NCBI GenBank assembly: GCA_014607495.2
Contig: CP053148.1
Span: 1,612,001-1,676,000, forward strand
DNA from: Carposina sasakii
Taxonomy: Eukaryota > Arthropoda > Insecta > Lepidoptera > Carposinidae
Length of the DNA stretch: 64,000 nucleotides
Direction: 5' to 3'
Positions 1 through 64,000 of the stretch are shown in pieces (position 1 is the first letter of the stretch; every line of letters starts with the position of its first letter). The notes under the pieces were generated by a model. The model saw only the letters and a program-made list of their open reading frames with translations. It was not told the DNA's origin and did not search any database. Position numbers and translations under genes: made by a program.

Positions 1-180
1 GCGACTCTGCCCGCGCGGACTGCAGGAAAAAAAAATCGAAATTTTTCGGGATAAAAATATTTTTCCGGAAAAAGTAGCCTATATGTTAAGAGGGACCTGT
101 CACAATATATTCCTGAAAACTGTATCGAAATCGGTCCAGCCGTTTCTGAGATCTGAGTATCGATCCGTTACAATTTTATG
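1..180 (-). mobile_element. Helitron-like non-autonomous fragment
   Basis: This is a truncated copy of a family seen about a dozen times here. It has the GCGCGGACTGCAG hairpin side, then a body reading 'agcctatatgttaag...gacctgtcacaatatattcctgaaaac'-type sequence. The same body recurs near 7.8, 52.5, 54.7 and 59.5 kb. The Helitron assignment is inferred from CTAGT-type ends in the complete copies. Confidence 0.6.
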
Positions 181-511
181 TACCAAATGGAATCTTTTCG
201 GATTTAAAATACTAATTCTTCCACCTTATTTCGTTCTACCGCATGACACGGGTAACTTATAACCGAAAATATCCAATATCTTACACCTCTTGATTGTAAT
301 ACCGATAAAAGTTATGTCAAAAACAGAAAATTTTATCTAAGTATATATACATACATACATAACCTCACACCTATATCCTATAGGGGTAGGCAGAGACTAC
401 AGTACCTAAGTATTATTTAAAAAAAATCAATAGTATATGTACTTAATATACTTAAACTTACAATAAACATAACAGAAATATGTACCAGCGTAACCTTTCT
501 GCTCTCATTGT

Positions 512-1353
512 ATATATGTCGTGGCCATATTGTAAAATTGATCATTTCATGAAATGGTCGAGCATTTCATGAAGTGGTCGCATTTCATGAAGTGGCCAAT
601 TCAATTTGACCAGATCGTTAAATCGTCTACATTTCACGATTTTGTCATCCACGTTTGGCCAAATCGTATTAACAGGATGTCCATAAAATCCGAATGTGGT
701 AAGAGCTTATATAAATAATATATACCGTACACCATATATAAGTATACCATAAGGTATGATTTTTTTTGCTATTATTTATGTGATATTTTCACAATATAAT
801 ATTTAAAAACATAAAAGACTTTACAAAAGCGATTCGCATCTGGCACATCGCCGGACGCTGCCTGGGCACGCTCGCTCCGCTCGCTCGGCTCGTGCGTCAT
901 TTGTCATAGTCTAACCTAACCTAACCTAACCTATCGTAATCTAAGGTTTTTGTTTAACAATATTATTATAAACCACCATTAAGTCTAATATACATTATAC
1001 AATATAACACACTATCCGTGAACTTCTTCTGCATAGTCACCCTACTCTCTTTAATTTGTTTTATAACCTAAAAAGAAAAATCCGCCATCTTCACACATAA
1101 ATAAAACGCGCGCAGCGCCTCTACCGGTGATTCATGTCACTATTTTACGATATGATCAATAATCTTGACCACTTCATGAAATGATCGGGCGTTTAGTTGC
1201 CCATATCGAGAAACGATTTTTATCATCGATCTGCCCAAACCATATCATGATGTGGCCAATAGACAGTTGAACTTTTCATGAAATGCGACCATTTCATGAA
1301 ATGCTCGACCATTTCATGAAATGATCAATTCTACGATATGGCCACGACATATA
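512..1353. mobile_element. Long-TIR foldback/MITE element
   Basis: The two ends are inverted copies of each other, about 80 bp long: the left end has GTCGTGGCCATATTGTA followed by several CATTTCATGAAATGG motifs, and the right end has the reverse complement finishing in ACGATATGGCCACGAC. The repeated half-palindrome TTTCATGAAA occurs several times in each arm. The middle has a GC-rich segment (about 850-900) and four CCTAA units. No coding capacity was seen. Confidence 0.7.
909..934 (+). repeat. Short telomere-like (CCTAA)n tract
   Basis: Four consecutive CTAAC/CCTAA units lie inside the 512-1353 element. They match the insect telomere repeat TTAGG read on the other strand. The tract is too short to be telomeric. 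Confidence 0.6.
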
Positions 1354-1720
1354 CATGGTTAATTTAAAACCATCAATAACCTCGCAGGACTAGATAGCTA
1401 AAATCATAAACAATAACATTTGTTCTACGAGTTTTATCATAACTCAATACATTGATTAAAAATTATTTTCAAAGCTTTTATTGTACTGTCGTGACATTTG
1501 TAAGTCTATGTTCCATTCGTAGGTAGACGCCCACGATCGCGCGCGCCTCAGTATTATGTACAGAATTAAGAACATTCAGAGGTAATATTAAATTGATATT
1601 TATTTTTCTATGAAAGTAAAATATGACAAATTATCAAAACTCGTAGAACAAATGTTGTTGTTTATGATGGTAGCTACCTAGTACTGCGAGGTTACTGATG
1701 TTTTTAAATTAACCCTGTAT
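1351..1720. mobile_element. Palindromic MITE, full copy
   Basis: The left end ATACATGGTTAATTTAAAA and the right end TTTTAAATTAACCCTGTAT are inverted repeats. Longer inner arms contain AACAAATG...CTACGAG and its reverse complement. An inverted partial copy lies at 51416-51649. The right end is 19 bp upstream of the exon beginning at 1740. Confidence 0.75.
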
Positions 1721-1739
1721 AACTTGCTATAATTTGCAG

Positions 1740-4700
1740 GGTCACCGTTATTGCTCCGGCCGGCATCCGGCGCGTCTAGCTACTACGGCACGAACAAGTC
1801 TTACGACGGACAGTCGCGACACCATTCTCCCAAAATGAAACTTAAGTTAGTACTCTCCACTACCACTACAGACTCGTATTATAACAAAGTCACTTCCCAT
1901 GGTTTATCCCTATCTACCTATCATCAACATCGTTTCAGCCCTGGGAACTCCACTGCTGGACGTAGGCCTCCCTCCATACCGACCGGTTGGAAGCAGCCTG
2001 CATCCAACTATCTACCTACATGCTCTTTGAAACTACGCAACGGATTTTGATGCAGTCTTGTCAAAAAGATAAAGTTACTATATCACGCGGATGAAGTCGT
2101 GGGAGGCCGCTAGTAACTAATAAAATGTAGTCGCTGTGTAGTCCCTTGTTAAACCTGAGATGTTGCGGGGCTTTACTATAATACAAAGTATATCAGCTGC
2201 ATCTCCTTCCGTGCATGTCGTAAGAGTCAACTAAGGAAGGGGCGTTCTCTCAGACGACGAGCGAGCTTGTCACTTGTCTTTTACATCTGGCCCCATGCTA
2301 AATGTGACTATGGGACCTTCGAATGTTCTTCGTGATCACGCAGTTCTGGTTAAACTGATTTTGAGCACACAATCTTTAGCAGTGACGCTATGCTTATACT
2401 GCTTATAATGATTGAAATATTTCTCATTGGAATCGTTACCGATTGCTGGATTGTATTTGTGTTCGAAAAACGGCCCTATTCTCACCTCTTACCACATCGT
2501 GGAAGTGAGATGTCGCTCTACATAGCTTATAGCAGGTTTTGCTTTAATAATGGATATAATCCTGCTTTAAGAGTACATAGTAAACCCGATATATCACTGC
2601 TAGTAGACATCCATGACTTGGTCCGCGTTGTCTTTAGTATTGCCGTTTTTCCTGTTCGTTTTCGGGAAATCTTTTCTTATCGGCGCTTGCGCCATACAGA
2701 AAACACATCCTCCAAGTTTCAGGTCTTTAAGATCTTTTTAGACTGTGCGTTAATCCTTTAGTTATTCAGGACAAAGCATTTTATATGTATAGATATTACA
2801 TGATTATTATAATTTTCTCTAGGTACCTGAAAAGCGTGTTTCCAAAGGCGGAAGAAACTCTAATACTGGATGTGTTAGCGAACAAAGATAACAACGTGCA
2901 GAAAGCAAGCGAAGAACTAATATCGATGGGATTCTCTAAGAAGGACACGGTGGCCAATCAGAAGAAGAAGGAGAAAGAGATACCGCAGCCGGCCAAGAAG
3001 GTCGTAACTATTGTTAAAACCGCGGAGGAAAAAGAACTTTGTAAGTATGCTTCTACGTTTTAACTTTCACTGGGATTTGCAAACCGATCACCAACATCTT
3101 AATAATATATTTCTTTCCTTCATTTATAGCGTGTTTTATATCTTCAATGTTGTATTTAAATACTTTTTTCCGAATTAGTGGATATTATAATGTGGGTCAT
3201 AACATAATTAACACATTGTGAGTGACAAAAATTTGCAGTTATTATGCTTTCTTGTAAAACAGAAAAAATCTAAAATCTAATCAAAAATTGTTATCTCTGA
3301 AAGTTTTCAAGCTGCTGAAATTTTTCCTTCGCGAATGTTTCTTTTATTCTGTGATTTTCCAAATAAGAAACAAATTATAAAACTGTCATCATCCCCATTA
3401 TCTGTATGTTAACACAATTTCCTCTCTATTCATTATAGTAAAACAAAAACTACAACAGAAGTACGCTAACATAGCAGAAAGAGTTATATCGATAGCCTTA
3501 GAGAGCGTAGACTATAACGAGGAGCGAGCGGAACAGATTCTAAATGCTGTATTAATTGAAGATGCAGCGCCCAAGCCCAAACCTACCGCTTTGCCGGAGC
3601 CTAGGCGACATAGTCAGGTGGAGAAAAAGGGGTAAGCTGGCATGATGTGTTCTATGTGTTAATCCGTTTCTATTATGTCGTGAATAGTAGTCGCGATAGC
3701 CCAATGGTTAGGACGTGCACCTTCCAATCGTAGGTTCGATCCCAGTTACGTTCCTGTACCTTTGAAGTTTATTATTTATTATTAAATGGTGCCTATAACA
3801 GCCTTACAGCACTATATTATGAGCATTTTTTTACATACTGGTGCATAACATTTCATGTATTTAATGTTGTAAAATTGTCACTTAGCTCGTGCCTCGGAAA
3901 GAATGTAAAAATATTAGTCCTGTGCCTCATCTCTCTCTTGCCGGCTTTTCTTTCCATCGGAGTATGAGAGTGACGGAATAGAGAGGGCACTTGTGTTTGC
4001 GCACACACTCTTGCACTATAATATCTCCTGCGCAGTTGGCTATAATCTCCCGCCATGACAGAAAGTCGGTCGGAGACATTATGTCGTTACTTTATTTATT
4101 TGATAGATATAGCACTTTATACATACCTTTTCGATTTTTATGAAGGTTTTTTGATAGTTACGCCCATGAAGTCCCTTTCAAAAATTACTTCCGTGAGTGA
4201 TTTTAGAAGTAATGTTTTTTGTATACAAACCTATAATGTAATCCTACACAAAGAAAATAGCGCCATCTTTAAAAAACTATTTAGAGAAATGCACTCTACA
4301 AATAATAGGTCGTCCCCAGGGATTTGGTATCTCCTATGGTCGTCCCTTTTCCTCACTGCTTTTACTGACATTGTTTTTTTTTCTGCCTTACAAACTGCCA
4401 AGACAAAGTAAAGAGAAGAGAAGTCAATATTATGCTTTAGACTTCATGATAGGGCATGAACTATAGAAAAAAACCCAATACTTCTCACTATGTATCAATA
4501 ATAACAGCTTATATCTTCATTACGGCTGATTTAATGAACCTTTTTGAGTGTAAGCTATCATACAAGATTAAATAATGACATAATAGAAACGCCTATATGT
4601 CGCACACGCTAAACATATCAGTCTCTCGCATTTTTCACAGCAAAAATAAGCGTATTATTTTTTTATTGAATGAAACCAGTTAGTCAATCGTTATTTTAAT

Positions 4701-7700
4701 TATGAACTAACTAATTTATGGTATATAATTCTTTCAAGCTTATTTCATTGCGAACAACTGGCTCGATTTTAAGCCCTATAAAATGTCTAGCGTGTGCAAG
4801 CATTTAGTAATCAAGTATTAATAATTATGTACCTACTATAAATTTCATAAACAAATGTTACTTGACAGAGAACTAACTGACATTATTTTGATACTTTTTT
4901 ACATATACTAAATAAATCAAAAAGTTGTTGTTGTATATCTGTTAGTTCTTTGATAATGAGATGATTAATATTAATAATTTACATAAGTAATACAAAATAA
5001 AATACTTTCTAAACACGTCACCACATCCTACTTAATCCGATTGCTTTTTAGCTTCTCACTAAACAACATCTGTATAAATATCGATAGACGTTTAACTTAC
5101 AGCTCTTGTACATTCGTTCATTACATTTTTTTCTTACCATTCGTTATATTATATCGCCTTCATTACACTATATTTAATTCATTATATATAAGAAAGGTCA
5201 CTCATTCATTACATTCCAGCGATGGGAATGTAATGAATTTGTTTGGTTCTTTCACAAGATTATCAAGATGATAAATAATGTACATTTTATCGATATTGAT
5301 ACAATGGCATATCATTCCATGATGCAATATGCAAATACATAGGATTGGTTGGTAACTTTTAAAGAATATTAGATTACAAACAGGACCATTTGTCAGACTC
5401 TGTAATGTAACATAATCTTTGTTTCTAAAGTAAACTGTAGATAGTAGACAAACAATAGAACTAACAAAAGCAGGTTTGTTAATGCAGGGTAAGTAAGTAC
5501 CAAACGCTTCCCAGTTTTGTCATCATTATTTCACACCATCTGCAACAATAAGTGACCAACCTCTCCGTTGCGCATTCACATCCATTCAGAATGAACTAGT
5601 TCGTTCACACTCATCCATTACAATAGTTCGTGCGTGGAGGAGATTCACTCGCTTCCGGCGTCCGCGCCGCCCGCCTCCCGCCGTTTGAAGACTTGGACCG
5701 AGCATCTGAAGTATGTTTGTTTGCATGTTAGACGGCTGGGTCCTATTTTAATTAGGGTAAAATAGGCGTTATATTTTGGACCAACCACGTCTAAACGAAT
5801 GGTTTCCATAGTTAAAAATGCAGTTAGTCGTGTAAGTGTAGCTTTGTTTTTTGTCTTTTTGCCGTGCACTTAAAAATATTATCTGGCAGTGTTAGTGTGG
5901 CCATGGGTTTTAAAAACCGATATCCTGTCCGAAAAGAGTATCCATATATCTCTCATGCTTCACTGGAGATAGCGTAAAAAAATTACACTACCGTGATTGG
6001 CCCACCACACCGATCAACTGAGATCTCCGGGGAGATGGCCTAACAAGAGACTATAAAGTACTACCTAAAACTTATAGAAATACACAATGTGATGTATGAA
6101 GTTACGCTTAATATTAAATTAAGCACTGACAAACAAAATTATTACAAATGGTCAATTTACACTGTAATAGTAATTTTTCACCCTTTACTCGCCCTTTTTT
6201 CTTTTTTCTGATGTCGCTCTCGGGATTTTTACTAGTAGGTAGACGCAAGTTGACCCAAGTTCTATAAAATCATCAGTAATAGTAGTCAGCAAAGTTCTTT
6301 TATTTTGGGGTCGGCCCACCATAAAGCTTTTACATATTTTCTTTTGTTTTTTTTTATGTCGTTTTTCTAGTGCGAAGTTATTTAGTATCTGCGTAAATCG
6401 TAGATTAGATATCGGCTATATATAGATTTACACATAAAAACGATATGTAGTGTGTTCTTAAAAATAGGACCCAGCAATATTGAGTTGTTTGTGTGTATCT
6501 TTACGAAGTACTGAACATGTGCCAGTGAGTGCCGGATTAGCCTTTTTGATTTTACATATCTCTCTTCTATACAGGATGTAACAGAAGGGGTGTGTTAAGT
6601 GAAAGTCTATATATGAAAATAGCCTGTTACAACCTGTTTAAGCGTTGTTATTTTTATACGCTTCTTAAAAGTTGATTGGTATATGGAATTAGTATAATAT
6701 GTATATGGTAAACAGAAACGGGGAGCGGCTGTACATTGTGAGATCCAGAGTTTAATTATAACTGTGCCAATTAGTTTGGTATGTGGCCTGTGACAATTTA
6801 ATTTAAACAAAGTCACAGAAAAGAGCCAGTATTACGAGTAATAAGCCCGTTAAAATCCCTCGTTGGTGTAATCCGGCACTAAATATACAATCTGATAGCT
6901 TATTGTGTGTGTGATTCGATCTAGTTTGTGTTGTGCGGTCCGTTAATGGCATGGTGTGTTTACGTTACAGATTTTTCTTGTAATTAGCCTGTTAGAAAAT
7001 GTCATGTGATCTATAATAATATAATGTTTTTTTAACGCCTAGATATTTTGTTATGATTGGTCGTTTATTTCAGTTTAAATAAGATATGGGATACTTCCCA
7101 AAGAAAAGCCACGACCAGGTTCATGCAAGATGAAGATCCTAAAGCCATGTTTAGCATAGCGAGGCCAGATGTAAAAGGTCAGTGACAAGTTGCTAGCTCA
7201 TCGCCTGAGAGAACGCCCCTGAGTTCCTTCGTCGCCTCTTACAACATGCACGGAAGGAGATGCAGCTGATGTATTCTAGTGAAGACCCGCACCAGGAAAC
7301 GTTTATGATCCATGTGTTAAATTTATCTTAAGTTTATAGGAGGAGTACGGAGCCTTAGCGATTGTTTGTGAATGGATCATGTGTTAGATTTAGTTATAAT
7401 TATAGTTAAGTTAGAATCACATCATGATTCATTTTATTTTTATTTTAGCTTCCTCTGAACATCGTCACTTACATTTAATGTTAGACTTTTGCACAATACA
7501 CTTTTGAAAATAGTTGAACATTTAAAAGTTACATTACATAATTTATGAATCTCAAATGCATGAATTAACTATTGCGAAATATTTTTAACGTAGATAAATT
7601 AATATGCTGTTTAGAATAGAGATTACACATACATTAGTTTATTTAGCTGTTATCTCACGAAAATATATACAAGGGAAGTCCCTTACTTATCTAATTAATG

Positions 7701-10023
7701 ACAGTATGTTGGATATAATCATAGATATTAGATATACAGAGTAATTTAGAAATATAATCTCAACTAGTGGACGCCCGCGACTACGTCCGCGTAAAATGTC
7801 GAAATTTTCCGGGATAAAAACATTTTCCCGGGATAAAAAGTCTATAGCCTATATGTTAAGTGGGACCTGTCACAATATATTCCTGAAAACCGCATCAAAA
7901 TCGGTTCAGTCGTTTCTGAGATTAGCGTGCACAAACGCACAGACAAACCGACAAACAGACAATAATTCCAAAAATCATTGTTTTGGGTACTATTGCGTTA
8001 ATAAAGGTCTCCTATAATATTTTTTCTCATATATCTTCCATGTACAGACAGCGATCCGTTACATTTTTATTATATGTATTATATGTATATAGATTAGTTT
8101 GGTATTACCAAAAAATGTTACTAGAAAACAGTAGTAATTTTAACCAATAATTCTAATTCTAGGGTTTCTAGTAAATTTTAGTGTGTAATTAAGAATATCT
8201 ATAATATAAAGGTAGCTACAAAAGTTCAAATATTGTAACGTACTCTTTTAAAGACTAATATATATTAGCTATTCCGTTCTACTAGCCCCAACCGGTAACA
8301 CAATACACATGTACGAAAGAGAACGCAGTACACTGCACCACGGGCCAAAGTATTTTATTAGCTCCTTCAAGTATTCACTAAGCTGCACAATTTAATGGCT
8401 ATTGAATGATTTTCAGACCAATATTAAAATGTAGCAGTAGTACAGGGAGCAAGTATAAGTCACAGTACAGCGTTACGAAGAGCGGACCTAACCCGGCGCT
8501 GCGGGATGGACCTAATGATAGTTTGCTGTTGTAAGTATACAAAATGGTAACTAACATATACACTGCTATATACAGGATGTTTTTTTGTGGCCACCCTTAA
8601 CGAAGGGTACGTACTCTATACATCAAATAAAGTGAGTTTATGCCAAAAAAAAATGCTAGGAAAAAAAATTTTGTATGTGTATACCTTGAGGCGAATTATA
8701 GTGTCTAGTGTTTATGATAGTTTTTTTATAGACCGATATTAATTATTTTTCGTGAAAAAATCCCGCTACGCGCGTCTATGTGCATTTATGCAGAAAAACG
8801 CAGTCTATTTACTCAACTTTGGACACTAATATTTTGGAAACCAGATACTTCCCAGGTATGTAAGAAAAATGATCGTGATGATGAGGAGATTCCGTAGTTT
8901 TCGGGAACGTTGACGACCAAAAATCACCCTGTATATGAAATGGGGTAGCCGAAACTGGATCATAAAAGAGACCATAATCAGAGTCTTGTTATTTTGTATG
9001 TGTATACCTTATAACTGCCCGCCGACTTTCATTAATCCGCCCTCTGATTACCTAATTTGCAATAGCAAAGCCAAAGCAAAGCGATAGCGAAAATGGTACA
9101 ATATTCGCCCTGAAATTTTAAAGTTCCTTTGCAATTCGTTTTACGTAATACGAATTTGACAAGCAATCAGCGATTTTGTACAATTTTCGCTATCGCTTTG
9201 CTTCTGCTAGTTAGGTAATAAGGGGGCCGATCGCCAGTTTCTGCGCGAAACACATTCTGGCAAAGGAAAATGACCATGTAATAGAAAACCGTCGTATCCG
9301 GAATATAACACTGAGCTATGATATTTATCGTTTCGTTCTAAAGATTTATTTAGAGGTCTTAAATAGTGTTGTAAATATATTGTACCTAAATTAAATTACG
9401 TAATATGATTCCAAAACTCACTTAACCTAACACTGTTTCACAATCACTAATAGCCAAATATGGGACTCGTAATACATTATTCTAAAGAGATTTCGGACGA
9501 TCACCTTTCGTAGCAAGCCAAATCCTTGAAAATAATGACAACAATACCACTCATATACAGGGTGTAACAGAAAGGGTATGTTAAGCGAAAAGCTATGTGA
9601 ATAGCCCACTATAGAGAACCTATTTCCAAAATTTGAGACTCGAAATCATATTTTAATTTTTCAAGATTGTATGGACATTCCTGAGTTGTTTCGGAAATCT
9701 TCATACTATCTGGAAAAATATAAATGTGAATTTGAGTCTGAAATTTTGGAAATAGGTTCTCTATAGTGGGCTATTTACATAGCTTTTCGCTTAACATACC
9801 CTTTCTGTTACATCCTGTATAATCCAGACTAGAGTACGAAGCATGGCAAGGCCCTAACCCCGAACTGCGAAGCGGCGCGTCAGGCAAGACGGACGGGCCT
9901 GAAGCCCGCGCAGCGCCCCGCCCGAGCCTCGCGCGCGGTCCCACGGGCCTCGCCAACGGCCCCGCAGGCCTCGCCAAGGGCTCCATGTACCAGAAGCTTA
10001 GCAAGAAGACCGCCAAAATGTAA
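1740..10023 (+). CDS. CUE-domain protein with GPN-repeat tail (3' part of gene)
   Basis: Exons, with splice phases that fit throughout: 1740-1845, 2823-3040, 3439-3631, 7074-7118 (tentative), 8417-8530 and 9828-10023. The stop TAA is at 10021-10023. About 289 residues are visible. The start and any earlier exons were not found, so this is a partial gene. The second exon encodes a CUE-type ubiquitin-binding helix bundle (FPKAEETLILDVL...MGF). The third encodes a second CUE/UBA-like segment (AERVISIALESV...AEQILNAVL). The last two carry repeated GPN motifs (SGPNPALRDGPN, QGPNPELRSG, RGPTGLANGPAGLAKG) and a basic C-terminus. CUE domains bind mono-ubiquitin or poly-ubiquitin, and this one probably acts in the cytosol. 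I do not recognise the exact orthologue. The fourth exon is the weakest: its donor at 7119 lies where a repeat begins, and skipping it would also keep the frame. Confidence 0.78.
2165..2370 (+). mobile_element. Copy of a ~200-bp interspersed repeat (family A)
   Basis: It starts near GCGGGGCTTTACTATAATAC and has the family core CAGCTGCATCTCCTTCCGTG. Related copies in this window lie near 7120-7300 (-), 27885-28050 (+), 32935-33070 (-), 36340-36720 (+), 53540-53670 (-), 55245-55425 (-), 57605-57800 (+), 60470-60606 (+) and 61390-61490 (+). I cannot assign the class. Confidence 0.7.
2460..2820 (+). repeat. Degenerate retroelement-like repeat tail in intron
   Basis: The end of this stretch (CAGGTCT...CTGTGCGTTAATCC...CATTCAGGAC-like, then TTTTATATGTATAGAT) recurs at about 10140-10220, 16520-16600 and 57200-57290. 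It is therefore a dispersed repeat, and the 123-codon open frame across it is not treated as a gene. Confidence 0.5.
3690..4085 (+). mobile_element. tRNA-headed SINE (family 1)
   Basis: The head has tRNA-like promoter boxes (A box near AGCCCAATGGTTAGGACGTG, B box GGTTCGATCCC). It is followed by the same body as the copies at 28083, 57831 and 60075, ending near GGTCGGAGA. It lies in the intron after exon 3 of the CUE gene and is about 350-400 bp long. Confidence 0.8.
4086..7073. other. Large intron of CUE gene, mostly unassigned
   Basis: AT-rich sequence without a recognisable exon. A partial copy of the TACAGGATGTAACAGAAG MITE family begins near 6573. Simple CATTAC-rich sequence occurs around 5100-5270. 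Nothing else here could be supported. Confidence 0.5.
7119..7300 (-). mobile_element. Family A repeat abutting a splice donor
   Basis: A reverse-strand copy of the repeat described at 2165. Similarity to the other copies begins just after 7118, so the donor proposed for exon 4 of the CUE gene would lie at the repeat boundary. Confidence 0.65.
7763..8095 (-). mobile_element. Helitron-like element, near full length
   Basis: It begins ACTAGTGGACGCCCGCGAC, with the CGCGGAC-type hairpin, and runs through TTCCCGGGATAAAAAG and CGCACAGACAAACC to GATCCGTTACATTTTTAT. The CTAGT end and subterminal hairpin are the basis for calling it Helitron-like. Confidence 0.65.
8569..8936. mobile_element. MITE with TATACAGG ends (family B)
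   Basis: The left end TATACAGGATGTTTTTTTG and right end ATCACCCTGTATA are inverted. Internal landmarks are GTACGTACTCTATACATC and CGGGAACGTTGACGACC. Other copies lie at 37454-37829, 39415-40102 and 60607-61004. It lies just downstream of CUE-gene exon 5. Confidence 0.8.
9039..9228. mobile_element. Palindromic ~190-bp MITE (family C), copy 1
   Basis: The arms contain AGCAAAGCGATAGCGAAAAT and its reverse complement, with GCCC(C)C-type outer ends. Copies 2 and 3 are at 15491-15680 and 62221-62413. Confidence 0.8.
9554..9821. mobile_element. Palindromic MITE (family D) directly before an exon
   Basis: The left end TATACAGGGTGTAACAG mirrors the right end CTGTTACATCCTGTATA. The arms are long and nearly perfect, covering most of the 268 bp. 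The right end is only about 7 bp from the coding exon starting at 9828, so the upstream intron end is transposon sequence. Relatives are at 29359-29614 and 36732-37165. Confidence 0.85.
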
Positions 10024-10229
10024 GTGAAGCTTTAGATACTGGGATTTGGGCGCACAAGCACAAATGTTTCACGCTAGCATCATTAACGTAAACTTTAAAT
10101 TTCCCGTTTTTGCGAAATCCTTTATTATCCGATGCCTAAATCACAGCCTCTAAAGTTTCAGGTCACTATCAGGTAGGCTTTGCGTTGATTCATCAGTCAT
10201 TCAGGACTAAACCATTTCCGTGTTATTGT

Positions 10230-10235
10230 AATAAA
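10230..10235 (+). promoter_or_regulatory. Candidate polyadenylation signal of CUE gene
   Basis: AATAAA about 210 bp downstream of the stop codon at 10021. It borders a SINE fragment, so its use is uncertain. Confidence 0.35.
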
Positions 10236-10239
10236 ATAA

Positions 10240-10450
10240 GATCTCCCGGCCAAGGCGACTAATCTCTACGGAGATTAGCCAGGTACACAGGAGATATTAT
10301 AGTGCACAAATGTTTGCGCAAACACAGATGCACTCTCTATTCCCTAATTCTCATAGTCCGATGGGACGGAAAGCCGACACGACCGGAGAGAGATCAGGCG
10401 CAAGACCAACAGTTTTACGTGCTTTACAACATTAAAATCTGTACCTGAAA
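10240..10450 (-). mobile_element. 5'-truncated SINE (family 1)
   Basis: This is the reverse complement of the body of the SINE seen complete at 60075. It shows CTCATAGTCCGATGGGAC and CGACACGACCGGAGAGAGAT and lacks the tRNA-like head. Confidence 0.75.
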
Positions 10451-10502
10451 TAAATTCATTGGTCCATATATTTTGATGTCAAATGTCATTTATAAACAGT
10501 AG

Positions 10503-10649
10503 GGTCTATTCCGGCAGTCACACTAAAACCTATATCTAATCTTAGTCATGTCTATCTCTCTCCGTTCTTATCATAAATGGCTGAGAGAGAAAAGGACAGG
10601 TAGGACTAATTTTACGTTTAGGTTTAAGTGTGACTGCCGGAATCGATCC
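10503..10649. mobile_element. ~145-bp palindromic MITE (family E), copy 1
   Basis: The ends TTCCGGCAGTCACACT and AGTGTGACTGCCGGAA are inverted. Two other copies are at 13155-13294 and 41122-41262. Confidence 0.85.
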
Positions 10650-11339
10650 ATAATGTTATCTTAAGACTCGATATTCTAAGAACATCCTTTATATGTATAG
10701 AAGTTAAGAAGATGTCAATCGCTTGACTAACTAGTATGAAAATTACATCGGACATCAGGCTCTCCATAATACTTTACTTCCAGCTTAAGGCTAAACGTTA
10801 ACATTTTGCTAAGAATGCGTTATGACTAGATAGCTCATGCTCATGATAAAAAATACCCGTTTTTGTTTCAGAGTCGTTTGAAACGCAGATCACAGACACG
10901 GGAGCTTATAAACAAACCGTCTATATTAATTTTGGATCCGTTTATATGATTTATAGAACGAGACTACACGCTGTGGTTGGAAAAATGTTACTAACCCAGC
11001 TACGCGCCTTTACATGCCAACTTATTTGTGAAGGGGCAAAAAGGAACTACAGCTTTTAAGTTGAAATAATCAGTAGTAGTTCAGCGATATACAGTGTCAT
11101 CACCGTTCAGTTTACAAATAACTTGGTATTTCTAACATACTTGTCAGGTTTGACGACATCCTGTCTGTATGCTTTACCCTTTGTCCGTCGCTCTATCCTT
11201 TTCTGTCGCTCAGAACAGTTATTTGCAAGAGCGAGAAAAGGTTAATAGGGCAACTGGTTGCTAAATGTCAAAAGATGACTACGCGACCGATTCGAAGAAT
11301 CCTATTTGATAATGGGTATGATTTAAGCTGTCACCAATT

Positions 11340-12010
11340 GAAGTCGTTTTCTGTTTCCTTAATAATAGAGTTTGCCCCCAAAATAATAGATTTGTCACCA
11401 AAATCTAGTCACCAAACAATATAAAATCAGTTCCACGAAAAATCACCTAAAATCATGGAGATATAAGGTCTAGTACCAAATTAATATTTTTGAATGTATT
11501 TTAATAGGTTTGTCCTAATAAGTATTGAAGCAAATTAATTAAAAGTGATCACCAATAAATCATATTTTTGTCGCTAGATATCGTCTTGGACTTAAACATG
11601 TAACCTAACACCGAAGAAATCGGCGGCGGCGGTCACCGCCACCTCATTCTTCTAACCTATATTGCCAGATTCGGATCCGCCCAAACAGGTAACCATAAGC
11701 AATTAGCTAAATTTGCAAGTATTTGGTAACAGAACTATCATTTTGAGGACAAATCTATTATTTAAGTAACAAAACTATTATTGTGAGAACGACGTTTATA
11801 TTCAATCAATGCACTACAATTTCTTTGGTGATCCATCTTTTATTTTACACATATATTAACATTAATTTGGTGATTCATACCTGGGAACACATTTGTTTAT
11901 CTGAGAACGAAAATATTTCGTGGCGATAGATCTAATTATTTGGTGATAAAACTTGATGACAAATATAAATTTTGGTGACAGAAAATATTAGTTCCCTTTT
12001 ATAATCTATT
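11340..12010. repeat. Foldback-like region of CACCAAA/TTTGGTG motifs
   Basis: The left part carries TGTCACCAAAAT, GTCACCAAAC and related words. The right part carries their complements (TTTGGTGATC, ATTTGGTGATAAA, TTTTGGTGACAG). The centre near 11610-11640 is GC-rich with a CGGCGGCGGTCACCGCC hairpin. No coding frame fits. The class is unknown. Confidence 0.45.
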
Positions 12011-12618
12011 AGTATATTTAACTTTTTAATCAAGTAATGATTGGTTTGGTTACTAGGTCTAAATTGCGACCGGTTGCAAGTTAGAAAATATGGGTAAAAT
12101 AAAAATAATAAGGGTGCTGACAGGTGTGATCCAACCACTTATGACGCTCTAGACTATTTTTCCTAGCGTCTATAATAATGTCCCTTAGCCTATATCATAG
12201 AGATATAAGAGAGATGCCTATGTTTAGGCGATTCTGATTTATACCAGTGTCACTTTAAAAATCACCTGCCATCCGTATTAGTGTAGATGTAATTTAACAC
12301 TGTTACATGCAGTTACATTTAATGCCATATAAAACCGCGTAAATTCTTACGTAAAAATAAACCATGTTCTACACGACATACCTCAGTCAACTACTGTTAT
12401 AAACTTTACTAAATGTACCTTAGACAATGCAGTCTCTTTGCAGTTTATATTTTTTGTAACGTATTTTATGCTCAGCGAACGTTTTTTGTAGCGAACTAGC
12501 GACTAAACTTTATATCAATTGGAACCCGGCCTTGTCTAGTAATAACGTGCACTGTAGTTAGTAGTTTTTTGCCAAAGAGCGGGGGGTTATTCTCCGATTT
12601 AATTGTGGCACACGATTT

Positions 12619-12730
12619 AGGGCGGGTTTTGTCAAGTGTTAAGTTGATGCTGTCTCTATTATGATCAAGTTTTAGAGAAAGACGACATCAACTTTATTCT
12701 TTTGATGACGTTTGGAAAAATCGGCCCTTA
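12619..12730. mobile_element. MITE fragment (family F)
   Basis: It shares GATGCTGTCTCTATTATGAT and the end CGTTTGGAAAAATCGGCCC with the full palindromic copy at 55794-55947. Confidence 0.6.
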
Positions 12731-12824
12731 AAGGGTTGAGGATATATTTGTGTGGAGCCTGGTCCGTGATTTATGTCAAAATATTACATGTACATACTGT
12801 ACAAGTCAGTAGAGGGACAAGACG

Positions 12825-12990
12825 GTCTTAGTGTTTTGTAGGCGATGGGCTGACCACCTGTCACTACTAACCGAACTTGTACATCTCAACTATACCCTCA
12901 AAATTGGTCAGAAGTGGCACCATGTGGTTCTGTCGGCCCTTGGTGCTCTGCCTACCTCATAAGGGATAAAGGCGTGATTATATGTATGTA
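12825..12990 (+). mobile_element. ~150-bp interspersed repeat (family G), copy 1
   Basis: It contains GCGATGGGCTGACCACCTGT and ends ATAAAGGCGTGATTATATGT, followed by GTAT repeats. Other copies are at 17042-17170 (-), 26925-27085 (+), 29110-29290 (+) and 41815-41980 (-). Confidence 0.75.
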
Positions 12991-13154
12991 TGTATGTATT
13001 ACATGTAGCCATCGATTGAGCATGGTTTAATCGGCAAAACGGGTTACAAATCAAAAGTATAATTGCGCCAGAACCGAAATACCAAGTTGAATTAATGTAA
13101 GTTTGATTATGGGCTCTGTCTGACTAAGCTGAATTTAAAAAAGTTACAACGTTA

Positions 13155-13294
13155 GGGTCGATTCCGGCAGTCACACTAAACCTAATCTTAGTCAGGTCTA
13201 TCTCTGTCCGTTCTTAACATAAATGGCTGAGAGAGAAAAGGACAGGTAGGACTAATTTTACGTTGAGGTTTAAGTGTGACTACCGGAATCGACC
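13155..13294. mobile_element. Family E MITE, copy 2
   Basis: The same inverted ends (TCGATTCCGGCAGTCACACT and complement) and the same internal word ATAAATGGCTGAGAGAGAAA as the copy at 10503. Confidence 0.85.
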
Positions 13295-14514
13295 ATACTG
13301 TATAGGCTAAACAATGTTTAATCTGTCAACATCTGATATACGATTTGCTGCGAAATGTCATGCGTAACAGGTGCATGATTTTACACACGATTTATAAGTA
13401 GCACGCACTAATCTTTTCTTGATTGAATGGAACAAATTCAAAAACTAAATAAAAAACTTGATCCGGCTGCAGTAAAGCCAAAAAGAATCTCTCTGCAAGG
13501 CTCCATACAAAAATATGACGGAATTTTATTCGACGTTTATCCACGCTTGCGATTATTGCGAGATTCCTTCAATGTTGATGTAATTAAATAGGAGAGTAAA
13601 CCCTCAAATACCCATAGAGTTGTGCCCTGTTCTTCCGATGCACTTTTAGCAATAACTAGAAGGCAGCAAGTTTCGAGAGCCAGCTATTATACAACGTGTT
13701 CTATTTTAATTGCCTTAACTATGGACATAGGTAATTTCAGTGACGAAGTATCCGATGTTTTTTTACACTTCGTGTCCTCGTTTTCTTCCGTTCTAATTTA
13801 GAATTTTAGGAGGAATAAAAAAGACCTAAATATCTACCTTTATACCTCCAATCTTCACGAATAAAATCATATTTTATTTGAGAATAACATATAGACAATA
13901 CAAATAGGGTAGAAACAGATACAGCAGAGACGGGGGTAAGCAAATAGCAAAGGCATATAAAAGGAAGAGTAAGGAAAATGTGCACCCTATTTGGATTGCT
14001 GTTCACGCGTCCTGCCAGCGGTATTAACGAGCTTTATTTCAAAAGTACTCTATCTTTGCTAACTGGAAGCCTCAAATAGGGTAGAAATAGATTCAACAGA
14101 ATCGGATTAGATAAACAAATTAAACTTCGTTTCAAAATTACTATAAATGTATCTTTGCTAACTGGAGGCATGTTTTTTACAATTATCCTAAAGTTATGGT
14201 TAGTAATTAAAACAAGACACGTTGTACAAATCATCAGAATGTATGAAAGTTATATTGATTGATATGTTATTTTTGTAAATGTGTAAAACTTAGTTTAGGA
14301 ATACTTGTGCAATATGTCTTAGCTAATACTTAGGTTTTACATAAATAGCTGTTTCAGTTATCTAAGATAACAACGCCTTTATAATAGAGAAATAGTTTTT
14401 TTTTTATTATATAAAGCAATTCAAGCTAGATTCATTAATGGGCAATGATTCCATTCCATTGCTATTTATTAGCAGACCTAATGATCCTAAATCATATGCT
14501 CGTAGTATTTGTAA

Positions 14515-14634
14515 CTAGAGCCAGTGGGGCAAGCGCGAACCTCTCGATGGTCTATAACAGCTATAGTCAAACTGACAAATCACACGCCGCGCCGCGTAAA
14601 AAGGTTCGTGCTTACCCCACTACTTGTAGTTAGC
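14515..14634. mobile_element. MITE (family H) with GGGGTAAGCACGAACC-type ends
   Basis: The left GTGGGGCAAGCGCGAACCTC and right AAGGTTCGTGCTTACCCCAC are inverted ends. Relatives are at 16908-17006, around 36958 and at 56705-56826. Confidence 0.65.
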
Positions 14635-15490
14635 AAGTTGCCAGTGTTTGTAACTAGATCAGTAGGCCCCCTTAATACGTACGAGTATATTGCAAATACG
14701 GGGACTTTTAATCGTTTCTTTTTATATATACGAAACAAAAGTGTTCTACATAGTTCAATAATTTTATGTGGAAATAGGTACCTATGCATAATCCTTTTAA
14801 AAGTTCTCTTCGGTTGGCCTGCAATAGGTCTGCTATTAATAGCTTTAAAATAATTTCCGACATCAACATTCCTAGCTTAAAATATTCAAGAAGAAAATAG
14901 TTTCTTTGAGCGCAGTATTATTATAAAAACCATCTTCACAAAAGAATAATTTTCATATAGAGCACGTTAATTAAAAGTATTTTTGGCAAGATCGCTTTTC
15001 AATTTAAATAAACATGAAAGATTATAGTACGCCTATTAATTTGTGTAGATGGTTTATTTCGTGGTACAATGTTGTATTAGTATAGATATCATGTTATTGC
15101 GAAAATAACGTTAGACATTATTTAAGATAAACATGGTCTAACTTTGAAAGATATTCCATAAATTATGCCTGTCAACTTAAACGGTGTTTAAACTTTGGAC
15201 GCGGTTTGGTAATAACACCTGTAATGTTTATGTGAGAGGCTTATGTTCATAGCAGTGGCTGTGTTATAGATACATTGACATATCTAAATACGTGTATACT
15301 CTCATCTGTAATCCTTTGAAGTATCGAATATCGCATTGAGGGTGAACAAATGTTAGCATTTTTAAGTAAACAATTGTGTAATTGGGTTACATTAAACATA
15401 ATAGTAGGGGGAAAGTGCATGTTTCATTGTAGATTGAGATTTTATGTAACGATTGCAATTTTATGGATTAATTTGTCGGGTGTCACATTG

Positions 15491-15680
15491 GCCCCCTGAT
15501 TATGTAAAAGCAATAGCAAAGCCGAAGCAAAGTGATCGCGAAAATTGTACAATATTCGCCTTGAAATGTCAATAGTTCCTTTGAAATTCATTTTACGTAA
15601 TACGAATTTGACAAGCAATCAGCGTTTTTTGTACAATTTTCGCTATCGCTTTGCTTTTGCTAGCTAGGTAACAAGGGGGC
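15491..15680. mobile_element. Family C MITE, copy 2
   Basis: GCCCCCTGATTATGTAAAAG at the left and CTAGGTAACAAGGGGGC at the right, with the GCGAAAATTGTACAATATTC arm. Confidence 0.85.
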
Positions 15681-16104
15681 GGGATAGTCCCACTGTTGGG
15701 TCCAGTAATGAGCAATAAGTCTACAAAAAATATACTGTATTGATTCTTATAAAATATGGCTTACTCGACTTGATTTTGATTATGTACGTACATAATGCCC
15801 ATAGGTTTAGTTTTGTGATTTCGCTTAGAACAGGCCATTTCGCTTACTTTGCAAACAAAGTTTCCAAGATTTGCAAGCGCAAATAACCGTACCTGTTATG
15901 TGTGTGATGTCAAATTCAGAGGATTACAGAGGGTTGAGAAGTAATTTATGAAACTCTGTCCCTAGTCTAGATCAGTTCTAGTCAACTAAGCTAAGTATAA
16001 TTAAAAGTAGGAACGATTTAAACATATTTTTGTGAACTGTAATTCCAATTTGTCGAAATAAATTTACTGTTGGTTTTGTCCAAATATGTCTTCTTGTTCT
16101 TCTT

Positions 16105-16250
16105 CTTCAGCCTATTGCAGTCCACTGCTGGACGTAGGCCTCCCCCAGGGCACGCCACAAGGCTACTGCCACAGGGGGCTTTGCCTATAGTCACCACGCT
16201 GGGCAGGCTGGTTGGTGACCGCAGTGTGATTTTCGGACTATATGTATTTT
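16105..16250 (-). mobile_element. Non-LTR retrotransposon 3' tail fragment
   Basis: The reverse strand ends in the family word GGACTGCAATAGGCTG seen before GAT repeats at 35870-35907. Other fragments lie at 32713-32890, 36483-36643, 52005-52205 and 61600-61700. An RTE-like origin is inferred. Confidence 0.6.
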
Positions 16251-16262
16251 ATTTATATTAAT

Positions 16263-16480
16263 AGTGGTGCTCGCGACTCCTTTGCGTGGACTGCAAAAAA
16301 TGAAACCAAATATCGAAATTTTCCGTGATAACAAGTAGCCTATGCACTGAGGATAACCTGTAGGTAGGTATACCAAATTTCATTTAAATATGTTCGGTAG
16401 TTTTGGCATGAAAACGAGACAGAATTACTTTCCCATTTAAATAATCCATCACCCACGACTTCGTCCACGTAAATTTTAGG
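16263..16480 (-). mobile_element. Helitron-like fragment
   Basis: It contains a CGCGACTCCTTTGCGTGGAC hairpin-like start and the AGTAGCCTATGCACTGAGG body word of the family. Confidence 0.5.
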
Positions 16481-16907
16481 GTTCCCGTCATACAAAAAAC
16501 AACTAACTCGTTTCTGGTCCCTAAGATCTGCGCTTTAGGCTGTGCGTTGATCCGTCAGTCATTCAGCAAAACATTTTATATTTATAGAATATCAGTCAGG
16601 ATTATCGCCTAAATGTAATTCTAATGTACCTGTACTATATAAATAAATAGGCTATAGGAGCCAAACTTGACTATCAAAATCTGTTCGTAACATTTTGCGG
16701 GAAAGACTAACATCCAACAACATCTGCATTTAATATTACCTAGTAGGATTACACACTGTCATGTATGACCTATTTAAATTTTCACTTCAGAGCATAATTT
16801 AATTGATGCGTTGAAGCTCGCCTACTCTGCCTGAGAGCATTAGGCCGCATCTATGCGGGGTTACTACAATAATTATAAAAATCCTTTAAACTTATTGGTT
16901 ATAGCGA

Positions 16908-17006
16908 ACTGGGGGTAAACACGAACCTTTTTACGCCGCATAACTAATATAAGATGACTCGTTAGCAAAATCTATGACTATAGAGAGGTTCGTGCTTACC
17001 CTTATA
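16908..17006. mobile_element. Family H MITE
   Basis: GGGGGTAAACACGAACC at the left and GAGGTTCGTGCTTACCC at the right form inverted ends. Confidence 0.65.
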
Positions 17007-17041
17007 TCTTTTCACACGTTTTCCCGAAGATTTTAGAATTT

Positions 17042-17170
17042 ACGGGTAGGCAGAGCACCAAGGGCCGATAGAACCACATGGTGCCACTTCTGACCTATTT
17101 TGAGGGTATAGTTGATATGCTCTGCCTACCCCGTAAGGGATAAAGGCGTGATTATTATCTATGTATGTAT
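17042..17170 (-). mobile_element. Family G repeat, truncated
   Basis: The reverse orientation of part of the repeat at 12825, joined internally to a piece in the opposite order (CACCAAGGGCCGATAGAACC, then CCGTAAGGGATAAAGGCG). It is a rearranged copy. Confidence 0.6.
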
Positions 17171-19120
17171 ATGTTAGAATTTCTGACAAGATTCGAAGAG
17201 CAAACTAGCGATCGATATTCCGCGTATTCCGTACCTACGTATTTAGCAAAACCGATGCGATAACAAAAATTGTACATTTGCTGATCGCGTATAAAACTCG
17301 TACGTGACAGCAATATTGAAGGAATTTGATTTTTCAACGCGAAAATTGCTTAATTTTTGCAGTTGCATTACTACTGATTCGCTGTGGCAAGATACGTAAT
17401 CAGCCTACGGGTGGGATAAACTTGCTAAAAAAGAGCAATTGTTTTATTGACATATAAGCGGCTACTTAACCTCTTTTATGGGAGTCAAAAGGGTCTCAAA
17501 ACTGGAATGTGGGTGATTGTTGGTTGATATGACTGTTATCAATACAAGGCGGAAAATTCGTGAAAAAAGACTCAAATAGTAACTATAGCAAATGTACCTA
17601 TGTAAGTATATTTTGTGCCATGTGAACGCATCTTTACTTTGAGCCTAGGAGAATTTATCTACTTATTAAGTAATCTCCTAATCTGTTCAAACTAGCGCCA
17701 CGTCTCGCAAACTTTAAAGCCTTTGTTGTTCCGGACATACCGGTTCCGGATTTAAGCCCAGCCGAAGTTGGCCATTTTACTATTTTGCGCATGTCAGAGT
17801 GATACCAAAGCGCATGAAGTTGCTTGGATATGGCTGACCGAAATCCGAGCCCGGGACTCCGATCGATAAATGCAGCGGTAGCCGGGACGCAACAGGCGTT
17901 ATTGATTTCTTTGTTGCCCTTAATTCACTGATTTTCATTTGTATGCTAATGAGATTCTGTTAACACTTTAATTATGAGATAGTATTTATAGTATTTTATC
18001 TAAATTTATTGGTTAAAATATTTTTTAAACACGAAAACCCGAATTACTCCCCTATAAGCCAAAACTCGAGCTTACTAAAATAAAGAGTACTACTATTTGC
18101 TTGTCGGCTCCATCGTCAGAAGTCATAATTTTTTAGTAGACCTACTAGTAGACCCTAAAAGTTTTACTATCTCATCCCATCTGGCTCTATCATCAGAGCC
18201 TTAATTTCATTATTAAATTGTATGAATGCTAGTGTGAATGGGTTTTGTGGAACCAAGATTGAAAAAAAAAGCTAGTGGAACTTTTTAGTAACCTGAAGCC
18301 TTGAAGTTTGGTCAAGGCTTCGGGTTAGTAAAAGTTCCACTATCTGTTTTTCGGCGGCTCCATCATCAGACCCTCGTCTCCTTTATATTATGTGTAGCTG
18401 ACCAAAATTCTCTATAAAAATCTAAAAACCGACTAGTCGTGCCTATAATATTTGAGGATATCCCTAGATTCCTTAGAGATTCCATCACCAGATGTTATGT
18501 TTTATATGTAGGTGATCCTAACGCTCAGTAAAAGTATAAAAACAGACTACATGTGCCTACAATATTTGAGGATTGCCCTCGATTTCTCCAAGATCCCACC
18601 ATCAGATCCTGATGTCGTGAATATGGGACCAACTTGGTAGCATAGATACCATTACCAAATAAAAAAAAAGCAAATCTGTTCATAAATGACGGAGTTCTAA
18701 GGTAACACACAAATAAAAAAAAACGTACAGACGAATTAATAACCTCTCTTTTTTGAAGTCGGTTAATAAAGAGAAGTAAAGAGAGGGAAATATGTCTAGG
18801 AAGTCTTTGTTTCTAAAATGCTCTAGTCGTATTTCTGTTTAGCTTAAACTAAAGTCAAGGCTGTCTATGATAAAATAATAATTTAGGTATCTACTTATAC
18901 CTTTTTTAGCTATTTGCTAGTCAAGGCTATCTATAATAATGCAATTTTATCTTTCTTTGCTACTTGCTAGTCAATATACTCATGGTAGTGAATAAAATAA
19001 AAATATTTTTTCACCCTGGGTAGGTAGGTATTTGGGATATTCAGTGGGTTTATAAACTTGAACACAAAAATGTCAGCATAATTTAATCATCAAAATAAAA
19101 TATTACATAGTGAATAGGTT

Positions 19121-21766
19121 TTAATCATAAATATAAATATAGGGGTTTCCTTCCACCAGGGCAATGTCTTTCTCGAGCTGCTTGAGGTCTTGCTCCATCT
19201 TGGTCTTTTTCATAACCTTCGGGGGGGTGTCCGTAAGCATGGGGAGCTGCAGGAATGCTTTCTGCATCAGCGACCAGTTATGTTTGAGGTCCTGTAAAGA
19301 AATATCTTATTAGCTATCGGCAATAAACGTTCGATTGGAATCATTGCCGTGACCTTTAACCATTGAACAGGTGACCTAATTATTTAAGGACTACTTTACG
19401 CATAAATAGTGCACTGAAATGACAGAGGGGTAGCAATACAGTCTCAACATATTCATCATCATATTTTGCAGCGTTTAACTTAGCAAATAACAAAGGAAAC
19501 TTACATCCAGAAGTGCTTGTCTCTCCTGCTCTGAGATCAGCTTGCAGAGGCTCTCCTTGTTCTCGTCGGCTATCCGGATCCGGTCCAGCTCCTTCTGGAT
19601 CCTTCTGTTCCTCTTCACGAGGTACGCCGGCATCTGCCCAAAGTCCGGCCTGATGCAGTACTCAGGAACCTCGCCGGAGCCCTTTATCTTCTTTATATGG
19701 CCATCCCTGGTGTCTACTAGTCTACACGCGAAGGAGAAGGAAGTGAAATTGGAGATAGGACAGAATTTAGGAAGTAATTTGGTGTCTAACGCATCGTATA
19801 CTCGGCTAAAAAGTAAAAACTTCTCCTGCGCTCACGTCGCGTCCAGTGTATCTCAATAATGACCCGTATTGTTATTTGGGATGGAAAAAAACTGGGCTCG
19901 CAAAATATTATAAGCCGATCTTCATAACGAAAATCAAATAAATTCCCAAAGAATTGGAAACTACGACTCGGCATCTAACAGTGCGGTCAATAGCGACGTC
20001 CCGTGCTCGCAAATGCCGCCGCCGCCGTCGTCGCCGGCTGTGCGTAATCACTGATAGACTATCCAATAATGCTAGTGCACTATGGAGATACCTATCTAGA
20101 CACCGCACGGACGAGAAAAGGTGTGTGCAGACTTGATAATCGTCCTTCGTTACAAATGTCCTTATGTTAGTAACTTGTTGTATGCAATTATTAAGCACTT
20201 ATTTAGACAGACGGTTGCATAAAGCGAGTTCGCTAACTTTCAGGGTCAAGTTATAATATATACCCGTTATAAAGTTATACCCGGTAGCTCAGTGGTAAAA
20301 GCACTAGCACGGAATGCAGAGGTCGTGGGTTCGATTCCCACTCGGGTGAAGAATTTTTTCCATTTCTTTATTAATAAAGTTATAATTAATAAATTAACAC
20401 CTGCCTATAATTACATCTCGCTGCAGTTAGGGTGTCCACATTCAAAATACAAATATTTCCTTACTTTATTAGATTTTTGTTCATAAATTTGATTTTTCTC
20501 ATTACAACGTTCAAGAAGAACAGTAGATCGTTTTGTTGTATCGCCGAGTTTGTTTTTCATGACAGGCAACAATATAATATATTAGTTACCTATATAACTT
20601 TATGGTTAAAGATGTGTCTAAATAAATAGCTACATAGTAAATGTTGTCGTCATATCATTGTAGTAATAGTCAATCATAAAAGAAACTCGTTTAAAACGCA
20701 GCTTGGTAACAGAGTCTCATGGCGCCATAGAGCCCATAGTTAGTGATAAAGTGGAAGCCGTGGGGTTTAGGATTTGGCTCGCTAACCAACGCTGCACTAA
20801 TAAGCGCCATTTTCTCAAAGCGCCATAAAAGCTGAAATACGGTCGGAAACATTAATTACATCTTAGAGTACGTACATACCTAGGCTCAACAGGTCTTCCC
20901 TTAACTTTGATGGCTTTTTTAATGTTTACAACCCTGAAGTTAACTTTGGTCGGCTCTGGTTTCTTCGCCGGAGGTGGACGCTTCGGCACAGGAGGCAAGT
21001 TGCCAGACACATAGCATTTGTGGTCCGACTTCTTTATAGGTTGACCTATCCCTTCGCCTTTTTTGAGGAAATTTTCTGGGCTCTTCACCGGATACTCGGC
21101 GTATCCGAAGGTACGTTGTGTCTGGGGTATTTTGGTTTCACGCAACAGTTTCTCAAGTTTAGATTCGTATCTAGAGGTCAGATTATGTGTAGGTAAGGTA
21201 ACTATAGGGATAGGAACTACATGCACCTAGTACTACCTACTACACGTTACGCATCTACATCAGTAAGGTTTACAACTAGAGTCCGTTTCATAGAATAAAT
21301 TCCTATGCCTCATTTCGGAACTAACATTTTTTGTATGCAGTGACACAGAAAATGTGGCCATACACATAGTAACTACCGCCATCCTTCATCGAAACTATGA
21401 AACGGACAATTAAGGTCGCATTGATGTTTCTGGAAAGAGTATACTACTATAAAACGACGACTAACAGGGATATTCCTGTGAGCACTCTGTTACTTAGCCT
21501 GGACAGACAGCCTCATCTTGGCAATGCTCACGAGATGTAGATGCTGTTAGGTAGGTTCTGAATTTGTTGCTTTTATAACAAAACTATTACATTACAATCT
21601 ACTCTTGATGGCGGTTGTTGGTGTTATATACCTACTAAAACATGTAAATACCTTAGTTTGGCACCAATGGAACCAATTACCTGGGGGTCTTTGGTGGTTC
21701 GGGTGGAGGCTTATCAAGTATGGTATAAATTACTTCATCGTGGTGTACAATTTCAACTAATGACAT
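19121..21766 (-). CDS. Enkur: Enkurin
   Basis: Exons on the minus strand: 21681-21766 (start ATG at 21764-21766), 20880-21170, 19505-19721 and 19121-19291 (stop TAA at 19121-19123). Phases are 2, 2 and 0 and all junctions fit GT-AG. The product is 254 aa; the human protein is 256 aa. The N-terminus has a proline-rich PPPEPPKTPRYES segment. The middle has FLKKGEGIGQP and PPVPKRPPPAKKPEP, possible SH3-binding sites. The C-terminal enkurin domain (about residues 140-250) has PEYCIRPDFGQMPAYL, then ISEQERQALLDDLKHNW, then QDLKQLEKDIALVE. Enkurin is a calmodulin-binding adaptor of sperm flagella and motile cilia axonemes, first found as a TRPC-channel partner. The IQ-type calmodulin site would lie in the C-terminal part. 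Expression mainly in testis would be expected but cannot be seen here. Confidence 0.93.
20279..20375 (+). mobile_element. tRNA-like SINE head (family 2), copy 1
   Basis: It has A box GGTAGCTCAGTGGTAAAAG and B box GTGGGTTCGATTCCCAC with a perfect T-arm. The following GAAGAATTTTTTCCATT is shared with the copy at 38022, so it is a dispersed SINE rather than a functional tRNA gene. Confidence 0.75.
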
Positions 21767-22775
21767 TGTAGGTATATAGCTAGATTTTTATTAATTTCAT
21801 CTATAAAAATTGTAGGTAATCGTACAAGATGACAAATTCAAAGTAAATAAATACTTTTTTGACTATGTTTGTTGCTATGACAACGTAGGTACGGTTTCAT
21901 TTAAGCACGACGTCGTTTATAGTACCCACCCAATAGCACCTGCGACCTGCGCAGTATATTAGCGCACTCTTGTGTGCTTACCAGTTGCATTTTACAGTGA
22001 TCTAAGAATAATTTATGCAACAATCTGCATCAAGACAGTAAAATATTATTTTCACCGGCGGCTCCCCAGAATTATGCCCGCAAATTCCAGATTCCAGTGT
22101 TTCCACTCTGCAGTATATTTTATTTAATCTGTGCTAAGCATAGACATTACAGATGAATAGTGTTAAGGTTAAAAATATCGAGATTCGGCGGGAAAAGCTG
22201 GAAGGGAGCGGGTGTAATATTCTTGTGAAAATCTAAATTTATTTGTAAATGGCTTGCATGTGTCCGTAAAGTGATGTTTTTTGGTAGATAAGTAATATTT
22301 TGTTTACTTGTTATGTGAATCTAGTGCGTGTGCATGGTTTTATATGCAGGTAAGCTGAGTAAAACTTTAGTCGGAATACGATCTCTTCATGGGCTCATGT
22401 AAGTTGTTTCTGCAATTATTTTTGATTTTTACTCATTTTAAACTCGTTCTTGAGGATTTTCCCGACGTTTCCATTCATCATCATCATTATCATCCGTCAT
22501 AAATTCAGAAATCATTTACTAAAGACAATGGCTGTATGGGCTTAGTTCCCCTTGCCTTTCCTTCGGGATAAACTAAACAAAAAAAAAAATTAAAAATATC
22601 GAAAATGAATATTCAAAATCAAATGTCAAATGGTCAAATGTCCGTCGGCTAATAGCTAAAGATAGGAGTTGCGAAGATGAATTTAGTTAATTCTTGATAT
22701 TTTTAGATTGAATTTTATGATAGAAGTGCTAAGTCCGTGGAAAACAAAGGTGCTTTATTTTATTAGTTGTTCGAA
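21767..22775. other. Divergent intergenic region between enkurin and PDPR
   Basis: This 1.0-kb spacer separates two head-to-head genes and should hold both promoters. No TATA box stands out. A dispersed repeat occupies about 22215-22585, leaving about 190 bp before the PDPR start and about 450 bp before the enkurin start. Confidence 0.5.
22215..22585 (+). mobile_element. Dispersed repeat (family I), uninterrupted copy
   Basis: It contains TTTTATATGCAGGTAAGCT, TCATGGGCTCATGTAAGTTG and CGGGATAAACTAAACAAAAA. Another copy lies at 50408-50665, and an inverted copy at 44100-45025 is broken by other elements and by the DIRS retrotransposon. This copy serves as an empty site for the left side of that insertion. 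Confidence 0.75.
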
Positions 22776-25700
22776 ATGTTGTCTCGACCGTTTCGGCGCA
22801 GTACGAGACTGTATATCTCTCGTAATTCTATAGCTGTAGCTAATAGAACATTATCAAGTCGTTTAGATGCTCTAGATGTTGAAGAAAGACTAGAAGGATG
22901 TTTGTCAGAGCTACCTTCAAATGCCAAGGTAGTCATCTGTGGCGGCGGCGTCATGGGTGCCGCAGTAGCGTACCATTTAGCAGAGCGAGGTTGGGGAGAC
23001 AAGACAATACTCATAGAGCGGGAAAGGTGAGTTCTTTGTATCTATATTTATATTTTTTTACAGCAACCTAGACACGAATTCTCCCTGTGTTTGTCCACTC
23101 TAGATAATTACTACCTAATGTAATGATAACATATTGTACTCATTAAAAGCAGTGTTTAAAACCAATTGGTTGTATTTTTCACTAAATAATTATCTGAATG
23201 ATATACAATAGTAGCGAGACATGTATAGATTTTTTTAAATCTGTTACAGTGTTTCAGGCAGCAGTCAAACCAATAATAATCACGAAATTATCAAGTTATT
23301 TTTTTGGATAATTATCTGATAATTATCCTAGCTGATTTTCCATTTAACTTCTTGAAATTTTCTTTATTTATATGATAATACTAGTGGCCCGCCCTCGCTT
23401 CGCTTCGGTACATATCAGTACATTAGCTACAACTTCATATGTAGGTACAGCGGTTTTCGTAAAAATTTGGAACGCCCGTTGGTTCCCTTCCCGTGGGAAT
23501 TTCGGGAAATCCGTTCTTAGAGCTTCCTGGTAGTCCCTAATCCGATTTTAGCTTCGTAAAATAACGGTTTTCGTAAAAATTTGAAATTCCCGTAAGTCAC
23601 CTTCCCGTGGGAATTTCGGGAAATCCGTTCTTAGTGCTCCCTCGCAGTCCCTAATGAACGTACAAGTCTGGTTTCAAATTCATATGTATCGCGGTTGTCG
23701 TAAAAAAATGAATTCCCGTTTGTCCCCTTCCCGTGGGAATTTCGGGAAATGCGTTCCTAGTGCTTCCTCGGAGTCCCTAATGAACATATATGCCCAATTT
23801 CAGATTCATATGTGTAGCCGTTTTCGTAGAAAAAAATAAATTCCCGTTGGTCCCCTTCCCGTGGGAATTTCGGGAAATCCGTTCTCAGTGCTTCCTCGGG
23901 GTCCCAAATAAATATAAATGCCCAACTTTAGATTCATATGTGTAACCGTTTTCGTAAAAAAATATTAATTCCCGTTGGTCCCCTTCCCGTGGGAATTTCG
24001 GGAAATCCGTTCTTAGTGCTTCCTCGCAGTCCCTAATGAACATATATGCCTAATTTTAGCTTCATATTTATAGCGGTTTTCGTAAAAATTATGAATTCCC
24101 GTTTGTCCCCTTCCCGTGGGAATTTCGGGAAATCCGTTTTTAGTCCTCCCTCGCTGTCCCCAATGAACATATATGCCCGATTTCAGCTTCATATGTATAG
24201 CGGTTTTCGTAAAAAATATAGAATTCCCGTTGGTCGCCTTCCCGTGGGAATATCGGGAAATTCTTGTAGCCTATGTTCATCCAGGTCCAATAAGGATTCT
24301 AACGGTGAAAGAATTTTTTAAATCGGTCCAGAAGTTTTTGAGCCTATTCATTACAACCAAACAAACAAAGTTTTCCTCTTTATAATATTAGTGTAGATAT
24401 TTATCCCAAGAAGGGTGTAGGTTTTTTAGTATTATTAATTAAACAGCAAAGAATAAATGTGATAATAGATGTAATATACAATTTAATTCAGAATTTATTT
24501 TTATGAGGTCAAACAAAAGTAAGAAAGTATCTAAAGAATAGAAATTCACACTTTTCTCATCAGAGAAACAGTTTTTTTGTTTAGTTTGAGATCTAGCATG
24601 TTTGGATACACAAATAACGTTCAGATACACATAAATAAATGAGATTACTTTAGTGTTTGATTTTTATAATTATCAAAGATAATTATCAAGGTATATTTAT
24701 CAAGATAATTATCATGATAATTATCACTTCGAACTCTGTTGTTTAGTACTTCGGTAAATCACAGTCCATTTTCCTAGAGTAATAACTATGTATATATGAC
24801 CTCTACACTCTTGGGGGAGGCCTATGTTCAGTGGCTGACTTCCTATGGCTGAAATCATGATAAGCTCTAATGACTAAAGACTGTTTCAAAAAAGAATTCC
24901 TGTGTCGTGATTGGAACTAACATTTTTTCTATGCAGTAACATGGATAATGAAGTTATACTAGCCTCTTCATTCAAAGGATAGTTCCTTTGAGTGAAAAGG
25001 CTAGGCATTTGGTAAAACAATAGTTTAGTAATGTATTATACATAATAACATTCCACCAGATGTGGAGCAGGCAGTCGGTGGCACTCATCAGGGCTGGTAG
25101 GGTCGTTCAAGCCCACACTCCCACAGGTGCGCCTCGCACAGTCTTCCATCAGACTCCTGCAAGAGCTGGAGAGGAGGGGACGGGCCACCGGGTGGAAACA
25201 GTGTGGTTCTCTACTCCTGGCGCGTACTCGGGACAGAATGACAGTTTATAGAAGAATGAAGAGCCAGTCAGTGTATGTTAAAAAAATATTTATAATTCCT
25301 TTCCATTCATCTTATTGAGAAACTGCTTTAATTAAAATTAAAAATTATATATATTATTCACAGACAAAATTAAATGATCCCATAGTTTGTTAGTGGTACA
25401 AGATCTTATGTCTATGTTGGTAAATTGCAATACATAAATAAATAATTAATTAATAAGCTTTGCTTACCATATTTGCTTATAAATTAATAAAATTTAAGCT
25501 ATGGTATTTAATTTTATTGTAAGTTGTATTAATTTTATTCTGCAATTTCACATGAACTTTGGGCTTGCTTTACACAGACATGATCTGGTGTTTGTTTATT
25601 TAAGATGTCATTATAACACTGATAAGATGTAGATAAGAAAAATGTTATGTCACAGATTTTATAGTTTGTTTAGTTAGTGACAAGCACAAGACAGTGTTAC

Positions 25701-28700
25701 CATCATAGATTTATTATAGTGGTTACCATAATGAGTAACTATATGACTAGAGACTCTCATATCCAAAATGGCATACAGTTTAAGTGTTCTCTGATGGAGC
25801 TTAATTTTCTTGACATACAACACTATATGCATATTCACAGGCAATGAGCTAGCAACTTTACTGATATTTTACACCTAACCCCCTATACCTAATATGCCAG
25901 CAATACCTAAAGGATCTACTTAATTTCGTCTTTAGGCGACCTTAACTCTTATTACCTCCACGTTCTTGGCTATTAAGCCCCGAATCGCCAACTTATGCCT
26001 GACAGACCGTAACAAATCGCACCTTGGGGTGGTGCCCGTTGCTAAAGCAAAAGCTTTGCGATTTATTTTTTTAGGTTGTTTAAATTCACCTCCTTTTTTT
26101 TGTTTGGTAGCGGTTTCATTTTGGGGTGCAAACATAGAAAGTAACATATAATTAGACAATCGACAAACAAGTTGTTAATGCTTTCATGTCGAATAAATGA
26201 ATTTGAATTTGATCCTGCAGCTCCTCAGGGCTATCACCTAATTTAGAGTAGCAGTCCTGATCCAATGCCATAGCGAATAGTGTGCGTGCATCGCTATCAC
26301 ATTGCTTCGGCTCTGCTACTGTTAGTACATTAGGTAATCAGTAGGCTGTGTATGCAACACAAATTGACTTGGCCAATTACTCCCAGATAGATCCTGGGGC
26401 ATCCCATGTGAGCTGGTGTCGCAGACGCGCTGTCAGGAGATCTGGCCAATGCTGAATGTTGAGGACATACTTGGAGGCCTGTGGATCCCTGGTGATGGGG
26501 TTGGGGACCCTCATTTGTTCAACATTGGCCTGATGAGGGAGGCTGTAGCTAAAGGTTAGTTCACGATCGCTTCCGGCAGATTTTTTAAGCATGCCTACAT
26601 CAGTTCAATGACAAGTGCCACGACGCAAATGAGCGTCGACGGCACCTCTAGAAAACCAAAAAGACGCAAATACGTAGTCAGCGGCGGTGAAGGTGTAGGT
26701 GTGTTGCCTTTCTGCTTCAAGTATTTCTCATAAGTATTGGGAAAAAGATATAGGTATCGAGTCCAAGACGCCAAGTCCCCTCGATTCTGCAGTTCTTACA
26801 ATTTATTTATTTCTTAAGCCAATTTATTGATATTTCTCAATATTAGTCATAATACTGGGGCCACACTAACGAGGAAACGTCGATGCCGATCAACTCGATA
26901 AATATTGCATTAATTTATTCGTGTTTTGTAGGCGATGGGCCGACCACCCGTCACTACTAACCGAACATGTAGTCATCTCAACTATACCCTCAAAATTGGT
27001 CAGAAGTGGCACCATGTGGTTCTATCGGCCTTTGGTGCTCTGCCTACTCCCGTAAAGGGATAAAGGCGTGATTATATGTATCTATACTTATAATCACTAT
27101 ATTATAAAGCTGAAGAGTTTGTTTGTTTGTTTGTTTGAACGCGCTAATCTCAGGAACTACTGGTCTGATTTGAAAAATTCTTTCAGTGTTAGATAGCCCA
27201 TTTACCAAGGAAGGCTACAGTCTATACAACAACCTGCCCGGCTTCGCACGGGTACAACGCCCCCTCACGCGGACGAAGTCGTGGGCGGCTGCTAGTGTAA
27301 TTATAAAAGACAATGATCATTTACATCTGTCCCCGCTGTACAGTTCTGGCGACACCCTTACGAACACAGTCGTATATATACTATGTATGTATGTATTACC
27401 CCAGGAGTGAAAGTGATGGAAGAATGCGCAGTGACCGGCGTGTTGTCGAGTAACGACCGAGTCTCCGGCGTGGAGACGAGTCGCGGACGCGTCGAGTGCG
27501 AGTTCTTCGTCAACTGTGCTGGATTCTGGGCGAGACAGGTAATGCTGCATCAAAATATTTGAACTTACATTTTGCAGATTAAAAAAAAATACATTTATTC
27601 ATGACTATGGATACAGAGTCCTTCAAAGAGCGTAGTGTTTCCACATTTAAAACTTGGAAAAATCGATTGTGACATCTTGTTCGACTATAGGTAGGTCAGG
27701 AACATTATGTATAAGTATACGTAAGGGTGATTTTATCCTGGGATAAATTTTGTACTAATTTTGCCTAAACAAGGGTAGTTTTTGCACAGTGCTACAAGCC
27801 AGACTCTAGCGGTGTATATCACATAGAGTGACCAACTTTATTGTTTGTGTTAATAAAACAGCCTAGGTATCCTAGATCCTAATGCGGGGCTTCACTAGAA
27901 TACACCAGCTGCATCTCCTACCGTGCATGTCTTAAGAGCTGACTAAGGAATTATTTCTTACTCGAATTCAGACACATTCTCTTAGGCGATGCTGTATGTG
28001 AGATCTCTTATATGATCGTGCAGATCTGGGAACTTTATTTCGGAAACAGCCATGTGTTTATATATTATTACAAGGTTATTAAGGCAGCGGTGATAGACCA
28101 GCTTCCAAGCGGGAGGCGTAAGTTCGATCCCAGTCACAGGCCTGTACCGATGAATTTATTTCATGTACAGATTTTAATGTTGCAAAATTGTCACGTAGCT
28201 CGTGCCTCGGAAAGCACGTAAAACCGTTGGTCCTGCGCCTGATCTCTCTCCGGTCGTGTCGGCTTTCCGTCCCATCGGACTATGAGAGTAACAGAATAAA
28301 GAGTGCATCTGTGTTTGCGCACACACTTGTGCACTGTAATATCTCCTGCGTACCTGGCCAATCTCCGTAGAGATTGGTCGCCTTGGCCAAAATACGGTCG
28401 GAGATCATCACAAGGTTATTATTTAGACATTGACATATATTGTAGACACACAGTATTACAGTGTACCAAATATCAATATATTATTGCAGGTTGGGCAGTT
28501 GTCACGGCCACAGGTGAAGGTTCCATTGCTGCCCTGTGAACATTACTACTTGCACACTAAACCTATTCCGAACTTGGATCCTATGACACCGGGTGAGTTT
28601 AGAAGTATACCAGCACGCGTATGATGAATTTGGTGAGAGCGAGATGTCTCACTTTTAAACGTCAAATCCACAGAGCTAAGTAATAACTAGACAAGGCACT

Positions 28701-31700
28701 TAGTTTCTACTTGATGTGTAAAAAGGGATTGCAAACCACTTCTATCAGCCCTAATTCACTCAGTCCTGGCTTGAGAACGAGTGTCTATTCTAATTCTTAA
28801 GTCTATTTTTACATGCAAATTACACACACTTAGTTTATCTAGTTATTAATAGCTCTCATCAAATTCATCATATGGGTGCAGTAGTTCTTGCTTCATCTTT
28901 TTGCCCTTATCCCATTATTTAGAAATTCATATTGCCAAGGATTGGGCGTTTTACGGCTAGCTGCCTGCCTGACGCTATCCCTCCTCGGGTAAAGCTTAGT
29001 GTCAATTTTAGAAAATCCGTACATTAAATAAATAAATTTCTTCTATACTGCTCTGGGAGTGAAAAAAAAACGTATAATACTACAGCTGCTCTTCCCGGGC
29101 GTACTGTATAAGTCAGTAGAGGGTCTTGGTGTTTTGTAGGCGATGGGCTGACCACCTGTTACTACTAACCGAACTTGTACATCTCAATTCTCAACCCTCA
29201 AAATTGGTCAGAAGTGGCACCATGTGGTTCTATCGGCCCTTGGTGCTCTGCCTACCCCGTAAGGGATAAAGGCGTGATTATATGTATAAGTGGTATACAG
29301 ACCCGTGACTGGAATCGAACCCACGCCTTCGAATAGTTCTTACTTATGCAATATAAATCTACAGGATGTAACAGAAGAGGTATGTTAGGCGAAATGCTAT
29401 GAAAATTGCCAACCTATCCCCAAAACTCGAAGCCGCATGTTTATTTCTCTAGATTGTATGCACATTCCTGAGTTGTTTGGAAATTATTACTATCTACAAA
29501 AATAAACATGCGATTTGGAGTCTCATATTTTGTGGATAGGTTCTCTGTAGTGGGCTGCTATGAACATATCACAGCATTTCTGTATACCCCTTCTGTTATA
29601 CTCGTATCCTGTATGAGTATTGATTCAGATTTTTTAAATCAAAATTCGCCACGTGATTTAGTTCATCCACTTTAATGATCTCCTCACGCTTTTTATCTAA
29701 TTGGAATTTGATACATAATGTTTTCTTTCGCTAGTGGTTCGCGACCCCGATGGCTATATCTACTTTCGAGAGAGAGATGGCTGCATTTTAGCCGGCGGCT
29801 TCGAGCCGGTAGCCAAGCCAGTCTACGAAGAAGAGAGTAAGGCATATTTACCTGTTTTATTTAGTTACACTATCGGAATCTCAACCAATAATAGTCGCTG
29901 CGTTATGTAGCAAACCCAAATTCTCATTTATAAACTGTATATGATGCATTTACGTGAATTTTTTAATATACTAACGTGTATTCTATTTCCTTTTGAAATC
30001 AGTTTAATGAGTATTAAAATATGGTACTTACAATAAAGTTTATTACATTATTAGATCAGGGACATGTCTCGGGAATAAATGAGGTACTTCCTGCTTAGTA
30101 CTCACGATGGACCTAAGCAATCTTAGGTTAGGTTATCATGTTGAAAAGTGTCTACATATATAGTCAAATGTCTGTCTAGTCGAGAGCATCGCGCAACGTT
30201 GTGTGCCCGAAGACTGGGACCACTTCCACGTGTTGCTGCAACAGTTGCTGCAACGCGTGCCGTCGCTCAACCAGGCGGTGCTGCACAAACTGTGCAACGG
30301 CCTCGAGGCATTCTCTCCTGACTGCAAGTGGATCGTCGGTGAGGCGCCTGAGGCAAGTGAATCACTATTTATTTATATACAGAGATGTACATGTCTAACT
30401 CCTAATCAGGGAACTTGTTACTGGCTGTGTAGTTACAACTTTTACAAAGTTTTATGTGCTTATACACTACTTACTGAAACTACTTATTAACTATTGAGAA
30501 ATGTATTTAATTGTCTTTGAATCCATGTTAAAATAAAACCTTAGTAAATTACTACCTTCCTTTAAAAAATACATTTTATTCTGACCAGGGTGGCAATACT
30601 TGAATTATTTTAAGCCAAAACGCAACCACTAACGAACCGTTAACGAAACGCAGTTGGAAGCAATATATACTTACTGCTTGAGTAATAAGGTATATTTAGG
30701 CACGCATCACCCGCGAGTATGACAATAAAAACAAATATCTGTCTCGTGCTGAAATGTGTCTAATTACGTCACTTTAAAGTAGTTATTGCCTTGTTCTGAG
30801 CGTCTACAACGGTTCCGTTTCGGCTTCGTTCGAACTCGAGACTTCAAGAATTGGCCCCTAGTTTGAGTAGTACAACTTTTACTAAGATGAAAAAATATTT
30901 CTCGCTTAATGTACTTGTGACCTAAAAAGGAAGTGAAAATATGTCAAAATTTTAAAATCATCTTACATATCGTACATTTTATGTTTAGAAAAAAAGAATA
31001 AAATTATTTGTATAAAAGGTGATTGATATGAAAATAAGTAAGAAATAATACATAAATAACATTAACTCTGTATTTTATTGTAAATTGCTAATAATATCCA
31101 TACTAAATGTACATCAAGATATTTAAAAAGATCTTTTGTAGTATGTGTGACAATTTGTGATAGCTCACATCATTATTTATACATGTTACAAAAGTTTATT
31201 TCCAACTACATATATAAATTAAAATCTTTAACTACCGCTTTTAAACACAGATAATTCAAATAGAGATTTTAGTTCGCGCTTCTCTTGTCTTGTTTGCACT
31301 TAACTTGCAGGAGTGAGATGGGTGATGCCAGATCTGTCGATGTTGCGAACTCAGCTTTGTTAAATCAAGTAAATTCGTGACATCGAACACTCTGGATCAT
31401 CTTATGTCGTCCATATACACGTTATGTCGCCGGTATACAAATGCCGTCGCCCATATACAACTTTAGTTGTCTGTATACAAGAGTCTTCGGGTTTATTTTT
31501 ATTTGAATTACTGTTGTATGTATAATCGAGCTCTTGTGTATGTTGAACAGTATTTCTGAGGGCTAGAGGTAAGATAATATGGTTTGGCTAATAACTCTTG
31601 TTTCTTTGTATTTTACAAAACTTTTTCCTTTAAGGTCCGATTATTTCAATGGTCAGATAGCCTATATGAAGGATAACTTTGATTCTGTCTTTCTCTAAAG

Positions 31701-34700
31701 CTGGATTAAGATGGAGAGCATTTATTTATTTATTCTTTAAATACACTATCTGACTATTGGACCGATAATTGGGCCGTAAACTAACACTTATTAAGTATAC
31801 ATTTCATATTTCACTTTCATCCTTCAGTATAAAAATATAACATTTGTAACGGACAAGACCTTCACTATTTTCGCACAATTATATTTATTTTGACGCTATT
31901 TCCTGTTTTTTTAATAGAAGTTCACTAAATTATTATTTGATTACTTTTTGTCATGACTTCACTATGTTGTGTTTTGTTTGTATGCAATAACTGCTGCATA
32001 CCTACCACTATAAAATAAATAGCACAGAAAGTGAACAAACGTGCCGCACAATCCCAACTAATATTATAAATGCGAAAGTAACTCTGTCTGTCTGTCTGTT
32101 ACGCTTTCCCGCTTAAACCTCGCAACCGATTTTGATGAAATTTGGTACAGACAATCTTTAGACCCTGAGACAGAACATAGGCTACTTTTTATTTCGAAAA
32201 AATATCATATAAATATTTTAATCGGGTTTATATCAACATTTTGTTTTTTTTTTGCAGTCCACGCGGACGGAGTCGCGGGCGTCCACTAGTGTCATATATA
32301 AATATCTGATATGACATAATATTTGACATCATACGTTTTTAAAATCGTAGGAAGATGGCTATTTTTATTATATATAACATTCATAATACGAAAGTAAATT
32401 TGTCGATTGTCATTTTATTTAGTACTTGTATATTTATTACGGTCAAGCACTAGCCAAGCGTGCATCCTTCACGCCGCCCTAACCTTACAGATGTTTAACT
32501 ACCACGTAGCGGCCGGTATGAAGACGGTGGGCATTTCCGCGGCCGGTGGCGTCGCGGAAGGCGACTGTCGGTCACATCATCAACGGTTACTCAGAGTATG
32601 ATATGCATGAGCTCGATATTAACCGGTTCCTTGGGTTACATAACAACAAGAGGTTCTTGAGGGACCGCGTTAAAGAAGTGCCCGGTGAGTTGAAATACAT
32701 GTACACATCATTATGATCATCCTCTTGCTGTCCACTGCTGAACGTAGGCGCAACGTCAGCGCACGCCACAAGGCTCGAATTTCCGTTTTCACCATCCAGT
32801 CACTACCAGCCGTCCTCTTTAAGTCATCGGTCCATCTGGCCGGAGAGCGCCCAACGCTACGCTTGCCGAGGCAACGGTTCCATGGCACACGGCTGTGTTT
32901 ATTCCCGAAATTAGCCAGAACGAATGAGAATGTAGCTGGGTCAGATGAAAAAGGTCAGTGACAATTAGCTAGCTCATAGCCGGAGAGAACGCCCCTGATT
33001 TACACAGTCGTTTCTTACGATATGCACGGAATGGGTCGCAGCTTATATATTCTAGTGAAACCCCATGAAACTACTTACTCCTTCACGCTCTCTTTTCCCT
33101 GCACTTGGTTACCAAAATTTTATTTAAAATCTGTGCAAAATTGAATGAGAAATCGCTTCAAAATGTTGATGACTATTATCCTTCACTCTAGGAGTGCACT
33201 ATGGTCTTCCATACCCGTTCTACGAGTTCGAGACAGGTCGCAACCTGCGCATGTCGCCCATCTATCCCACGCTGCGGGACAATGGCGCTGTGTTCGGACA
33301 AGTTATGGGCTATGAACGGCCGACGTGGTTCGAAACTGTCGGTAAGTGCTGTAGTAATCGAAACTTAACCTATACAACGATAGTCCCGAAGGCCAATTTG
33401 ACGCACATTTGTGGGTGCAACCGTATCACCAAACGCGCCTCAGTCGTCTAAATATGTCACTTAAAATATTATTAATTTCACAACATATTTATAAGATTTA
33501 GCAAATTCATAAAATCCTTATACCTCTCCACATCAATAAATAATAATTGACTATTTTCCGACACCTTGGGAAAAATATTGTGGCAATTAATACAAATGTC
33601 ATCAATATTTTATGGCTGTTTTTTCGCCTTGCGTATCGTTGAAACTTACCTTCTATAGGTCATATTTCGATTGCTGATGGATGTCTTAGATGCTATAGAC
33701 TAGTTTCAGTGACAGCGCTCAAAATATAGCACAAAATGAAACTCATACGTATGGCTGGACATCTATTGTCATAAATTGATACAATGTCGAGCCTTTAAAC
33801 TATGTAGCGGAGCCATCTATCGGATGCAGGAGAAAACCACAATCGAATGCAAAATCCTAGAACGCGATATCGAAGTTTCTCACAATGATTGGAATATATA
33901 CATGGGTCACACAACTACTAGTGGCCCGGTGGTGCCGGGAGCGCTTCTCATTTCACCATCCCCACAACTAAATAAGATTCATTTTTAAAAATCAAGTCTA
34001 ATACAGATTACGTTTGTATAGTTTGTACTCACTCATGTCACTTTTTATGAAAATCGACTGATCAATGGTATCCAATACTTTTCTGAATCTTCTGTGTATT
34101 ACAAATGACCTTTATGTGCTTTGTAATTTTTGTCATTCTGTCGTCAGGCAGGCAGCCGGTCGTACAAAAATGCCAAATCTTGGACAATGTGAGTTTCGAA
34201 AGAAACTATAATTCGCCGACCCCATAAAAATATTAGGGATAAGGGCAGGAGATAGTGATGGATAATAGGTTTACTTGTATATCCAGAAGGGGTCCCAGGA
34301 GGCAATAAGCCGACGCGTCCGTTCAAAGTGGCCACAATGCGTACGTTTGGAAAACCGGACTGGTTCGATATCGTACAGAGAGAGTACTGGGCGTGTCGGG
34401 AAGCCGTCGGGCTGGCTGACTACTCGTCCTTCACTAAGATTGATATACAGGTAACTGGGGACTTGATGCTGTTTGATCTATCTTGATCAAGTTTTAATGC
34501 ATAATATACTCGTAACTTCTCATCTCAAGCGTGAATATTTTAGAAAAACAATCTGAAGATCGCATTCATACACTTAACAACACATTAATTTACTTGGTCC
34601 TACGTTATATGACAGATATCGATGTTTGCTTCCGAGTGATGGATATTTTTTTGTGTATCTAGGTATGTATTTATATACCGTTGCTTTAGTACCTTCGATA

Positions 34701-37700
34701 CTTTAGAGCTTTTAGTGTGGGAATAGGTTAATGTATTGTAAAGTACATAAAGTGCATACATATTTATATTACTACTAAGAACAAAGTTGCTGTCTCTGTC
34801 ATGGTCAAATTTTAAAGAAAGGCAGAAAATCAACTTTATTCTTTATAACTTTATAGCTAGGCTATCTGACGTTTGGAAAAATCGGCCCTTTGTAAATGCA
34901 AATCTCTCCTAGGGCGCCTTCACATTAGGTCGCAAGTACTGCGGCAGCCGCGTGCGATCAGTCGACCACCCTAATTTAAGCACTACATGCGACCTAATGT
35001 GAAGGCGCTCCTAATCGTGTCGGACTTATCCCAGCCAGTATTCCCTTCCAGTCGCAAGGGCGCGAGGTGGTGGATTTCCTCCAGTACATATGTTCTAACA
35101 ACGTGGACGTAGCTGTCGGCAGTATTATACATACAGGCATGCAGAATGAGCGCGGCGGATACGAGAACGACTGCAGCCTTGCCAGGATCTCGGAGAACCA
35201 GTGTGTAGCTTTCATATTAATCATTACTAATATTATAAATGAGAAAGTAACTATGTCTGTCTCGCTTTAACGCCAATACTACTGAGCCTGAAAAAGTTTA
35301 CGTGGACGAAATTGTGGGCGGCCGTTAGTCTATAATATACATGTTTTGTCCCAAAAATAAGTGAATTATAAGTCGTTTTCATAATTAGTAACAGTTGTTT
35401 CCTTGTATCTACCTAGTCTCGGCTCAAAAATAAGTTATTACTTATGAAAACACCTTATATTTACATATACCTTCATAAAAATCACGCCTTGATACGATCC
35501 TGACACACCTCTTTCGCTTCTACTTCCATGATATCCTTCACGTACGCTCGTCGGCTTAGGACACTCTTGACCTGACTTTTCTCTAGATTCACCAATAGGT
35601 GTTTCCCTTCCAATCCTTATATTTACTAACTACTTAATATAGTTAGCCGCGTGGTGTCGGCAGAGTAGAATTCGTACCACCCCATATCTGCCCGTGGGTA
35701 TCGTACGAGACGATTAAGGGTTCCCGGGAGGTGGGCAGCAGCGCCTCCCGTACTGACAACATAGTCTAAAAAACAAACTGCGGTCACTAACCCGCCTGCC
35801 CAGCGTGATGACTATGGGCAAATAGCACCCATGGCAGTCTTGTGACGTGCCCCGGGGGAGGCCAGCTGTGGACTGCAATAGGCTGATGATGATGATGATG
35901 ATGATGAATATAATTAACATTTATCTCCACAGTTACATGATGATAGCGCCAACCATACAACAAACACGCTGCAAAGTATGGATGAAGCGCCATCTACCGA
36001 AAAACGGTTCAATCACTCTATCCGACGTCACATCTATGTATACAGCTATTTGTATCATGGGACCATTTACCAGAAGCCTTCTATCAGAATTGACTGATAC
36101 GGATTTGAGGCCGGCCAATTTTCCCTTCTTCACCTTTAAAGAGATAGACGTGGGACTCGCTAATGGGATTCGAGCTATGAATTTGACGCATACGGGAGAA
36201 TTGGGATATGTGCTGTATATACCTAATGAGGTGAGTTGGTTTTGTAGAGTCTGCTGATTGTACTATACCATAACTGGAATAGGAACGTGCCAGAACGTTT
36301 CATGCTACGGGAGGCATGCTAAATCTGTAGTTACTAGCGTAAAGATGCGGGTCTTGACTAGAACACATCAGCTGCATCTACTTCCGTGCATGTCGTGAGA
36401 GTCGACTAAGGAACTCGAGAATTATCTCGGGCGATAAGCTAGCTACTTGACTAAACATCTGTCGCCGTTATGCTAGACGTGGTTATGTGGCGTAGCGTTG
36501 GACGTCCTTTGTCCAGATGGTCCGATGACTTGAAGTGGACAGATGGTAACTGGATGGCGAAAATGGTAGGTCGAACAAGCCTTGTGGCATTTTCTGGACG
36601 AGACCTACGTCTAGCAGTAGACTGCAATAGGCTGATGATGATGATGCTAAACGTGGCTGCGAGATCTCCCTAATGATCCTGCAGTTCTGATTACTCCATT
36701 TCGGAAACACAGTCGTGTCTATTTACAACCTTATACAGGGTGTAACAGAAAGGGTATGTTAAGCGAAATGCCATGAACATAGCTCACTAATAAGAACCTG
36801 TTCCCAAAATATGTAACTCGAAATGACATGTATTTTTTCCAGATTGTATTAGCATTTCTGAGTTGTTTCGGAATTCTCCATACTATCTGGAAAAATAAAA
36901 CAAGTGATTTCGAGTCCGATTTTGAATATCCCCTTTAGTTTTAAATAGGTGACATCTGTGGGGTAAGCATGAACCTTTTTACGCGGCGTAACGCTAGCGA
37001 CTCACTAGCAAAATCTATGTAATTTGACAGTTGGACGAAACCCTCTGGTCCAAACTTCCAAACTGATTCGGGCGAATCTACCCATACTTATTTTTAAAAG
37101 TGGACATTTGGCCAGTTTTTTCGTGGTCGATATGTACCATAACCCTTCTGTTCCACCCTGCATATATAATGTATGTATCAGTTCGCACTCCACGTATACA
37201 ACCGTCTGATGGAGGCTGGTGAAAAGTACGGCATCAGCCATGTTGGCTACTTCGCGTCGCGCGCGCTTCGCGTGGAGAAGTTCTTCGCGTTCTGGGGACA
37301 GGACCTCGACACCACCACCACGCCGCTCGAGTGCGGACGCACGTGGCGGGTCAAGTTTGATGTGAGTGCACATTTATTTATTTAAACATGGCTTGCCAAC
37401 AATATAAATATCACACATTATTAAAAACATTATTTGAGCAAATATTCTGATATATACAGGTGATTTTTGGTCATCAACGTTCCCGAAAACTACGGAATCT
37501 CATCATCACGATCATTTTTCTCCATGGAAGCATACCTGGGAAGTGTCTGGTTTCCAAAATATTAGGGTCCAAAGTTGAGTAAATAGACTGCGTTTTTCTG
37601 CATAAATGCACATAGACGCGCGTAGCGGGATTTTTTCACGAAAAATAATTAATATCGGACTATAAAAAAAAACTAACAAAAACACTAGACACTATAAATT

Positions 37701-40700
37701 TCGCACAATCAAGGAATTAAAATAAAAAAAAAAAAATCCCACCTTTTTTTTTGGCATAAACTTACTTTATTTGATGTATAGAGTACGTACCCTTCGTTAA
37801 GGGTGGCCACAAAAAAACACCCTGTATATGTCACTTACAGGCTAGCACAACATTCCTAAATTAATACAATAAATCATTTCAATACAAATAAAGAAAACAT
37901 GTTTAATAAATCAAATTATACTTAAATTAAAATACTACATCAAATAAATCAAATTAAGCTCAATCAAATAAAACTAAAGTTAAATAAACTAATGCATGGT
38001 AAAATTCGTCATCCGAGTAATTGACCCGGTGGCTTAGTGGTTATAGCGGCTGGCACGGTTTGCAGTGGTCGTGGGTTCGATTCCCACTCGGGTGAAGAAT
38101 TTTTTCCATTTTCTTTATTAATAATTTTATAAGAGATACAGATATTATAATATAATTATATTGCCAAATAGACCTATTCCTTGTAATTATAGAATCGCTA
38201 CTATAAACGGTAATGCTTAAGTTTACGTACATAATAGCTAGTTCTATTTAAATTCAATCAACCTGCTCATTTTATTACTCCAGCATCATGAACGTATAAA
38301 GAATAACGGACAGAGTGTTGTGACTACATAGAGTGAAGCATTCATAGTAAGCTCGGCAACGATATTCCATGGATTAGGGATGTGTATTGACGCTTTATCC
38401 ACCCACACATACAAACCATAGTAAGCTCGGCGCTACTGGAAAATGCGCACACATGCCCAACGCGCCGCCATTTCGGTCCTTTAAACTGTGCAGTGACAGC
38501 ATTACGTCCGTTGTTCTTTGTACGCTCATGTCCATCATCATAACAGTTGTGATCTTGCAGCAAGACATCGAATTCATCGGTCGCAAGGCGCTCATAGCCC
38601 AGAAGGCGGCCGGCGTGAAGCGTCAATACGTCCAACTGTTATTGACGGACCACGACCACGAAACGGATCTGTGGTCGTGCGGCAACGAACCTATCTACCG
38701 GGACGGTAACTACTGTGGACGGACTACTACTACTAGTTACGGGTTCACGTTTAAAAAGCAGGTCAGTTGTTTATTTGTTTATTTTGACGGCCGATTGGTG
38801 TAGTGGACACCTTTCGGTGTGTTAGGTCATATTACCCGAATGTCTACTCTGTTCATTAAGTCTATTTCCCTGAACATCCACTTCCCTAAACGTCGCCTAC
38901 ATACTATGTATTACTACCATCATAGAGGAATAAGATGTCATTAGATTGCATTACTGTACATTACAGAACATTAGTAATGTGGTATATTACAGTAACGCAA
39001 TCTAACGGTCAAGGTCTGGAACTATGAGGTACAGGAGCACGGAGAAGGACATAGACTACATTCTGTAGTTCACGCTATAAAAATTCAGTAGGTATCATCT
39101 CGTATTAAGATTATAATCTGATACTATTAACCCCATGTAGCAAAATCCAACTTGTTACTTGCTATGTCTTTAACCTACTCGTATGCTACACCGTCTTTAG
39201 AAAACCGCAGGCTGATTTTGTAACTTGCAACCGGTCGCAATCGCTGCCTGAATAGTCGCTGTCAAAATTGACATCCTTCTAGATTAAAAAGTCAGTGCAC
39301 CATACTGCTAGTAGGTAATAGGGTTTCTTGGAATCGGTCGCGTAGTCATCTTTTGACGTTTAGCGACCGGTTGCCTAAACTAAAATCTTTAGTATGAAGA
39401 TGTGGTTATAAGTACATACAGGGTGATTTTTGATCGTCAACGTTCCCGAAAACTACGGAATCTCATCATCACGATCATTTTTCTCCATGGAAGCATTCCT
39501 GGGAAGTGTCTGGTTCCCAAGATATAAGGGTCCAAAGTTGAGTAAATAGACTGCGTTTTTCTACATAAATGCACAAAGTCGCGCATAGCAAGATTTTTTC
39601 ACGAGAAATAATTAAGTACATAGGTTGAAGCACCGTAATGGCGGCGCGTTGTGTATGTGTGCGGATTTTCTGGTAGGCGCGCAGCTTACTATGGTCTGTA
39701 TGTGTGGTATGATTTGTATGTGGTATGATTTGTATGGGTGGATAACGCGTCAATACACATCCCTACTACGTTACCGAGCTTAATATGAATGCTTCACTCC
39801 GTGTAGTGACAACACTGTCCGTTATTCTTTATACGTTCATGGTTATTTGTAATCTGAAGGGTAAATTTGATGCTGTCTTTCTCTAAAACCTGATCATGAT
39901 AGAGACAGCATCAACTTTATTCTTCACATAGGTGGTGCCGATTCCACTCAAAATTTTCAAGCATTCCACTTTACCCCACGGTGGGGCGGCTTAGGGTGGC
40001 AGAGTGGAAGACTCCTTTTTTTTGGCATTAACTTACTTTATTTGATGTATAGAGTTTATTTGATGTATAGAGAGGGTGGCAACGAAAAAACATTCTGTAT
40101 ATATGTATTTGTCGCAGGTGTGCCTCGGATTTGTCCAGAATTTGGACAACGGTATCCCGCAGCCGGTCACACACGAGTACGTACTCTCGGGGCATTATGA
40201 GATAGAGATCGCTGGAATCAGGTGAGTTTATTCTTAGTTAAATATAGGTATTCTATATCCTATCTATAGACTATTTGCCCCCTCTGTTTCCAATGCCCAT
40301 GCATGGCGTCACTTGTACTTACCCATATTGTAACACCAATCTAACTTGTGGTAGTGCTATAAATGACTGAATACTGAGTTCTGAAGTCATCCTATCGTAC
40401 TTATAATATTATAAGTACGAAAGTTTGTGAGGATGGATGTATGTGTGTGAATGTTTGTTACTCTTTCACGCTAAAATTATTAAACGTATTTCGATGAAAC
40501 TTTCCAGGTATATAGCTCATATATCAGAATCACGCATAGTTACGCCGACGAAGCCGCGGGCTGTCGCTAGTATTATAAATGTGAAAGTGAATTTGTTTGG
40601 TTACTTCTTCACCCTTTAATTACTAAACCAATCTTGAAATTTTGCATACATAGTTGAGTTGAGAGAACGATGGCTTCTTGCCGGTTTGCCTTGCCACCCT

Positions 40701-40902
40701 GTAGTTACGCTCCTAGACCTAAGTAAGAGAAAAACATGTTTATATTACTATAGCTATCTTATTTATAAACAGATACGCGGCAAAAGTGAATCTTCATTCA
40801 CCTAACTTGCCGACAAAGTATCCCGACAAAGAGCGCGACGTGTACCAGGCAACGCGAAAACCGCACGACTCCAACCTCCTGGGGAGGCATTACCAACCTT
40901 AA
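22776..40902 (+). CDS. Pdpr: Pyruvate dehydrogenase phosphatase regulatory subunit, mitochondrial
   Basis: Sixteen exons: 22776-23026, 25060-25266, 26391-26554, 27405-27538, 28490-28592, 29735-29836, 30180-30352, 32491-32684, 33192-33341, 34287-34450, 35052-35200, 35933-36230, 37182-37361, 38561-38761, 40118-40221 and 40773-40902 (stop 40900-40902). They sum to 2704 nt, one more than a whole number of codons, because exon 8 has an extra G at 32560-32561. Without it the product is 900 aa; human PDPR is 879 aa. The N-terminus is basic and mitochondrial-targeting in type. Next comes the FAD Rossmann motif GGGVMGAAVAYHLA (residues 56-69) and the rest of the dimethylglycine-dehydrogenase-like FAD region. 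The C-terminal half is a folate-binding GcvT-like domain (FGKPDWFDIV, HTGMQNERGGYENDC, EKFFAFWGQDLD, TTPLECGR). The family lowers the Mg2+ response of PDH phosphatase in the matrix. Intron 7 uses a GC donor. The end of exon 2 is the least certain boundary. Confidence 0.92.
23380..24398 (-). mobile_element. Helitron-like element carrying a minisatellite
   Basis: On the minus strand it starts TCTACACTAATATTATAAAG and ends GGGCGGGCCACTAGT, consistent with a Helitron 5'-TC and CTAG-3'. Its interior is a tandem array (listed separately). It lies in intron 1 of Pdpr. No Rep/helicase is encoded, so it is non-autonomous. Confidence 0.65.
23470..24270 (+). repeat. ~126-bp tandem repeat, about 6.4 units
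   Basis: Each unit contains CTTCCCGTGGGAATTTCGGG, then AAATCCGTTCTTAGTGCTTC, a CCCTAATGAACATATATGCC segment and GCGGTTTTCGTAAAAA. Units begin near 23470, 23583, 23708, 23837, 23963, 24090 and 24219 (the last is partial). CCCGTGGGAATTTCGGG is an imperfect palindrome. Confidence 0.9.
25920..26212 (-). mobile_element. ~290-bp retroelement-like repeat (family J), copy 1
   Basis: The reverse complement of the sequence at 56040-56345. Shared words are AACAAATCGCACCTTGGGGT, CAAAAGCTTTGCGATTTAT and CATGTCGAATAAATGAATTT. The tail ATTTGAATTTG suggests a SINE or non-LTR 3' end. Confidence 0.75.
26925..27085 (+). mobile_element. Family G repeat, copy
   Basis: GGCGATGGGCCGACCACC through GGGATAAAGGCGTGATTATA, in an intron of Pdpr. 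Confidence 0.75.
27090..27302 (+). mobile_element. Helitron-like element (second subfamily)
   Basis: It starts near ACTATATTATAAAGCTGAAG, has GTTTGTTTGTTTG repeats, and ends CACGCGGACGAAGTCGTGGG then GCTAGTG, giving a hairpin plus CTAGT end. Confidence 0.65.
27885..28050 (+). mobile_element. Family A repeat
   Basis: GCGGGGCTTCACTAGAATAC and GCTGCATCTCCTACCGTGCA match the copy at 2165. Confidence 0.7.
28083..28412 (+). mobile_element. SINE (family 1) with a deleted head
   Basis: It carries GTTCGATCCCAGTCACAGGC (B box) and the full body to CGGTCGGAGATCATCA. About 20 bp around the A box is missing compared with 60075. It lies in the Pdpr intron before exon 5. Confidence 0.8.
29110..29290 (+). 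mobile_element. Family G repeat, copy
   Basis: GGCGATGGGCTGACCACCTG through GGGATAAAGGCGTGATTATA. Confidence 0.75.
29359..29614. mobile_element. Family D palindromic MITE
   Basis: CTACAGGATGTAACAGAAG at the left and TTCTGTTATAC...ATCCTGTAT at the right. The arms are related to the copy at 9554. Confidence 0.75.
32057..32295 (+). mobile_element. Helitron-like element
   Basis: It starts ACTAATATTATAAATGCGAA, with CTGTCTGTCTGT repeats and CGATTTTGATGAAATTTGG. It ends CACGCGGACGGAGTCGCGGG then CGTCCACTAGT. The hairpin and CTAGT end are intact. Confidence 0.7.
32713..32890 (-). mobile_element. Non-LTR retrotransposon C-terminal fragment
   Basis: The minus strand translates to GRSPARWTDDLKRTAGSDWM, the typical last residues of the reverse transcriptase ORF in a lepidopteran RTE-like family. 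It is then frameshifted and ends CAGTGGACAGCAAGAGG. It begins about 28 bp after Pdpr exon 8. Confidence 0.65.
32935..33070 (-). mobile_element. Family A repeat fragment
   Basis: GGTCAGTGACAATTAGCTAG through TATTCTAGTGAAACCCC, in reverse orientation. Confidence 0.65.
34794..34890. mobile_element. Family F MITE fragment
   Basis: GTCTCTGTCATGGTCAAATT and CTGACGTTTGGAAAAATCGG match the copy at 55794. Confidence 0.6.
34911..35012. mobile_element. ~100-bp palindromic MITE
   Basis: The left end GGGCGCCTTCACATTAGGTC and right end GACCTAATGTGAAGGCGCTC are inverted, with about 30 bp between longer arms (GCAAGTACTGCGG / related). It ends about 40 bp before Pdpr exon 11. Confidence 0.8.
35225..35338 (+). 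mobile_element. Short Helitron-like fragment
   Basis: ACTAATATTATAAATGAGAA at the start and ACGTGGACGAAATTGTGGGC at the end. The middle is deleted compared with 32057. Confidence 0.6.
35645..35907 (+). mobile_element. Non-LTR 3' tail with (GAT)n end
   Basis: It ends GTGGACTGCAATAGGCTGAT then eight or nine GAT units. The tail stops about 25 bp before Pdpr exon 12. It is related to 16105-16250. Confidence 0.7.
36340..36720 (+). mobile_element. Family A repeat interrupted by a retrotransposon
   Basis: The family A sequence runs from about 36340 to 36482 and resumes at about 36644, with a 13-bp near-duplication (ATGCTAGACGTGG / ATGCTAAACGTGG) flanking the insertion. Confidence 0.7.
36483..36643 (+). 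mobile_element. 5'-truncated non-LTR insertion
   Basis: It encodes SVGRPLSRWSDDLKWTDGN-type RT C-terminal residues and ends TAGACTGCAATAGGCTGATG plus GAT units. It is flanked by a 13-bp target duplication with one mismatch. Confidence 0.7.
36732..37165. mobile_element. Composite family D MITE before Pdpr exon 13
   Basis: The left end is TATACAGGGTGTAACAG. The right end CTTCTGTTCCACCCTGCATA lies about 16 bp before the exon at 37182. A family H-like piece (GGGGTAAGCATGAACCTTTT) sits in the middle near 36958. Confidence 0.65.
37454..37829. mobile_element. Family B MITE
   Basis: TATACAGGTGATTTTTGG to CCACAAAAAAACACCCTGTATA. It is in inverse orientation to the copy at 8569. Confidence 0.8.
38022..38115 (+). 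mobile_element. tRNA-like SINE head (family 2), copy 2
   Basis: CCCGGTGGCTTAGTGGTTAT with GTGGGTTCGATTCCCAC and the same GAAGAATTTTTTCCATT follow-on as at 20279. Confidence 0.75.
38287..38480 (+). repeat. ~200-bp repeat, one arm of an inverted pair
   Basis: CATGAACGTATAAAGAATAA through CCCAACGCGCCGCCATT. An inverted copy lies at 39640-39845, so the two flank Pdpr exon 14. The repeat includes an internal near-duplication of CATAGTAAGCTCGGC. Confidence 0.75.
39415..40102. mobile_element. Family B MITE split by nested insertions
   Basis: The left part is 39415-39635 (TACAGGGTGATTTTTGATCG ...) and the right part about 40010-40102 (GCATTAACTTACTTTATTTG ... ATTCTGTATA). Between them are the repeat at 39640-39845, a family F piece (about 39855-39925) and unassigned sequence. 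The right end is about 15 bp before Pdpr exon 15. Confidence 0.7.
39640..39845 (-). repeat. ~200-bp repeat, inverted partner of 38287-38480
   Basis: The reverse strand reads CATGAACGTATAAAGAATAA near its start and ends in GCGCCGCCATTACGGTG. It is inserted in the family B MITE. Confidence 0.75.
40397..40580 (+). mobile_element. Helitron-like element
   Basis: AATATTATAAGTACGAAAGT at the left; CCGACGAAGCCGCGGGCTGT then CGCTAGTATTAT at the right. Confidence 0.65.
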
Positions 40903-41017
40903 GTTACAGACCTCATCATCATCATTATCGGCCATGAGAAGTCCACTGCTGAACATACGAGCAGTCCTCCCCCAACATATATAGTTCACTGAAAAACTTA
41001 AGTTTGTATATCCCAAA

Positions 41018-41055
41018 AATAAACAGTACACTGTATATTTTCTGTGTACAATAAA
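41018..41055 (+). promoter_or_regulatory. Candidate Pdpr polyadenylation signals
   Basis: Two AATAAA hexamers, at 41018-41023 and 41050-41055, lie 116 and 148 bp after the stop codon. Confidence 0.6.
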
Positions 41056-41121
41056 GAATAAGAGACTGTATTAGCTTTTATGGCATTTTTGAATGTTGAA
41101 AAGTATTAGAAGCAAATAATA

Positions 41122-41262
41122 GGGTCGATTCCGGCAGTCACGCTTAAACCTAATCTTAGTCAGGTCTATCTCTCTCCGTTATTAACATAAATGGCTGAGA
41201 GTGAAAAGGACAGGTAGGACTAATTTTACGTTAAGGTTTAAGTGTGACTACCGGAATCGACC
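41122..41262. mobile_element. Family E MITE, copy 3
   Basis: GGGTCGATTCCGGCAGTCAC at the left and GTGACTACCGGAATCGACC at the right. It lies shortly after the presumed Pdpr 3' end. Confidence 0.85.
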
Positions 41263-41773
41263 ATATTGTATTGCAAAATGATCTTGTATGATATGTATAA
41301 AGAATTTGATAGTTATTATTTAAATAGGCTTTTAGGCGGAAATGGTGTTTTGTTATATGTATTTTATATACAAAATAATGATTAGATTTAAAGTTTCTTA
41401 TTTACGGTGGAAACAAGATTGAGTTAAATTCTCATTTATGTATTGTGGTTTATGTTGAGTAAAAAGGGGGGTATTCTTTATTGTATTTAGAATAAGACAA
41501 AACTAAGGAATTGTTTTATAAATTAAATGTTTCTTTAAATGTTTATTATGTTATTTATGATGTATAATAAACATCGTGTCTTGGCACGAAAAGCTTAGTT
41601 GACTCAGGGTCTTAGCATAACCTTTGAAATCATAGAACCATGATGTTAGAATATCTAATGTCCTACATGGCGTAACATAAAGAGTCAGATGTCTATGGTA
41701 TCTATAAAGAAGTTGTGGCACTATAATAAAAATTACTTTATTCCCTAGTCCATCTCATAACCTATCGAATAAC

Positions 41774-41813
<40 letters not shown>

Positions 41814-41814
41814 A

Positions 41815-41980
41815 TAATCACGCCTTTATCCTTTACGGGGTAGGCAGAGCACTAAGGGCCGATAGAACCACATGGTGACACTTCTGACCAATTTTTAGAG
41901 TATAGTTCAGATGTACAAGTTCGGTTAGTAGTGATAGGTGGTCAGCCCATCGCCTACAAAACACCAATTGATGATGATCT
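41815..41980 (-). mobile_element. Family G repeat next to (AT)n microsatellite
   Basis: The reverse of the copy at 12825 (ATAATCACGCCTTTATCC ... GGTCAGCCCATCGCC), preceded by about 13 AT units. Confidence 0.75.
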
Positions 41981-42943
41981 ATCGAATAATCTAAATCCTG
42001 AATATCCATTTTGTATGTACCTATGTATTAAAGTAACGTTATACTATCGCCTAGCTAGTATTTTTTGTAAATAATAGATATTCCAAAAGTATATTTCTTG
42101 CCAATTTTTTTTTATTATTGGAAGTACAACTATTACGATTTCGTAAAAGTTTTTTCTATTAATATTCTAAATTAAAATCGCCTGTGATTGCAAATGTTAC
42201 TAACATTTTATATTATGATTGTTGTATTTAGCTAGAATATTTTTTCTTATAATAATAAAGTACAAAATTTATATTTTGTTTTCTTTGGGGAATTAGACAA
42301 TGTTATAATTTACTAACAACAGCAAACACACTTTATCACATCTTTAAAGAACGCACTAAATTACTGTTTCAATAACTTTGGCAAACTTCGTTCCTGAGGA
42401 CCAAGGAAAATAACAGAAACGAAAGAGGTGCCTAAAGTTCAAATTTCCTACAGGTACCTAACTGCCAACTTTCCACCAACATGTAATATAATAACAAAGC
42501 AACTTGTTAAGACAATTTGGTTCATACATAATTTGGTGTAAGCACATATGTATGCACCAAAGAGTGCATTCCCACTATGTAGTATTGGATGTCTAGCTGT
42601 TGTAAAAAATATTTACACATCAACTATTGTGCTAGTGCTTTCTACTGCCACAACATTGTCTCACTGCTTAAGAAGTTGTAAAAGACAGTTAATCATGTCA
42701 AAATATGTTTTATTGTCTGTTACAAGTTACAAATTAATTACTAACCTTAATAAACAACTAAAATATGATAATACAAAATATTAACTGATACAGTTTTATT
42801 AGAATTCTTAAATTCTATTATATTTCTAAATAGAATAATGACGGATAACTCAATATGTACATAATGATATTAATAAATATTGAGAATTGTAAACATGAAA
42901 ATAAGAGAAAATTACATTATTATTATGTTACAAATAAATTCCT

Positions 42944-42949
42944 TTTATT
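42944..42949 (-). promoter_or_regulatory. Candidate polyadenylation signal for the 43113-43886 gene
   Basis: TTTATT on the plus strand (AATAAA on the minus strand), about 165 bp beyond the stop codon at 43113. Confidence 0.5.
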
Positions 42950-43112
42950 ACAAAAGTGACCACACAGAGATCAATATTCAAAGAAATAGAGAAGTACAGC
43001 TAAATTTAATAGTAAGTCCTATTTTGATATACAAACAAACAGGCTTGTTAGTCATTTGAAATATCTTTAGTTCTTACTTGTGAGTGAAATAATGATACAC
43101 ATGCTTTCTAAG

Positions 43113-43886
43113 CTAATTATTTGTCATAATTGAACTTAGAATGTCGAATCCATAACTATTGAATGTGGTTGGTTTCCTTAATTTTTCTTTAATAAGATCA
43201 CAGGGTGATTTGGTTTTGAAGTCAAATCTTACAATATCACTCTTGACATGCTCCATTAGGTAAGGAGCAGCTACTCTTCTTAATCTTGCTGTTAGGACTT
43301 TTCCAAAAGCAGAGCATTTAGCTCTTGGGATTTGTTGGTCAAGAATGTATGACATGTCAGTATTCAGAGGCAGTAAAGGCTCTGGTGTTACAATAAGATG
43401 CCTTTCATCATCACTTACATAATTAGGTTCAAACAAAGATTCCATAGAGCTACTATTGCTCACGGATGATTTAAGCTTGGTCTGTGGACCAGAGCAACCA
43501 GGTTTATGTAGAGCTTGCATCAAATCTATCACAAATTCATCTGCATTTTCTTCTAGCTTTAACTTCTTCATTTCCTCATCCAATCTTTGTTTTTCTTCTT
43601 CCTCTTTTTTCTTTCTTTCTTTAGATTTGAGCATATTAGCTACCTGTTCAGCCAGTACATTGCTTATCGGGCTTTCGGTGGTGCCAAGTCGAGGTAATCG
43701 TTGTCCAGGTCCAAACATAAGTCGAGTTTCAGATAAGGTGCCATTTTGTACACCAGTCAAAGGAGGTATTGATATTCTACTACCAGAACTGTTTCCAGCT
43801 TCAGATTGGCTTGCTTGTATTTGCGTTTTAGAGAAGTGACTATCTACTAAGGCCAACAAAGAAGAAAAAGAACCTGAGTCACTCAT
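43113..43886 (-). CDS. Ski7-like / short HBS1-like protein, intronless
   Basis: A 257-aa open frame with ATG start and no obvious intron. N-terminal GSFSSLLALVDSHF resembles the short SxLxxLxxxH peptides found in the N-terminal arm of HBS1. SRISIPPL follows. A charged coiled-coil stretch spans residues about 86-115 (KSKERKKKEEEEKQRLDEEM). The C-terminus has RAKCSAFGKVL, similar to the (R/K)xxxFxxxL exosome-binding motif of the short human HBS1L isoform, and RFDFKTKSPCDLI, like the FDFxxPSPDD element of HBS1. There is no GTPase domain. If the match is right, it would bridge the cytoplasmic exosome and the Ski complex in mRNA decay. It is an open question whether it is a stand-alone gene, an exon of a larger HBS1 locus, or a retrocopy. 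The coding property is clear; the family assignment is inferred. Confidence 0.68.
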   Translation of the reverse strand: MSDSGSFSSLLALVDSHFSKTQIQASQSEAGNSSGSRISIPPLTGVQNGTLSETRLMFGPGQRLPRLGTTESPISNVLAEQVANMLKSKERKKKEEEEKQRLDEEMKKLKLEENADEFVIDLMQALHKPGCSGPQTKLKSSVSNSSSMESLFEPNYVSDDERHLIVTPEPLLPLNTDMSYILDQQIPRAKCSAFGKVLTARLRRVAAPYLMEHVKSDIVRFDFKTKSPCDLIKEKLRKPTTFNSYGFDILSSIMTNN

Positions 43887-44099
43887 TTTGTATTCCCGAT
43901 TCCAAGATATTGTGTTATTAAATTGAGAAGTTCGCTATTAGGGTCCCCATATCATATACTAATGTACGTAGGCTGTTTATTGGTAGAGCACTTTCTATCT
44001 TGTTTTAGAGAGTAAGTATATTCTTTGATCTTGTTTTATTTGCCATTTAAACAAAGAATATACATACTACTCGAACGAGAGCATTTAAAATAAAATCAC

Positions 44100-45025
44100 C
44101 ATATTTTTTTTTTTTGTTTAGTTTATCCGGAAGGAAAGGCCATTATATAGCCATTGTCTTTAGTAAATGATTTCTGAATTAATGATGATGATGAATGGAA
44201 ACGTCGGGAAAATCCTCAAAAACAAGTGTAAAGTTCATAGGCGGCAAATAATTTTAGATTTAGGTATAAATATTGTAAATATAGGGGCATTCCAAACGAT
44301 TCTATCTTCTCCCAGTTCAAACGATGCTTTGTTTGTGTGTTTTGTAAATCTTATCTTATCTTAATATATATAAATCTCGTGTCACAATGTTTGTCCTCAA
44401 TGGACTCCTAAACCACTTAACCGATTATAATAAAATTCGCACACCATGTGCAGTTCGATCCAACTTGAGAGATAGGATAGTTTAAATCTCAAATTATAGT
44501 CGCAATTTTAATTTATTGCTAATTATTTGTCTGTTATACCTTTCGACTTGGTTGAGTAAGTAATCAATAGATGGCGCTGCTTTGGTAAACCGACAAACGT
44601 GTCATATAAGCTACAATTCAATTTCCACGCGGACGAAGTCGCGGGCGTCCACTAGTAAGTTTATAGAGAATTATGTACCTTAGATAAGTAGGTGGATTTA
44701 ATTTTTTTTTTTGTTTGTAAGGAAAGTCTATTTAGTTTAGGCTACGATGAGGCTGACATATTTGTAATAAATAAAAGCCTCTATAAAATAAAGATTAAAA
44801 AAAAAAAAAGTGTAAAGTTAGTTAAAATGAAAAATAATTGCAGAAACAACTTACATGGGCCCATGAAGAGATCGTATTCCGGCTAAAGTTTTACTCAGCT
44901 TACTTGCACACGCACGCACTAGATTCATATCACAAGTAAACAAAATATAAGTTATCTACCTAAAAACATCACTTTACGGACATGAGCAAACCATTTACAA
45001 ATAAACTTTGATTTTCACAAGAAAA
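44100..45025 (-). mobile_element. Family I repeat, interrupted copy
   Basis: The parts 44106-44227 and about 44816-45025 are reverse complements of 22440-22585 and 22220-22430. About 590 bp of foreign sequence lies between, including the Helitron-like piece at 44350-44660. The DIRS element is inserted at its outer end. Confidence 0.7.
44350..44660 (+). mobile_element. Helitron-like element
   Basis: AATATATATAAATCTCGTGT to CCACGCGGACGAAGTCGCGG then CGTCCACTAGT. It is nested in the family I repeat. Confidence 0.65.
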
Positions 45026-45074
45026 AATAGCGACGTTTTACCTGAAATTAAAACGTTTATTAAACATACTTACC

Positions 45075-45245
45075 TTATTCGAAGCCTAATAAAATATAAG
45101 AGAGTAGCGTTCACTTCCTTTTGGTGCTATTACGCACTTCCAGTCCATCCACATCCCCCAACTTCCTTCCCCTTCCCAATCATTTCTTACGACGCTAGCG
45201 CCACCAGTGGCAGCTGTGTTTTAAGCCTTGGTTTTATCCTCATTG
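45075..45245 (+). repeat. DIRS inverted terminal repeat (3' end of element)
   Basis: 171 bp from TTATTCGAAGCCTAATAAAA to GGTTTTATCCTCATTG. It is inverted relative to 50044-50214, with about two or three mismatches. An outer extension of about 50 bp (45026-45074, GCGACGTTTTACCTGAAATT ...) is unique to this end. Confidence 0.92.
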
Positions 45246-45274
45246 CGTCTCTTTGCCCCAGGCAGGGTTAAAAA

Positions 45275-45380
45275 TTATTAGGCTTCGAATAAGGTAAGTA
45301 TGTTTAATAAACGTTTTAATTTCAGGTAAAACGTCGCTATTAAACAGTACTGTACCGTTATTCGAAGCCTAATAAAATAT
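45275..45380 (+). repeat. DIRS internal complementary region (ICR)
   Basis: The part 45275-45341 is the reverse complement of the left outer end (45026-45092). The part 45339-45379 is the reverse complement of the right outer end (50196-50234). The two halves overlap by the shared ATT/AAT. The ICR thus reads as the complement of joined element ends, the hallmark of DIRS1-type elements and the template used in models for completing the circular DNA. Confidence 0.9.
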
Positions 45381-45632
45381 GAGAGACGTGTTTATTATCG
45401 CCTGGTAGCGCGTAGCAACAACGCCAATGTGATATTTTTCTATAAGATAGGTAGTATGCTCACAGAACTTAGGATTTAGACAGAGCTACAGATTACAAGT
45501 GAAATGATATTCTGGTGAAGTTTAAAATATTTATTTAAACCCAAATGACAGATCTACAAAACAAATAAAAAATTATGTTTACCTACATGTTATTATGTAA
45601 TAATTATTTTAATTAAAACATAAGTACACTAT

Positions 45633-48407
45633 CTATTCACTAATTGGTACAAACAATTTGTATAATGATTCTGAATCATAATTACTAGATATATTCTTAT
45701 GATAATATTTTCTGAATGTGTTGGATGATTTCCAATTTCCACGAGCGAGTATCTCATCTAGAGGGGCATTTTCGATCCAGCTTTTAGATGCTACAGCGGA
45801 TCTGACGCTGCCAGCAGTCGCCTGTATGCCTGCTTCTTGGAGGAATTTTCTCACCCATCCTGCTATTATTGTGCGAGATGCAGGTCGTGGATTTTCAGTC
45901 AGTGTTATAAACAAATCATCTAATGTGAGTGATCTCTTTTCCTTCGATAAATTAATAAGGTGTGTCACCCAATGTACGGGGCAAAGGTGTTTGTCTTGGG
46001 TATTCATGATTAATTTCCATAATGATTGCTGATGACTATCCGAGTCTGTTTTCGACCCAAAGACCGGTCTAAATACAACGTAATCATTACCAGCAGTATA
46101 ATGATGAGAGGAGATCTTAAGGAGCGTTAAATCATGTACCCTTCGTCCTGAACAGAGAAGGAGTATGGCAGCGGTGCACTTCGATGCTTCATACAGACTA
46201 GGTGTATTAAAATCCTTAGTAGTTAAGTAACGTCGTAATATATCAGTGTCCCAAATAGGTGGCTTTTCAGGTTTTGGGTTTGCTAACGATATAGCCTTCA
46301 GGACCTGTTTTACTAAGCTATGCGAACTTAGTTTCTCCTGTTTGTCCGGGTTAGAGAATGTGGCCACAACAGACTTATGCACTAAAATTGTACTTAAAGA
46401 GAGACCTTCCTTTTGATGCAGATCTGCCAAAAACCGAGCGAGGTCGGAGCCCGTGGGGCATAAGGTGTCTAAACCTTTCTCTTTTGTCCATGTCGACCAT
46501 CTTTTCCATGCTGGTCTATAGGTCTTTAAGGTAGATTTGCGCCAGCTTGATGACAATAGCTTTTTCTGTTCATCTGACCAATCATTTAGTTGCTGGCTCC
46601 ACCCCCACATTTCCAGGCCTCCAGTGTCATTTCCGAGACTTTCGGCGGGGGTAGCCCTGTCGTTACGTCTACTAAGACTTGATGAAGGTTCCTGATTGTG
46701 AATGGAGCGTCCAGAGCTCGACTCTTCAGGTCTGGTCTCCAGAATGCCCCCTCCCACCGCGGTACTATCAGTATGTATGTACCGCATGCTCTGTTCAGTT
46801 TCGCAAGGACTCTCGGGATCAGGTATGGGGGAGGAAATACCCATGCCAGGTTGAAATTCCATGTGAAGCTCATGGCATCGTGAAACGACGCCCGTTGATC
46901 TTTTCGGTTCAGGGTGCAATATGTCGGTATCACGTGCGCTTGGTGTGACGCAAAGAGGTCGACCGTGGGCATACCCCATTTCCTGAAAATGGTCCGTGTT
47001 ACTGATGGCAGTAAATGCCATTCCGGGGGAAGTCTCCTTCGGGATAGCCGGTCGGCATGGCAGTTGTAATTGCCTGGTACGTGATGAACTGATATGTGGA
47101 TGTCGTATTGATCCAAGAGGTAATATACACTGTTCGTGAGTTCCATCAATGCGTTCGACTTGGTACCCCCTTGATTGCGGAGATATGCTATTACCGACTT
47201 GTTGTCGCATTGAATAACCAGACCTTTCGATTTGAGCGTTACTCCCCAATATTCCAGGACATTTCGAATTGCCAGCATTTCCTTCTGGTTGCAATGCAGT
47301 TGTCGTTGTGAGCTTGTCCATGTTCCTTGGAGAGGCTGATCGTCGAGCATAGCTCCCCAACCTAGGTCGCTCGCATCTGTGGTGAGATAATGTTGTGGTG
47401 GAGGTATATGTAATTGACCGCGAACTCGACAGTTGACCAACCACCAGTTCAGCTCCTGGACTGCCTGTTCTGGTAACGCTAGTGTTTTTATTTGTGGAGA
47501 TTTCAACATCAGGTTGGACTGTGCTTGGAGGGCTCGATAATGAAGGCGTCCTCTCTTTACCACAAAGCTGGCGAAGTTCATTGTGCCTGTTACCTTCTGC
47601 AAATCTAGCAATGTAGCTCTTTTTTTGCATAAGAGGTTTGTGATAAGTGTTTCCATTTTCTTTGTCAATCTCCTTGGTAAGTATTTTAGGTTTTTCCAGG
47701 GGTCCCAGATTAAACCTAAAAATTCCAACCGTTTTTGCGGTGCCAGTATCGACTTCTCCATGTTTATTTTCCAGCCAAGGTAAGTCATGAGATTTACTGT
47801 TAGAGCAATGTGTTGGCTCAATATGGCTGGGTCTTGATTGACCAAGCAGAAGTCGTCTAGATATACTAAGACACGTACGCCGCGATCCCTTAGATACTGA
47901 ACGACCCAATTCGTTAGGCTCGCAAACGTTTTTGGCGCTGAACTTAGCCCGAAGGGCAGACATGTCATTTGCCATAAGTTGTTTGCGTAAATTAGGCGTA
48001 GATAACGTCTGTGACTCTTTGCCACTGGTAAGTGGAAATAGGCCTGGCTTAAGTCTATTTTTGCCATCCAGTCTTTGCTTTGTATGAAGTCTGGCATACG
48101 TTGGACATTTATGAGCCGAAACGTACCGGCGTGAATGTACCTGTTGAGTTTCTTCAGGTTGAAAATGGGCCTGGAAGTGCCGTCTGTTTTTGGACGTAGG
48201 AATATTGTTGACGTGAAGCTGGGTGATACCCGTGCTTTTTCTAGTACACCCTGAGATATGAGCTTCTTTATTATTTGCAACATTTCTGTCGACTGTGGCG
48301 TTTGCTGTTGAAAATTGGGTTTGAGCAGAGGCGGCTTTTGTTTGAACGGAATTCGATAACCTGTCAACATTTGAAGTATATGAGGCGGCGCCCCAAGATA
48401 CTCCCAA
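45633..48407 (-). CDS. DIRS ORF3: tyrosine recombinase (long overlap with ORF2)
   Basis: An open frame of 924 codons. The first ~600 are in a different frame over ORF2 and have no recognisable domain (rich in S, T, R, H). The C-terminal ~320 residues form a tyrosine recombinase. It has a SAM-like N-terminal part (STLKTYRPAWKRWSTWTKEK), catalytic Arg in LLCSGRRVHDL (about residue 756), a second Arg in GSVRSAVASKSW (about 869), and a likely catalytic Tyr in TFRKYYHK (901 or 902). It would carry out integration of the circular DNA by strand exchange. The real start is unknown: the open frame begins without ATG, and translation may begin further down or by re-initiation. The stop is at 45633. Confidence 0.88.
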   Translation of the reverse strand: MGVSWGAASYTSNVDRLSNSVQTKAASAQTQFSTANATVDRNVANNKEAHISGCTRKSTGITQLHVNNIPTSKNRRHFQAHFQPEETQQVHSRRYVSAHKCPTYARLHTKQRLDGKNRLKPGLFPLTSGKESQTLSTPNLRKQLMANDMSALRAKFSAKNVCEPNELGRSVSKGSRRTCLSISRRLLLGQSRPSHIEPTHCSNSKSHDLPWLENKHGEVDTGTAKTVGIFRFNLGPLEKPKILTKEIDKENGNTYHKPLMQKKSYIARFAEGNRHNELRQLCGKERTPSLSSPPSTVQPDVEISTNKNTSVTRTGSPGAELVVGQLSSSRSITYTSTTTLSHHRCERPRLGSYARRSASPRNMDKLTTTTALQPEGNAGNSKCPGILGSNAQIERSGYSMRQQVGNSISPQSRGYQVERIDGTHEQCILPLGSIRHPHISSSRTRQLQLPCRPAIPKETSPGMAFTAISNTDHFQEMGYAHGRPLCVTPSARDTDILHPEPKRSTGVVSRCHELHMEFQPGMGISSPIPDPESPCETEQSMRYIHTDSTAVGGGILETRPEESSSGRSIHNQEPSSSLSRRNDRATPAESLGNDTGGLEMWGWSQQLNDWSDEQKKLLSSSWRKSTLKTYRPAWKRWSTWTKEKGLDTLCPTGSDLARFLADLHQKEGLSLSTILVHKSVVATFSNPDKQEKLSSHSLVKQVLKAISLANPKPEKPPIWDTDILRRYLTTKDFNTPSLYEASKCTAAILLLCSGRRVHDLTLLKISSHHYTAGNDYVVFRPVFGSKTDSDSHQQSLWKLIMNTQDKHLCPVHWVTHLINLSKEKRSLTLDDLFITLTENPRPASRTIIAGWVRKFLQEAGIQATAGSVRSAVASKSWIENAPLDEILARGNWKSSNTFRKYYHKNISSNYDSESLYKLFVPISE

Positions 48408-48673
48408 CGGTGATAGTATTGACGAAGTTGCCCTGCTCGGAATGGTTGACTCGGCAAGTCAGGACCTTTTCCTAGGTTGATCTCTCCTATCCCGTCGGGA
48501 TGAGGGAGAGTTAGATCGGTATTTCGGTTTGTTTGCCGATTGACCTTGGCCATATTGGCGCTTACCTCCTCTGAGCTTTCCGAAACCGGCAGTGTTTGGA
48601 TTGGATTTATTCGGCCTTGTCTGAAAGTTGCTTTTCGTGGGCCCCTTGTTTGCCACGGGTTTTGATACGTCAT
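46586..48673 (-). CDS. DIRS ORF2: reverse transcriptase, RNase H and MT-like domain
   Basis: Counting from the upstream limit of the open frame at 48703 gives 705 codons. The first ATG is at 48671-48673. RT motifs include FLRPKTDGTSRPIFNLKKLN, KIDLSQAYFHLPV, LPFGLSSAPKTF and the active site VYLDDF (about residues 280-285). RNase H follows: TTDASDLGWG (about 441), NQKEMLAI (Glu about 475), QCDNKSVIAY (about 498) and HADRLSR (about 549). After it comes the DIRS MT-like segment with PTVDLFAS (about 579) and WVFPPPYLIPRVL. The frame overlaps the end of ORF1 by about 215 bp and the start of ORF3 by 1.8 kb. It appears intact. Confidence 0.93.
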   Translation of the reverse strand: MTYQNPWQTRGPRKATFRQGRINPIQTLPVSESSEEVSANMAKVNRQTNRNTDLTLPHPDGIGEINLGKGPDLPSQPFRAGQLRQYYHRWEYLGAPPHILQMLTGYRIPFKQKPPLLKPNFQQQTPQSTEMLQIIKKLISQGVLEKARVSPSFTSTIFLRPKTDGTSRPIFNLKKLNRYIHAGTFRLINVQRMPDFIQSKDWMAKIDLSQAYFHLPVAKSHRRYLRLIYANNLWQMTCLPFGLSSAPKTFASLTNWVVQYLRDRGVRVLVYLDDFCLVNQDPAILSQHIALTVNLMTYLGWKINMEKSILAPQKRLEFLGLIWDPWKNLKYLPRRLTKKMETLITNLLCKKRATLLDLQKVTGTMNFASFVVKRGRLHYRALQAQSNLMLKSPQIKTLALPEQAVQELNWWLVNCRVRGQLHIPPPQHYLTTDASDLGWGAMLDDQPLQGTWTSSQRQLHCNQKEMLAIRNVLEYWGVTLKSKGLVIQCDNKSVIAYLRNQGGTKSNALMELTNSVYYLLDQYDIHISVHHVPGNYNCHADRLSRRRLPPEWHLLPSVTRTIFRKWGMPTVDLFASHQAHVIPTYCTLNRKDQRASFHDAMSFTWNFNLAWVFPPPYLIPRVLAKLNRACGTYILIVPRWEGAFWRPDLKSRALDAPFTIRNLHQVLVDVTTGLPPPKVSEMTLEAWKCGGGASN

Positions 48674-49790
48674 CAGAGGGACGTTGATCGTATTGCGGCG
48701 CAATTTTGCGATCTTTTTGTAATGGCCAGAACACCTTGTTCACACCACCTGCCTTATCTATAACAGCGCTGAACTTCTCAGCGTCAAAAAGGGTTGAGCC
48801 AGAAGGCGGAATTTTACGCAGGGCACTTTTGTGAAACGGGTCCTTGACATGCACTAATAAACCTTCACGGCGACTTTGAATTAATTCGGCACGATGGCCA
48901 CAAACCAACTGTAGCACATCACTAGACGTTTTCACAAAATTGCCTTGCGTGAAAATTTCATTTATTTTAGCCTGAATATCTGTATAACTCAGAGAATCTG
49001 ATAGTTGAGCCCAGATCAAAAAGTTTTGCATTTCGGTGTGCAAAGCTTCACGCTGTTTAAGCAATGCGTGAGTTATACTTGCAAAGGATTTTTCCATATT
49101 ACATGAAAATTTTGAATTATCATAACGCTTCACCTCTTCGTTAGCATCGAGAGAGGTGAAGCCAGGTGTATGTAAGTATAATTTTTGCACGTCCGAGTAC
49201 CGAACGTCTTTCCAGTCATCTTGTTCAAAATGCTGTAACTCGATTAATTGCTTAAGCATAGTTTCAGATGTATGAGGTATAGTTGGTTCTTTAACTTTAG
49301 TTCCTACATTTAAATTGAATTTTGGTTCCATGTTAGATTCGTGTTTTTCGTGCAAAACCTCACTATTTTCCATGCCAGATATATCGTCATAAAGCTCACC
49401 ACTTGCGTCTAAATCAATTTCGTTTTCGCAGTCGTGCCTACCGGATCCACATATACCCTGAGGGGGTTTGGAGGTAACAGCATGTTCACGAAGAGAGTTC
49501 ACTGATTTAATTAAATGTTTTAACTTACGGTTGTAATGTCGAGATCCTTTCCTGCGTTTTTTCTTGCCTTTCCTATAACGCTTACGCTTATCTTCTGACC
49601 CTGAGCTTGAGCTACTTGTGGAACTTGATGATGTGTACGAGCTTGAAGAGCTCGATGAGCTAATAGACCTTTTCCGCTTTTTCCTAAGTTTAGCAGCGTT
49701 AATCAGCTCAGGGCTTCGTGCTCTTTGTTCCAGATCCTCGCGGTGTTAGTCCTCTGCTTGCTTACTGGTGGATGGACCGTGCTCACTCAT
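48459..49790 (-). CDS. DIRS ORF1: gag-like protein, with premature stop
   Basis: ATG at 49788-49790 opens MSEHGPSTSKQAED, then an in-frame TAA (49746-49748) at codon 15. The same frame then stays open to the stop at 48459. The product has a Ser-rich tract and basic clusters (RKKRKRSISSSSS, KRKRYRKGKKKRRKGSRHY), an acidic middle, and a basic C-terminus (SRRDRRDQPRKRS). No zinc knuckle was seen. It probably packages the RNA, as ORF1 of DIRS elements is thought to do. The single stop may disable this copy or be read past. Confidence 0.8.
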
Positions 49791-50043
49791 GATGTCTAAA
49801 ATAACGTAAAAATTTAAATTATTTAAGAAAAGATTTCTAATCACGAACGGCAACGCCGTTAATTTCTTAGGTTAAGTAGATAATTCTACCCTCAATTAAT
49901 TTGCGTATAACTTGTGCATTTACTTACGATTTTTAGCGAATTATTTACCACAATTTTTATAAGTAGACGCACACGCAGCACTTTGAGACGGTTTTATCCC
50001 AGGTAATGGTTGACACGACCGCCTCGGTCGGGAAACGAAACGC

Positions 50044-50214
50044 CAATGAGGATAAAACCGAGGCTTAAAACACAGCTGCCACTGGTGGCGCTAGCGTCGT
50101 AAGAAATGATTGGGAAGGCGAAGGAAGTTGGGGGATGTGGATGGACTGGAAGTGCGTAATAGCACCAAAAGGAAGTGAACGCTACTCTCTTATATTTTAT
50201 TAGGCTTCGAATAA
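50044..50214 (-). repeat. DIRS inverted terminal repeat (5' end of element)
   Basis: 171 bp, the inverse of 45075-45245. Outside it the element continues about 20 bp (CGGTACAGTACTGTTTAAT) to its end. In the coding direction it precedes ORF1 by about 250 bp and should contain the promoter. Confidence 0.92.
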
Positions 50215-50407
50215 CGGTACAGTACTGTTTAATAACACCCGCTCTGTAAAAGATAATCTGATAGAACTTATATATCATTTATGGATCAGCAGATTTTTTT
50301 CAAAATTTCGGAGTTAGTCCCATAATGAAAGTTAGTTTATCGTTTCATGTCAAAAGATAATCAGTACTTTTTGGTAGACCTTGTATACATAGGCACGGGG
50401 GGGTGGC

Positions 50408-50665
50408 TATCTAGTGCGTGTGCATGGTTTTATATGCAGGTAAGCTATGTAAAACTTTAGTCGGAATACGATCTATTCATGGGCTCATGTAAGTTGTTTC
50501 TGCAATTCTTTTTGATCTTTACTAATTTTACACATTCTTGAGGATTTTCCCGAAGTTTCCATTCATCATTATCATCTATCATAAATTCAGAAATCATTTA
50601 CTAAAGACAATGGCTGTATGGGCGTAGTTCCCCTTGCCTTTCCTTCGGGATAAACTAAGCAAAAA
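50408..50665 (+). mobile_element. Family I repeat, third copy
   Basis: The same words as 22330-22585 (GTGCGTGTGCATGGTTTTAT, CTTTCCTTCGGGATAAACTA). It ends about 200 bp before the SLC35C2 start. Confidence 0.75.
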
Positions 50666-50865
50666 TAAATTTAGTCTGTGATATTTTGCATTTTGCGGTG
50701 CAGACAAATGGAATATTGTTGCTTCTTGCTGGAATGTGAACGATTTTATTAAAATGAAACTACATACCTTAGTGAATTGTTTTTATTAATTGTTCAGAAG
50801 ACTACAGTTATTTGCTATGCAATATAGTGAATTGTTAGAGGATTTATTATCAGTCTTCATCAGCC

Positions 50866-53800
50866 ATGCCTGGAACAAAATACAAACAGCTGTCGCATAA
50901 GGCGGATGAAGAGGACGTGTTTACAAATTTTACAAACAAAAAGAAGGGAAAATGGTCCGATGTTTGCTTCCAGAAAAGCCTGTTATCGCTTGGGCTAATT
51001 CTGTTGTATTTCTCGCTTTCGATCGGCCTGACTTTTTATCAGAGATGGCTATTGAAGGTATGCTCAACTACCTAAAATCGATTCAAATTATTTTTTATAA
51101 TCACGATACTTTACCATTACCATTACACTTCGCTAATTTAAAGATTTTTCTTTTGGTATAATTTTATCAACAAAACAATATTTAGATAACATTCATAATA
51201 AAATTGAACAAAATATGTAAGTAGGTATGTATATCTTATAGATAACATGTTGTATTGTACTATCAAAGTAGTAAACATGAACGTTATCTAAAGCTAAGCT
51301 AGGTTGCTTACTGATAAGAAATTAAACAACCTTGTCTAACAGCCTAGGATATTTCACCTCTTTTTACCAACGTTTGAAGTGATAATTATCATTGATAAAT
51401 ATCAATTTAACCTTTGAATGTTCTTAAGTCTGTACATAATACTGAGGCGCGCGCGATCGCGGGCGTCAACCTTTTCGTATACCTACGAATGGAACATAGA
51501 CTTACAAATGTCACGACAGTACAATAAAAGCTTGGAAAATCATTTTTAATTAATGTATTGAGTAATGATAAAACTCATAGAACAAATGGTTTATGATTTT
51601 AGCTACCTAGTCTTGCGAGGTTATTGATGTTTTAAAATTAACCATGTATATTCAATCCTTAAAATTTCCTTTCAGGATTTCCATTACCCGTTAACGGTGG
51701 TAATGTACCACCTGGTGATCAAGTGGTTACTGTCTACAGTGGTGCGGCTAATACTCTACCTCATCACGGGCACTCCTCAGTTGTTACTACCATTTGTGAC
51801 CTGTCTCCGGTCTGTTGGGCCAACTGGGCTTGTCAGTGGCATTGACGTAGGATTCTCCAATTGGGGTTTGGAGCTTGTCACCATCTCTCTTTACACAATG
51901 ACGAAGTCCACAACCATAATTTTCATCTTAGGATTTGCCATTCTACTGGGACTTGAGAAAAAGGTAAATATTTATCATTATTTATATCCCTAGTCATAGA
52001 ACCAATGGAGTAAATGGGTTCTCGAATGGAGACCGCACCTCGGCAATCATAGAGTTGGGCGCCCTCCGGCCAGATGGACCGATGACTTAAAGAGGACGGC
52101 TGGTAGTGACTGGATGGAAAAAACGGGACATCGATCCATGTGGTGTACACTGGGGGAGGCCTACATCCAGCAGTGGACTGCAATAGGCTGACAATGACGA
52201 CGACGATGATATCTCTAGTATCTAATATAACTTCCAAAAAGTTTGAGTATTAAATACAAACACAAGTTTTCTCTAAGGTATTTTATTTTATTATTTTCAA
52301 GAGACACAAACAGAGAAAAATAAATTTACAATATGAAGTAGCACAATAAATTTAAAGTTAGTCTAAGACTAAGTAAATTTCATATTGTTATGTTGTTATG
52401 TGAATCGACATTTTTGTCTGTACATGGAAGATATAGGAGAAAAAATATTATAGGATACCTTTATCAACGCAGTAGTACCCAAAAGAATGATTTTAAGAAT
52501 TTTTCTCTGTTTGTCAGTTTGTCTGTGCGTTTGTGCACGCTAATCTCAGAAACGGCTGAACCGATTTCTATGCAGTTTTCAGGAATATATTGTGACAGGT
52601 CCCACTTAACATATAGGCTACTTTTTATCCTGGGAAAATGTTTTTATCCCAGATAATTTCAACATTTGTGTTTTTTCTGTAGTCCACGCGTACGGAGTTG
52701 CGAGCGTCCACTAATTAATAATATGTATGTAGTAGAGTTTTACGATAAGTATGTAATTTCTATTTAAGGCATATAATAATTTAGGTTTATATTGTATATT
52801 ATTTTTTAGTAAAACATCAAAAGCAATAAACTCCAAGAAGGTTAAGTGTATGCCCAGATCCAGGCGATGCATTTCCACACAGTACTGGGCGGAGTAGATT
52901 TTGTAAAGTATGGAAAATCATAAAATAGACACATGTCTGCGTTATAAAATCATACGTAAGCGTAGCTCATGGACATTTCGCTTTACAAAATCTGCTCTGC
53001 CGTGCACTATGTCGAATATTGCGTGCTTGCGTTAGGCGTCTGGGAATATACCTAGCTTAATATATCCCCTTACCTGCATCTTTGCTATGCAAAACAAAAG
53101 ATAACGTTTTAGCTACTCGTGCATAACAGCTAAGCTGTAGGTAGTCAGTATTGTGCCCCTGAAATTCGTCACGGATACCGGATACTTTTAAATTACTTAT
53201 TGTGTTTATTTCCTCAAGTGCAACTAAGCGGAAACTGTACATCTTTACTCCTATTTGGCGTAAGCCAATTTTGCTTGCGAATTTACGTACATAAATTAAT
53301 AAATGTGAAAGTATATGTGTGTGTATGTTTGTCCGTCTTTCACGGCAAAACTACTGAATAGATTTGTATGAAATTTGGTACACAAATATTCTAGAGCCCG
53401 AGAAAGGACACAGGCTACATTTTACTATGGTAGGTGGCATCACTGCGCGATAATCGAATACCGCGCGGACTGAGTCGCGGGCAACAGCTAGTGTTTATAC
53501 AAATCATCAACATCCTATATACACGTTTAGCATATCGGGGTAAGATGTTAATGATTTGTGACAAGCTGCTAGCTGGCCGCCTGAGAGCATGCCCGAGTTC
53601 CTTAGTCGAATCTTTCGGCATGCACGGAAGGAGATGCACCTGATGTATTCTAGCAAAGCCCCGCATCAGGATAAATTGCTTGCGAATTTGCGTATAACAT
53701 AAACTGAATTTTTGCTAGTTCAATACTGATTTTTTTTGTGGATACTGGACACTGAAGATGCAATCATGCGATGCGATTGTTTAACTATATTAGCGAATGT

Positions 53801-56800
53801 AATATGAACTTCATATAAAATTTGTCTTGCACAATACTATTCTGATAATATCGGATTCCATTTTCCTTATCGGGGTTCTTTCTTTATTTTCGTTCCCGTA
53901 AACAGGTGACGGTCTTGTTAACGTGGAACGATGCTTTTCATAAGCAGACTCTTGTCGTGTTATTAGAAAATAATTTAAATATTTTTAAGCTAAAGATTGC
54001 CTAAATTTGACAAATATTCCATACATTGTGGTGTTAAATGTAATTTTTAAACAGTAGGTACTCATATCTAACGTTAGATGAGATTTTGTAATAAATAATA
54101 ACACCATTGGAATCAAGGGTTTATATTTATGCCCTAGATTTTTACGCTAAGAGCACAATTCCGCTATAAAATACGAGAAGCGAAACCGCTGGATGAATTG
54201 CTGTGCCGGTCAAGTGTCAAATCATTAGAACAGGCAGTTACGCTAGTGTCCCGCTTCTCCTTTAATACTGACATAACATGCCGTTATTACTGCGGTGCTG
54301 CTGTTATGCGGAGGTGTGCTACGGGCATTATGTTATGTTACGGTAGAGGAGATACCAAATCCCTGGTTACGGTAACACGTCACGTCAACGCATCACGACG
54401 TGACGTCATGATGAGCTTTCCACGTCGACGATTAATTTTCATGTATTAGGATGCAGTATTTATCGGTTTTAATTTTTACTAACAAATTTTCCTGCTATTT
54501 GGCACATGCGAAGTTATTCTATTATCTGTTTTACTAAAATGTTATATGTATGATCTCGTGCTTGGGCGTTTGTTACACTCATGATACACAATGCCAATAT
54601 ATATCTATAGTATATCTACCTACAGATTTAATTCGAACTAGTGGACGCCCGCGACTCCGTCCGCGTGGACTACAGATAAAGCAAAATGTCGAAATTATGC
54701 GGGATAAAAACATTTTCCCGGGATAAAAAGTAGTCTATATGTTAAGTGGGACCTGTCACAATTTCTCATAATTCCTGAAAACTGCATCGAAATCGATTCA
54801 GCCGTTTCTGAGATTAGCGTGCACAAACGCACAGATAAACAGACAAACCGACTAACATCTACTTTTATATTATTCTTCTACCTGGTTCCTGGGTCGACAG
54901 GAAACACCGACAAACAGACAAAAATTCCAAAAATCATTCTTTTGGGTACCTTAATAAATCTTCCATGTACAGACAGCGATCCGTTACATTTTTATTATAT
55001 GTATAGATAGATATTGACTTTTACCCTCATAAATAGGTATTTCATATTGAATATTAATATCTTATGAATAATGTTTCTATGCGAATGATTATTGTATTAA
55101 AACTCCTAAATCTTATCTACTTCGGCTATGTCGGAACTGAACGGGATTATGGACTTGAGATTATGATATAGGTAGTAAATGTCTTCTAAAAGTTATACAT
55201 TTTATTTTATTATATTTATATTCTCACAGCTGTGTTCCCCAAATGAGGTAGCCAAAACTGCAAGATAATAAAGGAGATCTCAAAGCCACGTTTGGCGTAG
55301 CGGGGTCAGGTGTAAGTTTCTAGCTTATCACCTGACACAATACCCCTAAGTAGTGTCATGTCGACTCTTACATGTATGGAAGGAGATGCAGCTGATGTAT
55401 TCTAGTGAAGCATCAGCACAGAGTTAGAATTTATAAGTGGATACAATACAAAATGTACGTACATACTACACAAAATACTTATAAAAGATATAATGTAATA
55501 GTTAGCTAGATTATGCAATTTGCCTGCGGCTTTATGGACTTATAAATTACTGATAGATGACGTTAATAATTGTTTTCATGGCCTTATGCGAACTAATTTG
55601 CTATTGTATTGCACATGACAGTGTCCTGGTGTACTTGTTGCTTGCTTATTTTCGAAAAACTATGTTTCGCTTTCATATTCCTAGTATTTATTTCATTATC
55701 AATTTTAATTGTCTTGCTATCTGTTAGAAGTCACGCTACGTTTTCCTTTTTAAATGATAAATATTATCATATCTAACTGTTCTTTGTCGATTTAGGGCCG
55801 ATTTTTCAAAACGTCAGATAGCCTATTAGAAGAATAAAGTTGATGCTGTCTCTCTCTTTCTCTCTCTCTAAAACTTGTTCATGATAGAGACAGCATCAAC
55901 TTTATTCTTCTGATAGACTATCTGACGTTTTGAAAAATCAGCCCTTATACGAATACATATATAATCTGCATCTCTCATAGATAGATCACAATGGAATGAT
56001 AATATAATAGATAGTCGTTTCGTTACAGGAGATTTACGTGTTCAAATTCAAATTCAAAAAAATCATTTATTCGACATGAAAGCATTAACACTTGTTTATC
56101 GATTGTCTAATTATATGTTACTTTCTATGTTCGCACCCCAAAAATGAAACCGCTACCAAACAAAAAAGGAGGTGAATTTAAACAACCCAAAAATAAATAA
56201 ATCGCAAAGCTTTTGCTTTGGCAACGGTCACCACCCCAAGGTGCGATTTGTTACGGTCTGTCAGGCATAAGTTAGCGATTCGGGGCTTAATAGCCACCAA
56301 AGTGGAGAATAAGAGTTAAGGTCGCCTAAAGACGAAATCCAGAAGAGCTGCTACACAGTTCTCCTTTATGACAAAACCAACATTAGGTCTGACACACCGC
56401 ATGATTCTACTATTACTGTTACACTATCTCAGTGAAGTGTCACTGCTTGGGAGAAGAAATAGCAAGAAAACTCCCAGCGACACAGTCAAAACTAAGTAAC
56501 ATATTAACAAAAGAATCTTACATTGGATAAGATATCAGATAGTAACACTTAACTCATTTAGTGTGTATAAATTCAATTATCATAACATAATTAATTAAAA
56601 TTCTTATAAATTACATACCCACTTACACAAAGTAAGTACAGGTCCATGTCAAATTTAAACTGTATAAATAAAAATAAAATGTTGTAACCTTTGTTAACCT
56701 TTAACCTGTGGGGCAAGCAAGAACCTATCGATGGTGCGTAACGCTATCGTCACACGGTCTGGTCGATTTTGGTTACGAGGCGATGGCGTTACGGCGGCTC

Positions 56801-59800
56801 GTAAAGAGGTTCAAGCTTACCCTACTGATCGCTACTAGGGTCAACTAAGCATTTAAGACCATCCGCGATTTAATCGCGGCCAACTACTCGTAATATAATA
56901 TGTATGCAAAATTTCAACATAAAATAGAGCGTAAAGAGGCAACAAATTACTAACAAACAAATTTACTTTTGGCATTTATAGATATTATATTTGTATTGTA
57001 TTTATCATTGTTATTCTCTTCTAGTTTACACAGGTGTAGACAGACCTATAAACATTGAGTTATAGCCTTTAAATCTGACCTAGCAAATGTTAGCGACTTT
57101 GACCACGTTATATTTAGAACTCTTACTTTCCCATTCCCAGAGAAATCTCAGGTAAACCTTTCTTATCGGATGACTACGTAATACATAAAATATATCCTCC
57201 AAGTGTCATATCTCTAAGAACAGCGGTTTAGCCTGTGGGTTGATTCGTCAGTCAAGTCATTCAGGACAAATAATTTTATATGTATAAATAAATAGATAAC
57301 TTATATGTATTGCGAATGTTAAAATATTGTACAATAACTGCACATTGATTAATGCTTATCTCTATGCCATAATCCTACTATATGATATAATCCAAAATAT
57401 CATTAGGTTGTATGTTACACCAATTTTAATCAACTCTCCGTTACATATTTAATACTATTCATATCGTGCCGTGGCATATTAGTCAAATTTAATAGACATG
57501 TTGCCGCATATAGTATGACCGTATAATTACAATACAATGCCTCTTATAATACACTACACTACACATTATGTTAAATGATAAAGTATATTGTTTAGCAGCT
57601 ATTTGTTCTGTGCTGATGCGGGGCTACACTAGAATACATCAGCGACTCTCTACAGCTCTCTTTTCGTGCATGTCGTAATTAACGAACTTGGGACATTGTC
57701 TCAGGCCATAAGCTAGCAGCTTATCACTGATCATTTACATCCTGTCCTCGCTATGCAAAACATGACTTTTACTCTCGGTTTTATGATATTGCAGTTTTGG
57801 TTACACCGTTTAGTCTATATGTATCTATGTGAAGCGGTGTTAGCCCAGTGGTTAAGACGTGCGCCTTCCAAGCAAAAGTTCGATCCCAGTCACGGGCCTG
57901 TACCAATTAATTTCTTTCATGTACCTACATATTTAAATGTTGTAAAATTACCACTTACGAGTAGCTCTTGCCTCGGAAAGCATGTAAAACTGTGCCTGAT
58001 TTCTCTCCGGTCGTGTCGGCTTTCCGTCCCATCGGACTATGAGAGTGCTGGAATAGAGTGCATCTATGTTTTGCACACTCACTTGTGCACTATAATGCCT
58101 CCTGTGTACCTGGCTAGTCTCCGTAGAGATTGGCCGCCTTGGCCGAAATACGGTCGAAGAGATCTTACTATATATGTATGTATAAAAGGAACAGGATCGA
58201 GAATGTTCTCCGAGCTGACAAAACCTTTACATTCTAGTCGTGGTCGCTGGTCGGCATCGTGCTGATGATAGCGTCAGGCCTCATCATGTTCACGTACAAG
58301 GCGACGCAGTTCAACCTGCTGGGCTTCGACTTCCTCCTCATCGCGTCCTTCGCGGCCGGCCTGAGGTGGACCTTCGCGCAGCTGCTCATGCAGAAGTCGA
58401 AGCTGGGTCTGCACAATCCGGTGGACATGGTGTTCCACGTGCAGCCCTGGATGTTCCTGACGCTGCTGCCGTTCACTGTCATGTTTGAAGGTATGTGCCA
58501 GGTATCTGACGAGCCGATTGAGGTATTGTTACTGTGATGTGATGTGACCTCTCTGGCCTGCCTGTAAGACCTGTGGAATAATCTGTGCTAACCCTGTAAA
58601 AGTTTGTTAAACCTATGTTATTGGTTTTTGTTTTAATATTTAGGGTGGAAAGTCACAATGTATGAGCAAATCGCATTTGTTAGAGCGTCTTACGTTGCGA
58701 CTACATACAAATGGACGCATCGCATAATACGATGCATAGAACGTTACTTGCGCCGTATTGAAGTTTGTAGTTCTACTCGTATTTACCGCCGCAAGTAGGG
58801 TCATAGGCATACTGTAACACGCCGTATTACAAAGCCGGGATTCGAACCCAAGACCTATGGCGTGGCTAACTTACTATGTAAATCGACTTTCACGCATTGA
58901 ACTCTACTGTATAGGTATAGACAAAATGTTAGGGCGAAAATACCTGGGAAAGGTGACCCCTATCGATGTGTCAGTATCTCTTGCGTCATATATGTCTTAT
59001 CGTCTAGAATTTCTATTGAGAATCACGCCCACGTGTTTTATTTATTACCCATGTAATTTAATATAGCAGTAACAGAGGTCCACTGATGTTATAATTAGAT
59101 ATGTTATATCTAATCTATCTATTATAATATACTCGTAATTAAAGCTGTAGAAAGAGGAATAAGATTGTTATACGCTTACATTTTGTCTGTCAATGGTAGA
59201 TAAAGATAACAGTGAACTTGCTTATTTAATTTCTGAATATCTTTACTGCTCATTGACTCTGTACCGAATTTTAACATAACTCTTCACGACAATACTCGTA
59301 TTTCACGCTTGATCAATTGACTAATATGTTTACAAGTTAATATTGTATTGGGATAGGTGTTTTCGTGCATTACGAGTAGGTTTCGAATAATTTGTTTCTC
59401 TTGATGACGTCCAAAATACACTTTTATTTGGTACTAGTGGATGCCTGCGACTACATCCGCGTGGACTACAGAAAAAATAAAATGTCGAAATTAACCGGGA
59501 TAAAAAGTAGCCTATACATATGTTAAGTGGGACCTGTCACAATATATTCGTGAAAACTGCATCGAAATCGGTTCAGCCGTTTCTGAGATTAGCGTGCACA
59601 AACGCACAGACAAACAGACAAAAATTTCAAAAATCATTGTTTTGGGTACTATTGCGTTGATTGCGTCTATAATATTTTTTCTCGTATATCTTCCATGTAC
59701 AGACTGCGACCTGTTACATTTTTATTATACGTATAGATATTCATTGAGTCGAAAATTCGTGATAAATCGAATTATGGGCATTGGCCTTATTAGATACTCG

Positions 59801-62157
59801 TACTCAACTAAGTTAAAGACGTACTGAAAATAAATTTAAATTGTCTAATTCGTAATCCCATGGTCTTTATTGTATTCCAGGGTTGGACTGTTTCGAGTAC
59901 CTCCGCAACTTGCCCCAGGAGCAACTTGCCCCGACCCTGCTGAAGGTGTCCGTCGGGGCCACAATCGCCTTCGCGATGGAGATCAGCGAGTTCCTGGTCG
60001 TCACCTACACTTCTAGTCTTACATTATCTATTGCGGGCATCTTTAAGGTATGTTTGTATGATCGATAATTTAGGATAAGCGGTGATAGCCCAGTGGTTAA
60101 GACGTGCACCTTCCAAGCGGGAGGCGTAAGTTCGATCCCAGTCACGGGCCTGTACCAATGAATTTATTTCATGTACAGATTTAAATGTTGCAAAATTGTC
60201 ACTTAGCTCGTGCCTCGGAAAGCACGTTAAACCGTTGGTCCTGCGCCTGATCTCTCCCCGGTCGTGTCGGCTTTCCGTCCCATCGGACTATGAGAGTAAC
60301 GGAATAGAGAGTGCATATATGTGTTTGTGCACACACTGGTGCACTATAATATCTCCTGCGTACCTGGTCAATCTCCGTAGAGATTGGTCGCCTTGACCGA
60401 TATACGGTCGGAGATCATCATCATTATCAATTTATAATCGGAATTCTTGGTGTATGTGACTACTACTGACTCCTTCCTTATATGTATAAGCTAACAACTT
60501 GTCACTAAACATTAACATCTATCCTCGCTGTGCTAAACGTGTGTTGTGGGATTGCCCTTACGATCGCGCAGTTCTGGCTGACCCATTTCGGGGATACATC
60601 AGTGTCTATACAGGGTGTTTTTTCGTTGCCATCCTTAACGAAGGATACGTACTCTATACATCAAATACTCGTAAAGTACATAAGTTTATGCAAAAAAATG
60701 CTGGGATGTGACGTAAATTTTTGGAAAAAAAATTTAACTACTTGATCGGCCGAAATTTATAGTGTCCAGTGTTTATGCTAGTTTTTTCATATACAGATAT
60801 TAATTATTTCTCGTGAAAAAAATCTTGCTACGCCCTACAATGTGCATTTATGCAGGAAAACGCAGTCTATTTACTCAAACTTTGGACCCTAATATCTTGG
60901 GAACCAGACACTTTCCAGGTGTGCTTCAATGGAGAAAAATGATCGTGATAATGAGGAGATTCCGTAGTTTTCGGGAACGTTGACGACCAAAAATCACTCT
61001 ATATGTATGTATGTTAATGTTCGTTATGCTTAGCTAATTTTCTATTAGGTGGATGTTGTGTCGAGTGCGAATCGCGATAACGATATGACGTAGCTAATTT
61101 ATGATCAAGGACGAATTAAGAAAACTCTTGTTTTCGGTCGAATGAATTGGGCATTGATTAACGTTTGTTATTGTTCCATAAATTATTTTTTTAATATCCT
61201 ATGCTGTGTCCCACTGCTGGGCAAAGGCCTCCCCCATTTGAGCCCACAATTGTCTTGTTCCCGCTATAGTGGCCCAATCCGGCAGAAACTTATCCAGGTC
61301 GTCCCTCCATAAATAATTAGTTATGTTTTATACAACGTGAGACATAAAAATGTACAAATGTGCACGCCCGGTTTTCTCATGTTCTCGAATAGATATCCTG
61401 TGCTGATGCGGGGCTTCACTAGAATACATCAGCTGCATCTCCTTCCGTAAGACATGTCCTACATGTCGTAAGAGCCATCTAAGGTTCTGGCTACTGAGTG
61501 TATATACATACATACATACATATTCATGGCCATTATCTCCAATCTGACAGAATACAGAAGTGTGCAAGCAAATGCACACCCACTCGTCAACCAATTTGGG
61601 TACGCTTCTTCTTATCGTCGTCGTCGGCCTATTGCAGTCCACTGCTGGACGTAGGCCTCCCCCAGAGCACCACACAACGCATGATCTCCCGTTGAACTGG
61701 TTTCACTATTTAGATTTAAATAAATAGAGAAATGTACAGCGGTATATCTATCTAGTAGAGAATACCTTGCAAGGCATTAAGCTCGCCTTTGTGCAGAATG
61801 TTTTTTGTGGTACAATAAAGAATATCATCTATCTATCTCTTCCAGGAGATGTGCATCCTAGTTCTAGCAGTAAAGGTGAGTGGAGACCAGCTCAGCCCGA
61901 TCAACGTGGCTGGCCTGACGCTGTGTCTGCTCGGGATCAGCGGACACATAATTCACAAGGTCATCATCATCAAGTCAGTGGTAGGCACCGTGAGGGCGAT
62001 CGACGAGGACTTTGAGGTCAAGCGCGGCAGACCGACTGGCAATGGCGAGGTTAGCAAACCCTTGCTGGAGGAAAAATGGCAGGCTCCGAGTGATGAGAGC
62101 GACGTAGATTCGAATGTTGTGCTGCATGAGGTCTTGCAGCGAAGGGATGCTAGCTAA
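50866..62157 (+). CDS. Slc35c2: SLC35C2-type nucleotide-sugar/TPT transporter
   Basis: Five exons: 50866-51057, 51676-51963, 58238-58490, 59881-60047 and 61846-62157 (stop TAA 62155-62157). All have GT-AG junctions and matching phases (0, 0, 1, 0). The product is 403 aa; the human protein is 365 aa. Hydrophobic segments characteristic of the TPT/EamA fold cover most of the chain: LLSLGLILLYFSLSIGLTF, TMTKSTTIIFILGFAILLGL, GIVLMIASGLIMFTYKATQF, SSLTLSIAGIFKEM and GLTLCLLGISGHI. Family-typical motifs are YTMTKS, LRWTFAQLL and SLTLSIAGIFKE. The C-terminal tail of about 70 residues is hydrophilic and acidic. SLC35C2 acts in the early Golgi and affects O-fucosylation of Notch; its substrate is debated. 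The 6.3-kb intron 2 is filled with repeats. Confidence 0.93.
51416..51649. mobile_element. Partial inverted copy of the 1351-1720 MITE
   Basis: It contains AGGCGCGCGCGATCGCGGGC, CTACGAATGGAACATAGACT and the end AAATTAACCATGTAT. The end lies 26 bp before SLC35C2 exon 2. Confidence 0.75.
52005..52205 (+). mobile_element. Non-LTR 3' tail fragment
   Basis: GCCCTCCGGCCAGATGGACC and CAGCAGTGGACTGCAATAGG, then TGACGACGACGATGAT. This is the same RT C-terminal family as 32713, with frame breaks. Confidence 0.65.
52400..52715 (+). mobile_element. Helitron-like element
   Basis: CTGTACATGGAAGATATAGG through ACGGCTGAACCGATTTC to CCACGCGTACGGAGTTGCG, then CGTCCACTAAT. It is in the opposite orientation to 7763. 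Confidence 0.65.
53295..53500 (+). mobile_element. Helitron-like element
   Basis: AATAAATGTGAAAGTATATG at the left; ACCGCGCGGACTGAGTCGCG then GCAACAGCTAGTG at the right. Confidence 0.65.
53540..53670 (-). mobile_element. Family A repeat fragment
   Basis: GTGACAAGCTGCTAGCTGGC through GTATTCTAGCAAAGCCCCGC. Confidence 0.65.
54636..55010 (-). mobile_element. Helitron-like element with internal duplication
   Basis: ACTAGTGGACGCCCGCGACT at the left; GATCCGTTACATTTTTATTA at the right. ACAGACAAA-type words occur twice (about 54830 and 54910). Confidence 0.65.
55245..55425 (-). mobile_element. Family A repeat
   Basis: CTCAAAGCCACGTTTGGCGT through GCTGATGTATTCTAGTGAAG. Confidence 0.65.
55794..55947. 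mobile_element. Family F palindromic MITE, full copy
   Basis: GGGCCGATTTTTCAAAACGT at the left and ACGTTTTGAAAAATCAGCCC at the right, with GTTGATGCTGTCTCTCTC arms. Related pieces are at 12619, 34794 and about 39855. Confidence 0.85.
56040..56345 (+). mobile_element. Family J repeat, copy 2
   Basis: CAAATTCAAATTCAAAAAAA start, CATTTATTCGACATGAAAGC and GGTGCGATTTGTTACGGTCT. It is inverted relative to 25920-26212. Confidence 0.75.
56705..56826. mobile_element. Family H MITE
   Basis: CTGTGGGGCAAGCAAGAACC at the left and GAGGTTCAAGCTTACCCTAC at the right. Confidence 0.65.
57605..57800 (+). mobile_element. Family A repeat
   Basis: CTGATGCGGGGCTACACTAG through CTCGCTATGCAAAACATGAC. Confidence 0.65.
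57831..58165 (+). mobile_element. SINE (family 1), full-length type
   Basis: GCGGTGTTAGCCCAGTGGTT (A box), AGTTCGATCCCAGTCACGGG (B box), and the body to AAATACGGTCGAAGAGAT. It ends about 70 bp before SLC35C2 exon 3. A 170-codon open frame through it is a by-product of the SINE. Confidence 0.85.
59434..59750 (-). mobile_element. Helitron-like element
   Basis: ACTAGTGGATGCCTGCGACT at the left, CAAACGCACAGACAAACAGA inside, and CCTGTTACATTTTTATTATA at the right. Confidence 0.65.
60075..60425 (+). mobile_element. SINE (family 1), best full-length copy
   Basis: AGCGGTGATAGCCCAGTGGT head, GTAAGTTCGATCCCAGTCAC B box, CATCGGACTATGAGAGTAAC body, and end CGGTCGGAGATCATCATCAT. It lies in SLC35C2 intron 4, 28 bp after the donor. 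Confidence 0.88.
60607..61004. mobile_element. Family B MITE
   Basis: TATACAGGGTGTTTTTTCGT at the left; CGACCAAAAATCACTCTATA at the right. The orientation is as at 8569. Confidence 0.8.
61190..61310 (-). mobile_element. Non-LTR 3' fragment
   Basis: GTCCCACTGCTGGGCAAAGG and CCTCCCCCATTTGAGCCC, words common to lepidopteran non-LTR tails and related to 61600-61700. Confidence 0.5.
61600..61700 (-). mobile_element. Non-LTR 3' tail fragment
   Basis: CCTATTGCAGTCCACTGCTG followed by GACGTAGGCCTCCCCCAGAG, the reverse orientation of the tail at 35870. It lies in SLC35C2 intron 4. Confidence 0.6.
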
Positions 62158-62220
62158 AGCTAAAGACACGGCTTCTATCACGTATTCAATGCGTTTTACC
62201 GAATAGTTCCTATCGGAGAG

Positions 62221-62413
62221 GCCCCCTTATTACCTAACTATCAAAAGCAAAGCGATAGCGAAAATTGTACAAAAATCGCTGAATGCTTGTCAAATCTGTA
62301 TTACGTAAAATGAATTTCAAAGGAACTTTGACATTTCAAGGCGAATATTGTACAATTTTCGCTATAGCTTTGCTTCGGCTTTGCTATTGTTATTATTTAC
62401 GTAATCAGGGGGA
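62221..62413. mobile_element. Family C MITE, copy 3, in the likely 3' UTR
   Basis: GCCCCCTTATTACCTAACTA at the left and TTTACGTAATCAGGGGG at the right. It is in inverse orientation to the copies at 9039 and 15491. Confidence 0.85.
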
Positions 62414-63757
62414 CGGTTTGTTCAATCACATTGAGTGCGTTTTACCGAATAGTTCCTTTGAATTACTGATTATTATGTTATCTGTGTCACTGCTATAAAA
62501 ATGTTGGTTGCAAAATCAAGTATAGGAGTTATTCTACGAGACGAACTCTACCGTGAAGAAAGAAGGTAAAGGATTGAGGATGGTTGAGCGATAATCATTG
62601 TCATTGGAGATGCAATTTTTCTTAACAATGGCTTTATATACCACCTCCCTTAGCCTCTCATTCGTGGTATGATCTCACAGGTAAATCACAGATGTTTTAT
62701 GATGTCAAGAAAAGAAGCTATTCTTTTCTTTTGTTTCGCACATAATTCGGTCTCTTTCCCGCTGTAACTTTGTATTAAGAAATGTCATCTCAAAGCTGTT
62801 TGATTTTTTTATGAACCTTTTGGATTACTTAATGTTTTGATATAAAAACAGACTACTGTATAGTTGGTATCAAAAAACATAATGATAAAAGACTAGCATG
62901 GAGATTTATTATTGATGATTTTTTTTTATGTAACGAGAATATAATTCTTAATCCGTTGATATTGCTTTAAAATTTATTGCGGTTAGAGTTTCAACAAGTT
63001 TGACACAAGATCTTGTGCCTATTACTATACGCTAATCGTAATAATTTATTAGAATGTCCACATCACACTAAGGTAGACACAACGGAACTATGTTGCACAT
63101 TTAGGGACATCATTATTATACCTAACTATGTATACACCTCTAAACGTACGGAAAACGCCCCATATGTATATCGCCGGAATGGACCGTTTATATCTACAGA
63201 AATACGGAATATGCGTCTGACACGAAAACAGATATTTTATTCGAAACATATTACAAATTCATACCGAATAGTGCAAAATAACATCAATCGGTTAGTAAAT
63301 ATTTGGTATTACATGTACGAGTAACAGGAGTTTAGATGAAAGTTTGAAAAATTTAACGAAAAAAATTTACAACATAAAAGGTGTAAAAACATACATTTTT
63401 ACCCATAGTTTGAATTATCTCATTGATTTAATAAATACTTTATTAATATCTGCACCTATTAATAAACAATTTTTATTGACAACAATACAAAAAATATAAA
63501 ATATTACGTTTATAAAATAAGATTGCATTTTTTCCCTATACTAATTTGAGACGGCTGTCGTCTACTATGACGTCAAAGTATTTGCCATTTTAGTATGGAG
63601 CAAACGAAGCGTTTCAAAAACATTTTGCCGGCTCGTATTTTTGAATTGGTGTAAATCCAAAACGGTTAAAGTTAGATATGCCATTCCAAGGGCTAACTTT
63701 ATTCATTTTTTTACGTAGAATATAAAAATTAAATTTAAAAAAATCATCCATATACCC

Positions 63758-63952
63758 TATTGAGCGTGTCAGACACGTGCCGTGGCAGACAAAATAATAT
63801 TCTTTTATACAGTGTCTAGTATTTATATCTATCGTATGTAACACGGCCGCGCAGACACCAAAAGACACAGGCAGTGCGCGGCAAGTGTTCGCGGAAAGAA
63901 TATTTTGTCTGTGTGGTTCATGTCTGTACGTACGTGTCTAACACGCTCAATG
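63758..63952. mobile_element. ~195-bp TIR element
   Basis: The left end ATTGAGCGTGTCAGACACGT and right end ACGTGTCTAACACGCTCAAT are inverted. The arms continue with AGACAAAATAATATTCTTT and AAAGAATATTTTGTCT. Confidence 0.75.
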
Positions 63953-64000
63953 TCTGTAGATATAAATGTACCTTAGTCCGTCAGCAACAGAGGTAGTAAC

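Follow-up and report, generated by a model that had tools for sequence, protein, structure and literature searches.

We suggest that a young DIRS1-like retrotransposon of Carposina sasakii has its genes translated, probably, by way of one leaky UGA_C, at which termination, a +1 slip and readthrough would all take place. The element lies in a 64,000-nucleotide stretch of contig CP053148.1, which was analysed as a whole and is referred to hereafter as the window. The gag stop is invariably UGA_C across the families of this genome, the reverse transcriptase (RT) frame and the recombinase frame stand in fixed relation to it in elements with unbroken frames, and the recombinase frame downstream of it is free of stops. 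That both the slip and the readthrough occur, and both at this codon, we infer from these relations. Most ribosomes would terminate at UGA_C and yield Gag; some would slip +1 at the UGA and yield Gag-RT-RNase H-MT; and some would read through it, adding to Gag ~600 residues from a second frame running through the RT gene and then the recombinase. In the established model of the family, the tyrosine recombinase would integrate the element from a circle with a junction templated by the internal complementary region (ICR).

Anatomy and insertion of the element

The window element is an almost complete DIRS retrotransposon reading on the minus strand (Table 1). Both of its outer ends recur as reverse complements in the ICR, positions 45026-45092 matching 45275-45341 at 67/67 bases and 50192-50234 matching 45338-45380 at 43/43, and the two ICR halves share four bases (AATA), so that the element ends are joined head to tail. 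The longest chance match among 300 mononucleotide-shuffled pairs was 11 bases. This bears out the earlier note on this DNA, which had described the ICR as the reverse-complemented joined termini and had placed the ends and the ICR correctly. It had also claimed 171-bp inverted repeats differing at few bases, and we count, by eye, two substitutions in a conserved part of ~171 bp, with the 31-bp right extension lying outside it; the full alignment of the inverted terminal repeats (ITRs) is 95.6% identical over 206 columns. ITRs with the extension, as well as an ICR, were present in all nine loci examined (the window family and eight others). Split direct repeats, as in PAT and Ngaro termini, are absent from the window element, the termini of which are inverted repeats.

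Table 1. Coordinates of the element, its genes and its flanks in the window
Feature	Position	Strand	Remarks
Whole DIRS1-like element	45026..50234	-	5,209 bp; 5' end at 50234; from ITR/ICR matches and eight same-ended copies
Left (5') inverted terminal repeat	50030..50234	-	First bases TATT
Right (3') inverted terminal repeat	45057..45258	-	
Right extension (rE), ~31 bp	45026..45056	-	ICR holds the sole other copy
ICR half pairing with right end	45275..45341	-	67/67
ICR half pairing with left end	45338..45380	-	43/43; 49 bp at 98% out to 45386
gag, 443 codons, ATG at 49790 to UGA	48459..49790	-	Broken here by TAA at 49748-49746
gag stop UGA (48461-48459) and C (48458), proposed recoding site	48458..48461	-	Signal recurs in 60/62 DIRS loci
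RT-RNase H-MT-like frame, +1 to gag	46586..48460	-	Counted from the GAC overlapping UGA; stop-to-stop frame starts at 48739
gag-frame continuation, 941 open codons, UGA to recombinase stop TAG	45633..48458	-	
Tyrosine recombinase domain	45636..46610	-	R, W, Y positions conserved
Left flank: dispersed-repeat copy with inserts, DIRS inserted at its edge	44105..45025	-	
Right flank bases continuing the same dispersed repeat across the empty site	50235..50244	.	

The RT, RNase H, MT-like and recombinase regions, all previously described as open, are indeed so. RT and RNase H match Pfam above cutoff (E 5.5e-19 and 4.5e-07), the recombinase matches Phage_integrase (E 0.00053) and SAM-like (0.0028) under the curated cutoffs, and the MT-like region, conserved among relatives, has no Pfam match up to E 10. 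No Pfam match to a DDE integrase was found in the window element. The nearest solved RT structures include those of Ty3 and retroviral RTs. The gag product (48462-49745, minus strand) matches Pfam SR-25 at E 5.8e-08 and 33 bits, under the 40-bit cutoff, probably because of a serine/arginine-rich stretch. An in-frame TAA 14 codons past the gag ATG rules out a fully intact element, leaving the description "nearly intact" a fair one; the frame is open at this position in some sister copies, which makes the break private to the window copy or common to few.

Seven further genome copies of the window family have identical ends and different flanks. Aligned with the window copy over 4.8-5.2 kb, they show 17-28 mismatches, which indicates a young family. 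ATT is found at both ends in 8/8 copies, the window copy included, with flanks otherwise unrelated (by eye), and no target duplication was seen among these eight. One dispersed repeat has three copies in the window (22206-22594, 44105-45025 and 50409-50669), and the two beside the element are oppositely oriented, giving a 105-bp inverted repeat around it. This flanking inverted repeat (44804-44908 and 50435-50539) was considered as a part of the element and rejected, as both arms are dispersed repeat that also occurs at 22206-22594. When the flanks are joined, the third repeat copy (~22206-22594) aligns through the junction at 207/241 positions and runs on for ~10 bases past the site of insertion, and so reveals the empty site. 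The window also holds two tRNA-like matches to Rfam RF00005 on the plus strand, at 20278-20349 (41.5 bits) and 38023-38095 (40.7 bits), as candidate genes or SINE-borne sequences. Taken together, the ITRs, right extension, ICR, 3-4 bp junction and RT-RNase H with a tyrosine recombinase, along with the lack of an integrase match and of a target duplication in eight copies, support a DIRS1-like assignment.

The gag stop across the genome

The search of the host genome (399 Mb, 31 contigs) with the RT, which the earlier note had asked for, returned 65 RT matches representing at least 62 elements, the window element among them; three rows are second pieces, and the counts are lower bounds because 63 of 1,954 first-look candidates were scored. 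At least 21 families can be distinguished among the RT proteins, with identities of 0.39-0.77 (median 0.48) from one family to another; they are related by descent and hence partly non-independent. Clustering omitted L016 and L045, in which an indel led to another stop being picked, and proteins of <250 residues (L026 and L046). L021 was merged into the window family, with which it shares the junction, since its separate cluster is an artefact of frame. L026 was counted as a family by its distinct junction context; the total stays at 21.

Under a single rule that accepted any stop and any next base, 60 of the 62 loci have a gag that ends in TGA with C directly behind it. The remaining two (L068 and L069) are frame-broken and retain the letters TGAC at the junction; within the 60, an indel in L065 and L070 moves RT to another frame. 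RT begins in the +1 frame directly past the gag UGA. The codon preceding the UGA differs from family to family, as do the bases that follow the C, the first of these being T in 15/21 contexts. At control stops the signal is absent or rare, TGAC being found at the RT stop in 0/19 loci and at the next stop of the recombinase frame in 1/19.

The C could have been imposed by the RT protein, as the GAC overlapping the UGA encodes Asp. The RT motif F-x-[AG]-G starts 0-5 residues past this GAC, and such variable spacing indicates that TGAC does not reflect an Asp anchored at one site in RT. Further to that, Asp is encoded within RT by 247 GAC and 196 GAT codons, from which GAC in all 21 families would be unexpected (4.7e-6, with families treated as independent, which is true only in part). 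In database RT proteins, D stands just upstream of the motif in 33 of the 34 usable among the best 120 of 359 RT relatives, where ~11 would be expected; this can be taken as an indirect sign that the signal extends beyond the host genome.

Loughran 2022 (PMC9841425) reports that termination is lower at UGA_C than at UGA_U and that +1 frameshifting and readthrough both change to compensate, an effect that fits one leaky stop feeding both frames. The same work reports that UGA_CUA favoured readthrough over frameshifting; this hexamer occurs in 4/21 junction contexts (L017, L034, L036 and L047). The gag junction appears to combine a leaky stop context and a conserved stop-free in-frame extension, as readthrough would require, with a downstream gene that starts in the +1 frame at the stop, as +1 frameshifting would require. 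Neither a stimulatory structure nor a slippery P-site codon, which would also speak for frameshifting, was found (MFE, 21 loci; the P-site codon varies). No P-site codon is conserved across families, UCC before UGA being confined to the window family; UCC precedes the UGA of the antizyme +1 frameshift too. Many recoding sites carry RNA structure. Here, folding 3' of the UGA gave no MFE signal (mean z -0.26 vs -0.17 in controls, 21 loci, pseudoknots being outside the model), with L038 as the single locus of low score (z -3.46).

The frame between gag and the recombinase

In the window element the recombinase shares the frame of gag, with a single UGA in between, and this frame stays open through the whole RT gene for 941 codons. 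Across the 25 loci with an open RT (L023 and L026, in which RT is broken, were left out), synonymous shuffling of RT codons predicts ~640 recombinase-frame stops within the RT ORF, or ~25 per locus, whereas only three were observed, all of them in the decayed copy L030. In none of the 25 loci did any of 300 shuffles give a count as low. This cannot easily be reconciled with an ordinary DIRS element whose long ORF overlap says nothing about mechanism and whose TGAC and open frame arise by chance or composition: half of the 28 described elements do carry a long ORF overlap (PMC3266345), but the shuffles (0/300 in each locus) and the negative TGAC controls at other stops make this account very improbable.

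The absence of stops begins at the UGA itself. The first in-frame ATG lies 12 to 391 codons past the UGA, a distance that is not conserved, and over 20 loci these stretches total 3,391 codons with no stop at all, against ~136 expected. Internal AUG initiation would have no need of open codons in this stretch, and their presence therefore argues against it. More generally, the recombinase might come from a spliced RNA, from reinitiation or from internal or non-AUG initiation, with UGA_C being no more than a weak stop that every family has inherited. The window element does carry an in-frame ATG where its recombinase domain begins, and in the distant contig L003, described below, an ATG overlaps the gag stop; yet none of these routes needs hundreds of stop-free codons from the UGA on, and shared descent fails to explain a fixed C amid varying neighbour bases. 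We consider this account doubtful.

Upstream of the UGA the picture is different in kind. The RT frame is open there about as far as gag shuffles predict (26 loci, none below 0.05; L025, with a short gag, was left out), and an RT frame that reaches upstream to a chance length, together with a recombinase frame that is stop-free downstream, gives the impression that the UGA, or a point close by, is where both frames are entered. In 7/26 loci the overlap of the RT frame into gag is near the tail of the shuffles (0.06-0.09), which makes a slip further upstream possible there. It may be, then, that the recombinase alone uses the UGA, by readthrough, and that ribosomes reach the RT frame at another point of the gag overlap or through an initiation of its own. 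An overlap of at least 56 nt in the measurable loci leaves room for such an upstream slip, and the four UGA_CUA contexts, readthrough-favouring in PMC9841425, point the same way; the chance length of the RT frame upstream and a recognisable RT that starts 0-5 residues past the UGA speak against it, and we hold this possibility to be unlikely, if the least so of the alternatives.

The residues encoded by the overlap frame are only weakly conserved. Between families their median identity is 0.219 vs 0.195 for shuffles, with z >2 in 76/153 pairs; BLOSUM scores exceed those of shuffles in 138/153 pairs, an excess that is inflated because the shuffles contain stops scored -4. Such weak conservation suggests that the linker has been selected probably mainly for being readable. 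We read the overlap frame as chiefly a matter of stop avoidance, with some protein constraint possible. A protein search with this frame (7,991 candidates scored) gave one match, P0121, at 26% over 95%.

On balance, we are inclined to think that the DIRS elements of Lepidoptera use one UGA_C as a three-way switch between Gag, Gag-RT and Gag-recombinase, and that the recombinase/pol overlap exists because ribosomes traverse it, its ~600-residue linker being selected mainly to lack stops.

Relatives and comparison systems

DIRS elements have been known for three genes with overlapping frames since their first description. The earlier note had proposed a DIRS1 element and knew of no well-described lepidopteran family; the first part stands, as the anatomy is DIRS1-like, but such elements are already published for Lepidoptera. 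Six DIRS1-like copies in two families were published for Bombyx mori (Piednoel 2011, PMC3266345), and the RT search of databases recovered relatives across moths and butterflies, including Papilio, Plutella, Cydia, Manduca, Euphydryas, Colias and others among the best 120 of 359 matches, with a Papilio machaon relative at 72% and some relatives from wasps and psyllids in the same set. Compared by its published description (PMC3266345), BmDIRS1 resembles the window element in its lepidopteran host, ATT start, AAT junction and long ORF overlap, and in its dimensions: the ITR is given as 16+155 (conserved part 155 vs ~171 in the window element), the rE as 30 (vs ~31) and the ICR as 40-62 (vs 43-67). 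It differs in length, 4,870 bp vs 5,209 bp. The window element is itself ordinary, one more family in a known lepidopteran group, and the linkage between its genes is the new part.

Three DIRS-like contigs were found in bacterial bins of a genome-contig collection. Two of these, L001 and L002, are likely contamination. L003, from a Yoonia bin, is a complete-looking DIRS with 324-bp ITRs and is probably eukaryotic contamination. In all three, the frame -1 to RT has no stops (18.6, 8.4 and 14.7 expected), which suggests that the open overlap is old. The junctions vary: L001 has gag and recombinase in one frame but UGA_A, L002 has gag, RT and recombinase in three different frames, and L003 has gag and RT sharing a frame across UGA, with an ATG overlapping the gag stop. 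The putative UGA_C switch is so far seen only in the host-genome families. Scans of viral contigs and of a phage collection found no relatives of the window element. A weak match to a reverse transcriptase (28% over 22% of the query) was noted on the Wolbachia plasmid NZ_CP087956.1 at 1653-2111.

Several known systems share parts of the proposed arrangement. DIRS-1 of Dictyostelium discoideum has gag, overlapping RT/RH/MT and recombinase ORFs, inverted repeats and a circular junction model (PMC5633606). In Tca2 an in-frame UGA ends gag and is followed by a long open frame (PMC2194720), whereas in the window element the frame that continues past the UGA encodes the recombinase and overlaps pol, which has a frame of its own. 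Antizyme OAZ1 undergoes a +1 frameshift at UGA (PMC9841425), comparable to a gag ending in UGA with RT in +1; it differs in having UGA_U, while the window element has UGA_C, no structure signal and a second, frame-0 product as proposed here. The UCC before the UGA in the window family is a further likeness to antizyme. In the open-licence PMC literature, as far as its searchable portions go, we recognised no description of readthrough or frameshifting at a DIRS gag stop, and found no explanation of how the DIRS recombinase is translated; we claim novelty within that scope only.

Should the proposed recoding hold, the relative amounts of three proteins would be governed by a single codon, which is unusually compact for a recoding system, and coding-competent DIRS elements could be picked out by that codon. 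The recombinase is needed for integration, and a UGA_C fixed in at least 21 families makes its translation testable with reporters.
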